This document shows, in pieces, positions 1 through 37,764 of a DNA stretch of 37,764 nucleotides. The translations under genes and the position numbers were made by a program. This DNA comes from Candidatus Magasanikiibacteriota bacterium (lineage in GTDB: Bacteria; Patescibacteriota; Patescibacteriia; Magasanikbacterales; UBA922). Numbering within the stretch: the stretch's first letter is position 1; every line of letters begins with the position of its first letter. Under the pieces are notes generated by a model. That model saw nothing but the letters and a program-made list of their open reading frames with translations, searched no databases and was not told the origin of the DNA. Location: assembly GCA_016207245.1 (NCBI GenBank), contig JACQQA010000001.1, positions 1 to 37,764 on the forward strand. Direction: 5' to 3'.

Positions 1-30
1 AGCATACCATGAATGGTATGCTTTTATTAT
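1..30 (+). terminator. intrinsic terminator, copy 1
   Basis: A 9-bp stem (1-9 with 14-22, loop TGAA) is followed by a T-rich tract. It would end transcription of something left of the window. The same hairpin plus 15 following bases recurs at 154-190. Confidence 0.7.
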
Positions 31-37
31 ACGAACT

Positions 38-153
38 AATTTATCCGCTTATTAAGCTTAAGCAAGGAGGCCGCACGTTAGGCGACGGGGATAAAACCAC
101 CGCCAAGAGCGGGGTAAACCCCAACACGACGCTGCGCGGATCTCGCTTGTAAA
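38..153 (+). other. structured non-coding stretch, function unknown
   Basis: No credible reading frame. It contains a GGGG-TAAA-CCCC hairpin and a GGCG...CGCC pairing, and it runs straight into terminator copy 2, as the 3' part of a small RNA would. I could not match it to RNase P, tmRNA or SRP RNA by their conserved motifs. The strand is inferred from the terminator. Confidence 0.3.
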
Positions 154-183
154 AGCATACCATGAATGGTATGCTTTTATTAT
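154..183 (+). terminator. intrinsic terminator, copy 2
   Basis: Same hairpin as at 1-22, followed by TTTTATTATA. It closes the structured stretch 38-153. Confidence 0.7.
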
Positions 184-190
184 ACGAACT

Positions 191-391
191 CAACGCTAGA
201 TTAAAAACCACGCGAGGACTAAAAAGCCCGGCTAACGCCGAGCTGATTATTAACGGAATAATTTATTATTTAAGAAACGGGTAAATCCCATTAAATCCCA
301 CGAAAAGTATTAACAGTCCCGTTTTTTGTGATTGGTGATTGGCGGGGGGGGCGACGAGCGGACGAATTGAGGGGGTTGAAGGTGGATTATA
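191..391 (+). other. intergenic leader region
   Basis: No gene is seen. It holds a GGC/GCC hairpin near 229-242, a possible terminator (AAACGGG 275-281 with CCCGTTT 318-324 and a T-run to 327), and the short repeated word GTGATTGGTGATTGG followed by eight Gs. AAGGTGG at 379-385 is the likely ribosome-binding site of the gene at 392. Confidence 0.4.
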
Positions 392-1438
392 ATGTCACGA
401 CCGAAAACTGGTTACATATCCAAACAAATTATCCATAACATGGAAAAACAAATCTTCACAAAAGCATACACCAGGGACTTTTCTATAATTATGGAAGAGG
501 CATGGTATCACGCTCTTTCAAGAGGGCTTTGGGATATACTCAAATTAAGACCACCAAAAGAATACCCAAATTTCTATTTTTTTAACAAAGGACTTATTGA
601 GGTTTGGGAAAATAAAAGTTTCATACAAAAAATAATGGGGGTAATTTTAAAGAAAAACTCAGACATTACTTTTTTTAATCTTTTATTTAAGAGGTACGCA
701 ATTTTAGTCAAGAAATTGAAAGACACTAATCTTAAAGACTCTACCTATATTGGCTACTTATTTGAGGCGATTAGTATTTTTGCAATTTTCTGGTATGGAA
801 TACGGGAAAGTGGAACAAAAAAAGAATTGCAAAATAAATTTGTGAAAATAAGAGATACCGATATCATTTTTGATTATAATGACAAAATCGTACGACAGAG
901 GATTTTGAAAAGATTCCCAAAAACGAAAGGTTTGGAAACTGTTATATTCAAAGATGAATTTTTATCAACTATTCCAAAAAAGGATGCGCTTAAAAAAAGA
1001 CTTAATAATTTTATTTCTATTCCTGGAAAATATTCAAAAACCACCAAATTAAATAGTTTTGTCAAAAAAATCAATATTGAAATTGAGGTTTTTAAAAATA
1101 CTACAAATGGCCTGGTAAAAGGGACGACTACATACCCAGGTATAATTATTGGCAAAGTCCGGATCATTAAAAGAAAAGATGAAATTGACCAGATGAAAAA
1201 AGGGGAAGTCCTTATTTCTCCCATGACTACTCCCGATGTTTTCATTGCTATAAAAAAAGCCTCTGCTATTGTTACAGATGAAGGTGGCCAACTCTGCCAT
1301 GCCGCGATCATATCGCGAGAATTAAAAATACCTTGTATTGTTGGGACAAAAAATGCGAGTGAAACATACAAAAACGGAGACTTAGTTGAAGTAAATGCAG
1401 ATAAGGGAATTGTAAAAATGATTACACAGAAAAAATAA
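392..1438 (+). CDS. orphan PEP-synthase-type phosphohistidine (mobile) domain protein
   Basis: 348 aa. Residues about 245-345 form a PEP-utilising-enzyme mobile domain, the swivelling phosphohistidine domain of PEP synthase and PPDK. The signature TDEGGQLCHAAI is at 295-306, with the expected catalytic His at 303, followed by REL-IPCIVGT. Residues 1-240 are Lys/Ile/Phe-rich and I do not recognise them. There is no ATP-grasp and no PEP-binding barrel, so this is not a complete PEP synthase. It may act as a phosphocarrier or phosphotransfer module with a separate partner, or be the C-terminal part of a split enzyme. AAGGTGG six bases before the ATG supports the start. The gene is AT-rich and stands alone. 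Confidence 0.8.
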   Translation: MSRPKTGYISKQIIHNMEKQIFTKAYTRDFSIIMEEAWYHALSRGLWDILKLRPPKEYPNFYFFNKGLIEVWENKSFIQKIMGVILKKNSDITFFNLLFKRYAILVKKLKDTNLKDSTYIGYLFEAISIFAIFWYGIRESGTKKELQNKFVKIRDTDIIFDYNDKIVRQRILKRFPKTKGLETVIFKDEFLSTIPKKDALKKRLNNFISIPGKYSKTTKLNSFVKKINIEIEVFKNTTNGLVKGTTTYPGIIIGKVRIIKRKDEIDQMKKGEVLISPMTTPDVFIAIKKASAIVTDEGGQLCHAAIISRELKIPCIVGTKNASETYKNGDLVEVNADKGIVKMITQKK

Positions 1439-1506
1439 TCTTATTTTTACACATTAAATTTAGTAAACCACTCCAAAACCCCCTATTTTAGCCCAAAAAC
1501 GAGCCC

Positions 1507-1554
1507 TTGACATTACTGTGCCAGTATAGTAGTATAGTAAGTGATGTTACTATA
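1507..1554 (+). promoter_or_regulatory. sigma-70 promoter with operator-like inverted repeat
   Basis: TTGACA at 1507-1512, a 17-bp spacer, then TAGTAT at 1530-1535. An exact inverted repeat, TATAGTAA (1533-1540) and TTACTATA (1547-1554), covers the expected start site, as a repressor operator would. The word GTATAGTA also recurs at 1524-1539. Reads towards the ATPase gene at 1650. Confidence 0.55.
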
Positions 1555-1573
1555 GTACTTAACTAACATACAA

Positions 1574-1632
1574 ATTATACCTTCGGTATAATCTCAATCA
1601 CTCGGAAACAATCAAACACATTTGATTGTTTC
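1574..1632 (+). promoter_or_regulatory. two leader hairpins before the ATPase gene
   Basis: Hairpin 1: 8-bp stem 1574-1581 with 1585-1592. Hairpin 2: perfect 12-bp stem 1605-1616 with 1621-1632. They fill the 5' leader upstream of ATG 1650, and no Shine-Dalgarno sequence is visible there, so they may control translation or RNA stability. Confidence 0.45.
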
Positions 1633-1649
1633 TCTCACTCATTTCGATT

Positions 1650-3083
1650 ATGGAGGAAATACTCAAATACATCCAAAATCAGTTTGTCCAAGCCCCTTTC
1701 CGCTTGCGAACGTATATACAAGACGAACAAGGTAAAAAATATCCTCAAAGAGACATATATCCCAAAATTGATAAATACTTGAAGGATTTTTTGCATAATC
1801 CGGAAGCGCGCGACCGTTGGATCATTATCCCCGGCCTTCGCGGTGTTGGCAAAACCACTATAATGGCTCAACTCTTTTTAAACTACTACCAAGAAGTTGA
1901 GCCACAAAGAATGCTGTATATTTCACTTGACGAAGTAGTCAATGTTTTGGGTTCGTCCCTCAAAGATGTTTTAACGGCTTATGAAAGAATACTTGGAGAA
2001 AGTTTTGAAAAACTCACTAAACCGTTATTCATTTTTATTGACGAAGCGCAGTACGACCCCAAATGGGCATCAGTGTTAAAATCTGTTTATGACCGATCAA
2101 ACAAAGTTTTTGTGGTTTGCAGCGGTTCGTCGGCAGTATCATTACAAACTAATCCCGATGTCATCCGCCGAGCAATTTTTGAAAAGTTATTTCCAACTAG
2201 CTTTTGTGAATTTTTAATGATCAAAGAGGATAAATATCCGGTTACTGATTTACAAAAAAATATTAAAGATGCCTTGTTCTCTTCGGAATCAGCGGCTGAA
2301 GCATACCAAAAATTGAAAACTTTTGAACCGGCCGTCTTGAGCTTTTGGTCTCAAGTTGACCAACACTATGTTGATGAATACCTAAAGATTGGCACCTTGC
2401 CCTTTGCGATTAGAATTAAAGACGAATCCAGAGTTTACCAAACCATTACTTTATTGCTGGATAAGGTAATCAACCAAGATGTCCAAGGCCTGGGAAGATT
2501 TGATTCACAAACTATCGGCCATATCAAAAGAGTTCTTTTTTTATTGGCTGAATCAGAGGTATCGAGTGTGCAAAATCTCGCCAAGACATTAGAAACCAGC
2601 GTTACTACCGTCTCCAATATTTTGGAGGTGTTGGAGCAGGCGGAATTATTAATCAGGGTGATGCCGTATGGCTCTAATTCCAAAAAAGTTAGAAAGCCCT
2701 CAAAATACCAATTTATGTCATCGGCCATGCGATCGGCCTTTTTATTGGTGGCTGGCAACCCTCAAATATTTGCTCAACAAAAAGGCAGATTAATGGAGGA
2801 TATTGTTGCCATGACTTTATACCGTGAATTTGTTACTAATAGCCGTGGCGCCTTAAATTGCGATAGTTCCCAAGGCGGTGCCGACTATATTCTCACTATC
2901 GCGGAGAAAAATATTATCCCTATTGAAGTTGGCATGGGTGAAAAATTGGGCAGACAAGTGAGAAATACCATGAAAAAAGTGCGCTCGGCCAAATATGGTA
3001 TCGTGATATGTAGCAACGAACTAACATTGTTAGAAGATGCCGACATCATAAAAGTCCCGCTAGATTATTTCTTGTTGATATAG
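1650..3083 (+). CDS. AAA ATPase with DUF4143-like C-terminal domain
   Basis: 477 aa from ATG 1650; a TTG at 1626 would add 8 residues but falls inside a leader hairpin. Walker A GLRGVGKT is at residues 62-69 and Walker B FIFIDE at 127-132 (IDEAQ). A winged-helix-like region (about 300-350) follows, and the C-terminal part has GGADYI...IPIEVG, the pattern of a PD-(D/E)XK nuclease-fold domain as in the ATPase plus DUF4143 family. Members are widespread in small archaeal and bacterial genomes; their cellular role is poorly defined and is often assumed to involve DNA. It sits alone behind its own promoter and operator-like site. Confidence 0.8.
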   Translation: MEEILKYIQNQFVQAPFRLRTYIQDEQGKKYPQRDIYPKIDKYLKDFLHNPEARDRWIIIPGLRGVGKTTIMAQLFLNYYQEVEPQRMLYISLDEVVNVLGSSLKDVLTAYERILGESFEKLTKPLFIFIDEAQYDPKWASVLKSVYDRSNKVFVVCSGSSAVSLQTNPDVIRRAIFEKLFPTSFCEFLMIKEDKYPVTDLQKNIKDALFSSESAAEAYQKLKTFEPAVLSFWSQVDQHYVDEYLKIGTLPFAIRIKDESRVYQTITLLLDKVINQDVQGLGRFDSQTIGHIKRVLFLLAESEVSSVQNLAKTLETSVTTVSNILEVLEQAELLIRVMPYGSNSKKVRKPSKYQFMSSAMRSAFLLVAGNPQIFAQQKGRLMEDIVAMTLYREFVTNSRGALNCDSSQGGADYILTIAEKNIIPIEVGMGEKLGRQVRNTMKKVRSAKYGIVICSNELTLLEDADIIKVPLDYFLLI

Positions 3084-3120
3084 AGCGAATGATATGGCTA
3101 CGGGGCATTCACCCCTTACC

Positions 3121-3253
3121 CCTGCCCGCCTCGCTACGCGAAGCGTTGCGGGCAGGCGCTCGCGACAACGCCGAACTGTCGGATATGCGCCGCTTCGCTA
3201 CATCCCGCCTTCCCCCGACTGCGGTCGGGGTCAGACGGGACGTCGCATATCCG
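3121..3253. repeat. GC-rich composite palindrome block
   Basis: First hairpin: CCTGCCCGC (3121-3129) with GCGGGCAGG (3148-3156). Second: outer arms CGGATATGCG (3180-3189) and CGCATATCCG (3244-3253), with smaller palindromes nested inside. The block is much richer in GC than its neighbours. The CCCGCC...GCGGG type recurs at 13441-13473, 18276-18325 and 27935-27956, so this is a dispersed REP-like family. Confidence 0.7.
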
Positions 3254-3286
3254 CCGCCCATTATCGGAAATAAATTCTATCCTAAG

Positions 3287-3628
3287 ATGAAAAAAACAAG
3301 CTTTTCTTTTAAGAAAGATAAATATAAGGCTTCTCGAGGCGGCCATTCAAGGCTGTTAACTGTTTGCTGTCGTAAGTGCGAGAGTGTAGTTGTTGTCTAT
3401 CAAAAAGATGGCCCGGGTAATTTACGACGTTTATATTTAGACAGAATATTCGAGCCTTCGGAAATGGTTGGCTTGCAAAACGAGAATATAAAAAACATTC
3501 CTGTATTAAAATGTAAAAAATGTTCAGAAGTGCTTGGCGTGCCTTATATTTATATTAAGGAGAAAAGGAAAGCTTTTAGATTGTATCAAGATTCAGTCAT
3601 CAAGCGTTTAAAAAAGTTAAGCGAATAA
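3287..3628 (+). CDS. small zinc-ribbon protein, function unknown
   Basis: 113 aa from ATG 3287. The frame stays open upstream to 3089, but that part is the translated palindrome block, so I start at MKKTSFSFKK. Cysteines at 27, 28 and 31 (CCRKC) and at 76 and 79 (CKKC) are spaced as a four-Cys zinc ribbon with a long insert. Both ends are basic, consistent with nucleic-acid or ribosome binding. I do not recognise a named family. It converges on prmC, with 29 bases between the stops. Confidence 0.6.
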   Translation: MKKTSFSFKKDKYKASRGGHSRLLTVCCRKCESVVVVYQKDGPGNLRRLYLDRIFEPSEMVGLQNENIKNIPVLKCKKCSEVLGVPYIYIKEKRKAFRLYQDSVIKRLKKLSE

Positions 3629-3657
3629 CCACGGCGGATAGAATTTACATCCGATAA

Positions 3658-4563
3658 CTAATTATATCCCGTCAACACAACCACCCTATCCCTCCCGGAT
3701 AGGTCTTTTTTTATTTCCACCGAGGCGTTGGGAAGATATTTTTTGATCAAACGCGTTATTCTGTTGGCTTGTCTTGGGTTGATTTCAAAAAAAGCCGTAA
3801 GCCATAAGCCATAAGCCGTAAAATCTTTCATTTGAGACAGCAATTTTTCGTAAAGCTCCAGTCCGGTTTTGCCGGCGACGAGAGCATTTTTCGGTTCGCG
3901 CTGAATAGACGGCGAATTTTTGTGTTGTTTATTTGTGAGGTATGGAAGGTTGGCGGTGATAACGAGTGTTGAATCTGCCTCACCGGCAGACAGGTTGTTA
4001 AATTGTTGAATTGTTAAATTGTCAACGAGCGGTTGGAGAAGACTGCCGTGGAGGAATTTGATCTTAACGCCGTGCTTTTTCGCATTTAATTCTGCAATTC
4101 GCAACGCCGACTTTGAAATATCAATGGCATAAATTTTCAGTGATGGGGTGGTGGGGTGATGAAGTGATGCGGCGATAGCGATGGGAATACAGCCGGAACC
4201 AGTTCCCACATCGATCAGTGCTATCTTTTTGCCTCCTGTTGTCTGCATTCTGCATTCTGACAAAACACTCTCCACTAACACTTCCGTCTCCGGTCTCGGC
4301 ACTAACACGCTTCTATTCACCATAAAATCCAATCCAAAAAATTCTTTATGTTTTGTCAAGTAAGCAAGGGGGACACCCCGGCCGCGTTTTTCAAACAATT
4401 CTGTGATTAAGTGATGTTGTGATGCGGTGATCAATTGATCGGGATGCGCTAACACAAACTCTCTTGTCTTTTTCAAAACATGAGCGACAATCAATTCAGC
4501 GTCCAGCAAATCAATTCGCTCGCGCGCTTGTTGAAGAAGTTGTTTGATAGTAGTCTGGGGCAT
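3658..4563 (-). CDS. prmC: peptide chain release factor N5-glutamine methyltransferase
   Basis: 301 aa from ATG 4563; a TTG three codons earlier is possible. It methylates the Gln of the GGQ motif of release factors using SAM. Visible: N-terminal helical domain with LDAELIVAHVL, RPETE at 90-94, SAM motif DVGTGSG at 118-124, and NLPY at 205-208 in place of the usual NPPY. It overlaps the end of the glycosyltransferase by 53 bases and belongs to the prfA-glycosyltransferase-prmC run, so enzyme and substrate are made together. Several short-word repeats have been absorbed into the frame: ATTCTGCATTCTGC (SECRMQ), GTTAAATTGTTGAATTG (LTIQQFNNL, residues 183-191) and the AAGCCATAAGCC word near 3795. 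Confidence 0.9.
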   Translation of the reverse strand: MPQTTIKQLLQQARERIDLLDAELIVAHVLKKTREFVLAHPDQLITASQHHLITELFEKRGRGVPLAYLTKHKEFFGLDFMVNRSVLVPRPETEVLVESVLSECRMQTTGGKKIALIDVGTGSGCIPIAIAASLHHPTTPSLKIYAIDISKSALRIAELNAKKHGVKIKFLHGSLLQPLVDNLTIQQFNNLSAGEADSTLVITANLPYLTNKQHKNSPSIQREPKNALVAGKTGLELYEKLLSQMKDFTAYGLWLTAFFEINPRQANRITRLIKKYLPNASVEIKKDLSGRDRVVVLTGYN

Positions 4564-6031
4564 CAAATTCAAACATTGTTATTCCAATATGGCCGACGGC
4601 GCGGACTCTTTTCTTAAATTTCCAACCATGGTTGACAAACCAGGTCGTCCCTTTGCCTTCAAAGCTATCATATTGCAAAAAGAAAATTTTATCGCGGTTT
4701 TTTGTGTGTTCCGCCATCCAAGCGTCATATTCTCCATTGGAAGAAAGCAAAGACTGCCAGTTATAGCGCACGATTCTTTCTTCCAAACTTAAATTATCCT
4801 CCAGCGGATACACCCCCTCCACCGGAACTTGCCCGCGGTAATATTTTTTTATCACCAATTCTTCGTTGAACGGAATCACCAAGATAGCACTTTTGGGAAC
4901 TTCATTTTTTTCTATGTATTTAGTAATCGTATACCAAGAAAAAATCGGACCGGTGGCGATAGTGAGCGTTGAAGGTATAAAAATAACAAGAAAAAGCGCG
5001 GTAATGGCCAGCCGGGCGGTTTTATCAGTAATCTGATCAAATGTCCAAGCGATAAGCAGAGCGAAACCGGGCAAAGAAAAAACAAAATATTTAGTTACAT
5101 ATTGTCCGAGAAACGCGCCAAGCGCGGCCGGAACAAAACTCCATAACATTAAAATAAAAAGCAAATTTTTATTTTTCTGTCCTTGTTGCGGAAAAACTTT
5201 GAGCGCGTAAAAAATTATTCCCAGCAAAATAATCGCGAACAGAGCGAGAACGAAATCCGGAACGCCGGTGTTGACAAAGAGCGTGGTTAGATTGGTAAAA
5301 ATATTTGACGAGTTAGTGTCATAAGTAAAAAACCAGCCGCGAAGACTGCCGGCGTTTAACTTCTGCAAGAACGATGGGGTAAACCACAGACTCCAAATCA
5401 GCAAAGAAAAACACTGGGTTAATAAAAACTTTTTGCGCGACGCGCGATCAGCGGTTTTAAAATATACTAGCGTCAAAACTTGAATAATGATTACGGTTAA
5501 AGCGGTAAGATGAGAATAAAGTAGGGCGACTTGGGTTAAAAAAAACAATGGCCAAGTCCAACGGCCGATTTTTTTCTCAACAAATATGTTTATGAACCAA
5601 TAAAAAGACAGCGCTGTCAAAAGCGTAAACAAAGCGTAAGTTCTGGTTTCGGTGCTGACAAAAAGATGTATTCCCGACAAAGAAATAATTAAAGAAGAAA
5701 CAATTGCCGCGCGGCGGGAAATCCATTTTTGGCCGAGATAATACACGAACGCGATGGTTATTAAACCAAAAATCAACGAAGGAATCCTCACTGTCATCTC
5801 GCCCTGTCCCAAAAGATTCATCCACCCGCGCAAAACCAGATTATACAAAAACGGATTGGTTTCCAACAGCCAGTATTTAATCGCCTGCCCCCACGGCAGA
5901 AGGCTGTAATGCACGCTGAACATTTCATCAAACCACCAAGTGCCGCGAACAAACAGAAGATTGATACGCAGAGCGGCGGCAGTAGCAAGCACAATAAATA
6001 ATGGGTAGTGTTTTTTGAACCAAAATTTCAT
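4511..6031 (-). CDS. membrane glycosyltransferase, PMT_2/ArnT-like (GT-C fold)
   Basis: 506 aa, with about ten hydrophobic segments in the first 370 residues and a soluble C-terminal domain. WWFDE at 32-36 in the first extracytoplasmic loop matches the Asp-Glu catalytic motif of dolichyl/undecaprenyl-phosphate sugar transferases, and TNPFLYNLVLRGW follows as in PMT_2 proteins. It probably moves a sugar from a lipid-phosphate carrier to a protein or lipid outside the membrane; the substrates are not predictable. It lies between prfA and prmC, and its start codon is five bases from the end of the palindromic element at 6036-6238. Confidence 0.8.
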   Translation of the reverse strand: MKFWFKKHYPLFIVLATAAALRINLLFVRGTWWFDEMFSVHYSLLPWGQAIKYWLLETNPFLYNLVLRGWMNLLGQGEMTVRIPSLIFGLITIAFVYYLGQKWISRRAAIVSSLIISLSGIHLFVSTETRTYALFTLLTALSFYWFINIFVEKKIGRWTWPLFFLTQVALLYSHLTALTVIIIQVLTLVYFKTADRASRKKFLLTQCFSLLIWSLWFTPSFLQKLNAGSLRGWFFTYDTNSSNIFTNLTTLFVNTGVPDFVLALFAIILLGIIFYALKVFPQQGQKNKNLLFILMLWSFVPAALGAFLGQYVTKYFVFSLPGFALLIAWTFDQITDKTARLAITALFLVIFIPSTLTIATGPIFSWYTITKYIEKNEVPKSAILVIPFNEELVIKKYYRGQVPVEGVYPLEDNLSLEERIVRYNWQSLLSSNGEYDAWMAEHTKNRDKIFFLQYDSFEGKGTTWFVNHGWKFKKRVRAVGHIGITMFEFDAPDYYQTTSSTSARAN

Positions 6032-6035
6032 AGCG

Positions 6036-6238
6036 TTAATTGTAAGAATTAGTCGTGTTGTTTATACTTTTATGAGCTTTATGTGGCAAATTAGTCATTG
6101 CGAGGACCCCGCCATGGCGGGGGACGAAGCAATCCAGCAATCGCATGGGAACGCGATAACGGTGTGGATTGCTTCGCCTGCGAAGGCTCGCAATGACTTT
6201 AAGAAGTATAAACAACGCTGTCGATTCTTACACATTAA
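6036..6238. mobile_element. MITE-like palindromic element, copy A
   Basis: About 203 bp with terminal inverted repeats: TTAAT-TGTAAGAAT (6036-6049) with ATTCTTACA-ATTAA (6224-6238), and GTTGTTTATACTT (6057-6069) with AAGTATAAACAAC (6204-6216). Inside is an imperfect palindrome from GTCATTGCGAGG (6094) to CTCGCAATGAC (6197). It exactly fills the gap between the prfA stop and the glycosyltransferase start and has no coding capacity. Related sequence lies at 14701-14849 and 20772-20856. Confidence 0.75.
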
Positions 6239-7320
6239 TTACCAATATCAGCTTTTCTTAATGCTTCAATTATTTCCTCCAAATCGCCGTCAAGTATGAC
6301 AGTAATATTGCTCCAATTTTGATGAATTCGGTGATCGGTGATGCGGTCTTGAGGAAAATTGTAGGTGCGGATTTTTTCGCTGCGATCGCCGGTGCCGATC
6401 TGGCTCTTGCGTTTGGCATCAAGTACCGCTTGTTGTTTCTGCCGATCAATTTCATAAAGCCGCGCGCGCAAAACATCCATCGCTTTCAATTTATTCTGTG
6501 TTTGCGAACGCTCATCCTGGCATTGGACGATTAATCCGGTCGGAATATGGGTAATGCGTACCGCGCTGTAGGTGGTGTTGACGCTTTGTCCGCCGTGTCC
6601 GCCGGCGCAAAAAGTGTCCACGCGCAAATCTTTCACATTAATCGCGAATTCTTTTTCCTCAATTTCCGGCATGACGGCCACGCTGGCCGTAGAGGTGTGG
6701 ATGCGGCCGGCTTTTTCCGTTTCAGGAGTTCTTTGCACGCGGTGCACACCCATTTCATACTTCATATCTTTATAAACCCCCTGCCCTGAGCCGTGAGCTT
6801 GCCGAACGGCCGAAGGGCGGCCTTCAAGCGAAAAAATCACTTCTTTAAAACCGCCGATGCCGATCCGGCTTTCGGAAATCAATTTGCTTTTCCAATGTTT
6901 TTTCTCTCCGTATTTAAAATACATCCGCATCAAATCTCCCGCGAATAGCGCGGCTTCGTCTCCGCCGGCTCCGGCGCGGATTTCAACGATAACATTTTTG
7001 CCATCCAAAGGATCTTTTGGCGCGGTTAATCCAACCAATTCTTGTTCCAGCAAATTTTTTTTTGTTTGTAATTCCAATACCTCAATTTCAGCCAGCTCGC
7101 GCATCGCCGCGTCAGTTTCTTCGTTAACTATCAATTCTGTTTCCGCCAAATTTTTCTCCAGCGCCTCCAGCTCAGTTATTTTTTCCGCCAATAATTTCAA
7201 ACCATCATACTCCCGCGCCGCGATTTTTAGTTTATTTTGATCAGCAATAACAACAGGATTTTGGAGATCCTGTTCAAGTTCAGAATATCTTTTCTTAAGT
7301 TGTTCGTATTTAAGCAGCAT
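6235..7320 (-). CDS. prfA: peptide chain release factor 1
   Basis: 361 aa, normal RF1 length. It ends translation at UAA and UAG. The GGQ tripeptide that triggers hydrolysis is at 243-245 ([12 protein letters not shown]), and the P-x-T stop-codon-reading motif is PET at 199-201 in [13 protein letters not shown]. Residues 168-180 ([13 protein letters not shown]) are extra compared with the usual [16 protein letters not shown] join and are encoded by a 36-bp palindromic repeat (6783-6818). Upstream lies the rpmE terminator; downstream are the glycosyltransferase and prmC. Confidence 0.95.
6783..6818. repeat. 36-bp palindromic repeat inserted in prfA
   Basis: GCCCTGAGC ... GCCGAAGGGC, an imperfect palindrome of the widespread CCCTGAGC/TCGAAGGG type. 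It is exactly 12 codons long, so the reading frame is kept. The same type is seen at 20981-21007, 27238-27265 and 35381-35429. Confidence 0.8.
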
Positions 7321-7345
7321 ATGTCTGTAAACATTTTAACATATA

Positions 7346-7378
7346 AAAAACCGGCTGACAAAAAACAGACCGGTTTAA
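7346..7378 (-). terminator. intrinsic terminator after rpmE
   Basis: On the minus strand AAACCGG-TCTG pairs with CAG-CCGGTTT (one bulge) and a T-run follows. It sits 11 bases past the rpmE stop and before prfA. Confidence 0.7.
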
Positions 7379-7388
7379 TTTATTGTGG

Positions 7389-7688
7389 CTATTTTTTTTC
7401 TTTCGTCCCGGAAGTCTTGGCGATTTTTTTAATCGCTTTGGCGGCATGCTTGGCTTTTTTGCCCACATGGCCGGACGCGGCCTTGGCCACCTTGGCGACT
7501 TTCTCCTGAAACTTCTCCACGCGGCGGGCGGTGTCAACAAACTTCTGCTTGCCGGTGTAAAACGGATGGCACAAATTACAGAGCTCCACGCGGATTTCTT
7601 TCAAAGTTGAGCCAACCATAAAAGTGTTCCCGCAGGCGCAGGTTACTTTGGCATCTTCGTAATAAGCCGGATGAGTGTCTTTTTTCAT
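7389..7688 (-). CDS. rpmE: 50S ribosomal protein L31, zinc-binding type
   Basis: 99 aa. Cysteines 17 and 19 (CAC) and 37 and 40 (CNLC) form the zinc site of type A L31, with [20 protein letters not shown] typical of the family. The last 35 residues or so are a Lys/Ala-rich tail, longer than in the classical 70-residue L31 and probably contacting rRNA. It has its own promoter (7713-7741) and terminator (7346-7378), so it is a single-gene unit. Confidence 0.95.
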
Positions 7689-7712
7689 ACAAAAAAATTA
7701 TAAAGTGGTCAT

Positions 7713-7741
7713 ATTGTATTATAGCAGAGAGAAAAAGTCAA
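7713..7741 (-). promoter_or_regulatory. rpmE promoter
   Basis: Minus strand: TTGACT (7736-7741), 17-bp spacer, TACAAT (7713-7718). It leaves a leader of about 20 bases before ATG 7688. Confidence 0.6.
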
Positions 7742-7802
7742 GGGTGGTTTAACTTTGCCGGTAGTTTTGTGTTAAATTGGAGATGATTTAAGGTTGAAAA
7801 TT

Positions 7803-7901
7803 ATGTCAGAAAAATTGCCCCGCACGGAACAAATGTCGCGTCGTAAATTGGAAAAAAGGAGACTGACGTGGAATTTGAAAACGCCAAACAAGAGGTTCTG
7901 A
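7803..7901 (+). CDS. possible 32-residue basic peptide
   Basis: ATG 7803 to TGA 7899-7901, rich in Lys and Arg (MSEKLPRTEQMSRRKLEKRR...). AAGG lies about 10 bases upstream. The stop codon is formed by the first bases of the 30-bp inverted repeat 7900-7974. It could be a real small basic protein or chance; I recognise no family. Confidence 0.25.
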   Translation: MSEKLPRTEQMSRRKLEKRRLTWNLKTPNKRF

Positions 7902-7974
7902 CCCGGACCCCGTATTCTAGACACAAAGGTCGAAGATATTGTACCCTTTGTGTCTAGAATACGGGGTCCGGGTC
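7900..7974. repeat. perfect 30-bp inverted repeat
   Basis: Arms 7900-7929 and 7945-7974 are perfect reverse complements with a 15-base loop. The arm reads GACCCGGACCCCGTATTC then TAGACACAAAGG. No T-run follows, so it is not a classical terminator; it resembles REP palindromes associated with Y1 transposases. Confidence 0.85.
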
Positions 7975-7977
7975 ACT

Positions 7978-8084
7978 CCACGGGCGGAGGTTAGCCACTG
8001 AAAAGCCGCTGGCACACAGCGGCAACCCGTCGCAAGACGGAGAAATAAGGGGAGCGTCGGTCGCACACCGTTCGCTCCCCCATC
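7978..8084 (+). other. run of GC-rich hairpins, possible structured RNA
   Basis: Three hairpins in a row: GCCGCTG-GCACA-CAGCGGC, CCGTC-GCAA-GACGG, and GGGGAGCG...CGCTCCCC. They are joined by short A-rich linkers (AGAAATAA). No reading frame fits. I could not assign it to a known riboswitch or ribozyme; the strand is uncertain. Confidence 0.35.
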
Positions 8085-8106
8085 CAATTGTCATTTTTAC
8101 CGCTGG

Positions 8107-8126
8107 ATTCCCGCTTGCGCGGGAAT
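8107..8126. repeat. REP-like palindrome ATTCCCGC/GCGGGAAT
   Basis: 8-bp perfect stem with loop TTGC, inside the wider sequence CTGGATTCCCGC...GGGAATGACA. This type is common as an intergenic repeat in many bacteria. Confidence 0.7.
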
Positions 8127-8201
8127 GACAGAAAAACAGTAGAGATGATTGAGGATAATTTTTATAAAAACAAAACAACCCTCGGGTGAGAGTTGCTTGG
8201 G

Positions 8202-8280
8202 TGGTGGACGGAGGGGGAATCGAACCCCGGAAGCTAGGGTGATAATCCTGCTCGTGAGAGGCCACTCACAAACTCCGCCC
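8202..8280 (-). tRNA. non-canonical tRNA-like gene, anticodon uncertain
   Basis: 79 nt including an encoded CCA (8202-8204) with discriminator A. The acceptor stem can form 8 bp (GGGCGGAG with CTCCGTCC, one G-U), followed by a 4-bp T-stem with loop TTCGATT. The D-arm has a 5-bp stem GTGAG/CTCAC and a short 6-base loop. The anticodon arm is irregular: AGC-AGG pairs with CCT-A-GCT around an 8-base loop ATTATCAC, so TAT, ATT or ATC could be read and none fits cleanly. No long variable arm. It may be a specialised or decayed tRNA. An extended -10 promoter lies just upstream (8297-8302). Confidence 0.6.
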
Positions 8281-8296
8281 TTCGCCACCGGCGAAT

Positions 8297-8307
8297 ATTA
8301 TACCACA
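8297..8307 (-). promoter_or_regulatory. extended -10 promoter for the tRNA-like gene
   Basis: Minus strand TGTGGTATAAT with TATAAT at 8297-8302. The predicted start lies about ten bases before the tRNA-like 5' end. No good -35. Confidence 0.45.
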
Positions 8308-8312
8308 TTTAT

Positions 8313-8380
8313 AACAAAAGAGCTCCCTTGCGGGAGCTCCGAGATCCAAAGTGAGTGTTACTCACAAGAGGATTATCACC
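8313..8380 (-). ncRNA. predicted small RNA antisense to the tRNA-like arms
   Basis: A consensus promoter (8387-8414) predicts a start near 8380 and a strong terminator lies at 8316-8339, giving an RNA of about 66 nt. Its first 12 bases (GGUGAUAAUCCU) are the exact complement of tRNA-like bases 32-43. Bases 13-20 pair with 23-30 past one bulge, and 25-30 with 12-17. On its own it can fold GUGAGU-AAC-ACUCAC. Alternatively the segment is just an inverted partial copy of the tRNA-like gene. Confidence 0.45.
8316..8339 (-). terminator. intrinsic terminator of the small RNA
   Basis: Minus strand GAGCTCCC-GCAA-GGGAGCTC (8-bp stem, tetraloop GCAA) followed by TTTTGTTAT. Confidence 0.7.
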
Positions 8381-8386
8381 AATATG

Positions 8387-8414
8387 AGTATATCAAAAAA
8401 AATATTCTTGTCAA
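8387..8414 (-). promoter_or_regulatory. consensus promoter of the small RNA
   Basis: Minus strand TTGACA (8409-8414), 16-bp spacer containing eight Ts, TATACT (8387-8392). Expected start about 8380, the first base complementary to the tRNA-like anticodon arm. Confidence 0.6.
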
Positions 8415-8460
8415 ATTTTTATCCACAACACAATCAGCGTCGCAGTAACATCTGACGCCG

Positions 8461-8556
8461 ACCCGCACCAGCAGAAGATAATATCGCGCGATGAGAGTAT
8501 CGCATTCTCTCTCCGCGAAACTTTCATTTCGTCCTATTTCTTCTGCTGATGCGGGT
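8461..8556. repeat. 18-bp inverted repeat upstream of the membrane protein
   Basis: ACCCGCACCAGCAGAAGA (8461-8478) and its near-perfect complement (8539-8556, one difference), with 60 bases between. It belongs to a GC-rich block that also contains the CACCGC...GCGGTG palindrome near 8578-8602. Confidence 0.6.
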
Positions 8557-8637
8557 TGCAAAACCCGATGGTTAAAAACACCGCGGCCATGGCGGTTGCG
8601 GTGTCCGGATCGGAGTATGGATAAAAGGAGAGGGACA

Positions 8638-8928
8638 ATGCGATACTTTTTCTTGGTGCTGGAGCTGATCGGCGTGGCGATTCGAACCGTGGCAGCGTTC
8701 GGTCTGCTCGCGGTGGCGTTCGTTGCCGCCAGTTGGCAGATCATGGCGTTCAACGATGAAGTATACAACGACTTCGTCGCGAACGTTGTGGAGAACGCTG
8801 GCGCGTCCCACGCAATGGGACTGGTTCTTTTCTGCCTGCCTGGAATCTTGGCGTTCCAGTGTGGAGTCGCCTCCTACATCATCATCCGCTCCATAGAGCG
8901 CGGATGGCGTCAAACGCCCCGCCTCTAA
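8638..8928 (+). CDS. small two-helix membrane protein, unknown
   Basis: 96 aa from ATG 8638, chosen because AGGAGAGG lies just before it; the frame is open further upstream but without a ribosome-binding site. Hydrophobic helices at about 4-28 and 63-86 are joined by a polar loop with a FNDEVYNDFVANVVENAG segment; the C-terminus is basic. Codon use is GC-rich (CTG, GCG, GTC, CGC), unlike the AT-rich neighbours, and the gene is framed by GC-rich inverted repeats, which suggests transfer from another genome. No named family recognised. Confidence 0.65.
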   Translation: MRYFFLVLELIGVAIRTVAAFGLLAVAFVAASWQIMAFNDEVYNDFVANVVENAGASHAMGLVLFCLPGILAFQCGVASYIIIRSIERGWRQTPRL

Positions 8929-8945
8929 CCGTCCGTTCTTTTCTC

Positions 8946-8975
8946 GGGCCGGCCTGACATTGTCAGCGCCGGCCC
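8946..8975. terminator. strong GC hairpin after the membrane protein
   Basis: GGGCCGGC (8946-8953) pairs with GCCGGCCC (8968-8975), and TGACA/TGTCA pairs inside. No T-run follows, so termination is possible but not classical. Confidence 0.4.
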
Positions 8976-8985
8976 AAATCCCCTC

Positions 8986-9014
8986 TTGCCATTCCTTTTT
9001 ACCTATGATATACT
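8986..9014 (+). promoter_or_regulatory. secG promoter
   Basis: TTGCCA (8986-8991), 17-bp spacer, TATACT (9009-9014). The start is predicted near 9021, about 30 bases before the secG ATG. Confidence 0.6.
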
Positions 9015-9052
9015 GTTTACACTGTTGATTAACCCCTAAAATTATTGATTTT

Positions 9053-9271
9053 ATGACTTCCAAAATTCTGCTTATTATCCAAGCAATCAGCGCCATTTTG
9101 TTAGTCGTCGTGGTCCTGCTCCAGCAAAAAGGCTCGGGGTTGGGCGCGGCGTTTGGCGGTTCCAGCAATATCTTCTCCACTCGCCGCGGCATTGACAAAA
9201 CGCTTTTCCGCGCCACCATCGTTATCGCGGTGATTTTCTTCGGCATCGCGGTGGCAAGTTTAATGGTTTGA
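9053..9271 (+). CDS. secG: preprotein translocase subunit SecG
   Basis: 72 aa, normal length. Two membrane helices (about 4-24 and 52-71) flank the conserved cytoplasmic loop LLQQKGSGLGAAFGGSSN followed by FSTRRG, the SecG signature. It is the small accessory subunit of the SecYEG channel. The binding-protein gene follows after 22 bases and is probably co-transcribed. Confidence 0.95.
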   Translation: MTSKILLIIQAISAILLVVVVLLQQKGSGLGAAFGGSSNIFSTRRGIDKTLFRATIVIAVIFFGIAVASLMV

Positions 9272-9293
9272 TTTTTGGCCTCTACTTTTCGTT

Positions 9294-11288
9294 ATGGTCT
9301 CTTCCTTGTTTTCTTATTTAAAAAATATAATTGTTAAAATTATTCGACGTTGCCGCGCCAGGCCGATAAAATCAATTCGGCATGATTTTAGATTACTGCA
9401 AAGGGCAAAGGGTAGATTTTGGCCGAAATTTTCGCAACTATGGCACGTGCGCAGATTATTTTCTCCAACGGAAAAAAATATTATCAGAGTCAGTTTTTTA
9501 ATTTTGCTGTTAAGTTTGGTTTGGGCCGGCTGGCGTTTTGCCGACTCGCATTTGATTCAAAGCCCGGTCAACGGCGGACGCTATGTGGAAGCGGTGATCG
9601 GATCGCCAAAATCAATCAACCCGATTTTTGCCAGCACCAATGATGTTGACATGGATATCGCGCGCCTGGTGTTTTCCGGCCTGATGCGCTATGACGCCAA
9701 GCATCGTTTAGTGCCGGATTTGGCGGTTAAATATGATTTAAGCGCGGACAAAAAAATCTACACTTTTGAACTGCGCCGCGATGCGCTCTGGCATGATGGA
9801 AGCCCATTCACCGCCAAAGATGTGCAATTTACCATTGAAGCAATTCAAAACCCGGCGGTCAATAGTCCGCTGTTCGTGAGTTTTCAGGGAGTTGATGTTT
9901 CAGCGATTGATGATTACACTGTCCGCTTTGTTTTGCCTGAGCCGTTCAATCAATTTTTATCAATTTTGACCGTCGGCATTTTGCCGGAGCATGCTTGGTT
10001 TGATGTGCCGCCGGAACAAATGCGTTTTTCAAATCTAAATTTACAGCCGGTCGGCACTGGGCCGTTCATGTTTAAAAAATTAGCCAAAGACGATACCGGA
10101 TATATTTACAGCTATGAACTTGAACGCTTTGATAAATACTTCCGCCAGCCGCCGTTTTTGAATGAATTTGTCTTTCAATTTTACTCGGAATATGAAGGTT
10201 CAGCCGGCGCGATTGAAGCGTTTCGGGGACAAAAAGTTGACGGCTTGAATTTTGTCCCGCATACTTTGCGCGACAAGGTGGAACGCAAGCATGCGGTGCT
10301 GCGCACGCCCCAGTTGCCGCAATACACCGCACTGTTTTTCAACCAAGACAGCCAGCTGATTTTAAAAGAAAAGTCAGTACGTCTCGCTTTGGCTAAAGCG
10401 ATTGACAAAGAAAAAATTTTACAGCAAGTTTTGAAAAACGAAGGCAGTGCGATTGACGGCCCGATTCTCCCGGGATTTATCGGCTACGAGGCGACTGCCG
10501 GAAAAATCGTTCATTCCATAGAAGAAGCGAATAAATTGTTGGATGAAAAATGGACGCGCGTCACTTCTGAAAGTTACCGCGAAAAAAGAAAAGTTGAATT
10601 GTGGAAAATTTGGGAAGACAGCCAAAAGACAGCTTCGTCTACTCCGACCGGGGCGGCCACTTCCACACCTGACGAAACCGCCAAACAAAAAGCGGAAGCG
10701 GACATCAACAACCAGTTGGAAAGCGAATTATCAACTCCCCAAACATTTTACCGGCAGGATAAGCAAGGAAAAATTTTGGAATTAAATCTAGTGACGGTAA
10801 AAAACGAAGAGTACCGCAAAGCGGCCGAGATTATCGCCGGCTTGTGGCAGGAAATCGGAGTTAAAACGAATTTAAAATTTTATGAAGCCAAAGAATTCAG
10901 CCGCGAAGTTTTGAAGCCGCGCAATTATGATATTTTATTGTACGGAGAAATTGTCGGCGATGATCCGGACCCATTCCCCTTCTGGCATTCCAGCCAGATT
11001 GATTATCCGGGATTAAACTTGTCAAAATATTTAAACCGCAATGCCGATGCTTTGATTGAAAAAGCCCGCACTGCCGCGAATGAAGACGAACGAGCGGAAT
11101 TATATAAAAAATTCCAAGAGTTGTTGGCAACAGAATTGCCGGCAATATTCCTTTACATGCCAACTTACACTTACGCAACCACTGACCGCATAAACGGGTT
11201 GGGGGTGGAACGTATTTCCCGCCCGGCCGACCGTTTTGCCGACGTGACCGGATGGTATATAAAAACAAACGGACAATGGCAGTGGTAA
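9294..11288 (+). CDS. membrane-anchored ABC solute-binding protein, family 5 (dipeptide/oligopeptide type)
   Basis: 664 aa. A basic cytoplasmic tail of about 60 residues and one membrane helix (about 63-82) precede a family 5 (DppA/OppA-like) binding domain: INPIFASTNDVDMDIARLVFSGL, LRRDALWHDGSPFTAKDV, GTGPF, and near the C-terminus PIFLYMPTYTYA. It is anchored outside the membrane rather than lipid-attached (no lipobox Cys). An insert around 455-480 is Thr/Pro/Ala-rich. No permease or ATPase genes are next to it, so its transporter partner is unknown. Such proteins next to secG are a recurring arrangement in Parcubacteria-like genomes, as I recall it. Confidence 0.85.
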   Translation: MVSSLFSYLKNIIVKIIRRCRARPIKSIRHDFRLLQRAKGRFWPKFSQLWHVRRLFSPTEKNIIRVSFLILLLSLVWAGWRFADSHLIQSPVNGGRYVEAVIGSPKSINPIFASTNDVDMDIARLVFSGLMRYDAKHRLVPDLAVKYDLSADKKIYTFELRRDALWHDGSPFTAKDVQFTIEAIQNPAVNSPLFVSFQGVDVSAIDDYTVRFVLPEPFNQFLSILTVGILPEHAWFDVPPEQMRFSNLNLQPVGTGPFMFKKLAKDDTGYIYSYELERFDKYFRQPPFLNEFVFQFYSEYEGSAGAIEAFRGQKVDGLNFVPHTLRDKVERKHAVLRTPQLPQYTALFFNQDSQLILKEKSVRLALAKAIDKEKILQQVLKNEGSAIDGPILPGFIGYEATAGKIVHSIEEANKLLDEKWTRVTSESYREKRKVELWKIWEDSQKTASSTPTGAATSTPDETAKQKAEADINNQLESELSTPQTFYRQDKQGKILELNLVTVKNEEYRKAAEIIAGLWQEIGVKTNLKFYEAKEFSREVLKPRNYDILLYGEIVGDDPDPFPFWHSSQIDYPGLNLSKYLNRNADALIEKARTAANEDERAELYKKFQELLATELPAIFLYMPTYTYATTDRINGLGVERISRPADRFADVTGWYIKTNGQWQW

Positions 11289-11299
11289 AATTTTAATCC

Positions 11300-11388
11300 A
11301 GCCGAGGTAGGTAATGATTTTTGCAGCGACAACTGTTTGAGCGAAAATACGCGAGTTTTGGCGCAAAAAAATCATTACCTACAAGGCT
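11300..11388. repeat. fold-back element 1, upstream of tRNA-Leu
   Basis: Arms GTAGGTAATGATTTTT (11307-11322) and AAAAATCATTACCTAC (11367-11382) are exact complements; AGCC/GGCT extends the stem. The core 11323-11366 reads G.AGCGA..ACTGT.TGA...CGCGAG..AGTT..CGC and matches the core of the second element at 11539-11584, although the arms are unrelated. Confidence 0.75.
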
Positions 11389-11397
11389 GAGGAATAT

Positions 11398-11481
11398 GCC
11401 CGGATGGCGGAACTGGTAGACGCGCTGGCTTCAGGAGCCAGTCCCCGCAAGGGGGTGGGAGTTCAAATCTCCCTTCGGGCA
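11398..11481 (+). tRNA. tRNA-Leu (CAG)
   Basis: 84 nt, class II. Acceptor GCCCGGA pairs with TTCGGGC, anticodon stem CTGGC/GCCAG with loop TTCAGGA gives anticodon CAG (codon CUG), a variable arm CCCCGC-AAG-GGGG is present and the T-loop is TTCAAAT. CCA is not encoded. Confidence 0.95.
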
Positions 11482-11515
11482 CGATTTTTCTCCCTAAACA
11501 AGGTTTCTATCAAGC

Positions 11516-11607
11516 AAGTAGAAAATATTATTATTTTTGAAGCGAGGACTGTGTGACGAGCTCGCGCGAGGAGTTCCGCAGCGAAAAAATAATAATATTT
11601 TCTACTT
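11516..11607. repeat. fold-back element 2, downstream of tRNA-Leu
   Basis: Perfect 23-bp arms, 11516-11538 and 11585-11607 (AAGTAGAAAATATTATT..., AT-rich), around a GC-rich core, 11539-11584. The core is homologous to that of element 1. It ends 25 bases before the rnj start codon, so it forms the 5' leader of that gene. Confidence 0.8.
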
Positions 11608-11632
11608 CATCATTAATTAATAATTTATTTTT

Positions 11633-13435
11633 ATGTTTGCAGAAAAAACTTCAGCGCCGCGATTGCGGCGCAAATTCAGCTCGCGTTCCCGCTTCCCCGG
11701 CCGGAATCAGCCGCCGCGCAATACCCGGCCATTCCAAACCGGAATCGCTATCACTGAAAAACCGGAAGATAACGCCGGATTGCGCGTCATCCCTTTGGGC
11801 GGGTGCGAAGAGGTGGGACGCAACATGACTGTCTTTGAATATGGCGGCGATATTATTATTTTAGATATGGGCCTGCAATTCCCGGAAGAAGACATGCCGG
11901 GTATTGACTATATCATCCCAAACACAAAATATCTTGTCGGCAAAGAAAAAAAAATCCGCGGCGTAATTTTCAGCCATGGCCACCTGGACCACATCGGCGC
12001 CGCGCCGATTCTTTTGGAAAAACTCGGCAATCCGACGATTATCGGCCGTGATTTGACTTTGGCACTGATTAAAAACAAGCAGGAAGATTACAAACAGCAC
12101 AGCGCCAAAAATTTAAAAACTATCACCGTAAAAAATTTGCGCGACACTTTGCGCTTGGGCAAATTCACGATTAAATTTTTCCAAATTGAACACTCAATCA
12201 TGGACGCGATGGGGATAATTATTGAAACCCCGGCCGGAACCGTGATTCACCCGGGCGACTGGACGTTGGAACACGATGCCAAAGGAAATTCTCTGCTGGA
12301 TTACCGCCAACTGTCTAAATTGCCGCGGCCGACCGTACTGATGCTGGAAAGTTTGGGAGCGTTGAATACTCGCCGTTCAGCTGACTATGAAACAATGTAT
12401 AAAAACCTGCTGGAGATTTTGCAAAAAGCCGAAGGCCGGGTGATTATCGGCACCTTTTCATCGCAAGTTGAGCGCATCAAATGGGTAATTGATGCCGCGG
12501 ACCAGTTGGGTAAAAAAGTCGCGTTGGACGGCTACAGCATGAAAATGAATATTGAAATCGCCAAAGAGCTGGGTTATATAAAAATCCGCAAAGGCGTTTT
12601 GATTGATGTCAAAGACATTGACAAATATCATGACCGGCAAGTTGTGGTTATCTGCACCGGCGCGCAGGGCGAAGAAAACGCGGTGCTGGCGCGCATTGTG
12701 AACAAACAACATCGCGTAGTTAAACTGCGAAAAACCGACACGGTGATTTTCTCTTCTTCAATCATTCCGGGCAATGAACGCACGATTCAGCGGCTTAAAG
12801 ATAATATCTATCGCCAGGCTGATCACGTGATTCACGGTGAAATAATGGATGTGCATGTTTCCGGCCACGCCACGCGCGCCGATATTGTTGAAATGATTGA
12901 ACAAATTCAGCCGACATATTTCATTCCGGTTTACGCCAATCATTACTTCTTGAAAGAGGGAAGAAGTTTGGCGATTGAGCGCGGGTTTCCCAAAGAAAAT
13001 ATTTTCGTTCCGGACAACGGTTCAATCATTGAAATCACCCCGAAGTCGGCGCGAATTCTAGAAAAAAAAGCGCCGAGCGATTATGTTTTTGTCGACGGCC
13101 TGGGGGTGAGCGACACGCAAAATATTGTTTTGCGCGACCGCCAAGTTCTCGCGGCTGATGGCATGGTAGTGGTGATTGTGACGGTTGACACCAAATCCGG
13201 AAAATTGGTGCAAAATCCGGACATCATTTCCCGCGGTTTCATTTTTCTGAAAGAAAACCGCGAGCTGATTGAAGACTTGCGGCACAAAGTTAAAAAAATG
13301 GTAATTGAATCCGCCCCGCTTAACTGGACTGACACCAATCAAATCCGAAATGACATCCGTGACAAAGTCGGGCAGTTTTTGTATAGCAAGACGGAAAAAA
13401 GACCGATGATACTCCCTGTTGTGATAGAAGTTTGA
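11633..13435 (+). CDS. rnj: ribonuclease J
   Basis: 600 aa. Metallo-beta-lactamase plus beta-CASP nuclease with 5'-exo and endo activity, used in mRNA decay and rRNA maturation. The zinc-binding motif HGHLDH is at 115-120, and HPGDWTLEHD, TFSSQVERI, SGHATRAD and the C-terminal RNase J domain are all present. Residues 1-47 are a basic Arg/Pro-rich tail not found in the classical enzyme, probably RNA-binding. The ATG follows an AT-rich leader after fold-back element 2 without a clear Shine-Dalgarno sequence. Confidence 0.95.
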   Translation: MFAEKTSAPRLRRKFSSRSRFPGRNQPPRNTRPFQTGIAITEKPEDNAGLRVIPLGGCEEVGRNMTVFEYGGDIIILDMGLQFPEEDMPGIDYIIPNTKYLVGKEKKIRGVIFSHGHLDHIGAAPILLEKLGNPTIIGRDLTLALIKNKQEDYKQHSAKNLKTITVKNLRDTLRLGKFTIKFFQIEHSIMDAMGIIIETPAGTVIHPGDWTLEHDAKGNSLLDYRQLSKLPRPTVLMLESLGALNTRRSADYETMYKNLLEILQKAEGRVIIGTFSSQVERIKWVIDAADQLGKKVALDGYSMKMNIEIAKELGYIKIRKGVLIDVKDIDKYHDRQVVVICTGAQGEENAVLARIVNKQHRVVKLRKTDTVIFSSSIIPGNERTIQRLKDNIYRQADHVIHGEIMDVHVSGHATRADIVEMIEQIQPTYFIPVYANHYFLKEGRSLAIERGFPKENIFVPDNGSIIEITPKSARILEKKAPSDYVFVDGLGVSDTQNIVLRDRQVLAADGMVVVIVTVDTKSGKLVQNPDIISRGFIFLKENRELIEDLRHKVKKMVIESAPLNWTDTNQIRNDIRDKVGQFLYSKTEKRPMILPVVIEV

Positions 13436-13440
13436 GGCCG

Positions 13441-13473
13441 GCTTGCCCGCCGCAGCCTTAGCGTAGGCGGGTG
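13441..13473. repeat. REP-like palindrome after rnj
   Basis: GCCCGCCGCAGCC-TTAGC-GTAGGCGGG, an imperfect palindrome right after the rnj stop, of the CCCGCC/GGCGGG family seen elsewhere in the window. Confidence 0.6.
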
Positions 13474-13496
13474 GTGATTGAGGTGTAGACAAAATT

Positions 13497-13587
13497 CAGA
13501 ATACAGATAGCAGAATACATCCGGGCAGAAAGTAACAAATGAAAAGCAAAAAATCGGTCGTATTTGCATTCTGTTATCTGTGTTCTG
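13497..13587. repeat. inverted repeat of the CAGAATACAGATAACAG word, upstream of trpS
   Basis: Arms 13497-13519 and 13565-13587 are complementary over 23 bases with three differences, separated by 45 bases. Almost the same arm sequence forms a second inverted repeat upstream of the exonuclease III gene (34517-34607). Confidence 0.75.
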
Positions 13588-13663
13588 TTTACTGACGACC
13601 TTGAATCTAAACTGTAAATACAGTAAAATACACACCACTCAATACCCTATAAATCAATGCTCT

Positions 13664-14647
13664 ATGATTAAACCCATCATCGTCTCCGGCATTCAACCAA
13701 CCGGCAACTTGCATTTAGGCAATTATTTAGGCGCGGTTAAAAATTGGGTTGATTTGCAAAACTCCGGCAAATACCAGATGTATATTTTTATCGCTGACTT
13801 GCACTCTTTAACCGGCAACATGCCGGCTAATCGGCGCCGGAGGCAAATTATAGAAACCGCGACTGAACTGCTCGCCGCTGGAATTGACCCAAAGAAAACC
13901 ACGTTGTTCGTCCAATCTCACGTCCAAGAACATACGGAATTAGGCTGGATTTTTAATTGCGTAACGCCGATTGCCGAGCTTGAACGGATGACGCAATATA
14001 AAGATAAATCGCAACAGCAGGAAAAAAATATCAACGCCGGCTTGTTTACTTATCCGGTATTGCAAGCCGCGGATATCTTGCTTTATCATGGCAATCTGGT
14101 ACCAGTGGGGCAGGATCAAATTCAGCATGTTGAATTAACCCGCGATATCGCTCGCTGGTTTAATAATCGATTTGATAATTACTTCCCAGAAACCAAGCAT
14201 CTCTTGACCGATGTTCCAAAAGTAATGAGTCTGCTGGAGCCGGAGAAAAAAATGAGCAAAAGCTTGGGCGCGGGGCATGTGATCGAACTGGCTGATGAAC
14301 CGGAAACAATTGAACAAAAATTAAAAAAGGCGGTTACGGCAACCAGCGGCGGAGGCAACGCTCCGGGAGTGCGAAATTTAATGCTGTTATTGCAAAAATT
14401 TTCCGCTCCAAAAATCTATCAAAAATTTGCTAAAGCGGAAAAAGACGGCTCAATCCGTTATGGCGATTTAAAACAAGCTGTCGGCGAAGCCGTCAGCGTC
14501 TATTTCGCGGACTTCCGAATCCGCCGCGCCAAATTATTGTCTAATCCGAATAAATTGGAAAAAATACTGACGGCTGGCGCCAACAAAGCAAGGGTGGTCG
14601 CTCAAAAAACCATAAATGATGTCAGAAAAAGAGTGGGGACACAGTAG
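13664..14647 (+). CDS. trpS: tryptophanyl-tRNA synthetase
   Basis: 327 aa from ATG 13664; the open frame upstream to 13580 is translated repeat sequence. Class I synthetase charging tRNA-Trp. GIQPTGNLHLGNYLGA carries the HIGH-equivalent HLGN at 17-20, and KMSKS is intact at 196-200. Length fits bacterial TrpRS. It follows rnj and precedes gmk, separated on both sides by repeat-filled gaps. Confidence 0.95.
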   Translation: MIKPIIVSGIQPTGNLHLGNYLGAVKNWVDLQNSGKYQMYIFIADLHSLTGNMPANRRRRQIIETATELLAAGIDPKKTTLFVQSHVQEHTELGWIFNCVTPIAELERMTQYKDKSQQQEKNINAGLFTYPVLQAADILLYHGNLVPVGQDQIQHVELTRDIARWFNNRFDNYFPETKHLLTDVPKVMSLLEPEKKMSKSLGAGHVIELADEPETIEQKLKKAVTATSGGGNAPGVRNLMLLLQKFSAPKIYQKFAKAEKDGSIRYGDLKQAVGEAVSVYFADFRIRRAKLLSNPNKLEKILTAGANKARVVAQKTINDVRKRVGTQ

Positions 14648-14700
14648 TGATTGAATTGTTAAATTGCTAAATTTTTGTTCACATTTTCGCATGTTTTCGC

Positions 14701-14849
14701 CTGCCGGCAGGCAGGAAGCAATCCATACCGTTATTACGTTCTCGCGCGATTGCTGGATTGCTTCGTCCTCCGCCATGGCGGGGTCCTCGCAATGACAGAT
14801 ACGCCCTTTAACAGTTTAAGAAAATATAAACAACGCTGGTAAATCTTAC
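14701..14849. mobile_element. MITE-like palindromic element, partial copy B
   Basis: Shares with copy A the GCAATCC / GGATTGCTTCG / CCGCCATGGCGGGG / CTCGCAATGAC core and the right end TATAAACAACGCTG...TCTTACA. The left terminal repeat is not recognisable and is replaced by CCTGCCGGCAGGCAGG. Like copy A, it ends a few bases from a start codon (gmk). Confidence 0.65.
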
Positions 14850-14854
14850 AAGTT

Positions 14855-15445
14855 ATGTTTACAAAGGGAAAACTGATTATAATCTCCTCTCCTTCCGGCG
14901 GAGGGAAGGACGCGGTCATCAACGCGCTGTTGAAAATCTTTCCTAATTCGGCGCGACTCGTCACCACCACCTCCCGTCCGCCGCGTCCAGGCAACAAAGA
15001 GGGCGTGGACTATTTTTTTATCAGCCAAAACGAGTTTAAAGAAAAAATAAAACGGGACGCTTTTTTGGAGCATAATATTTATTCGGAAAATTATTACGGA
15101 ATTGAAAAAGCCCGTTTAGATGAAACTCTAAAAAAATACAATTTAGTCTTTACTCAAATTGAAGTTAATGGCAAGCATAATTTAGACAAAATGGGTATTA
15201 AACATCTATCAATTTACTTGCTACCCGAAAGTCTGGACATCCTGCGGGCGAGAATTGAACGGCGCGGAGGGCTTAATGGGGCGCAAATTGACGAAAGATT
15301 GGTGGTTGCCAAAAGAGAATTGGAAGAATCGGCCGACTATGACTATCGTGTCGTGAATATACAAGGAAAACTCGACGAAACCGTGCAAAAAGTGGCAAAT
15401 TTTATCGCCCAGAACGCGGGTATTGACAAAAAGGAGCTAATTTAG
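14855..15445 (+). CDS. gmk: guanylate kinase
   Basis: 196 aa, phosphorylates GMP to GDP. P-loop SPSGGGKD at 12-19, then TTTSRPPRPGNKEGVDYFF (GMP-binding region), ENYYGI, and RARIERRG in the lid. The residue after the P-loop lysine is Asp, where Ser or Thr usually coordinates magnesium. Otherwise complete. rplS follows 28 bases downstream. Confidence 0.92.
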   Translation: MFTKGKLIIISSPSGGGKDAVINALLKIFPNSARLVTTTSRPPRPGNKEGVDYFFISQNEFKEKIKRDAFLEHNIYSENYYGIEKARLDETLKKYNLVFTQIEVNGKHNLDKMGIKHLSIYLLPESLDILRARIERRGGLNGAQIDERLVVAKRELEESADYDYRVVNIQGKLDETVQKVANFIAQNAGIDKKELI

Positions 15446-15473
15446 TAGAATATCGACACCTTAAAAAACACTT

Positions 15474-15824
15474 ATGACAGAAGACATTCGCACAAGTTTG
15501 AAACCCGGCATGATCGTCCGCGTGCATCAAAAAATCAAAGAGCTGAACGCCAAAGGCGAGGAAAAAGAACGCGTTCAGATTTTTGAAGGCACGGTTATCG
15601 CGGTCAAACACGGCAGTGAAACCGGCGCCACCGTAACCGTCAGAAAGATTTCCGAAGGCGTTGGCGTGGAAAAAATCTATCCGATCCACTCGCCGATAGT
15701 CGCGAAAATTGAGCTGGTTCGGCAGTTAAAAGTAAACCGAAGCAAGGCTTACTTCTTGCGGGATTATAAGAAGAAGCTGAAAGAAGTGAAAGTGGAGAAA
15801 AAAGCGGAAGCAGTTAAAGAATAA
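15474..15824 (+). CDS. rplS: 50S ribosomal protein L19
   Basis: 116 aa, normal length. [48 protein letters not shown] and [13 protein letters not shown] are the L19 signatures; L19 lies at the interface of the ribosomal subunits. A Lys/Glu-rich tail ends the protein. An intrinsic terminator follows directly (15828-15850). Confidence 0.96.
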
Positions 15825-15827
15825 ATT

Positions 15828-15850
15828 AAAAGTCCCGCGAGGGGCTTTTT
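15828..15850 (+). terminator. rplS terminator
   Basis: AAAAGTCCC-GCGA-GGGGCTTTT with a T-run; 9-bp stem including one G-U. Confidence 0.75.
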
Positions 15851-15892
15851 GAATTGATTTTCGCATGGTTAGCTGTTAGAATTATAAAGTAT

Positions 15893-15979
15893 GGAGGCGT
15901 GGCTGAGTGGTTGAAAGCACCGCATTCGAAACGCGGAAGACCTTAACGGGTCTCAGGGGTTCAAATCCTCTCGCCTCCG
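15893..15979 (+). tRNA. tRNA-Ser (CGA)
   Basis: 87 nt, class II. Acceptor GGAGGCG/CGCCTCC, discriminator G. Anticodon loop TTCGAAA gives CGA (codon UCG). Long variable arm GACC-TTAAC-GGGTC. CCA not encoded. Confidence 0.95.
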
Positions 15980-15992
15980 CTTATAAAACAAT

Positions 15993-16082
15993 GGAAGGGT
16001 GGCTGAGTGGTTTAAGGCGACAGTCTTGAAAACTGTTGAGGATGTAAGTCCTCCGTGGGTTCAAATCCCACCCCTTCCGCCA
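15993..16082 (+). tRNA. tRNA-Ser (TGA)
   Basis: 90 nt including an encoded CCA. Acceptor GGAAGGG/CCCTTCC, discriminator G, anticodon stem ACAGT/ACTGT with loop CTTGAAA gives TGA (codon UCA), variable arm GAGGA-TGTAAG-TCCTC. Thirteen bases after the first tRNA-Ser, so probably one transcript. Confidence 0.95.
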
Positions 16083-16110
16083 AGTTTCACTTTTTTAACC
16101 CCACTCACAT

Positions 16111-16602
16111 ATGCTCTCAAACTCTTTCGGCTGGATAATTATCATGATACCGGCGCTGGTGGTTGTTTACATGCTCTTTTGGTGGATTCAAGCTAAAACA
16201 AAACATAAACAAGACTGCGACGCTTCCATTGGAAAACAAAGGGAGTTAAACGATTTATTGTTTCAGGCCGTGGCCAATGGCAATGTATCAAAAGTGAAAG
16301 AAGCGATAGAAGCGGGAGCAAATGTAAATGTGATGGGGCTCGCCGGTAAAACGCCGCTAATCAGAATCGCGCATCGCGCCGCTGATCCGAAGCGCTACGG
16401 CGATGAAGCAAATTTAGCTATTGCCAAATTGCTCGTGGAAAAAGGCGCGGACGTGAACATTGATGATTTATTCGGTGGTAGCGCCATAGAATACTGCGAT
16501 TGGGATCTTCCGGGATCTTCTCCGCAAATAGCGGAATTTTTACAAAAAAGCGGGGCGAAAAAATTTCCCCGCACCAGTTCGCGCGAACAGAGCGGACTGT
16601 AA
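16111..16602 (+). CDS. membrane-anchored ankyrin-repeat protein
   Basis: 163 aa. A membrane helix at about 8-27 (WIIIMIPALVVVYMLFWWIQ) is followed by ankyrin units: LNDLLFQAVANGNVSKVKEAIEAGANVN (46-73), a loop containing GKTPLIRIAHRA, ANLAIAKLLVEKGADVN (99-115) and SPQIAEFLQKSGAK. A protein-binding module held at the membrane; the partner is unknown. It starts 28 bases after tRNA-Ser and precedes the Big-domain-like gene by 43 bases. Confidence 0.75.
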   Translation: MLSNSFGWIIIMIPALVVVYMLFWWIQAKTKHKQDCDASIGKQRELNDLLFQAVANGNVSKVKEAIEAGANVNVMGLAGKTPLIRIAHRAADPKRYGDEANLAIAKLLVEKGADVNIDDLFGGSAIEYCDWDLPGSSPQIAEFLQKSGAKKFPRTSSREQSGL

Positions 16603-16603
16603 T

Positions 16604-16645
16604 ATTAATTTTATTTTAACGCCAAAGCGTTAAGATAAAACTAAT
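16604..16645 (+). promoter_or_regulatory. 19-bp hairpin directly before the Big-type gene
   Basis: ATTAATTTTATTTTAACGC (16604-16622) pairs with 16627-16645 across a CAAA loop; the only two non-Watson-Crick positions are G-U in RNA. The start codon ATG 16646 follows immediately and no Shine-Dalgarno is free, so the hairpin could gate translation, or be an attenuator between the two genes. Confidence 0.5.
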
Positions 16646-17338
16646 ATGAATAAAAAATTAATCTTGAAGATACCGCTGATAATAATAATTGCCGGACTCG
16701 TGGGCGGAGGGATTTATGGAATTTTAAAAAATAAACCGCCGCAAGCCGTCCAAATAAAAACCGCGCCATCTACTGCGACGACAAACACCAAAGACACAAA
16801 CCAAACAGCTCAAGCCAATCCACCTATAACACTAACGAAACCGCTACAAACCGCTCAAACAAAAGCCGCGTTGCCTACCGCGACGACAAGCACCAAAGAC
16901 ACAGATCAAACAATCCAAACCAATCCTCCTCCAACATCAATGCCATCACAGCAAAATTTTAAGGGCGGCGAAACTATTTTTATCTCCTATAGATTGGATC
17001 CATGGCTCATCTCCGGGAATTATGGGTCCGGTTTTTGGGCATCGCCGCCGGTGCTTGGGCCCGTGACACAGGGTCACTCCGATTTTATTTTGGAAATCAA
17101 AGCCAAATCGCTTGACGCGAATAAACGACCGACAGATGCGAGTTTGAAATGGATATCGGCAGATGCTGGAATGGTCGCAATTTCTCCTGACACAGGGTCC
17201 TTAATAAAAATCACCGTGAAACACGCGGGGCAGACTGAATTACGGGTAACTGCTTTGAATACGTTTAAAATACTAACAGTCAAAGCAACCGAAAAAGATG
17301 CTGTGATATTTGTTCAAATATCACAATCCGATGGGTAA
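16646..17338 (+). CDS. membrane-anchored protein with Big-like C-terminal domain
   Basis: 230 aa. N-terminal helix (5-24) anchors it outside the membrane. Residues 30-105 are a Thr/Pro/Gln linker made of two copies of a unit of about 35 residues (TAPSTATTNTKDTNQTAQANPP versus a similar second copy). The C-terminal part (about 130-225) has SLKWISADAGMVAISPD...ITVKHAGQTELRVTAL, like a bacterial Ig-like (Big_2) domain. Probably a surface protein; the ankyrin gene next to it may act with it. Its stop converges on the rluD terminator. Confidence 0.65.
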   Translation: MNKKLILKIPLIIIIAGLVGGGIYGILKNKPPQAVQIKTAPSTATTNTKDTNQTAQANPPITLTKPLQTAQTKAALPTATTSTKDTDQTIQTNPPPTSMPSQQNFKGGETIFISYRLDPWLISGNYGSGFWASPPVLGPVTQGHSDFILEIKAKSLDANKRPTDASLKWISADAGMVAISPDTGSLIKITVKHAGQTELRVTALNTFKILTVKATEKDAVIFVQISQSDG

Positions 17339-17341
17339 CGA

Positions 17342-17390
17342 AACAAAAAAACACAAAACTCCGAGGACCACGCCTCAATCTTCCGGAGTT
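17342..17390 (-). terminator. terminator of the RluD-type gene
   Basis: On the minus strand AACTCCG (17384-17390) pairs with CGGAGTT (17357-17363), with additional GAGG/CCTC pairing inside, followed by TTGTGTTTTTTT. Confidence 0.6.
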
Positions 17391-17408
17391 CTGCATCTTG
17401 CTGATACT

Positions 17409-18188
17409 TCAAATATCCTTCAAATATTTTTCCAATTCCTCCGGTAGCTTGCTTTCAAAACACACCCGTTCTCCGGCCAAGTCGGTAAAACACAATTTTG
17501 CCGCATGAAGAAAAAGCCGATTTAATTTTGACTCGCTTTTTTTAACTAACTTGCGATTGAAATATAAATTATCGCCGACAACCGGATGATTGTACGCGAA
17601 CATATGCACGCGAATCTGGTGGGTGCGGCCGGTGTGAATTTTCACGCGCAAGAGACTGAATCTGCCGTATTCTTTTTCCACGGTAAATTCGGTCAGCGCT
17701 TCTTTACCCGGCTGAACCGACCTCATGCTTTTTAATTTCAGCAAATCAACTTTCGGCCGCGAAACCATTCTGCCGTCTTTGCCGCGATCAATCGCAAAAT
17801 CTATCACGTCATGCTGTCTTTCCATTTTGCCATAAACCAAAACCAAATATTCTTTATCAATCGTCCGGTCTTGAAATTGTTTTTTTAAATGTTCAAACAT
17901 TTCTTGCGTCCGCGCCACAACTAACAATCCAGACGCTTCTTTGTCTAACCGATGCACTATCCCCGGTCTCTTCGGGTTATCACCGACATTTTTTATATCA
18001 GAGTATTTACGAGTTAAAAATTCGACAAGTGTATCCGCCTCATTTGCCTCGGTCGGATGAACCAACACCCACGCCGGCTTCTCAACCACAACACAATCTG
18101 CAGTCTCACCAACAATCTTAAAAACATCAGGCCTCTCGCTTTGGCTGGATTTTTTTACTAAAAACCGCTGTTTTTTCGCTTCTTTCAT
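17409..18188 (-). CDS. RluD-type 23S rRNA pseudouridine synthase
   Basis: 259 aa from ATG 18188 (MKEAKKQRF). The frame is open upstream via a TTG, but the promoter's -10 lies inside that extension. Converts uridines in rRNA to pseudouridine; HRLDKEASG at 79-87 carries the catalytic Asp82, and GRTHQIRVHM near the C-terminus is the second family motif. No clear S4 domain. The predicted transcription start is only about four bases before the ATG, so the mRNA is nearly leaderless. Confidence 0.85.
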   Translation of the reverse strand: MKEAKKQRFLVKKSSQSERPDVFKIVGETADCVVVEKPAWVLVHPTEANEADTLVEFLTRKYSDIKNVGDNPKRPGIVHRLDKEASGLLVVARTQEMFEHLKKQFQDRTIDKEYLVLVYGKMERQHDVIDFAIDRGKDGRMVSRPKVDLLKLKSMRSVQPGKEALTEFTVEKEYGRFSLLRVKIHTGRTHQIRVHMFAYNHPVVGDNLYFNRKLVKKSESKLNRLFLHAAKLCFTDLAGERVCFESKLPEELEKYLKDI

Positions 18189-18198
18189 AGACCCAGCC

Positions 18199-18227
18199 AT
18201 TATATGGCTAAACCCTTGAAAAATCAA
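18199..18227 (-). promoter_or_regulatory. promoter of the RluD-type gene
   Basis: Minus strand TTGATT (18222-18227), 17-bp spacer, TATAAT (18199-18204). The start is expected near 18192, four bases before ATG 18188. Confidence 0.6.
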
Positions 18228-18255
18228 GTTAAATATGCTACAATACCGCCATTAC

Positions 18256-18336
18256 GCGCCCATAGCTCAGTGGTACCCGCCCGCCATGCAAGCCGGCAAG
18301 CGGTCTTGCTGGCGTTGCGGGCGGGGAGCACCACTC
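18256..18336 (+). pseudogene. broken tRNA-Ile copy interrupted by a hairpin
   Basis: Bases 18256-18275 are identical to the first 20 bases of the tRNA-Ile at 18353. At the D-loop a 50-base GC-rich palindrome (18276-18325, CCCGCCCGC...GCGGGCGGG) intervenes, then GAGCAC resumes as in the intact gene and the similarity fades. It reads as a duplicated tRNA 5' part with a REP-like insertion. Confidence 0.75.
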
Positions 18337-18352
18337 CAATCAATCTAAAAAA

Positions 18353-18427
18353 GCGCCCATAGCTCAGTGGTAGAGCACTGCCCTTATAAGGCAGCCGTCC
18401 TTGGTTCGAATCCAAGTGGGCGCACCA
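18353..18427 (+). tRNA. tRNA-Ile (TAT)
   Basis: 75 nt including encoded CCA. Acceptor GCGCCCA/TGGGCGC, anticodon stem CTGCC/GGCAG with loop CTTATAA gives anticodon TAT, which reads AUA directly. Most bacteria use a CAT anticodon modified to lysidine for this codon. Confidence 0.9.
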
Positions 18428-18491
18428 AAATCTGACTTTTTTAATGGGCGCGTGCAATTTTTCTTTTAAGGAATCATTTTGCGGGCGTTGC

Positions 18492-18527
18492 TTGCCCCGC
18501 TTGCGGGGCGCGGAGCCGCGGGGTGGG
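18492..18527. repeat. GC-rich palindromic repeat
   Basis: GTTGCTTGCCCCGC-TTGC-GGGGCGCGGAGCCGCGGGG: nested CCCCGC/GCGGGG palindromes in an otherwise AT-rich spacer between tRNA-Ile and tRNA-Arg. Confidence 0.55.
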
Positions 18528-18600
18528 TCTGGTAATTCTCAACAATTTTTGATAAAGTAAGTTCGAGCGGAACGGTATAATTGCACACAACACACCTCAC

Positions 18601-18672
18601 GGCCTCGTAGTTAAACGGATAGAACATCGGCCTCCGAAGCCGAAAATACAGGTTCAATTCCTGTCGAGGTCA
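18601..18672 (+). tRNA. tRNA-Arg (CCG)
   Basis: 72 nt. Acceptor GGCCTCG/CGAGGTC (one G-U), anticodon stem TCGGC/GCCGA with loop CTCCGAA gives CCG (codon CGG), T-loop TTCAATT. CCA not encoded. A TATAAT box lies 20 bases upstream (18576-18581). Confidence 0.93.
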
Positions 18673-18688
18673 CAAAAAATAAATTTAG

Positions 18689-18713
18689 AAAAAATTCCGA
18701 CAGGAATTTTTTT
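18689..18713 (+). terminator. terminator after tRNA-Arg
   Basis: AAAAAATTCC-GACA-GGAATTTTTTT, 10-bp stem with T-run. Confidence 0.7.
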
Positions 18714-18857
18714 ATTTTAAATTTTACAAAAAACAAAACCGTTCTTAATCGTTCACAATCAAAAAATTCGCAGTCGCATATTAGTGTAAATTAGCAGTCG
18801 TAAAAATTGGTGGACTAAAGTTATACACAGGCCGCCGCTAAAAACTATTCACAAATG
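18714..18857. other. AT-rich spacer without a gene
   Basis: No reading frame of note. It holds one DnaA-box-like word TTATACACA (18821-18829) and the loosely repeated words CGTTCTTAATCGTTCACAATC and GCAGTCGCATATTAG...TTAGCAGTCG. Not enough for an origin. Confidence 0.4.
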
Positions 18858-18887
18858 TTGACAGGCAAACTATAATATAGCTATAAG
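18858..18887 (+). promoter_or_regulatory. promoter of the lysine-rich peptide gene
   Basis: TTGACA (18858-18863), 18-bp spacer, TATAAG (18882-18887). The predicted start near 18894 leaves a leader of about 165 bases. Confidence 0.55.
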
Positions 18888-18893
18888 GTCGAA

Positions 18894-19060
18894 AGATTTT
18901 TTCCAAATTTATTTTTGTGAAAAAATTTTAAAAGAAAAATTTTACGCACATGCTTGTCGTGTGAAATTTTCTTCAGCGCGCGATCACGATCATTGGTGTG
19001 CGCCATGGTCACATCAGAACCTTCGCGCGTTAATCTCAATTTGAGAGGAGGTAAACCTAT
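18894..19060 (+). promoter_or_regulatory. long structured 5' leader
   Basis: About 165 bases before a 31-codon gene. GTGAAAAAATTTT/AAAATTTTAC-type pairings, CACATG/CGTGTG and GCGCGCGATC...CGCGCG can form several stems. The leader ends in GAGAGGAGG, a near-perfect Shine-Dalgarno at 19043-19051. An overlapping ATG at 19003 opens a 39-codon frame in another phase. No known riboswitch recognised. Confidence 0.4.
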
Positions 19061-19156
19061 ATGGCAAAGAAGAAAGCTAAAAAGAAAGTCAAGAAAGCCC
19101 ATAAAAAGGCAAAAAAACACGTAAAAAAACACAAAAAAGCTAAGAAGAGAAAATAG
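19061..19156 (+). CDS. 31-residue Lys/Ala/His-rich DNA- or RNA-binding peptide
   Basis: ATG 19061 to TAG 19154-19156. The sequence is built of KK, AKK and HKK units (MAKKKAKKKVKKAHKKAKK...), resembling the tails of histone H1-like proteins. AGGAGG lies nine bases before the ATG, the best ribosome-binding site in the window, and a strong terminator follows, so expression is likely high. Probably a nucleoid- or ribosome-associated peptide. It is too short for most gene finders. Confidence 0.75.
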   Translation: MAKKKAKKKVKKAHKKAKKHVKKHKKAKKRK

Positions 19157-19160
19157 CATA

Positions 19161-19185
19161 AAAACCCGCCGATGAGGCGGGTTTT
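19161..19185 (+). terminator. terminator of the lysine-rich peptide gene
   Basis: AAAACCCGCC-GATGA-GGCGGGTTTT with T-run; 10-bp stem. Confidence 0.85.
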
Positions 19186-19239
19186 TAATTCACCCAATTC
19201 ACCTAATTATTCTAATTGTCCAATAAAATGACAAACACA

Positions 19240-20562
19240 TCAAATCTCCAGCCCGCCTTGCATTGGTTGGCCAACGCGTTCGCCTTCGCCCCATACTTTA
19301 ACAACGCCAAATTCGCCATCATACCCCGGCTTGATATTAATATCGCCGGCGCGAACTTTGGCAATCGCGGCGGCGATTCGTTCCGAGCTCGCTTTTTTTA
19401 TTTCATCTTCGCTGATATTCAGCAGAATATTAAATTCACTGCCAAAATTTTTTATCAGACTATCATACTCTTTCTTCACTGCTTTTGAACTTACGCCAAC
19501 CTGCAGAGTATCAGCAATTATTTCCGGCAATGGCACTAAACTTTTGTAAGATATTTTCTTTCCGGCGATTTTATTGACAGACGAAGCATCGCGGTCCGAC
19601 AACTCATGTACCCGATTTTCAACGCCAACAGTCAACAGCTTCTTGCAAACCGGACAAACCCCTTTCAGTCGCGCGGTTTCTTCCGGCGCGCAAACAAACT
19701 GGCAGTCGCGGTGGCCGTCATAATGATATTTTCCCTCTTCGGGATAAAATTCAATCGTATATAAAAATTCTTCGCGACTGCCATTTTTAATAATCCGCAT
19801 TATATTATCATAAGTAACATCTTTTTCTGAATTAAATCGCATTACGTTCGCTTCCCGGCCGAGTTTCGCGCAACTGTGGGCGTCAGAATTGGAAACTAAA
19901 GTGATATTATCTAATTTTGACCAGCGCCAATTCATGGCCGGATCGCTTGAGAGTCCGGTTTCAATGGCAAAAATATTGGAAGTCAATTCTTCAAAACAAT
20001 CTTCCAACGAATCATACCCGCTTTTGGAGCCAAACACGCCAAACCACGGCGTCCAAGCGTGAGCCGGAATCATCACCATCCGCTCATCAACCCCTAACAT
20101 TATTTCTAACAGCTCTTTTGCGGTCAATCCCAAAATCGGCCGGCCGTCAGACTTTAAATTAAAGCCCATTACTTCTAATTTATTATTAAACTTTTCTGCC
20201 ACATCAATTGACGGCGCATAAACACACAAATGTAATCTTCTCGTCTCGCCCTTATGCTTCTTAATCACCGCCACTTCTGTGCCGAGAACGAACCTTACAT
20301 TGGATATTTGATATTGGATATTTGATATTATTTGTATCTTGTCTCTTGGTTTTTTTGTTTTCAATCTATAAACCCCTCTGTTTTCTTCTTCTAAAGTATC
20401 TTTAATATGATGGAACCATCCCGGATGCGTGAAATCCCCGGTCGCGACAATATCAATTCCCTTTCTCACACACCCCGCGGCGATATTTGGTAATTCCAAA
20501 TCACGCGAACACGAGCGGGAATATTTGGAATGAATGTGGAGATCAAGAATTTTTTGGGTCAT
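19240..20562 (-). CDS. endonuclease Q-like PHP-domain protein
   Basis: 440 aa, close to the 424 or so of archaeal EndoQ, which nicks DNA 5' of deaminated bases. PHP motif DLHIHSKYSR at 7-16, GDFTHPGW at 42-49, PAHAWTPWFG and SNSDAH (metal ligands) follow; a Cys zinc site CAPEE...CPVC precedes the C-terminal part. The start overlaps the pseudouridine synthase end by 20 bases, so the two are translationally coupled. Residues 73-89 (DKIQIISNIQYQISNV) are encoded by tandem short words (CAAGAGACAAGATACAAAT, then ATATCCAATATC units) and look like a tolerated insertion. Confidence 0.75.
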   Translation of the reverse strand: MTQKILDLHIHSKYSRSCSRDLELPNIAAGCVRKGIDIVATGDFTHPGWFHHIKDTLEEENRGVYRLKTKKPRDKIQIISNIQYQISNVRFVLGTEVAVIKKHKGETRRLHLCVYAPSIDVAEKFNNKLEVMGFNLKSDGRPILGLTAKELLEIMLGVDERMVMIPAHAWTPWFGVFGSKSGYDSLEDCFEELTSNIFAIETGLSSDPAMNWRWSKLDNITLVSNSDAHSCAKLGREANVMRFNSEKDVTYDNIMRIIKNGSREEFLYTIEFYPEEGKYHYDGHRDCQFVCAPEETARLKGVCPVCKKLLTVGVENRVHELSDRDASSVNKIAGKKISYKSLVPLPEIIADTLQVGVSSKAVKKEYDSLIKNFGSEFNILLNISEDEIKKASSERIAAAIAKVRAGDINIKPGYDGEFGVVKVWGEGERVGQPMQGGLEI

Positions 20563-21292
20563 ACTCTATTGAAATGACTTTCCGCTCTTTCGTGGTCGCA
20601 GTTTCAAAACTCAATTCAGTCGCGCAAAGCGCAATTTCTCCATCTTTATATTTAGTTTTACTGCCATATTTAACATCGCCGACAATCGAATGTCCGATGT
20701 GCGCCAACTGCGCCCGGATTTGATGCGATCGGCCGGTTTTAAGATTCACCCTTAATAGGGTGGCACCACTTGTCATTGCGAGCGACCGAAGGGAGCGTGG
20801 CAATCCAGTGTCGATTGGCGACTGGATTGCTTCGTCGCTCCGCTCCTCGCAATGACTTTCCACCACCTCATAATCCAACTCCGCGCGCAATGCCTCATCA
20901 ACCGGTTCATCAAACACCTCCACAAAATTTTTCTTCTCATCTTTTTTTAAATAATTCACCAATGTGCCTTTTTCATTTTTATCCTGAGCGAAGCCGAAGG
21001 AACCTTCAACGACCGCGTGGTAAATTTTTTCTACTGTGCGATTTCTGATTTGCTCCGACAACCTTGACGCGCCTTTGCTGGTTTTGGCAAACAAAACAAT
21101 ACCAGACACCGGCCGGTCTAATCGATGAAGCAGACCCAAAAATACATTACCGGGTTTTTTATATTTTTCCTTCAAATATTTTTTCACCTCATCCATTAGA
21201 CAGACATCTCCAGTCTCATCACCTTGTACCAAAATACCGGCCGGTTTAAATACCACGATTAGATGATTATCCTCATACAAAACTTTTATCAT
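20543..21292 (-). CDS. RluA/RluD-family pseudouridine synthase carrying two repeat insertions
   Basis: 249 aa from ATG 21292, fixed by GAGGTGG just upstream and an ATGA overlap with the preceding gene. HRLDRPVSG at 56-64 holds the catalytic Asp59; GRSHQIRAQL is the second motif. Two repeats are read through in frame: residues 99-105 (FGFAQDK, from a CCTGAGCGAAGCCGAAGG palindrome) and about 145-176 (SHCEERSDEAIQ...SLRSLAMTSG, from an 85-bp copy of the CATTGCGAG palindrome). Without them the protein would align smoothly with the family. Confidence 0.85.
   Translation of the reverse strand: MIKVLYEDNHLIVVFKPAGILVQGDETGDVCLMDEVKKYLKEKYKKPGNVFLGLLHRLDRPVSGIVLFAKTSKGASRLSEQIRNRTVEKIYHAVVEGSFGFAQDKNEKGTLVNYLKKDEKKNFVEVFDEPVDEALRAELDYEVVESHCEERSDEAIQSPIDTGLPRSLRSLAMTSGATLLRVNLKTGRSHQIRAQLAHIGHSIVGDVKYGSKTKYKDGEIALCATELSFETATTKERKVISIEYDPKNS
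20772..20856. repeat. 85-bp CATTGCGAG palindrome inside the synthase gene (copy C)
   Basis: Begins GTCATTGCGAG and ends CTCGCAATGAC, with CAATCCAG/CTGGATTG pairing in the middle. Same core as elements at 6094-6197 and 14724-14798. It is translated as part of the pseudouridine synthase. Confidence 0.8.
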
Positions 21293-22143
21293 ATATTCCA
21301 CCTCGCGAAAATGCCGCAAGGCAAAAATCGTTCACTGCCACTTTCTGCAATTGTCAATTCCCCGGCCTCAATTTCACCGCCAAACTTTTCTTTTAATCCC
21401 AACAAATTATTAGCATAGGCCAGCGCCGAGTATCCGGAAGCATAACCGTTTATGAGAAAAAACAATGGCTGGTTGGATAAAACTTGAAAACACAAATCAA
21501 GCAATTCCAAAAAATTATCTTCAATCTTCCACATCTCGCCGCCCGGGCCGTGGCCGAACGCCGGCGGATCCATAATTACGCCATCGTAACGCCGGCCGCG
21601 TTTGATTTCGCGTCTGACAAACTTAACCGCGTCATCCAAAATCCAACGAATCGGCTTTTCCGCCAATCCTGCGGCCGCCGCGTTATCTTTCGCCCAATTA
21701 ATCGCAACTTTTGACCCATCAACATGGCACACCTCCGCGCCCGTTTTTGCCGCCGCAAGTGTTGCGCCGCCAGTATAACCAAAAAGATTCAACACATTCG
21801 CTGACTTTACAGACTTTATGGACTCACCAATCCATTGCCAATTCCCCGCTTGTTCCGGAAACAATCCTACATGCTTAAACGCCGATAAATGTATTTTAAA
21901 TTTCAACCCGCCCAGCTCTATAAACCAATTATCCGGCACGTTTTTATTAATCTTCCAACCAATATTTTTTTCTTCGCGGGAAAAAGCCGCGTCCGCTTTT
22001 TTCCATTCAGTTGGTTTTAACTTCGGCCACAACGCCTGCGGATCTGGCCTGGCCACTACAATTTTTCCAAACCGCTCCAGCTTTTCTCCCCCACCACTGT
22101 CAATCAGCTCATAGTCTTTTGATTTTTTGGTTGTTAAAATCAT
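21289..22143 (-). CDS. RlmI/RlmK-like SAM-dependent methyltransferase
   Basis: 284 aa. SAM-binding NLFGYTGGAT at 119-128 and the catalytic-region motif DPPAFGHG at 193-200 place it with 23S rRNA C5-cytosine/G-methyltransferase-like proteins (PF10672 type). No PUA domain. The exact substrate is unknown. Residues 107-115 (GESIKSVKSA) come from the word GACTTTACAGACTTTATGGACTC, another short tandem word in frame. Its stop overlaps the next gene's start (ATGA). Confidence 0.75.
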   Translation of the reverse strand: MILTTKKSKDYELIDSGGGEKLERFGKIVVARPDPQALWPKLKPTEWKKADAAFSREEKNIGWKINKNVPDNWFIELGGLKFKIHLSAFKHVGLFPEQAGNWQWIGESIKSVKSANVLNLFGYTGGATLAAAKTGAEVCHVDGSKVAINWAKDNAAAAGLAEKPIRWILDDAVKFVRREIKRGRRYDGVIMDPPAFGHGPGGEMWKIEDNFLELLDLCFQVLSNQPLFFLINGYASGYSALAYANNLLGLKEKFGGEIEAGELTIAESGSERFLPCGIFARWNI

Positions 22144-22163
22144 AACTTAGAAGACTTGGTAAC

Positions 22164-22496
22164 TTATTTTAAATCCATTCTAAACTCCACGCCATAATCC
22201 TCAAACCCCAATTTTTTATAAAACTCATGCACTTCTGAACGGGAATGCCGACTGGTGCCAATTAATTTATAGCAGCCTAATTTTTTTGCTTCTTCAATTA
22301 CCGCCCCAACTAATTCACCGCCGATTCCTTGTCCGCGATAAACATCCTCAACAAAAACATCTTCAAGAAAACCGTACGACTCTTTGTGCAGGTTGTTATA
22401 AATTAAATATAAATAAGCCCGTCCAGCAACCTTACCATCTTTCTCAATTGTAAATTTAATCGCTTTTGATTTTATCTCGCTTTTTGTTATCTCCAT
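22164..22496 (-). CDS. GNAT-family N-acetyltransferase
   Basis: 110 aa from ATG 22496; an upstream start would overlap yvcK. Acetyl-CoA-binding motif RGQGIGG at 54-60, preceded by FLEDVFVEDVY and followed by HEFYKKLGFEDYG, the standard GNAT layout. The substrate cannot be told. It starts 16 bases after the yvcK stop, inside a GAGATAAATTGAGATATATGGAGATAA word repeat. Confidence 0.85.
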   Translation of the reverse strand: MEITKSEIKSKAIKFTIEKDGKVAGRAYLYLIYNNLHKESYGFLEDVFVEDVYRGQGIGGELVGAVIEEAKKLGCYKLIGTSRHSRSEVHEFYKKLGFEDYGVEFRMDLK

Positions 22497-22512
22497 ATAT
22501 CTCAATTTATCT

Positions 22513-23481
22513 CTAATTATTTTTATCACCAATCACCTCGCGTAAAATTTTCCCCAACTTATCACTGCACAAACAGCCGTCTTCTTTTCTATAATCCGCC
22601 CGGACAATATTCATCCCCGCTTGATTTTCTTCATCATCCATAAAAACTTCCCAGCCTCTTTTTTCATTGACAGCCTTTTGAATATCGCTTAACTTAGTAT
22701 CGCTAAGTAAAGTCAAATCCAATTTCCGAGGTAAATATTTCTCCAAAGTACGGATGGCATCGCTTACCGTGGTCGGGCCGGTTTCACCGTCTTTTATATA
22801 CGCGCTACCCATAGAAAAAATAAGTTTTGCTTCTGATTGCGCGATGGCTTCTTTCACTCCCGCCGGCAGAATCGCGGCGATTACGCTGGTGTAAACACTT
22901 CCCGGACTAAAAATAATATAATCGGCCCCAACCAGCGCTTCTCGCGCTTCAAAATAAATCCGCCCGGCCGGCTCTAACCACGCTTTCTTGATTTTCAAAG
23001 ACCGATCATAATTCGGCTTATCAATCGCTGCTTCAGTTTTTATTATTTGCCCATTTTCCAATTCCGCGCACAAGTCTGTTTGTTCTAAAGTCGCGGGGTA
23101 AACATGGCCAACCGCTTCCACGCTTTCTTCCAATGCCCGCACCGCTGACATAAAATCTCCGGCGTATTTGCCGGTCAGAGTTAAAAATAGATTGCCCAAA
23201 TTATGATCAGACAATTTGCCGTCGCCGGAAAACCGATTACTGTAAAAAAATTTTCTTAAAACCGAATAATCATATAATGACAGCGACAATACCGCGCGTA
23301 AAATATCGCCCGGAGGCAAAGTATTAAACTCTTGCCGCAAACGACCCGAAGACCCGCCGGAGTCACTCACAGAAATGACAGCGGAAATGTCAAAAATATC
23401 TCGGTGTTTTTTTAACGCCTCCAACGCTATCGCGCTGCCATTACCCCCGCCGATTATAACTACCTTCTTTTTATCTTTCAT
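22513..23481 (-). CDS. yvcK: YvcK/CofD-like protein
   Basis: 322 aa from ATG 23481. GGGNGS at 11-16 and SDSGGSSGRLR, PPGDILRAVLSLS, NLGNLFL, IFSPGSVYTSVIAAIL are typical of the YvcK (gluconeogenesis factor) family, which binds UDP-sugars in Bacillus and affects cell-wall precursor use. It starts two bases after the glmS stop, consistent with a role in sensing the UDP-GlcNAc that glmS feeds. Confidence 0.88.
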   Translation of the reverse strand: MKDKKKVVIIGGGNGSAIALEALKKHRDIFDISAVISVSDSGGSSGRLRQEFNTLPPGDILRAVLSLSLYDYSVLRKFFYSNRFSGDGKLSDHNLGNLFLTLTGKYAGDFMSAVRALEESVEAVGHVYPATLEQTDLCAELENGQIIKTEAAIDKPNYDRSLKIKKAWLEPAGRIYFEAREALVGADYIIFSPGSVYTSVIAAILPAGVKEAIAQSEAKLIFSMGSAYIKDGETGPTTVSDAIRTLEKYLPRKLDLTLLSDTKLSDIQKAVNEKRGWEVFMDDEENQAGMNIVRADYRKEDGCLCSDKLGKILREVIGDKNN

Positions 23482-23482
23482 A

Positions 23483-25330
23483 TTACTCAACTGTAACAGA
23501 TTTAGCTAGATTGCGGGGACGATCTACATCCCGACCAAGCAAGACGGCCATATGATACGCGAACAACTGTAGTGGAATGGTGTTTAACAGCGGTTCAAGC
23601 AATTCCATAGTTTGCGGAACGTAAATAACATCATCGGCCAAACTCTGGGCTTCGGTATCACCCTCGCTGGCCAGCAGAATAACTTTTGATTTGCGCGCGC
23701 GCACTTCTTCAATATTGCTGCGCATTTTTTCATAAAGCTGATTTTTTGTCATTATCGCCAGCACTGGAAATTCCGGAGACAACAAAGCGTTAACGCCGTG
23801 TTTCATTTCTCCGGCCGGATAAGCCTCGCTGTGGATATATGAAACCTCTTTTAGCTTATGCGAACCCTCCAATACAACCGGATAATTTATGCCTCTGCCG
23901 AGAAAAAGAAAATTTTTATAGCCGCTGTATTTTTCAGCCAACTTTTTGATTGCCTCGCTTTGCTCCAAAATTTTATTCATTTTCTCAGGAATTTCCATAA
24001 GCGCGTGGATCAAACGCTGACCGGTCGCGAGTGTCGTGTGGCGCAAGCGGCCGAATTGCAAAGCGTACAAAATCATTATTACCGACATGTTAATATAGGC
24101 CTTAGTGGAAGCCACGGCTAATTCCGGTCCGGCGTGAATATATGTGCCGGCGCCGGTTTCGCGGGCAATGGTGGAACCGATTACGTTCACAATCCCGCGC
24201 ACAAACGCGCCTCGGCGTTTAGCCTCGCGCACCGCGGCCAAAGTATCAATGGTTTCGCCGGATTGCGATATCGCGAAAACCAAAGTATGTTCGTCAATCA
24301 CCGGATCGCGGTAACGAAATTCCGATGCCACGTCAACTTCCGTCGTAATGCCGGCCAAACGCTCAAACGCGTACTTGCCAACCATAGCCGCGTAATAGGC
24401 TGTGCCGCAGGCAATCAAAATTATACGATGTATCCCGCGCATTTTTTCTTCAGACATACTTAATCCGCCTAAATGTGCGGTGCCGTCTTCTAAATTCGTT
24501 CTGCCGCGAATCGCGTCTTCCAATACCGTCGGCTGATCAAAAATTTCTTTCAGCATAAAATGCGGATAACCCTGCTTTTGCGCCTGCTCGTCGTTCCAAT
24601 CAATTTCTTCCACGCATTTGGCGACTGACTCATCTCTTAAATTATAGGTTTCAAATCCGGTACGGCTGATTTCCGCGATCTCGCCGTCGTTTAAAAACGC
24701 GACTTTTTTTGTATAAGCTAACAATGGCGTGGCATCGCTCGCGATATAGTATTCACCATCGCCGATTCCAACCACCAACGGACTGCCCAAACGAGCGGCC
24801 ACGATTTTGTCCGGATGATCCGCGTGCATTACCACTAAACCATAAGTTCCGCGCGTATGCATCAGCGCTTTCTCAACCGCGTGGCGCAAATCTCCGGTAT
24901 AATGTGATTCTATCAGATGCGCCAAAACTTCGGTGTCGGTTTCTGATTTAAACTCATGATTCGCGCCCAAATGCTCTTTTAATTGGCGATAATTTTCAAT
25001 AATACCGTTATGCGCGATGATTAATTTTCCGTCGCAGGCAAAATGCGGATGCGCGTTTTCTTCAGTTACGCCCCCATGCGTGGCCCAGCGGGTATGCGCG
25101 ATGCCGATCGTACCTTTCATTTCTTTATCTTTCCCTTTTAACTTATCAGCTAACGCGTCAATTTTCCCAACCGCGCGAATTCGCTGTATTTGTATCTTGT
25201 ATTTTGTCTCTTGGTCATTTAAAACGGCAATTCCGGCACTGTCATAACCGCGATATTCCAAACGGCGCAAACCCTGCAATAATATTGGCATTGCTTCTTT
25301 ATTTCCAATGTAACCGATGATTCCGCACAT
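23483..25330 (-). CDS. glmS: glutamine-fructose-6-phosphate aminotransferase
   Basis: 615 aa. Makes glucosamine-6-phosphate from fructose-6-phosphate and glutamine. Catalytic Cys2 (MCGIIGYIG), HTRWATHG and HNGIIENY in the glutaminase half; SQSGETIDT, STKAY and the C-terminal PRNLAKSVTVE in the isomerase half. Residues 39-49 (DQETKYKIQIQ) come from the repeat word CCAAGAGACAAAATACAAGA, nearly the same word as in the EndoQ-like gene. Next gene yvcK follows with a two-base gap. Confidence 0.96.
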   Translation of the reverse strand: MCGIIGYIGNKEAMPILLQGLRRLEYRGYDSAGIAVLNDQETKYKIQIQRIRAVGKIDALADKLKGKDKEMKGTIGIAHTRWATHGGVTEENAHPHFACDGKLIIAHNGIIENYRQLKEHLGANHEFKSETDTEVLAHLIESHYTGDLRHAVEKALMHTRGTYGLVVMHADHPDKIVAARLGSPLVVGIGDGEYYIASDATPLLAYTKKVAFLNDGEIAEISRTGFETYNLRDESVAKCVEEIDWNDEQAQKQGYPHFMLKEIFDQPTVLEDAIRGRTNLEDGTAHLGGLSMSEEKMRGIHRIILIACGTAYYAAMVGKYAFERLAGITTEVDVASEFRYRDPVIDEHTLVFAISQSGETIDTLAAVREAKRRGAFVRGIVNVIGSTIARETGAGTYIHAGPELAVASTKAYINMSVIMILYALQFGRLRHTTLATGQRLIHALMEIPEKMNKILEQSEAIKKLAEKYSGYKNFLFLGRGINYPVVLEGSHKLKEVSYIHSEAYPAGEMKHGVNALLSPEFPVLAIMTKNQLYEKMRSNIEEVRARKSKVILLASEGDTEAQSLADDVIYVPQTMELLEPLLNTIPLQLFAYHMAVLLGRDVDRPRNLAKSVTVE

Positions 25331-25366
25331 AGGGTTGGATATTAAATATTGGATATTGGATATTAA
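25331..25366. repeat. ATATTGG short-word repeat
   Basis: GGATATTAAATATTGGATATTGGATATTAA: tandem 6-9 base words. Related tracts lie at 25747-25780, 26255-26337 and within the EndoQ-like gene at 20301-20330. Confidence 0.75.
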
Positions 25367-25747
25367 CTATTTTACTCTATTTTTTGGATAACAACTTTTA
25401 ATATATTTATTCAGCTCCCAGTGTAAAGCGTTGGCTTTAGATAAAAAATCATCAAACTCGTTTTTGTTGATCATCTTTCTTTTATACAAAGATAGTATCC
25501 AATGTTTAGTTTCTAAAAGTGACCCGCGGGAATTATAATAAAATTTAATTCTATCTAAATAGTGATATCTTCCATAACCTTCTGCTATGTTTGCCGCAAC
25601 TGAATCTGTTGCGCTCACAAACTGAAAACCAATTACCTTTTTATTTTCCCAACCCAACTTAACATAAATCTCCCACGCTTTATCCGATAACTCCACGGCC
25701 ATCAGATATACCTGCAAATCTCCCAATTTAATATATCCTTCCTCCAT
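25367..25747 (-). CDS. four-helix bundle protein (23S rRNA intervening-sequence type)
   Basis: 126 aa from ATG 25747. ATDSVAANIAEGYGR and FYYNSRGSLLETKHW are signatures of the four-helix bundle family (PF05635 type) first found encoded in 23S intervening sequences and related to the diversity-element protein Avd. Role unclear; possibly nucleic-acid binding as a pentamer. It sits between korC and glmS, bounded on both sides by ATATTGG repeats, so it may be a later insertion into the operon. Confidence 0.85.
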   Translation of the reverse strand: MEEGYIKLGDLQVYLMAVELSDKAWEIYVKLGWENKKVIGFQFVSATDSVAANIAEGYGRYHYLDRIKFYYNSRGSLLETKHWILSLYKRKMINKNEFDDFLSKANALHWELNKYIKSCYPKNRVK

Positions 25748-25762
25748 AAAAATATCCAATAT

Positions 25763-26251
25763 CTAATATCTAATATTTTTCGTCAACTCCCACGCTCTTT
25801 TATTCTCTTCCCAATTCGGCTTCTTTTCCAGCTTCTCTCTCAACAACTCAAACACTTTTTCTCTCTGCAAAACACCTTTCTCCCCCAACATCCTCGCAAG
25901 TAGTCCCAAAAAAAACATATTATAACTTTGGTGTGGTATGTTGTTTTTTTTCAATATCTCCTCGTAATCTTTAACTGAAAATTGGGAATTGGTAATTGAA
26001 AATTTTGCGGTCCTTTCTTCAGCTTGATGCGAAAGTATAAGCGTGATGTCCGGCTTGCTGAATTTCGGATACGCGATTTCGCTGTCGGAAATCTGGATAA
26101 ACGCCAGCGACACTCCGCCGCGCTGTTCCAAACCATAGTTGGGGATATGGCTGACGAAAAACCCGCGCTGAATCGCCGCGCGGCAAACTAAATCTGACAT
26201 CAGCTGAATGCCTTGCCCACCGTCGCCGGAGAGTAATATTTTCAAATTCAT
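25763..26251 (-). CDS. 2-oxoacid:acceptor oxidoreductase, gamma subunit
   Basis: 162 aa. SGDGGQGIQL at 8-17 is the gamma-subunit signature, and NYGLEQRGGVSLAFIQIS follows. Partner of the alpha and beta subunits encoded directly upstream; together they oxidise a 2-oxoacid to acyl-CoA with ferredoxin or flavodoxin as acceptor. Residues around 83-92 (FSITNSQFSV) derive from the word GAATTGGTAATTGAAAAT and look like a tolerated insertion. Confidence 0.85.
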   Translation of the reverse strand: MNLKILLSGDGGQGIQLMSDLVCRAAIQRGFFVSHIPNYGLEQRGGVSLAFIQISDSEIAYPKFSKPDITLILSHQAEERTAKFSITNSQFSVKDYEEILKKNNIPHQSYNMFFLGLLARMLGEKGVLQREKVFELLREKLEKKPNWEENKRAWELTKNIRY

Positions 26252-26337
26252 ATTTTAGAATATTTAATATCCAATATCTAATATCTTCCTGCTAATACAC
26301 ACAAAATATTGGATATTAAATATTAGATATTTAACAG
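26252..26337. repeat. AATATCCAATATCTAATATC word repeats between korC and korB
   Basis: Two runs of AT-rich words in opposite orientation (26256-26286 and 26306-26334) that could fold back on each other. They separate korB from korC, which are usually adjacent. Confidence 0.7.
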
Positions 26338-27003
26338 CTAAAACTCACCAATTTTAAACACTCTCTTCATCTCTTCCACTCTCTCATTCGTCTCCGCGCC
26401 TTTGGTCCGCCAGTTGGTGGGGCAGAATGACAAAACTTCCACGAGCGCGAAATTGCCGAGCTGGCAGGCCTCAATCGCTTTGTTTAGATATTCGTTCAAC
26501 TGTTTAACATCATTAACCGCGGCGCGAGCCAAATACGCTTTTGGCGATAAACCGCGAATCAATTCCGGCCCCAGCACCGGCGGTTGATCGCTGCCAGCCG
26601 GGGATGTATCCGTCTTTTGCTCAATCATCGTCGTCGGCGCCATTTGACCGCCGGTCATCGCGTAAACCGTGTTGTTGGCCACAATCACTAAAATCGGATC
26701 ATTGCGCATCGCCGCCCATAATAAACTCTGCAAACCAATGGCATAAGCCCCGCCATCGCCGACCAAAGCAATTGACAATAACTCCGGCTTGGCGCGATTA
26801 AGGCCGACCATTGTCGGCACCACGCGACCATGATGAGTTTGAAAAGTGTTAATCGGCAACGCATCCCATGCCAAAAGTGAACAGCCGATATCCAAACCCA
26901 GCGCGGTTTTTTTGTCCAGCTTTTTGTCTTTTAAAATAGTATGCAAAAACCGCAGTACCACCGGATACCCGCAGCCCGGACAAAATTTTGCTTCTTTTGC
27001 CAT
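26338..27003 (-). CDS. 2-oxoacid:acceptor oxidoreductase, beta subunit (TPP-binding)
   Basis: 221 aa from ATG 27003; five more codons upstream are repeat sequence. CPGCG at 8-12, TPP/Mg motif GDGGAYAIG at 82-90 ending in NN at 110-111, then TVYAMTGGQMAPTT. Length is short for the family (about 250-290), so it is a compact form. Works with the alpha subunit upstream and gamma downstream. Whether the substrate is pyruvate or 2-oxoglutarate cannot be read from this. Confidence 0.88.
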   Translation of the reverse strand: MAKEAKFCPGCGYPVVLRFLHTILKDKKLDKKTALGLDIGCSLLAWDALPINTFQTHHGRVVPTMVGLNRAKPELLSIALVGDGGAYAIGLQSLLWAAMRNDPILVIVANNTVYAMTGGQMAPTTMIEQKTDTSPAGSDQPPVLGPELIRGLSPKAYLARAAVNDVKQLNEYLNKAIEACQLGNFALVEVLSFCPTNWRTKGAETNERVEEMKRVFKIGEF

Positions 27004-27011
27004 ACAACAAT

Positions 27012-28097
27012 TTAACAATTTAACAATTTAACAATTTCTTCACTCTCAATCCCCTCCGCTGGTTTGTATAATCCACTAACCTCAACCGCCACCTCTAAAT
27101 TTTGTTTAACTAAATCTCTCAACTGCCCCATGCTGGACTCAACCACAAAAATCTTTTTCGCCTGCTTAGCCAACTCGTTCAACTCCTTCGCCGGAAACGG
27201 ACTCAACGTAATCGGTCTAAATAATCCAACTTTTTTACCCTGAGCGAGCGGAGCGAGTCGAAGGGCATTCACTGCCTCTTTCGCCGCACCTGCCACAATT
27301 CCATGGGCAATTACCAATTCTTCGTAAGGACAGGTCTCGACCTGTCCTCTACCACAAAACACCTCGGACATTATAACTTCTCCAGCCATCTTTTCAAAAT
27401 CTTTTTTATCTCGCGCCAACTTCTCTCCCAATTCTTCTTCAAAAGTATATATATTTCTAATATTTTTCTGGGTGTTTTCTGAAATTATCGCCTCTGTTTC
27501 TATATTTTTAATTTTAATTTTTTCCAAATCAACGAGCTGTCTGGTCTTCATTAAAAACCCATCTGACAAAACTATGACCGGAAAATTGTATTTCCACGCG
27601 TTATTAAACGCCAGCCGCGTATATTCATACAGCTCGGTCAAATTGCTCGGAGAATACACCAAACGCAAACCCTCGCCATTGCCGCCATGAATCGCCAGAT
27701 TGACTTCCTGTTGTGAATAAATCACGGTGCCGGATGACGGACCGCCGCGCTGGACAACAATCACTACCACCGGCAATCGCATGCCGTCAGCCATGCTTAA
27801 CGCGTCCTGCATTAAAACCGTGCCCGGTCCGGCAGTGGCGGTAAATGTTTTTTCTCCGGCCATGACCGCCCCGCACATACAAAAACCGGCGGCAATCTCA
27901 TCCTCGGTTTGCAAATATTTTAAACTTTTGTCTGCCTGCCCGCCGATGAGGCGGGACTGCGCTTCTCTAATCCAATGCGACAAAATCTCGGTCCCGGGCG
28001 TTATCGGATAACCAAACATCATCTTCGCGCCAGCATCCACGCAAGCTCTCACCACAACCTCCGCGCCAGTTAAAAATTGTTTCTTGTTTGTCTTCAT
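27012..28097 (-). CDS. 2-oxoacid:acceptor oxidoreductase, alpha subunit
   Basis: 361 aa. GAEVVVRACVDAGAKMMFGYPITPGTE (from residue 11), YLQTEDEIAAGF, TATAGPGTVLMQD and QRGGPSSGTV mark the alpha subunit. Two palindromes are read in frame: residues 48-56 (SRLIGGQAD, 27935-27956) and about 278-287 (RLAPLAQG, 27238-27265). The C-terminus KLLNC is encoded by the TTAAATTG word repeat, as is that of the nucleotidyltransferase gene upstream. Gap to korB is eight bases. Confidence 0.9.
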   Translation of the reverse strand: MKTNKKQFLTGAEVVVRACVDAGAKMMFGYPITPGTEILSHWIREAQSRLIGGQADKSLKYLQTEDEIAAGFCMCGAVMAGEKTFTATAGPGTVLMQDALSMADGMRLPVVVIVVQRGGPSSGTVIYSQQEVNLAIHGGNGEGLRLVYSPSNLTELYEYTRLAFNNAWKYNFPVIVLSDGFLMKTRQLVDLEKIKIKNIETEAIISENTQKNIRNIYTFEEELGEKLARDKKDFEKMAGEVIMSEVFCGRGQVETCPYEELVIAHGIVAGAAKEAVNALRLAPLAQGKKVGLFRPITLSPFPAKELNELAKQAKKIFVVESSMGQLRDLVKQNLEVAVEVSGLYKPAEGIESEEIVKLLNC

Positions 28098-28103
28098 AAC
28101 AAT

Positions 28104-28859
28104 TTAGCAATTTAACAATTTTCTCTCGTCCGCCTCTCTTAATTCTTCCGCTGTATTTATTCCAAACCATTCATTTGGATTTTTTAATTTAATCACCTGG
28201 TATTTTACACCCTGCCCTCGGGCGATGGCCAGCGCGGTCGGCAAACCATATTCGCCAAGCTTGCGCAATGGCGGCATAGTCGGGAACAATTCCTCAAACC
28301 ATTGCCGATCAAAACAAAAAGTTCCGGTGCTTACTTCTTTGGTATTTTTTTCCAAATCTGTCCAATATTCTTTTTCAATAATGGCAATGGACTTGTCCGG
28401 ATAGCGCATAATTTTGCCTACCAAGCCCGGCTCTTCCAATTCGGCTGACAAAAGCGATAATTTCGCCTCTGCTTCACGATGGGTGTTGATAAAATCCAAA
28501 ATAGTTTCCTTGGTATAAAACGCGCTGTCATCGCCGCCAATCACCAGCGCCTGTTTTATCTCCGGCGGCAATGACCTCATTCCAACATACGCCGCGTGCG
28601 CCGTGCCTTTCTGCTCTTCTTGAACAGTGTAAGTAACACTATCGCCAAAATGATCCATTACCTGCTCTTTTTGGAATCCAACCACCGAACAGATTTGCTC
28701 GCGGCTAAATCCGGCTTGTTTCAAAGTGTCAATAATATAACTCACTATCGGCTTGCCGTTGATTTTCAGCATTACCTTTGGCGCGTCCGCGCAATTCAAC
28801 CTGCTTCCCTTGCCCGCGGCCAAAATCACCGCGCCGATTTTACTTAAGTCCAGCAACAT
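28104..28859 (-). CDS. GlmU-like sugar-phosphate nucleotidyltransferase
   Basis: 251 aa. AVILAAGKGSRL at 10-21 and KVMLKINGKP are the nucleotide-binding motifs; EEQKGTAHAA matches GlmU-type uridylyltransferases and GGDD takes the place of the usual metal-binding (G)D. The left-handed helix acetyltransferase domain of GlmU is absent. With glmS in the same run, a role in UDP-GlcNAc formation is plausible but not proven. The start overlaps the HAD gene by 20 bases; the C-terminus ends in KLLNC from a word repeat. Confidence 0.8.
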   Translation of the reverse strand: MLLDLSKIGAVILAAGKGSRLNCADAPKVMLKINGKPIVSYIIDTLKQAGFSREQICSVVGFQKEQVMDHFGDSVTYTVQEEQKGTAHAAYVGMRSLPPEIKQALVIGGDDSAFYTKETILDFINTHREAEAKLSLLSAELEEPGLVGKIMRYPDKSIAIIEKEYWTDLEKNTKEVSTGTFCFDRQWFEELFPTMPPLRKLGEYGLPTALAIARGQGVKYQVIKLKNPNEWFGINTAEELREADERKLLNC

Positions 28860-29484
28860 AATTTTTTATCTCTTTTAGAGTCTCAAAAAACGGGATCCCG
28901 CTTTTTTCCGCCTCATCAACCGTGTAACGCACGGAGTTTAATTTGGTAACAATCAAAATCTCCGGAAAATTATCTCTGATAATCAAATTTTCTCTTAAAC
29001 TGTCGTTTACAAAAAACACACTGTCGCCAGGTTTAATTTTATCCGCCAAAAAATCCTCTTTATGGCCAAGCACAATTTCCACTTCATCAAACCAACGGCC
29101 TAGTTTTGTTTTTTTAATTTTAATTTTCTGAAATTCATCATCGCCGGCAGTAAGTAAAACCATCTTTTTGGTGTTTTCACGAAGAAATCGCAAAAATTCT
29201 TCGGTGTCAGGAAATAAATAGTTATTTTTATCAAGCAAACTTTCCAATTCAATCTCCACTTCTTTACCGAGCTTATAGCCTAATTCTCGCAAAAACTTTA
29301 TATGCTCTTGAAAATTATAATCAAATAAGTCCGGGCTGACCGTGCATAAAGATTTTTTATAGGTGGCGGAATAATCTTTCGATTTCACGCCTTGGCGCTC
29401 AAAAACCGCCCAGATATCTTTTTCAAATTTATAACAATCAAAGATCGTCTTGTCAAAGTCCACGAATGAATAATCAAACTTCAT
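28840..29484 (-). CDS. HAD-superfamily hydrolase
   Basis: 214 aa from ATG 29484, which overlaps the regulator stop (ATGA). DFDKT at 9-13 is the nucleophile loop DxDxT; LLTAGDD is motif II and FVNDSLRENLI holds the motif IV acid. A small-molecule phosphatase is likely, substrate unknown, perhaps a sugar phosphate given the neighbours. Confidence 0.8.
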   Translation of the reverse strand: MKFDYSFVDFDKTIFDCYKFEKDIWAVFERQGVKSKDYSATYKKSLCTVSPDLFDYNFQEHIKFLRELGYKLGKEVEIELESLLDKNNYLFPDTEEFLRFLRENTKKMVLLTAGDDEFQKIKIKKTKLGRWFDEVEIVLGHKEDFLADKIKPGDSVFFVNDSLRENLIIRDNFPEILIVTKLNSVRYTVDEAEKSGIPFFETLKEIKNYVAGLK

Positions 29485-30251
29485 AAATTTTTCCAAAGAT
29501 TATCAAAAATTATTTTCTGCGTTGCAAACACGCCGTCGTTCTCAATCACCACGCCGATTGGCTCTTTTTTAGCATTAAGTGAAATATAGGCGGTCTTGCC
29601 CGGATAAATTATAATATATGTTTCCCCAATTTGCTTATCTTGCTTAGTCTGCCTACTCTGCTTATCAAACTCGGTCGCTAACCATTTTCGTTCATCCAGC
29701 CCGCGCAGTTCGCCGTCTCCGCCCAAAGAAATCGCTTTAACCGCTATCCCTTTCGCTATTCTAACGTCGGAAAAAGTCGGAAAGTCCTCATACAAATATT
29801 CTTTTACCCCCTCGGCCGAATAAATGCGGTACATTTTTTCTTCGTCTTCTTCGCAGGTGATTAAGACATCTTCCAAAATGCGGTTTAATTCGTCCTTTTC
29901 ATAATATCGCGCCACCGGCCGCTCGCCGCCTTTGTTATACAAAGCTTGAAGTTCCGGAATAGCCCTGCCAATGCGTTCTTGAGCTTCTTTTAGCTCCACT
30001 TCTTGATTTTTAGCTAAACTAAGCAGTTTTTTTGGATTTTCTGCTACAAAATACTGTTTAGTCTGTTTTTGATAAAAAGTAACAACACCTTTTTCTTGCA
30101 GCCATTTAAGAGTATCATAAGCTGTCCCGCGATTCAACTCGCAAAATTCCGCTAACTTACGCACAGAGCTTGGGCCAAGCTGAAGCATGGCCAAATACAC
30201 TTTGACTGACTTGTCAGAAAAACCCAGTTTGTTTAATAGCTCATTATACAT
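29481..30251 (-). CDS. TrmB-type transcriptional regulator
   Basis: 256 aa. N-terminal winged helix (about 1-75): LNKLGFSDKSVKVYLAMLQLGPSSVRKLAE, NRGTAYDTLKWLQEKGVV. A coiled segment follows, then a C-terminal sensor-like domain. TrmB proteins sense sugars or other metabolites. It is the first gene of the long run down to glmS and GNAT and likely controls it and itself. Residues about 195-206 (DKQSRQTKQDKQ) come from a GCTTATCTTGCTTAGTCTGC word repeat. Confidence 0.85.
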   Translation of the reverse strand: MYNELLNKLGFSDKSVKVYLAMLQLGPSSVRKLAEFCELNRGTAYDTLKWLQEKGVVTFYQKQTKQYFVAENPKKLLSLAKNQEVELKEAQERIGRAIPELQALYNKGGERPVARYYEKDELNRILEDVLITCEEDEEKMYRIYSAEGVKEYLYEDFPTFSDVRIAKGIAVKAISLGGDGELRGLDERKWLATEFDKQSRQTKQDKQIGETYIIIYPGKTAYISLNAKKEPIGVVIENDGVFATQKIIFDNLWKNL

Positions 30252-30266
30252 ATTTTAGCTTATTTA

Positions 30267-30295
30267 AGTATAATATGACTATTTATTTTTGTCAA
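30267..30295 (-). promoter_or_regulatory. promoter of the trmB-kor-glmS run
   Basis: Minus strand TTGACA (30290-30295), 17-bp spacer, TATACT (30267-30272): near consensus. The start is expected near 30260, about ten bases before ATG 30251, so the leader is very short. Confidence 0.75.
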
Positions 30296-30358
30296 CTTTT
30301 TTCCGACAATGGCTGTGGATAAAAACGATGTCAAGCGTGCCAAATAAAACAAAAAAAT

Positions 30359-31044
30359 CCTGTTAGGGACATAGACAAGCGCTTAAATTCTCCTGTCGTT
30401 TTGAGCCCCGACAGGGACGACCGATAGTAGCCAGGGGCTTTAGCCCCTGGAACAATAACCCACAAATATCCGAAGTCCCGTAGGGACGGCACATCGCTCA
30501 AAACAAATATTTCAAATTAAAATCAATATTGTTTCTTTTTAATAACTCCAGATATTCTTCTTCGAAACTCATTCTTTTATGATGTTCTTCTTGGTTATCA
30601 ATATATTTTCGAATAATACCGACCTGCGACTTGCTAACCGTAAACGCGCCGTAACCTTCTTGCCAAGAAAATATATTCAAATCCAAAAAATTTTCGTGTA
30701 TCCACTTTGATGAATTGCCTTTTATTAGTTGGACGGCTTTTGATACAGATATATCAGGGTTCAACGAAAGCAGCGTATGAATGTGGTCGCTAGTCCCGCC
30801 TGATTTTATTGTTTTAAAATTGTTTTTGTCGGCTATTCCGGATATGTATCTAAATAGGTGGCTTCTCAAATCTTTTGACAACAATCTTTTTCTTTCTTTT
30901 GTACTAAAAACAACGTGAAATAATAAATTTGAAAATGTGTTTGGCATATTTGTGCCGTCCCTACGGGACTACGATTTAAATGCGAATCTTTTTTTTCCAG
31001 GGGCTAAAGCCCCTGGCTACTATCGGGCGTCCCTAACGGGACTG
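30359..31044. mobile_element. IS200-type element within layered REP palindromes
   Basis: A Y1 transposase gene lies between mirror-image repeats. From outside in: CCTGTTAGGGAC (30359) with GTCCCTAACGGG (31029); CGATAGTAGCCAGGGGC... (30422-30450) with its complement (30997-31025), each containing the palindrome CCAGGGGC-TTTA-GCCCCTGG; and AGTCCCGTAGGGACGGCACA (30474-30493) with its complement (30950-30969). The layered hairpins are typical of REP-associated Y1 transposases. Confidence 0.8.
30498..30947 (-). CDS. tnpA: IS200/REP-associated Y1 transposase
   Basis: 149 aa. The HUH metal site is HIH at 55-57 (SDHIHTLLSL) and the nucleophile is probably Tyr115 (IIRKYIDNQEEHHK). Such enzymes cut and rejoin single-stranded DNA at hairpins. 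Length and motifs are complete, so it may be active. Surrounded by REP palindromes that are its likely substrates. Confidence 0.92.
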   Translation of the reverse strand: MPNTFSNLLFHVVFSTKERKRLLSKDLRSHLFRYISGIADKNNFKTIKSGGTSDHIHTLLSLNPDISVSKAVQLIKGNSSKWIHENFLDLNIFSWQEGYGAFTVSKSQVGIIRKYIDNQEEHHKRMSFEEEYLELLKRNNIDFNLKYLF

Positions 31045-31574
31045 GTGTTCGCCCTCGGATCCAAAACATTATTCTTCAATTCTTTCCACGGATACAATGG
31101 CCACTCTCTAACCTCGCGGCCGAAATAGTCTGGAGTAAACTCGGCCCAGGGCTGTTTATATAAAACCGCGTATTTTACTTCAGCCGGGTTTTTAATCCCC
31201 ATATACGCGTCAACCAATTTCAATGTTGAGCCGGAGACCACCATCTCATCAACCACCAAAACTTTTAATCCCTGAATATCTTTTGTTAATTCCTGCGTAA
31301 TCGCCGGCCGGTCATTCAACTCTTGATCCTTGCCGTTTTTCTGCGTTTTGGAAAAATCAACTTTAATCACATAAAGCTGTTTGTTTCCCAAAACATAAGC
31401 GATCATAGACGCCGGAATCAAGCCGGAGCGAGCAATAGATATAATTACATCCGGCTCAAAATTGTCTTCTCTCATTTTATCAATGATACGCAAAACATCC
31501 CGCTCAACATCTTGCCAGGATAAATTTACCGTTCCCTCGCTCTTTTCATAATACTTTTGCGCGATTGGGTTCAT
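31020..31574 (-). CDS. phosphoribosyltransferase, purine type
   Basis: 184 aa. VLVVDEMVVSGST at 105-117 is the PRPP-binding loop; IISIARSGLIPASMIAY precedes it, as in hypoxanthine/xanthine-guanine phosphoribosyltransferases, so base salvage is likely. The start overlaps the cupin stop (ATGA). The last eight or so residues (TSPVRDAR) and the stop are encoded by the outer REP repeat of the IS200 element, so the natural C-terminus has been replaced or extended. Confidence 0.85.
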   Translation of the reverse strand: MNPIAQKYYEKSEGTVNLSWQDVERDVLRIIDKMREDNFEPDVIISIARSGLIPASMIAYVLGNKQLYVIKVDFSKTQKNGKDQELNDRPAITQELTKDIQGLKVLVVDEMVVSGSTLKLVDAYMGIKNPAEVKYAVLYKQPWAEFTPDYFGREVREWPLYPWKELKNNVLDPRANTSPVRDAR

Positions 31575-31933
31575 AAAACAATCTCATCCTCCGATCTCCA
31601 GGCCGGATCAACGATACAAAAAAATTCCAAATCTTCTCCTCCGATATTTTCTATACACTGAATTGCATTTGGCGGAATATAAATAGTGTCATATTTTTCC
31701 ACCTCTTCAATCTCATCGTTAATAAACATTTTTCCTTTACCTTTCAAAATCCAATAGACTTCCGTAGTTTTCATCGCGTGTTTGAACGTCGTCTTGCCAG
31801 CCGGCACTTTCGCCCAAGCCAAACTATAGCGGCAATCAACTTTATCGCCGTGCAACACATTCAATAGCTCGCGCAGAATACAATTATCTCCGGCAATGAT
31901 TTCTTTGCAATCATTAAATTTTTTTATCAACAT
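31571..31933 (-). CDS. cupin-domain protein
   Basis: 120 aa. A single cupin barrel: KTTFKHAMKTTEVYWILKGKGKMFIND and YDTIYIPPNAIQCIEN. Residues H52 and E58 could bind a metal as in phosphomannose-isomerase-like cupins. Function is not predictable; its place between aldolase and phosphoribosyltransferase suggests sugar metabolism. Confidence 0.8.
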   Translation of the reverse strand: MLIKKFNDCKEIIAGDNCILRELLNVLHGDKVDCRYSLAWAKVPAGKTTFKHAMKTTEVYWILKGKGKMFINDEIEEVEKYDTIYIPPNAIQCIENIGGEDLEFFCIVDPAWRSEDEIVL

Positions 31934-31972
31934 AAACTTAGTTACTTAGTAAACTCAGCCAACCTACAAAAC

Positions 31973-32968
31973 TTACGCCTCCAATTTTCCATCTCTCGCC
32001 AAACTCACCAATTTCGCTTGTTTCAAAAACGCCTCTTGCCCGGCTTTTATATTCTCACTCTTTCCACCCCACGCCATGAGTGTGGAAGCCTGCAACGCCC
32101 GGCCATAAGAAAACGACAGTTGCCACGGACATTCGGCTGACACTTTATTTATTTCATTCAATGTCTCGCAAGCAAACTCCTCGCTCTGCCCGCCGGATAA
32201 AAACGCGATCCCGGGAACTTCTGCCGGCACGGTTTCTTTCAAACACCTTACAGTCAGTTCCGCCACTTCTTTGGCGCCGGCTTGTTTCACGCATTCTGAA
32301 CCGGAAATAACCATATTTGGTTTTAAAATCATGCTATCAAACGCGACACCGGCTTTTTTTAATTCCGCAAAAACTGTTAATAAAACTTTTTTTGTCACTT
32401 CAAAACATTTCTCTATTGTGTGATCGCCATCCATTAAAACCTCCGGCTCAACAATCGGCACTAAATTATTTTGCTGGCATAATTTCGCATATTTCGCCAG
32501 CCGTTCAGAATTAATTTGAACGCATTTTTCAGTTGGAATATCGGCGCTGATTTTTATTACCGCGCGCCATTTGCAAAACTTGGCTCCCATATTTACATAC
32601 TCCGGCAATCTTTTTGGCAAGCCTTCCAAACCTTTAGTAACAACCTCATTTGGAGAATCAACCAACGCTTCTGTGCCCTCGTCTACTTTAATACCCGGCA
32701 AAACGCCTTGTTTTTCTAAAACTGTCACAAAAGTGTGTCCGCCACTCGCGCGCTGGCGAATGGTTTCATCATACAATATTACTCCGCTGATAAATTCGCC
32801 CATGTTTGGCGTGGTAAAAAGCAATTCGCGATAGATGCGACGATTTTCTTCAATATTTTCCACGTTAATTTTAGCAAACCGCTTACCGATTGTCGGCGTG
32901 CTTTCATCCGCGGCTAAAATTCCCTTGTTTGGGGCGACGAGTTGAAGGGCGATTTCTTGCAATGACAT
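31973..32968 (-). CDS. class I fructose-bisphosphate aldolase
   Basis: 331 aa. Splits or forms fructose-1,6-bisphosphate through a Schiff base; the lysine is K216 in SMILKPNMV. Also GILAADESTPTIGKRF at the N-terminus, CKWRAVIKI and FLSGGQSEEFA. It is the eukaryote-like class I form, without metal need. It follows glpX with a ten-base gap, giving the two successive steps of gluconeogenesis. Confidence 0.94.
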   Translation of the reverse strand: MSLQEIALQLVAPNKGILAADESTPTIGKRFAKINVENIEENRRIYRELLFTTPNMGEFISGVILYDETIRQRASGGHTFVTVLEKQGVLPGIKVDEGTEALVDSPNEVVTKGLEGLPKRLPEYVNMGAKFCKWRAVIKISADIPTEKCVQINSERLAKYAKLCQQNNLVPIVEPEVLMDGDHTIEKCFEVTKKVLLTVFAELKKAGVAFDSMILKPNMVISGSECVKQAGAKEVAELTVRCLKETVPAEVPGIAFLSGGQSEEFACETLNEINKVSAECPWQLSFSYGRALQASTLMAWGGKSENIKAGQEAFLKQAKLVSLARDGKLEA

Positions 32969-32978
32969 AGGTGTAAAT

Positions 32979-33929
32979 TTATTGATAAGCCGGCAATTTA
33001 TGATGCGTCTCTATAAATCTAATCGTCCCGCTTCTGACGCGCATTACAACCGAATGGGTAATAGCGTAATCAGCGGTATAACGCACACCTTTGAGCAATG
33101 GCCCGTCAATCACGCCGGTTGCGGTGAAAGCCAAATCACTGCCTTTGGCTAAATCCTCAAGTAATAATTTTTTATCAATATCTTTAATCCCCATCTTTCT
33201 TAATCGTTCTTTTTGCGCCCCATCTTTCGGCGCCAGACGACATTGTAATTCTCCACCCAAGGCCTTAACCGCCACTGCTGCCAAAACCGCCTCTGCGGAA
33301 GCGCCGATGCCCATTAGCAAATCAATACCTGAGCCTGGCAAAGACGGCGCAATAGCGCCGGCCACATCGCCATCAGAGATTAAACGCACGCGCGCGCCGG
33401 TCTTTCGGATCTGGTTCTTTAATTCTTCATGGCGCGGGCGATCAAGCATCACCACCATTAATTCCGACACATCTTTTTTAAGCGCGACAGCAACTTTTTT
33501 TAAGTTCTCATCTGCCGGCGCGTCCAGGTCAATTTGGCCGACTGCCGCCGGACCGCAGGCGATTTTATTCATGTACATATCCGGAGCGTGAAAAAGCGAG
33601 CCGCGCGAACCGGTGGCGATCACTGACATTGCGTTCGGCACGCCATTAGCTACGCTGTCCGTGCATTCCAAAGGATCAACCGCAATGTCCAATTCTGAAC
33701 AGTCCGCGCGCCCCAATTTTTCTCCGATATACAATTCCGGCGCCTCGTCTTTCTCGCCTTCGCCAATAATAATTTCGCCGCAAAAATCAACGGATTTAAA
33801 TCGTTCGCGCATGGCATCAACCGCCGCCTGATCAGCGGCTTTTTTGTCTCCCCTGCCCATCCATTTGGCGGCGGCAATCGCCGCCGCCTCGGTTACGCGA
33901 ACGAATTCCAAAGCTAAATTTCTATCCAT
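32979..33929 (-). CDS. glpX: class II fructose-1,6-bisphosphatase
   Basis: 316 aa. IIIGEGEKDEAPELYIGE and GIGASAEAVLAA are GlpX signatures. The metal/phosphate motif reads DPLECT at 85-90, where the family normally has DP(I/L)(D/E)GT: a Cys replaces the Gly. The rest looks intact. First gene of the glpX-aldolase-cupin-phosphoribosyltransferase run; a terminator of the preceding gene lies just upstream. Confidence 0.92.
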   Translation of the reverse strand: MDRNLALEFVRVTEAAAIAAAKWMGRGDKKAADQAAVDAMRERFKSVDFCGEIIIGEGEKDEAPELYIGEKLGRADCSELDIAVDPLECTDSVANGVPNAMSVIATGSRGSLFHAPDMYMNKIACGPAAVGQIDLDAPADENLKKVAVALKKDVSELMVVMLDRPRHEELKNQIRKTGARVRLISDGDVAGAIAPSLPGSGIDLLMGIGASAEAVLAAVAVKALGGELQCRLAPKDGAQKERLRKMGIKDIDKKLLLEDLAKGSDLAFTATGVIDGPLLKGVRYTADYAITHSVVMRVRSGTIRFIETHHKLPAYQ

Positions 33930-33948
33930 AGCGGATGTATCCTAACAT

Positions 33949-33974
33949 AAAAAAACCGCCCCGACAAGAGGGGC
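33949..33974 (-). terminator. terminator of the acidic-protein gene
   Basis: Minus strand GCCCC-TCTTGTC-GGGGC-GG followed by seven Ts. Confidence 0.75.
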
Positions 33975-33982
33975 GACACCCG

Positions 33983-34052
33983 AAAGTCATTGCGGGGAAT
34001 TTATCCCGAGCCGTGCCGAGGGAAAGTAGCCCACAGCATTGTCATAACTTTC
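33983..34052. repeat. palindromic repeat CCCGAGC...CGAGGGA
   Basis: TTTATCCCGAGCCGTGCCGAGGGAAAG nested in loosely complementary GAAAGTCAT / ATAACTTTC ends. Another member of the CCCTGAGC/TCGAAGGG palindrome type. Confidence 0.5.
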
Positions 34053-34059
34053 TATAACG

Positions 34060-34431
34060 CTAGCCATTATAATCGTCGTCCGGCTCTTCTTCGTCCTCTT
34101 CTTCAAAATTAACCTCCGAGTCGGCTGTTTCCTCGTCATCGTCTTTATCCTCAACTTTAAACCCGCCATAATCAACGCCTTTCTCGCCCAGCGCCTGTAG
34201 CCATAGCTCGCCGGCATTTTCCTCAAACCCCAAATCGTCAGCGTGCTCCGCGTGCCACTGATCAAATGCCACTCGCAACTCATGTTCATCGGTGGCGTTT
34301 TCCAGCGCGTCTTCCAGCAAAGCATATTTCTCCTGATGCGACAGCGCCATTTCTTTTTCCATTTCGTCAAACAGAGATTGGATGTGGGAAAGAACGGCTG
34401 ACTTCATTTGATCATAATTATTCTTTGGCAT
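34060..34431 (-). CDS. acidic protein, unknown function
   Basis: 123 aa. Residues 1-55 are helical and charged (SHIQSLFDEMEKEMALSHQEKYALLEDAL), the middle has a DDLGFEENAGELWLQAL segment, and the last 35 residues are almost only Asp/Glu. It could act as an acidic chaperone or nucleic-acid mimic, but no family is recognised. It has its own promoter (34462-34490) and terminator (33949-33974). Confidence 0.7.
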   Translation of the reverse strand: MPKNNYDQMKSAVLSHIQSLFDEMEKEMALSHQEKYALLEDALENATDEHELRVAFDQWHAEHADDLGFEENAGELWLQALGEKGVDYGGFKVEDKDDDEETADSEVNFEEEDEEEPDDDYNG

Positions 34432-34461
34432 AATTTTTTGATGTTAGTTTTGTTGTTAATA

Positions 34462-34490
34462 TTTATATATTTTTTCAGCAAAAAAAGCAA
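34462..34490 (-). promoter_or_regulatory. promoter of the acidic-protein gene
   Basis: Minus strand TTGCTT (34485-34490), 17-bp spacer, TATAAA (34462-34467). Confidence 0.5.
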
Positions 34491-34516
34491 TAGCGGCTGG
34501 CTGTGGATAAAATAAC

Positions 34517-34607
34517 AGAATGCAGAATACAGATAACAGAATGTATTGAATGCGAATGTCTTTTCTGATATATTAATGTGTGTTATGTTATCTGTATTCT
34601 GTATTCT
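34517..34607. repeat. inverted repeat of the CAGAATACAGATAACAG word, upstream of xth
   Basis: Arms 34517-34538 and 34586-34607 (22 bases, one or two differences), 47 bases apart. The arm sequence is the same word as in the inverted repeat before trpS (13497-13587). It ends seven bases before the exonuclease III start codon. Confidence 0.75.
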
Positions 34608-34613
34608 TAAAAT

Positions 34614-35390
34614 ATGTCAACACTCTCCCTCGTCTCCTGGAACGTCAACGGCATCCGCGCCGCGGTGAAACACGGTTTTGTCGATTTTTTGAAAAAAGAA
34701 AAACCGGATGTTTTGTGTTTGCAAGAAGTAAAAATAAGCGCCTCGGCAAGGGACAGGGCGGTGTTCGATTTTCAAAATTACACTGAACACTGGAATTCGG
34801 CTCAAAAACCGGGTTACGCGGGTACGGCAATTTTGGTAAGTGAAAAACTAGCACAACCAATTGTTACAAATGGGCTTGGCAAGCCAGAATACGATACCGA
34901 GGGCCGCGTGCAAACCGCGGAATTTGAAAAATTTTTTTTAGTCAACGCGTATTTTCCGAATACGCGGCATGATTTGTCGCGGCTTGATTTTAAATTAAGA
35001 TTTGACGACGCTATTTTATCTCACTTAAAAAACCTTACTAAAACTAAACCTGTAGTTTTTACCGGAGACCTAAACGTGGCGCATGAAGAAATTGATTTGG
35101 CGAATCCGAAAGAAAATGACGGCAATCCCGGCTTTCATCCGGAGGAGCGTAAATGGATGACAAAATTCTTAAAAGCCGGTTTTATTGATACCTACCGTTT
35201 TTTATATCCAAAAAAAATCCAGTATTCTTGGTGGTCGTACAGGTTCGGGGCGAGAAGACGGAACGTCGGCTGGCGGATTGACTATTTCTGTGTTTCTGAT
35301 AAACTTAAAAAACAGCTGAAACAAGCGGAGATTTTGGATAAAGTGATGGGGTCGGATCATTGTCCGGTGACAATCACATTGTCATCCTGA
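34614..35390 (+). CDS. xth: exodeoxyribonuclease III / AP endonuclease
   Basis: 258 aa. Cuts DNA at abasic sites. SWNVNGIRA (8-16), LQEVK with the metal-binding Glu38, GDLNVAHEEIDL, WWSYRFGARRRNVGWRIDYF and the C-terminal GSDHCPV with the catalytic Asp-His pair are all present. Length is normal. The leader is taken up by the inverted repeat, and no Shine-Dalgarno sequence is seen. Confidence 0.95.
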   Translation: MSTLSLVSWNVNGIRAAVKHGFVDFLKKEKPDVLCLQEVKISASARDRAVFDFQNYTEHWNSAQKPGYAGTAILVSEKLAQPIVTNGLGKPEYDTEGRVQTAEFEKFFLVNAYFPNTRHDLSRLDFKLRFDDAILSHLKNLTKTKPVVFTGDLNVAHEEIDLANPKENDGNPGFHPEERKWMTKFLKAGFIDTYRFLYPKKIQYSWWSYRFGARRRNVGWRIDYFCVSDKLKKQLKQAEILDKVMGSDHCPVTITLSS

Positions 35391-35429
35391 GTGAGTCCGA
35401 ACTCACGTGAGGACGAATCGAAGGATCCC
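35381..35429. repeat. GTCATCCTGAG...TCGAAGGATCCC repeat
   Basis: Dispersed repeat type (TCATCCTGAG / CGAAGGATCC) that overlaps the last codons of xth, followed at 35463-35490 by GAGATAAATGGAGATAAGTGGAGATAA words. Confidence 0.6.
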
Positions 35430-35552
35430 TTTTAGAAAAATGACGGGGGATAAAAAATATATTGAGATAAATGGAGATAAGTGGAGATAAAAAATAACAG
35501 TACTTCAATTACTTCCTATCTCTATTTCTTTCAATCTAACACTCCAATAATT

Positions 35553-36326
35553 ATGTCCGCATGGATCTACTCAATCATCAGCGTACTCGTCGTCAGTTTA
35601 ATTTCTTTAGTCGGCTTAACCGCCATCTCTATTGAAACCGACAAGCTCAAAAAAATCCTGATTTATTTAGTCAGTTTTTCCACTGGCGCGCTTTTAGGCG
35701 ACGCGTTTATTCATTTGCTCCCGGAAGCGGTGGAAGAAAGCGGCGGAATGACTTTAACGATCTCACTCTCTGTCTTGGCCGGTATTCTTCTGGCTTTTGT
35801 TATTGAAAAATTCATTCATTGGCACCACTGCCACCACACCCATTCGCCGGAGTGTTTACACGAACACCACACCAATCAAATTCAATCATTCGCCAAAATG
35901 AATTTAATCGGCGATTCAGCGCATAATTTTATTGATGGTCTGATAATCGGCGGAAGTTATTTGGTTAGTTTTCCGGTTGGTCTGGCAACGACTTTAGCAG
36001 TGATTCTGCACGAAATCCCGCAGGAAATCGGCGACTTTGGTATTCTTCTGCATGGCGGTTATGAAAAAAAACGCGCGTTATTTTTAAATTTTATCACCGC
36101 GTTAACCGCGATCGCTGGAGCGGTTGTCGCTCTGCTGGCCGCTAATTATGTCCCTCACTTAACTTCGTTCTTAATCCCCTTCGCCGGCGGCGGATTTATC
36201 TATATTGCCGGGTCAGACTTGATGCCGGAGCTGCACAAAGAGACTGACTTTAAAAAATCTTCCTTTCAATTAGCGGCTTTCGTGTTTGGAATTGTCATTA
36301 TGATGGCGTTGCTACTGATAGGATAA
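35553..36326 (+). CDS. ZIP-family metal transporter
   Basis: 257 aa from ATG 35553; the frame is open to 35481 but that part is word-repeat sequence. About eight membrane helices. A His-rich cytoplasmic loop (HWHHCHHTHSPECLHEHH, 89-106) and the metal-site motifs HNFIDG (124-129) and HEIPQEIGD (153-161) are classic for ZIP zinc/iron carriers. lgt follows after ten bases. Confidence 0.9.
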   Translation: MSAWIYSIISVLVVSLISLVGLTAISIETDKLKKILIYLVSFSTGALLGDAFIHLLPEAVEESGGMTLTISLSVLAGILLAFVIEKFIHWHHCHHTHSPECLHEHHTNQIQSFAKMNLIGDSAHNFIDGLIIGGSYLVSFPVGLATTLAVILHEIPQEIGDFGILLHGGYEKKRALFLNFITALTAIAGAVVALLAANYVPHLTSFLIPFAGGGFIYIAGSDLMPELHKETDFKKSSFQLAAFVFGIVIMMALLLIG

Positions 36327-36336
36327 GGACTAAAAA

Positions 36337-37131
36337 ATGTTTACAAACACTCTCAATCCAATCCTGCTCTCTCTTGGCCCGCTAACTGTCCGCTGGTACG
36401 GTCTTTTTTTAGCCATCGGCGTAACGCTCGCGATTTTAATTATCACCAAATTATTTAAAGAAAAAAAATACTCGGTTGATCTGGCGCTTGATTTGGGAAT
36501 TTGGCTGACGATCGGCGGACTGCTCGGCGCGCGGTTGGGCGAAATTTTGTTTTACGAACCGGCGTACTATTTTTCCAATCCGATTGAAATGATTTTTATC
36601 AACCACGGCGGGTTGTCCAGCCATGGGATGACGATTGGATTGATTTTAACCTTGCTATTATTTTCAAAAATAAAATCCGCCCAAGGCGGATCCGCCTTGG
36701 GCGGAAAAATATCCATTAAACAATATTTGGATATTTTGATTATTCCCATCCCGCTTCTCGCCGCGTTCATAAGAATTGGAAATTTTTTTAATTCTGAAAT
36801 CGTCGGCAAACCAACCAACTTGCCTTGGGGCGTCAAATTTCCGTTTTACGAAACCATCCCTGTCTTCCGCCACCCGTCCCAACTCTACGAATCGCTTATC
36901 TCCCTATCTCTATTTATCTCTATCTATTTCATCTATAAAAAATATAATCGCAAACTTCCACCCCTCTTCATCACCAATCTGTTTTTTCTCCTTTACTTCT
37001 CTTCACGTTTTCTTATTGAATTTCTAAAAGCCGATTATCAAACTTCTCTCGGTCTAACTATGGGACAAATTCTGAGCGTCCCGTTCATTGTCTTTTCGGC
37101 TTTCTTCTTGATTAGGCAACAAAAAAACTGA
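36337..37131 (+). CDS. lgt: prolipoprotein diacylglyceryl transferase
   Basis: 264 aa. Adds diacylglycerol to the lipobox cysteine of lipoproteins at the membrane. HGGLSSHG at 90-97, RIGNFFNSEIVGKP (146-159) and RHPSQLYE (178-185) are the Lgt signatures; about seven helices. Residues 114-123 (SAQGGSALGG) are encoded by a perfect 30-bp palindrome (36676-36705) placed in a loop between helices. The gene converges on the 5S rRNA gene. Confidence 0.94.
   Translation: MFTNTLNPILLSLGPLTVRWYGLFLAIGVTLAILIITKLFKEKKYSVDLALDLGIWLTIGGLLGARLGEILFYEPAYYFSNPIEMIFINHGGLSSHGMTIGLILTLLLFSKIKSAQGGSALGGKISIKQYLDILIIPIPLLAAFIRIGNFFNSEIVGKPTNLPWGVKFPFYETIPVFRHPSQLYESLISLSLFISIYFIYKKYNRKLPPLFITNLFFLLYFSSRFLIEFLKADYQTSLGLTMGQILSVPFIVFSAFFLIRQQKN
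36676..36705. repeat. perfect 30-bp palindrome in lgt
   Basis: TCCGCCCAAGGCGGA followed by its exact complement; ten codons long, in frame. GC-rich against an AT-rich gene. Confidence 0.9.
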
Positions 37132-37135
37132 GTAC

Positions 37136-37251
37136 AAAGTCCAGGCGCTGGTCTACTTTCGCGTTGCCGCTATCATCGACACTGACTAGTTTTACTGCTG
37201 AGTTCGGGATGGGATCAGGTAGGACCTAGTCGTTTGAAGCACCTAGACTTT
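37136..37251 (-). rRNA. rrf: 5S rRNA
   Basis: About 116 nt. The ends AAAGTCTAGGTGCT and AGCGCCTGGACTTT pair as helix I. The conserved GATCCCATCCCGAACTC and GCGAAAGTAGACC segments are present. It lies directly after 23S on the minus strand. Confidence 0.93.
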
Positions 37252-37268
37252 ATACTCAGTCTAGATTT

Positions 37269-37312
37269 ACCCCGCCATTTTCAAAAATCATGCTGGAAGT
37301 GGCGGGGGTTTT
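37269..37312 (+). terminator. hairpin between 23S and 5S with T-run on the plus strand
   Basis: CCCCGCCA pairs with TGGCGGGG and GTTTTT follows on the plus strand. It could stop lgt read-through before it runs antisense into 23S, or serve as a processing stem in the rRNA transcript. Confidence 0.5.
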
Positions 37313-37347
37313 TAATTGCAAGCAAATACTCTAAAGCACCGCTTTGT

Positions 37348-37764
<417 letters not shown>

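What the first reader, a model, noticed from the sequence alone, without database searches (positions are those of the whole stretch)
8202..8414. Predicted small RNA complementary to the D and anticodon arms of a neighbouring tRNA-like gene
Seen: minus strand TTGACA-16 bp-TATACT (8387-8414), then a segment starting at the predicted +1 (about 8380) whose first 12 bases exactly complement tRNA-like bases 32-43, with 14 more pairs to the D-arm, then a GC hairpin and T-run (8316-8339). The tRNA-like gene lies 30 bases further on the same strand with its own extended -10. Inference: a dedicated anti-tRNA RNA, or a leader that folds onto the tRNA when the terminator is read through. I know of no described system of this layout.
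Basis: partly seen in the sequence, partly recalled or inferred. Interest (0 to 1): 0.75.

Follow-up and report, generated by a model that had tools for sequence, protein, structure and literature searches.

The report
Odd alanine tRNAs with antisense partners
In tiny parasitic-type bacteria (Patescibacteria), aberrant tRNAs that look chargeable with alanine but carry the wrong anticodon are each encoded next to a private antisense RNA built to grip and unfold that one tRNA, which looks like a toxin-antitoxin pair made only of RNA.

Summary
Window 8202-8280(-) is a tRNA-like gene with an 8/4 acceptor branch, an 8-nt anticodon loop, and the alanine identity pair G3·U70 with A73. Window 8316-8380(-) is a 65-nt RNA with its own promoter and terminator. 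Pairing to the anticodon and D arms begins at its predicted +1. Covariance searches found about 50 relatives in the order and elsewhere in the phylum. All 57 tRNA-like genes examined have a private antisense RNA, placed upstream, downstream or convergently, so it acts in trans. Pairing is kept by compensatory change: 95.7% of cells paired and 153 double changes; the cognate partner is best for 31 of 31 sRNAs. G3·U70 is present in 51 of 51 of the main set. In three genomes scanned, G3·U70 tRNAs with a non-alanine anticodon or 8-nt loop carry an antisense RNA; genuine tRNA-Ala genes showed none. Antisense RNAs without a tRNA-like exist; the reverse was not found. No protein is linked to the modules. 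Best reading: an RNA-only toxin-antitoxin-like module, in which an alanine-charged mis-decoding tRNA is neutralised by an antisense RNA. Toxicity, charging and expression are inferred, not shown.

The parts
8387..8414 (-). near-consensus sigma70-type promoter of the antisense RNA (TTGACA-16-TATACT, extended -10)
   Evidence: same layout in relatives, mean 10.4 of 12 consensus matches, complementarity begins 6-7 nt after the -10 in most
8316..8380 (-). antisense sRNA, about 65 nt
   Evidence: matched by the sRNA covariance model R3 (this sequence was among its 23 training rows), E 4.3e-11
8369..8380 (-). sRNA 5' segment pairing with anticodon loop and 5' anticodon stem (toehold)
   Evidence: sRNA nt 1-8 mostly unpaired in the family (0.75 against 0.40)
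8351..8368 (-). sRNA segment pairing with both strands of the D arm (8 + 7 bp)
   Evidence: equivalent pairing seen in relatives
8316..8340 (-). intrinsic terminator of the sRNA
   Evidence: conserved GAACTCCC-GGGAGTTC-TTTT in the family
8297..8307 (-). extended -10 promoter of the tRNA-like gene (TGTGG-TATAAT)
   Evidence: an upstream promoter-like site in relatives, mean 7.8 of 12 matches
8285..8289 (-). GGTGG in the 5' leader, complementary to CCACC at the tRNA 3' end (8204-8200)
   Evidence: GTGG present upstream in 31 of 51 members against 4 of 56 ordinary tRNAs
8202..8280 (-). tRNA-like RNA: 8-bp acceptor, 5-bp D arm, anticodon arm with 8-nt loop ATTATCAC, 4-bp T stem, encoded CCA
   Evidence: fold; weak Rfam tRNA-Sec match, 28.2 bits; cloverleaf covaries in 31 members
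8206..8213 (-). 3' acceptor strand; T8208 pairs with G8278 as G3·U70, followed by A73 at 8205
   Evidence: G3·U70 and A73 in 51 of 51 members while acceptor pairs 4-7 vary
8239..8246 (-). 8-nt anticodon loop ATTATCAC, target of the sRNA toehold
   Evidence: loop covaries with the sRNA
8164..8198 (-). terminator of the tRNA-like gene

Best explanation
Two small RNAs form a private pair. One is a tRNA-like molecule with the alanyl-tRNA synthetase identity element G3·U70 and A73 but an aberrant anticodon arm (usually an 8-nt loop, or a 7-nt loop with a non-alanine anticodon). If charged with alanine it would insert alanine at wrong codons or shift frame. The other is a short antisense RNA from a stronger promoter. 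Its free 5' end begins pairing at the anticodon loop, then invades the anticodon and D arms, destroying the tRNA fold or making a double-stranded decay substrate. The pair most likely behaves as an RNA-only toxin-antitoxin (addiction or abortive-infection) module: a stable tRNA-like toxin and a continuously made RNA antidote. Shown by sequence: the pair, its trans arrangement, covariation, alanine identity element, orthogonality in multi-copy genomes, lack of a linked protein, antidote-without-toxin copies. Inferred: transcription, alanylation, mis-decoding, toxicity, addiction.
For: Cognate pairing best for 31 of 31 sRNAs, permutation 0 of 10,000, copies within a genome orthogonal. Intermolecular covariation, including unpaired loop bases. 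Partner found for all 51 of the main set and for six further tRNAs, in three relative orientations. G3·U70 + A73 in 51 of 51 with other acceptor pairs varying. In own genome (34 tRNAs) and 85 RF00005 tRNAs of G028/G070, G3·U70 tRNAs with non-Ala anticodon have an upstream antisense RNA; genuine tRNA-Ala genes lack one. Antisense-only loci at G071:C15 (two) and G070:C7 while no lone tRNA-like was seen. Diverse housekeeping neighbours, no shared protein across the order. Different modules at one chromosomal site in two close relatives (L046 against L096, flanks 85-93% identical). Stronger sRNA promoter (10.4 against 7.8 of 12) and unpaired sRNA 5' end.
Against: No expression, charging or toxicity data. 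The net cofold gain for the window pair is only -7.7 kcal/mol because both RNAs are well folded (family mean -14.6). Some related allo-tRNAs of other phyla could not be charged by E. coli enzymes or used in translation there (PMC7609411). An 8-nt loop leaves the decoding register uncertain; in one register some anticodons are alanine ones. Antisense-only loci are few.
Confidence: 0.55

Rival explanations
1. Regulated mistranslation: the missense or frameshift tRNA is a useful regulator and the antisense RNA a brake released under stress, with no addiction function.
For: Same anatomy; one module is kept at the same site in two species of the genus (L125 and L210); genuine tRNA-Ala genes in the scanned genomes are not targeted.
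Against: Patchy presence, several orthogonal copies per genome, different anticodon loops, replacement at one site and antisense-only loci suit a selfish or defensive module better.
Confidence: 0.2
2. Sponge: the sRNA regulates mRNAs and the tRNA-like, stabilised by its tRNA fold, titrates it.
For: Mutual complementarity is symmetric; sRNA has a conserved 3' part.
Against: The pairing part of the sRNA changes completely between copies and species while matching only its own tRNA-like, so no shared mRNA target is likely; invariant G3·U70 + A73 is unexplained.
Confidence: 0.1
3. The tRNA-like is a non-translating RNA, for example an AlaRS-binding or alanine donor RNA, and the antisense sets its level.
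For: Several related allo-tRNAs elsewhere were inactive in E. coli translation (PMC7609411); the D arm is reduced in some members (L015, L063, L120).
Against: Some members have ordinary 7-nt loops and clear Ile(GAU), Arg(GCG) or Trp(CCA) anticodons, L142 and L106 as full cloverleafs (L142, L106, L116).
Confidence: 0.12
4. Leader or attenuator in cis: the upstream RNA folds onto the tRNA when its terminator is read through.
For: Single-transcript fold of the window is very stable.
Against: Partner lies downstream or on the opposite strand in 15 of 51 members; separate promoters where compared.
Confidence: 0.02

Closest known systems
Allo-tRNAs with 8/4 or 9/3 acceptor branches (Mukai et al. 2017, as reviewed in PMC7609411)
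   Same: 12-bp 8/4 acceptor branch, G3:U70 in some, anticodons unrelated to identity with UAU, GCG and GUC commonest; one group was guessed to belong to transposons or toxin-antitoxin systems
   Different: Described from Clostridia, Proteobacteria and Acidobacteria, with a long variable arm and mostly Ser identity; the section read mentions no antisense partner; here the host is Patescibacteria and some members are canonical cloverleafs
Type VIII toxin-antitoxin systems (RNA toxin, RNA antitoxin; CreTA in PMC12737573; SdsR/RyeA from own knowledge)
   Same: Would have both toxin and antidote as RNA
   Different: CreT is an mRNA-like RNA that depletes a rare tRNA and CreA is a crRNA-like guide for Cascade; no tRNA-shaped toxin was seen there
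Type I toxin-antitoxin systems (hok/Sok kind, own knowledge)
   Same: Antisense RNA antidote; loop with a YUNR-like turn as the recognition point
   Different: The target is a tRNA-like RNA, not an mRNA for a small toxic protein
tRNA-Ala and tmRNA
   Same: G3·U70 and A73, tRNA-like acceptor and T arm
   Different: Genuine tRNA-Ala genes in the scanned genomes have no antisense partner of this kind; own genome has an ordinary tmRNA elsewhere
tRNA-Sec
   Same: Long acceptor branch, tight 5-bp/4-nt D arm in relatives; weak Rfam match
   Different: Below the gathering score, no long variable arm, no usable UCA anticodon register

Membership tests
allo-tRNA | 12-bp acceptor branch as 8/4 or 9/3 | tested here: met
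   8-bp acceptor and 4-bp T stem in the window RNA and in the order-level model; several relatives are 7/5 or 7/4
allo-tRNA | long variable arm with serine identity (typical form) | tested here: not met
   no variable arm; G3·U70 + A73 point to AlaRS
allo-tRNA | active in translation or aminoacylated | not testable with these tools
   needs experiment
type VIII toxin-antitoxin | both partners are RNA | tested here: met
   no linked protein gene; two RNA genes
type VIII toxin-antitoxin | one RNA is toxic, the other neutralises it | not testable with these tools
   only the antisense pairing and the antisense-without-tRNA asymmetry were seen
type I toxin-antitoxin | antisense RNA targets an mRNA for a toxic peptide | tested here: not met
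   the target folds and covaries as a tRNA cloverleaf
tRNA-Ala | G3·U70, A73 and an NGC anticodon in a 7-nt loop | tested here: not met
   identity pair met, loop is 8 nt ATTATCAC
tRNA-Sec | reaches the Rfam RF01852 gathering score | tested here: not met
   28.2 against 47 bits
cis attenuator or T-box-like leader | regulatory RNA lies upstream in the same transcript | tested here: not met
   15 of 51 partners are downstream or convergent
tmRNA | tag-encoding and pseudoknot domains between tRNA halves | tested here: not met
   79-nt RNA; the genome's tmRNA is at G000:C5:148774

The most novel reading that the evidence does not exclude
A new class of RNA-only toxin-antitoxin module in which the toxin is an alanine-charged tRNA that corrupts decoding and the antidote is a dedicated antisense RNA that unzips it, present in multiple orthogonal copies in Patescibacteria.
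Probability: 0.5. Interest if true: 0.95.

Novelty: categorically new. Interest (0 to 1): 0.9.

Why it matters
I know of no natural dedicated antisense RNA against a tRNA, and none appeared in the paper searches made. If the reading holds, a tRNA can itself serve as a toxin by poisoning the genetic code, and its antidote can be pure base pairing. It would also suggest a purpose for allo-tRNAs in other phyla, offers many ready-made orthogonal tRNA/anti-tRNA pairs, and gives a cheap addiction or anti-phage device in very small genomes. Automated annotation calls some of these genes tRNA-Val, -Ile, -Arg, -Ser or -Trp, so tRNA counts for these genomes may be partly wrong.

Tried and rejected
Cis attenuation or leader folding: rejected by the free orientation of the partner. 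Two-piece or extra tmRNA: ordinary tmRNA is present elsewhere. tRNA-Sec: below cut-off. Chance complementarity: rejected by permutation and covariation. General antisense control of tRNAs: in the scanned genomes no genuine tRNA-Ala gene has an upstream antisense RNA; the other high scores are mostly on the opposite strand, some of them other tRNA genes; tRNA-Asp C5:146838 (opposite strand, z 4.1) and tRNA-Thr G028:C3:259257 (downstream, score 43.5) were not followed further. Linked protein effector: none shared across the order; a Cys-rich zinc protein lies beside modules in two genomes only. Phages, plasmids and viral contigs: no match. Low-scoring sRNA-model hits (L228, L237, L241) look like plain terminators. 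The original allo-tRNA paper was looked up by a DOI from memory and not found; its content here comes from a review.

Full report
CHECK OF THE OBSERVATION. On the minus strand, TTGACA-16-TATACT (8414-8387) precedes GGTGATAATCCT at 8380-8369, the exact complement of AGGATTATCACC at 8249-8238, bases 32-43 of a tRNA-like gene at 8280-8202. Pairing runs on for 8 and 7 more base pairs into the D arm. A terminator closes the first RNA at 8340-8316, and a separate extended -10 lies before the tRNA-like gene. By itself this would be only suggestive: the ungapped complement scores about z 2 against shuffled flanks.

RELATIVES. A nucleotide search, a GTDB pattern scan and a tRNA-like covariance model found relatives in Candidatus Magasanikbacteria and elsewhere in the phylum; one more GTDB hit is labelled Gottesmanbacteria. 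All 51 distinct members of the main set have a complementary RNA nearby: 36 upstream, 11 downstream and 4 convergent on the opposite strand. Six more tRNAs with partners were found besides, giving 57.

COMPENSATORY EVOLUTION. For 31 pairs the cognate duplex is the best for every sRNA, mean -41.7 against -20.4 kcal/mol, and no permutation of 10,000 equals it. Copies within one genome (five in G070, four in G028 and G059) are orthogonal. On 43 members a 12-bp intermolecular helix is 95.7% paired with 153 two-sided changes, covariation 0.762 against 0.228 shuffled and at most 0.196 when slid by one to three columns; many of the covarying columns are loop bases that the cloverleaf itself leaves unpaired. 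The cloverleaf covaries too. The partner was chosen as the best local complement, which inflates pairing somewhat, and nine of the 52 members whose loop the search pattern located were left out of the 43: some because the ungapped register was wrong, others as duplicate seeds. The slid controls, the position at the predicted +1 and the conserved terminator make this bias a poor explanation.

WHAT THE TARGET IS. All 51 have G3·U70 and A73, the main alanyl-tRNA synthetase determinant being G3·U70 (PMC6451123, abstract), although acceptor pairs 4-7 vary with compensation. The models used to find them contain G3·U70, which biases this count, but they contain the other acceptor pairs too. Most have an 8/4 acceptor branch, a 5-bp D stem and an 8-nt loop of the form N-U-N-R-N-Y-A-N; the search pattern for the loop imposed part of this form. 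ARAGORN reads some of them as having a four-base anticodon. Others found in the own genome and elsewhere are tRNAs with Ile-GAU, Arg-GCG, Val-GAC, Ser-UGA or Trp-CCA readings, two of them full canonical cloverleafs in the fold, all with G3·U70 and each with its own antisense RNA. In the own genome and in 85 RF00005 tRNAs of G028 and G070, the G3·U70 tRNAs with a non-alanine anticodon have an upstream antisense RNA and promoter; genuine tRNA-Ala genes do not. A few other tRNAs there reach high complement scores, mostly on the opposite strand where other tRNA genes lie; one tRNA-Thr and one tRNA-Asp were not examined further. The type-A tRNA-likes of G028 and G070 come from the covariance search, since the Rfam tRNA search did not list them.

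MODULE BEHAVIOUR. The sRNA promoter is closer to consensus than that of the tRNA-like (10.4 against 7.8 of 12), complementarity begins 6-7 nt after the -10 in most, and the first eight bases are mostly unpaired (0.75 against 0.40), as expected of a toehold. Neighbouring genes are diverse housekeeping genes. One site carries two unrelated modules in close relatives with 85-93% identical flanks, while another module is kept with similar flanks in two species. An sRNA-only model finds antisense copies that have no tRNA-like (G071:C15, twice; G070:C7), and no lone tRNA-like was seen. This asymmetry is what would be expected if the tRNA-like is harmful without its partner; it rests on three loci.

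MECHANISM. Most likely the tRNA-like is made, folded, charged with alanine and able to enter ribosomes, where it inserts alanine at wrong codons or shifts frame; the antisense RNA, started from a strong promoter, docks on the anticodon loop and unzips the anticodon and D arms. Charging, decoding, toxicity and decay are inferred. The computed net gain is modest for the window pair (-7.7) and larger for the family (-14.6 kcal/mol), so speed of docking or co-transcriptional capture may matter.

COMPARISON. Allo-tRNAs (PMC7609411) are the closest RNAs: 8/4 branch, G3:U70 in some, UAU, GCG and GUC as commonest anticodons, and a published guess that one group belongs to transposons or toxin-antitoxin systems. 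Type VIII toxin-antitoxin (PMC12737573) is the closest system class. In what I read and searched no tRNA with a dedicated antisense RNA appeared; most subscription-journal papers and all preprints are outside the library searched.

VERDICT. The trans-antisense pair against an alanine-identity tRNA-like is established by comparative evidence (about 0.95). The toxin-antitoxin-like role is the best explanation (0.55) and needs experiment.

Noticed in passing
window genome G000:C5:158463, C2:31009, C9:38010, C5:155290: Four more G3·U70 tRNAs with non-alanine readings and an upstream antisense RNA lie elsewhere in the window's own genome.
   Followed up: yes
window 7899-7975: Perfect 31-bp inverted repeat with 15 nt between the arms, between the L31 gene and the tRNA-like gene.
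   Followed up: no
window 8102-8130; L096 1377-1405: REP-like palindrome ATTCCCGCGCAAGCGGGAAT near the module; a 96.6% identical stretch lies near the L096 module.
   Followed up: no
window 30997-31043: Match to Rfam Acido-Lenti-1 RNA above its gathering score, far from the finding.
   Followed up: no
L098, L107, L111 (G230:C10) and L015, L063 (G042): Modules sit beside copies of a Cys-rich zinc-ribbon-type protein in two families; three modules are spaced about 1.86 kb apart in G230.
   Followed up: partly
L046 (JACREP010000081.1): Contig labelled Gottesmanbacteria has flanks 85-93% identical to G001 of the window's genus, so it may be misbinned.
   Followed up: partly
L007, L127, L180, L106, L116: ARAGORN labels these antisense-paired G3·U70 tRNAs as ordinary Val, Ile, Ser, Arg or Trp tRNAs.
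   Followed up: yes
L170 (G028:C3:259257) and L136 (G000:C5:146838): A tRNA-Thr(GGU) and a tRNA-Asp(GUC) without G3·U70 also reach high complement scores to flanking DNA (43.5 downstream same strand; 34 downstream opposite strand); not examined.
   Followed up: no

Follow-up and report, generated by a model that had tools for sequence, protein, structure and literature searches.

A dispersed family of hairpin elements in Patescibacteriia with a conserved core and arms apparently of mixed origin

The window analysed here, a stretch of 37,764 nucleotides from a Candidatus Magasanikiibacteriota bacterium, is contig C4 of a 12-contig, 687-kb draft genome (G000). It contains two fold-back elements on either side of a tRNA-Leu gene: e1 is located between the gene of a solute-binding protein and the tRNA, and e2 between the tRNA and the gene of ribonuclease J. 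A preliminary description had placed both elements around the tRNA and had given their perfect arms as 16 bp and 23 bp long, and this was confirmed by an inverted-repeat search; the pattern that it had noticed in the two cores was found as well, with AGCGANNACTGTNTGA occurring without mismatch in the window only at the cores of e1 and e2. The features of the region are the following.

9294-11288, plus strand: gene of an extracellular solute-binding protein, family 5, upstream of e1 (Pfam PF00496, E 7.4e-62)
11300-11388, plus strand: element e1, type B core, a fold-back matched by the covariance models R1 and R2
11300-11303 and 11385-11388: short outer helix of e1, AGCC with GGCT, recognised by eye
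11307-11322 and 11367-11382: arms of e1, 16 bp, perfect, with a 44-nt spacer (inverted-repeat search)
11323-11366, plus strand: core of e1, GCAGCGACAACTGTTTGAGCG...CGCGAGTTTTGGCGCAA (alignment A1; pair counts on alignment A8)
11398-11482, plus strand: tRNA-Leu (CAG), context between e1 and e2 and outside both
11516-11607, plus strand: element e2, type A core, 25 nt upstream of the ribonuclease J start codon
11516-11538 and 11585-11607: arms of e2, 23 bp, perfect, with a 46-nt spacer (inverted-repeat search)
11539-11584, plus strand: core of e2, GAAGCGAGGACTGTGTGACGAG...GCGAGGAGTTCCGCAGCGA (alignments A1 and A8)
11633-13435, plus strand: gene of ribonuclease J, downstream of e2 (Pfam PF22505 and PF17770)

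Folding of both elements gave z values of about -6 against dinucleotide shuffles, none of 200 shuffles being equally stable. The e2 element is found at the same site in the two congeneric genomes, G001 (L062) and G002 (L058), with identical 23-bp arms, so that the arms at the rnj site are unchanged over three species. Its conserved position upstream of RNase J makes e2 a candidate cis-regulatory hairpin.

A DNA similarity search retrieved a third copy, e3, from the same genome (G000:C5:149681-149769), upstream of smpB. The covariance model R1, built from e1, e2 and e3, identified 6 copies in G000 and 4 each in G001 and G002, where a fifth row in G002 was the reverse-strand echo of another copy; such echoes are excluded from all counts. 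R1 matched 30 of 144 relatives (E up to 0.05), with 32 matches in G032. A broader model, R2, obtained from 38 copies, matched 38 of 333 genomes of the class (E up to 1e-4) in a patchy distribution, with copy numbers that are lower bounds, as 14 first-look candidates per genome were scored; nine genomes were rescored with 150 candidates each. The searches for the core in the genome and its relatives, as proposed in the preliminary description, thus revealed, in bacteria with small genomes, a dispersed family with differing, internally perfect arms. The figures on stems and strands given below refer to the 126 elements that fall within the fetched stretches, a subset of all matches.

The family core is roughly 45-60 nt long, GCGAGGACTGTnTGAGC...GCGAGTTCCGC, ending in a T-tract/A-tract, and three subtypes were distinguished by eye. 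Type A, GAAGCGAGGACTGTGTGA..GAGTTCCGCAGC, includes e2; type B, GCCGAA-arm-..GCGACAACTGTTTGAGC..GCGAGTTTTGGCGC..-arm-GAGGC, comprises e1, e3 and most of the G032 copies; type C, GCGAGGATGTGTTCGAG..CGAGCCCCGCAGC, belongs to the genus g178. The type B copies of G032 have longer outer ends in common, AGTGAGTTATTAGCAATTCT ... GAAACTCGCTGTGAGTTC (L090 and L081), so that this subfamily is a larger element of perhaps 150-170 bp. Most elements lie in short gaps right behind stop codons.

At the gathering score, the Rfam covariance models gave no match to the elements, only tRNA and sub-threshold microRNA models being recovered, and no description of the hairpin family was found in open-licence PMC papers, a search that leaves room for one elsewhere. 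The exact core pattern occurred in 18 stretches of genome contigs, of which four were read (L012, L013, L015 and L020): three look like chance matches, the exception being L015 from Methylotenera, in which a similar core adjoins a repeat and long arms are lacking. Two matches in viral contigs, both read, look like chance too. Among plasmids, 31 records were returned at E up to 10, and none spans 80% of the 48-base query.

The arms pair far better within an element than between elements. The mean ungapped stem is 22.8 bp, and the 126 elements contain 2773 Watson-Crick pairs, 51 G-T pairs, 17 A-C mismatches and 30 other mismatches; these totals include five stems (L101, L102, L046, L150 and L159) that the ungapped finder called short, probably because of bulges. 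When the inner 6 bp are set aside, 2044 of 2115 positions (96.6%) pair within the element, a figure that the stem finder maximises, though stems of about 23 bp are still not due to chance; between elements of one genome the corresponding value is 34.9%, G032 excluded. Indeed, a single genome can hold near-identical cores with unrelated arms. In alignment A8 (61 sequences), 89.4% of the cells are paired versus 58.7% after shuffling, the covariation score is 0.756 versus 0.170 shuffled and at most 0.137 with the structure slid, and double changes are found at 16 of 16 arm pairs; as the alignment was fitted to the structure, these figures lean towards it. A conserved G-U pair of the core (46 of the 61 sequences) was dropped as evidence on the strand, since a one-base bulge explains it equally well.

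For much of the family these values bear out the earlier claim that the arms have nothing in common, which was too strong for the window itself: when the e1 and e2 arms are aligned in register, their innermost 16 bp agree at 10 of 16 positions, the ATTTTT beside the core is common to both, and the e2 arm, GAAAATATTATTATTTTT, occurs also at two other loci, L054 and L059. The presence of many copies with the same arm, which the preliminary description had named as contrary evidence, is a feature of one subfamily, since 19 of the 24 G032 copies examined carry one and the same arm; together with the arm common to e2, L054 and L059 this limits the claim, without extending to the whole family. Likewise, terminal inverted repeats common to several copies were seen in G032 (19 of 24) and partly in e1 and e3, and not in most type A copies.

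Orthologous sites are occupied by a copy in some genomes and empty in others, and the rnj site is the only one, among the genus sites compared, that is common to all three species. At the e1 site, the upstream stop codon almost abuts the tRNA in both G001 and G002, while G000 has about 107 bp extra, and neither arm was found in these two empty sites. For L061 of G002, the left arm, TGGCCGTTGGTATTAT, has its counterpart in TGGCTGTTGATATTAT at the empty site of G000, where the inverted copy is missing. A weaker, A/T-rich case is L055 of G000, between rpsG and fusA, whose left arm, CGTGATTTTTAT, is similar to the CGTGTTTTTTAT that follows the stop codon at the empty site of G001. The first bases of the L054 arm are the upstream gene's stop codon. 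The flanks of the empty sites of L059 (rplR-rpsE), L060, L064 and L065 gave no clear match to either arm, and a counterpart of L056 was looked for in the congeners and not found (the names rpsG and rplR come from Pfam matches, fusA and rpsE from inspection by eye). Outside the genus, L165 of G258 lies between gatC and gatA, and the empty site of G356 has two bases between stop and start, most of the arm being absent there. Thus, the empty sites examined (e1 in G001 and G002; L055, L061, L059 and L054 in congeners; L165 in G356) hold at most one arm, and sites with both arms already in place, which the preliminary description had set against its own proposal, were not encountered among them. 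No target-site duplication was established outside a possible repeat at L093. In the surroundings of L064 of G001, a tandem array of GAGGCTTAC units lies downstream of the element (about 4400-4500), and the site that L064 holds in G001 is occupied in G002 by a palindromic repeat similar to a group found at 6093-6198 and elsewhere in the window.

The genus g178 (G222, G258 and G356) has many sites in common, with a flank identity of about 70-85%, and at three of them the arm holds the last codons and the stop codon of the upstream gene, as follows.

L142 (G222), L168 (G258) and L192 (G356): end of ATP synthase beta in the arm, EDVAA-stop, EEVSG-stop and, in G356, EDVSA-stop
L149 and L166: end of iPGM in the arm, ..EMTGKPLI-stop, with TGKPLI-stop in G222 and G258
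L158, L164 and L189: end of a glycosyltransferase in the arm, GGEGKKETD-stop, GGEEKKPE-stop and GGEQEKQ-stop

These coding ends are conserved at the protein level (EMTGKPLI-stop, GGIE..-stop), and in each species the opposite arm reproduces the local sequence of that species in inverted form, with a few mismatches; the exception is iPGM of G356, a copy with a decayed second arm, and the L159 arms of G356 no longer pair well. A single site may have different core subtypes with arms that remain local, as in L189 versus L158/L164. The core at the glycosyltransferase site is of type C in G222 and of type A in G258 and G356. A further copy, L093 of G023 (4806-4871), lies in frame within an exonuclease III-like gene, KDTTIA-[..]-IAVINGLG; the left arm belongs to the coding sequence, and its reverse complement is nearly matched by the outer right arm, GATATTG, with the alternative reading that a short duplicated ATAGCT/ATTGCT represents a possible target-site duplication.

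At several places, then, the arms are the end of a gene and its backwards copy, a pattern that is foreign to ordinary jumping DNA. The suggestion that the target is copied in inverted form is therefore supported for a part of the family, by L061, more weakly by L055 and, from the reading frame, by L093, and by the three coding sites of g178; it finds no clear support at L165, where most of the arm is absent from the empty site, nor in the window copies, given that neither e1 arm is present in the empty sites and that the e2 arm recurs elsewhere.

The elements are also biased with respect to the strand. Measured along the element strand, the GC skew is below zero in 100 of 126 elements (87 of 102 without G032; G032 alone, 13 of 24, has no bias), and full rescans placed all copies on one strand in the main contig of G222 (16/16), in G356 (10/10) and in G351:C2 (8/8). 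The two window copies have a weak positive skew and do not fit this trend. The 24 elements of G032, being mostly near-identical, were left out of the wobble test and of the neighbour-gene count. In the remaining elements G-T wobbles on the element strand outnumber A-C mismatches by 43 to 13 (p 4e-5 by pair), or by 29 to 8 when counted by element, orthologous copies not being independent; the count with G032 included is 51 to 17. Since G-T exceeds A-C on the element strand, the fold of this strand seems to be the one that matters. The same wobble bias favours the earlier suggestion that selection rebuilds the stem, though it does not separate selection from copying.

The wobble-tolerant element strand is antisense to most neighbouring genes. 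Around the 102 non-G032 elements, the nearest ORF that ends close to the element and has at least 200 aa is antisense in 31 cases, 10 of them ending inside the arm, and sense in 13, one ending inside the arm. Replication strand and gene strand are largely confounded, antisense orientation and negative skew coinciding in most copies. Copies that are co-directional with the ORFs and still have a negative skew (L064, two copies of G222, one of G351 and one of G356) hint at replication as the cause of the strand bias, with the reservation that some of the ORF calls may be spurious.

The window also encodes a protein that was considered as a possible mover of the elements.

30498-30947, minus strand: gene of an IS200-like Y1 transposase (Pfam PF01797)

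This gene is flanked by GTGCCGTCCCTACGGG and CCAGGGGCTAAAGCCCCTGG, which are unrelated to the hairpin core. IS200-like Y1 genes were detected in 14 of 22 element-bearing and in 3 of 18 element-free genomes, and none was found in G032, G222, G351 and other genomes with many copies. As the association is incomplete and also confounded, the element-free genomes tested being mostly close kin of one family, the Y1 transposase was rejected as the mover. An Rfam match to Acido-Lenti-1 (30997-31043) falls on one of the repeats that flank the Y1 gene, which suggests that Acido-Lenti-1 may be, at least in the window, a repeat of such a transposase. Other repeats of the window include the palindromic ones at 6093-6198, 14715-14764 and 20772-20856, two of them with GTCATTGCGAG and all with a theme of GAAGCAATCC or similar to GGATTGC; a 31-bp perfect inverted repeat with a 15-nt spacer at 7899-7975, unrelated to the hairpin family; and a 16-bp perfect inverted repeat with a 47-nt A/T-rich spacer at 34523-34601, without the shared core.

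Judging from the sequences, the arms appear to be of mixed origin, carried in some subfamilies and locally made in others, since those of G032 and e2 recur, e1 arrived with both, and those of the three coding sites of g178 are local. The account that we propose, and to which we give about even chances of being right, is that of a non-autonomous hairpin element whose arms are extended and re-perfected by template switching, while selection for the folding of one strand preserves them. The core would be inserted mostly in the short gaps after stop codons, perhaps mobilised in trans by an enzyme, and the long arms would be only partly the element's own. During replication, template switching at the foldback could place on one side an inverted copy of what lies on the other, in many cases the last part of the upstream gene; mismatches arising later in the stem might be corrected by the same process, leading to a locus-specific perfect stem. 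Template switching fits because it makes a reverse-complement copy beside a hairpin and re-perfects its stem. Selection on the fold of the element strand would help to keep the stem and would explain the wobble bias. We hold only tentatively the stronger version, in which the spread itself writes the inverted copy of the target: the core would insert just downstream of a stop codon, on one of the replication strands, and the gene end would be reverse-copied to the far side in the same or a coupled event. If insertion does write the copy, the swapped core subtypes at L189, L158 and L164 would represent repeated insertions at one spot, and copying as part of insertion would be an unfamiliar route for a mobile element. 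The origin of long perfect stems, and their persistence in a perfect state, is an open question for the evolution of RNAs and genomes, and on the order of a hundred stems built round one core, some with one arm pinned by coding constraint, make copying versus selection directly testable.

Other explanations have to be weighed against the proposed one. An ordinary MITE-like element carrying its own arms, which drift while selection on the fold restores the lost pairs with no need for host DNA to be copied, would account for the constant arms of G032, for the arm common to e2, L054 and L059, for the arrival of e1 with both arms and, outside G032, for the excess of G-T over A-C, as expected if pairing of the element strand is selected. 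We consider it doubtful as a general explanation, because host codons and stop codons, conserved at the protein level, lie in arms whose opposite arm matches in each species, because near-identical cores have unrelated arms in one genome, and because the L061 arm is already present in the empty site. A retained functional element, either a cis-acting or antisense RNA or a single-stranded DNA structure, acting after stop codons and rarely moving, is rather improbable. The preservation of the g178 sites at such flank identities, the positions of e2 upstream of RNase J in three species and of e3 upstream of smpB, the strong covariation in A8 and the one-strand wobble bias are all consistent with it; the patchy occurrence in 38 of 333 genomes, the sites of the own genus, mostly not in common, and the lack of an Rfam match argue against it, and the antisense position of the wobble-tolerant strand relative to most neighbours speaks against a role in the mRNA.

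The differences of the arms from locus to locus and their position right behind stop codons, where terminators lie, could also indicate that the core inserts into the centre of pre-existing hairpins or terminators, both arms being older than the insertion; the inspected empty sites, with at most one arm, disfavour this reading, and we regard it as very improbable. We give equally little credence to intrinsic terminators that are alike by chance or convergence. Hairpins in intergenic gaps would be expected in that case, and a T-run does follow the stem in L039 (the same place as L023), the G056 copy; this is an exception, however, to the general lack of a T-tract in the flanks, which were read by eye. 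Moreover, the conserved core sits in the loop, many copies lie within operons directly ahead of the next gene, and L093 is in frame inside a gene.

Several known systems resemble the hairpin family in part. REPINs keep their outer inverted repeats while the inside varies, and are mobilised by REP-associated Y1 (IS200-like) transposases. Like REPs and REPINs, the hairpin elements are short, non-autonomous and intergenic, can fold as a single strand and are dispersed in one genome; however, they keep the inside and vary the arms, the repeats around the window's Y1 gene are different ones, and several genomes with many copies lack Y1 genes. In MITEs the terminal repeats are the conserved, carried part. 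The hairpin elements are similar to them in being non-autonomous, in having inverted repeats and in their presence or absence at orthologous sites, and the G032 subfamily behaves in this way; in much of the family, in contrast, the arms are locus-specific and can hold host codons, with no clear target duplication. Rickettsia palindromic elements are dispersed palindromes that can sit in frame inside genes, as L093 does in the exonuclease III-like gene; the likeness is drawn from their description, and almost all copies of the hairpin family are intergenic. The attC sites of integrons are used as a folded single strand in a strand-specific manner, with conserved boxes at the outside of the stem and a variable loop. 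Compared by description, the hairpin family has a similar folded, strand-specific character with the arrangement reversed, conserved inside and with a variable stem. IS200/IS605 elements are reported to transpose in single-stranded form (PMC6006769), which the strand bias of the hairpin family relative to replication would fit. A parallel to the locally made arms is quasipalindrome correction, or template switching, in which, according to PMC8794818, a single event either writes a reverse-complement copy next to a hairpin or turns an imperfect stem into a perfect one. Multi-base paired changes from one event would be the common feature (PMC8794818, PMC8604942, PMC7202029); template switching is known as a mutation process acting on existing structures, whereas the hairpin elements are a dispersed family whose arms would be rebuilt at each locus.
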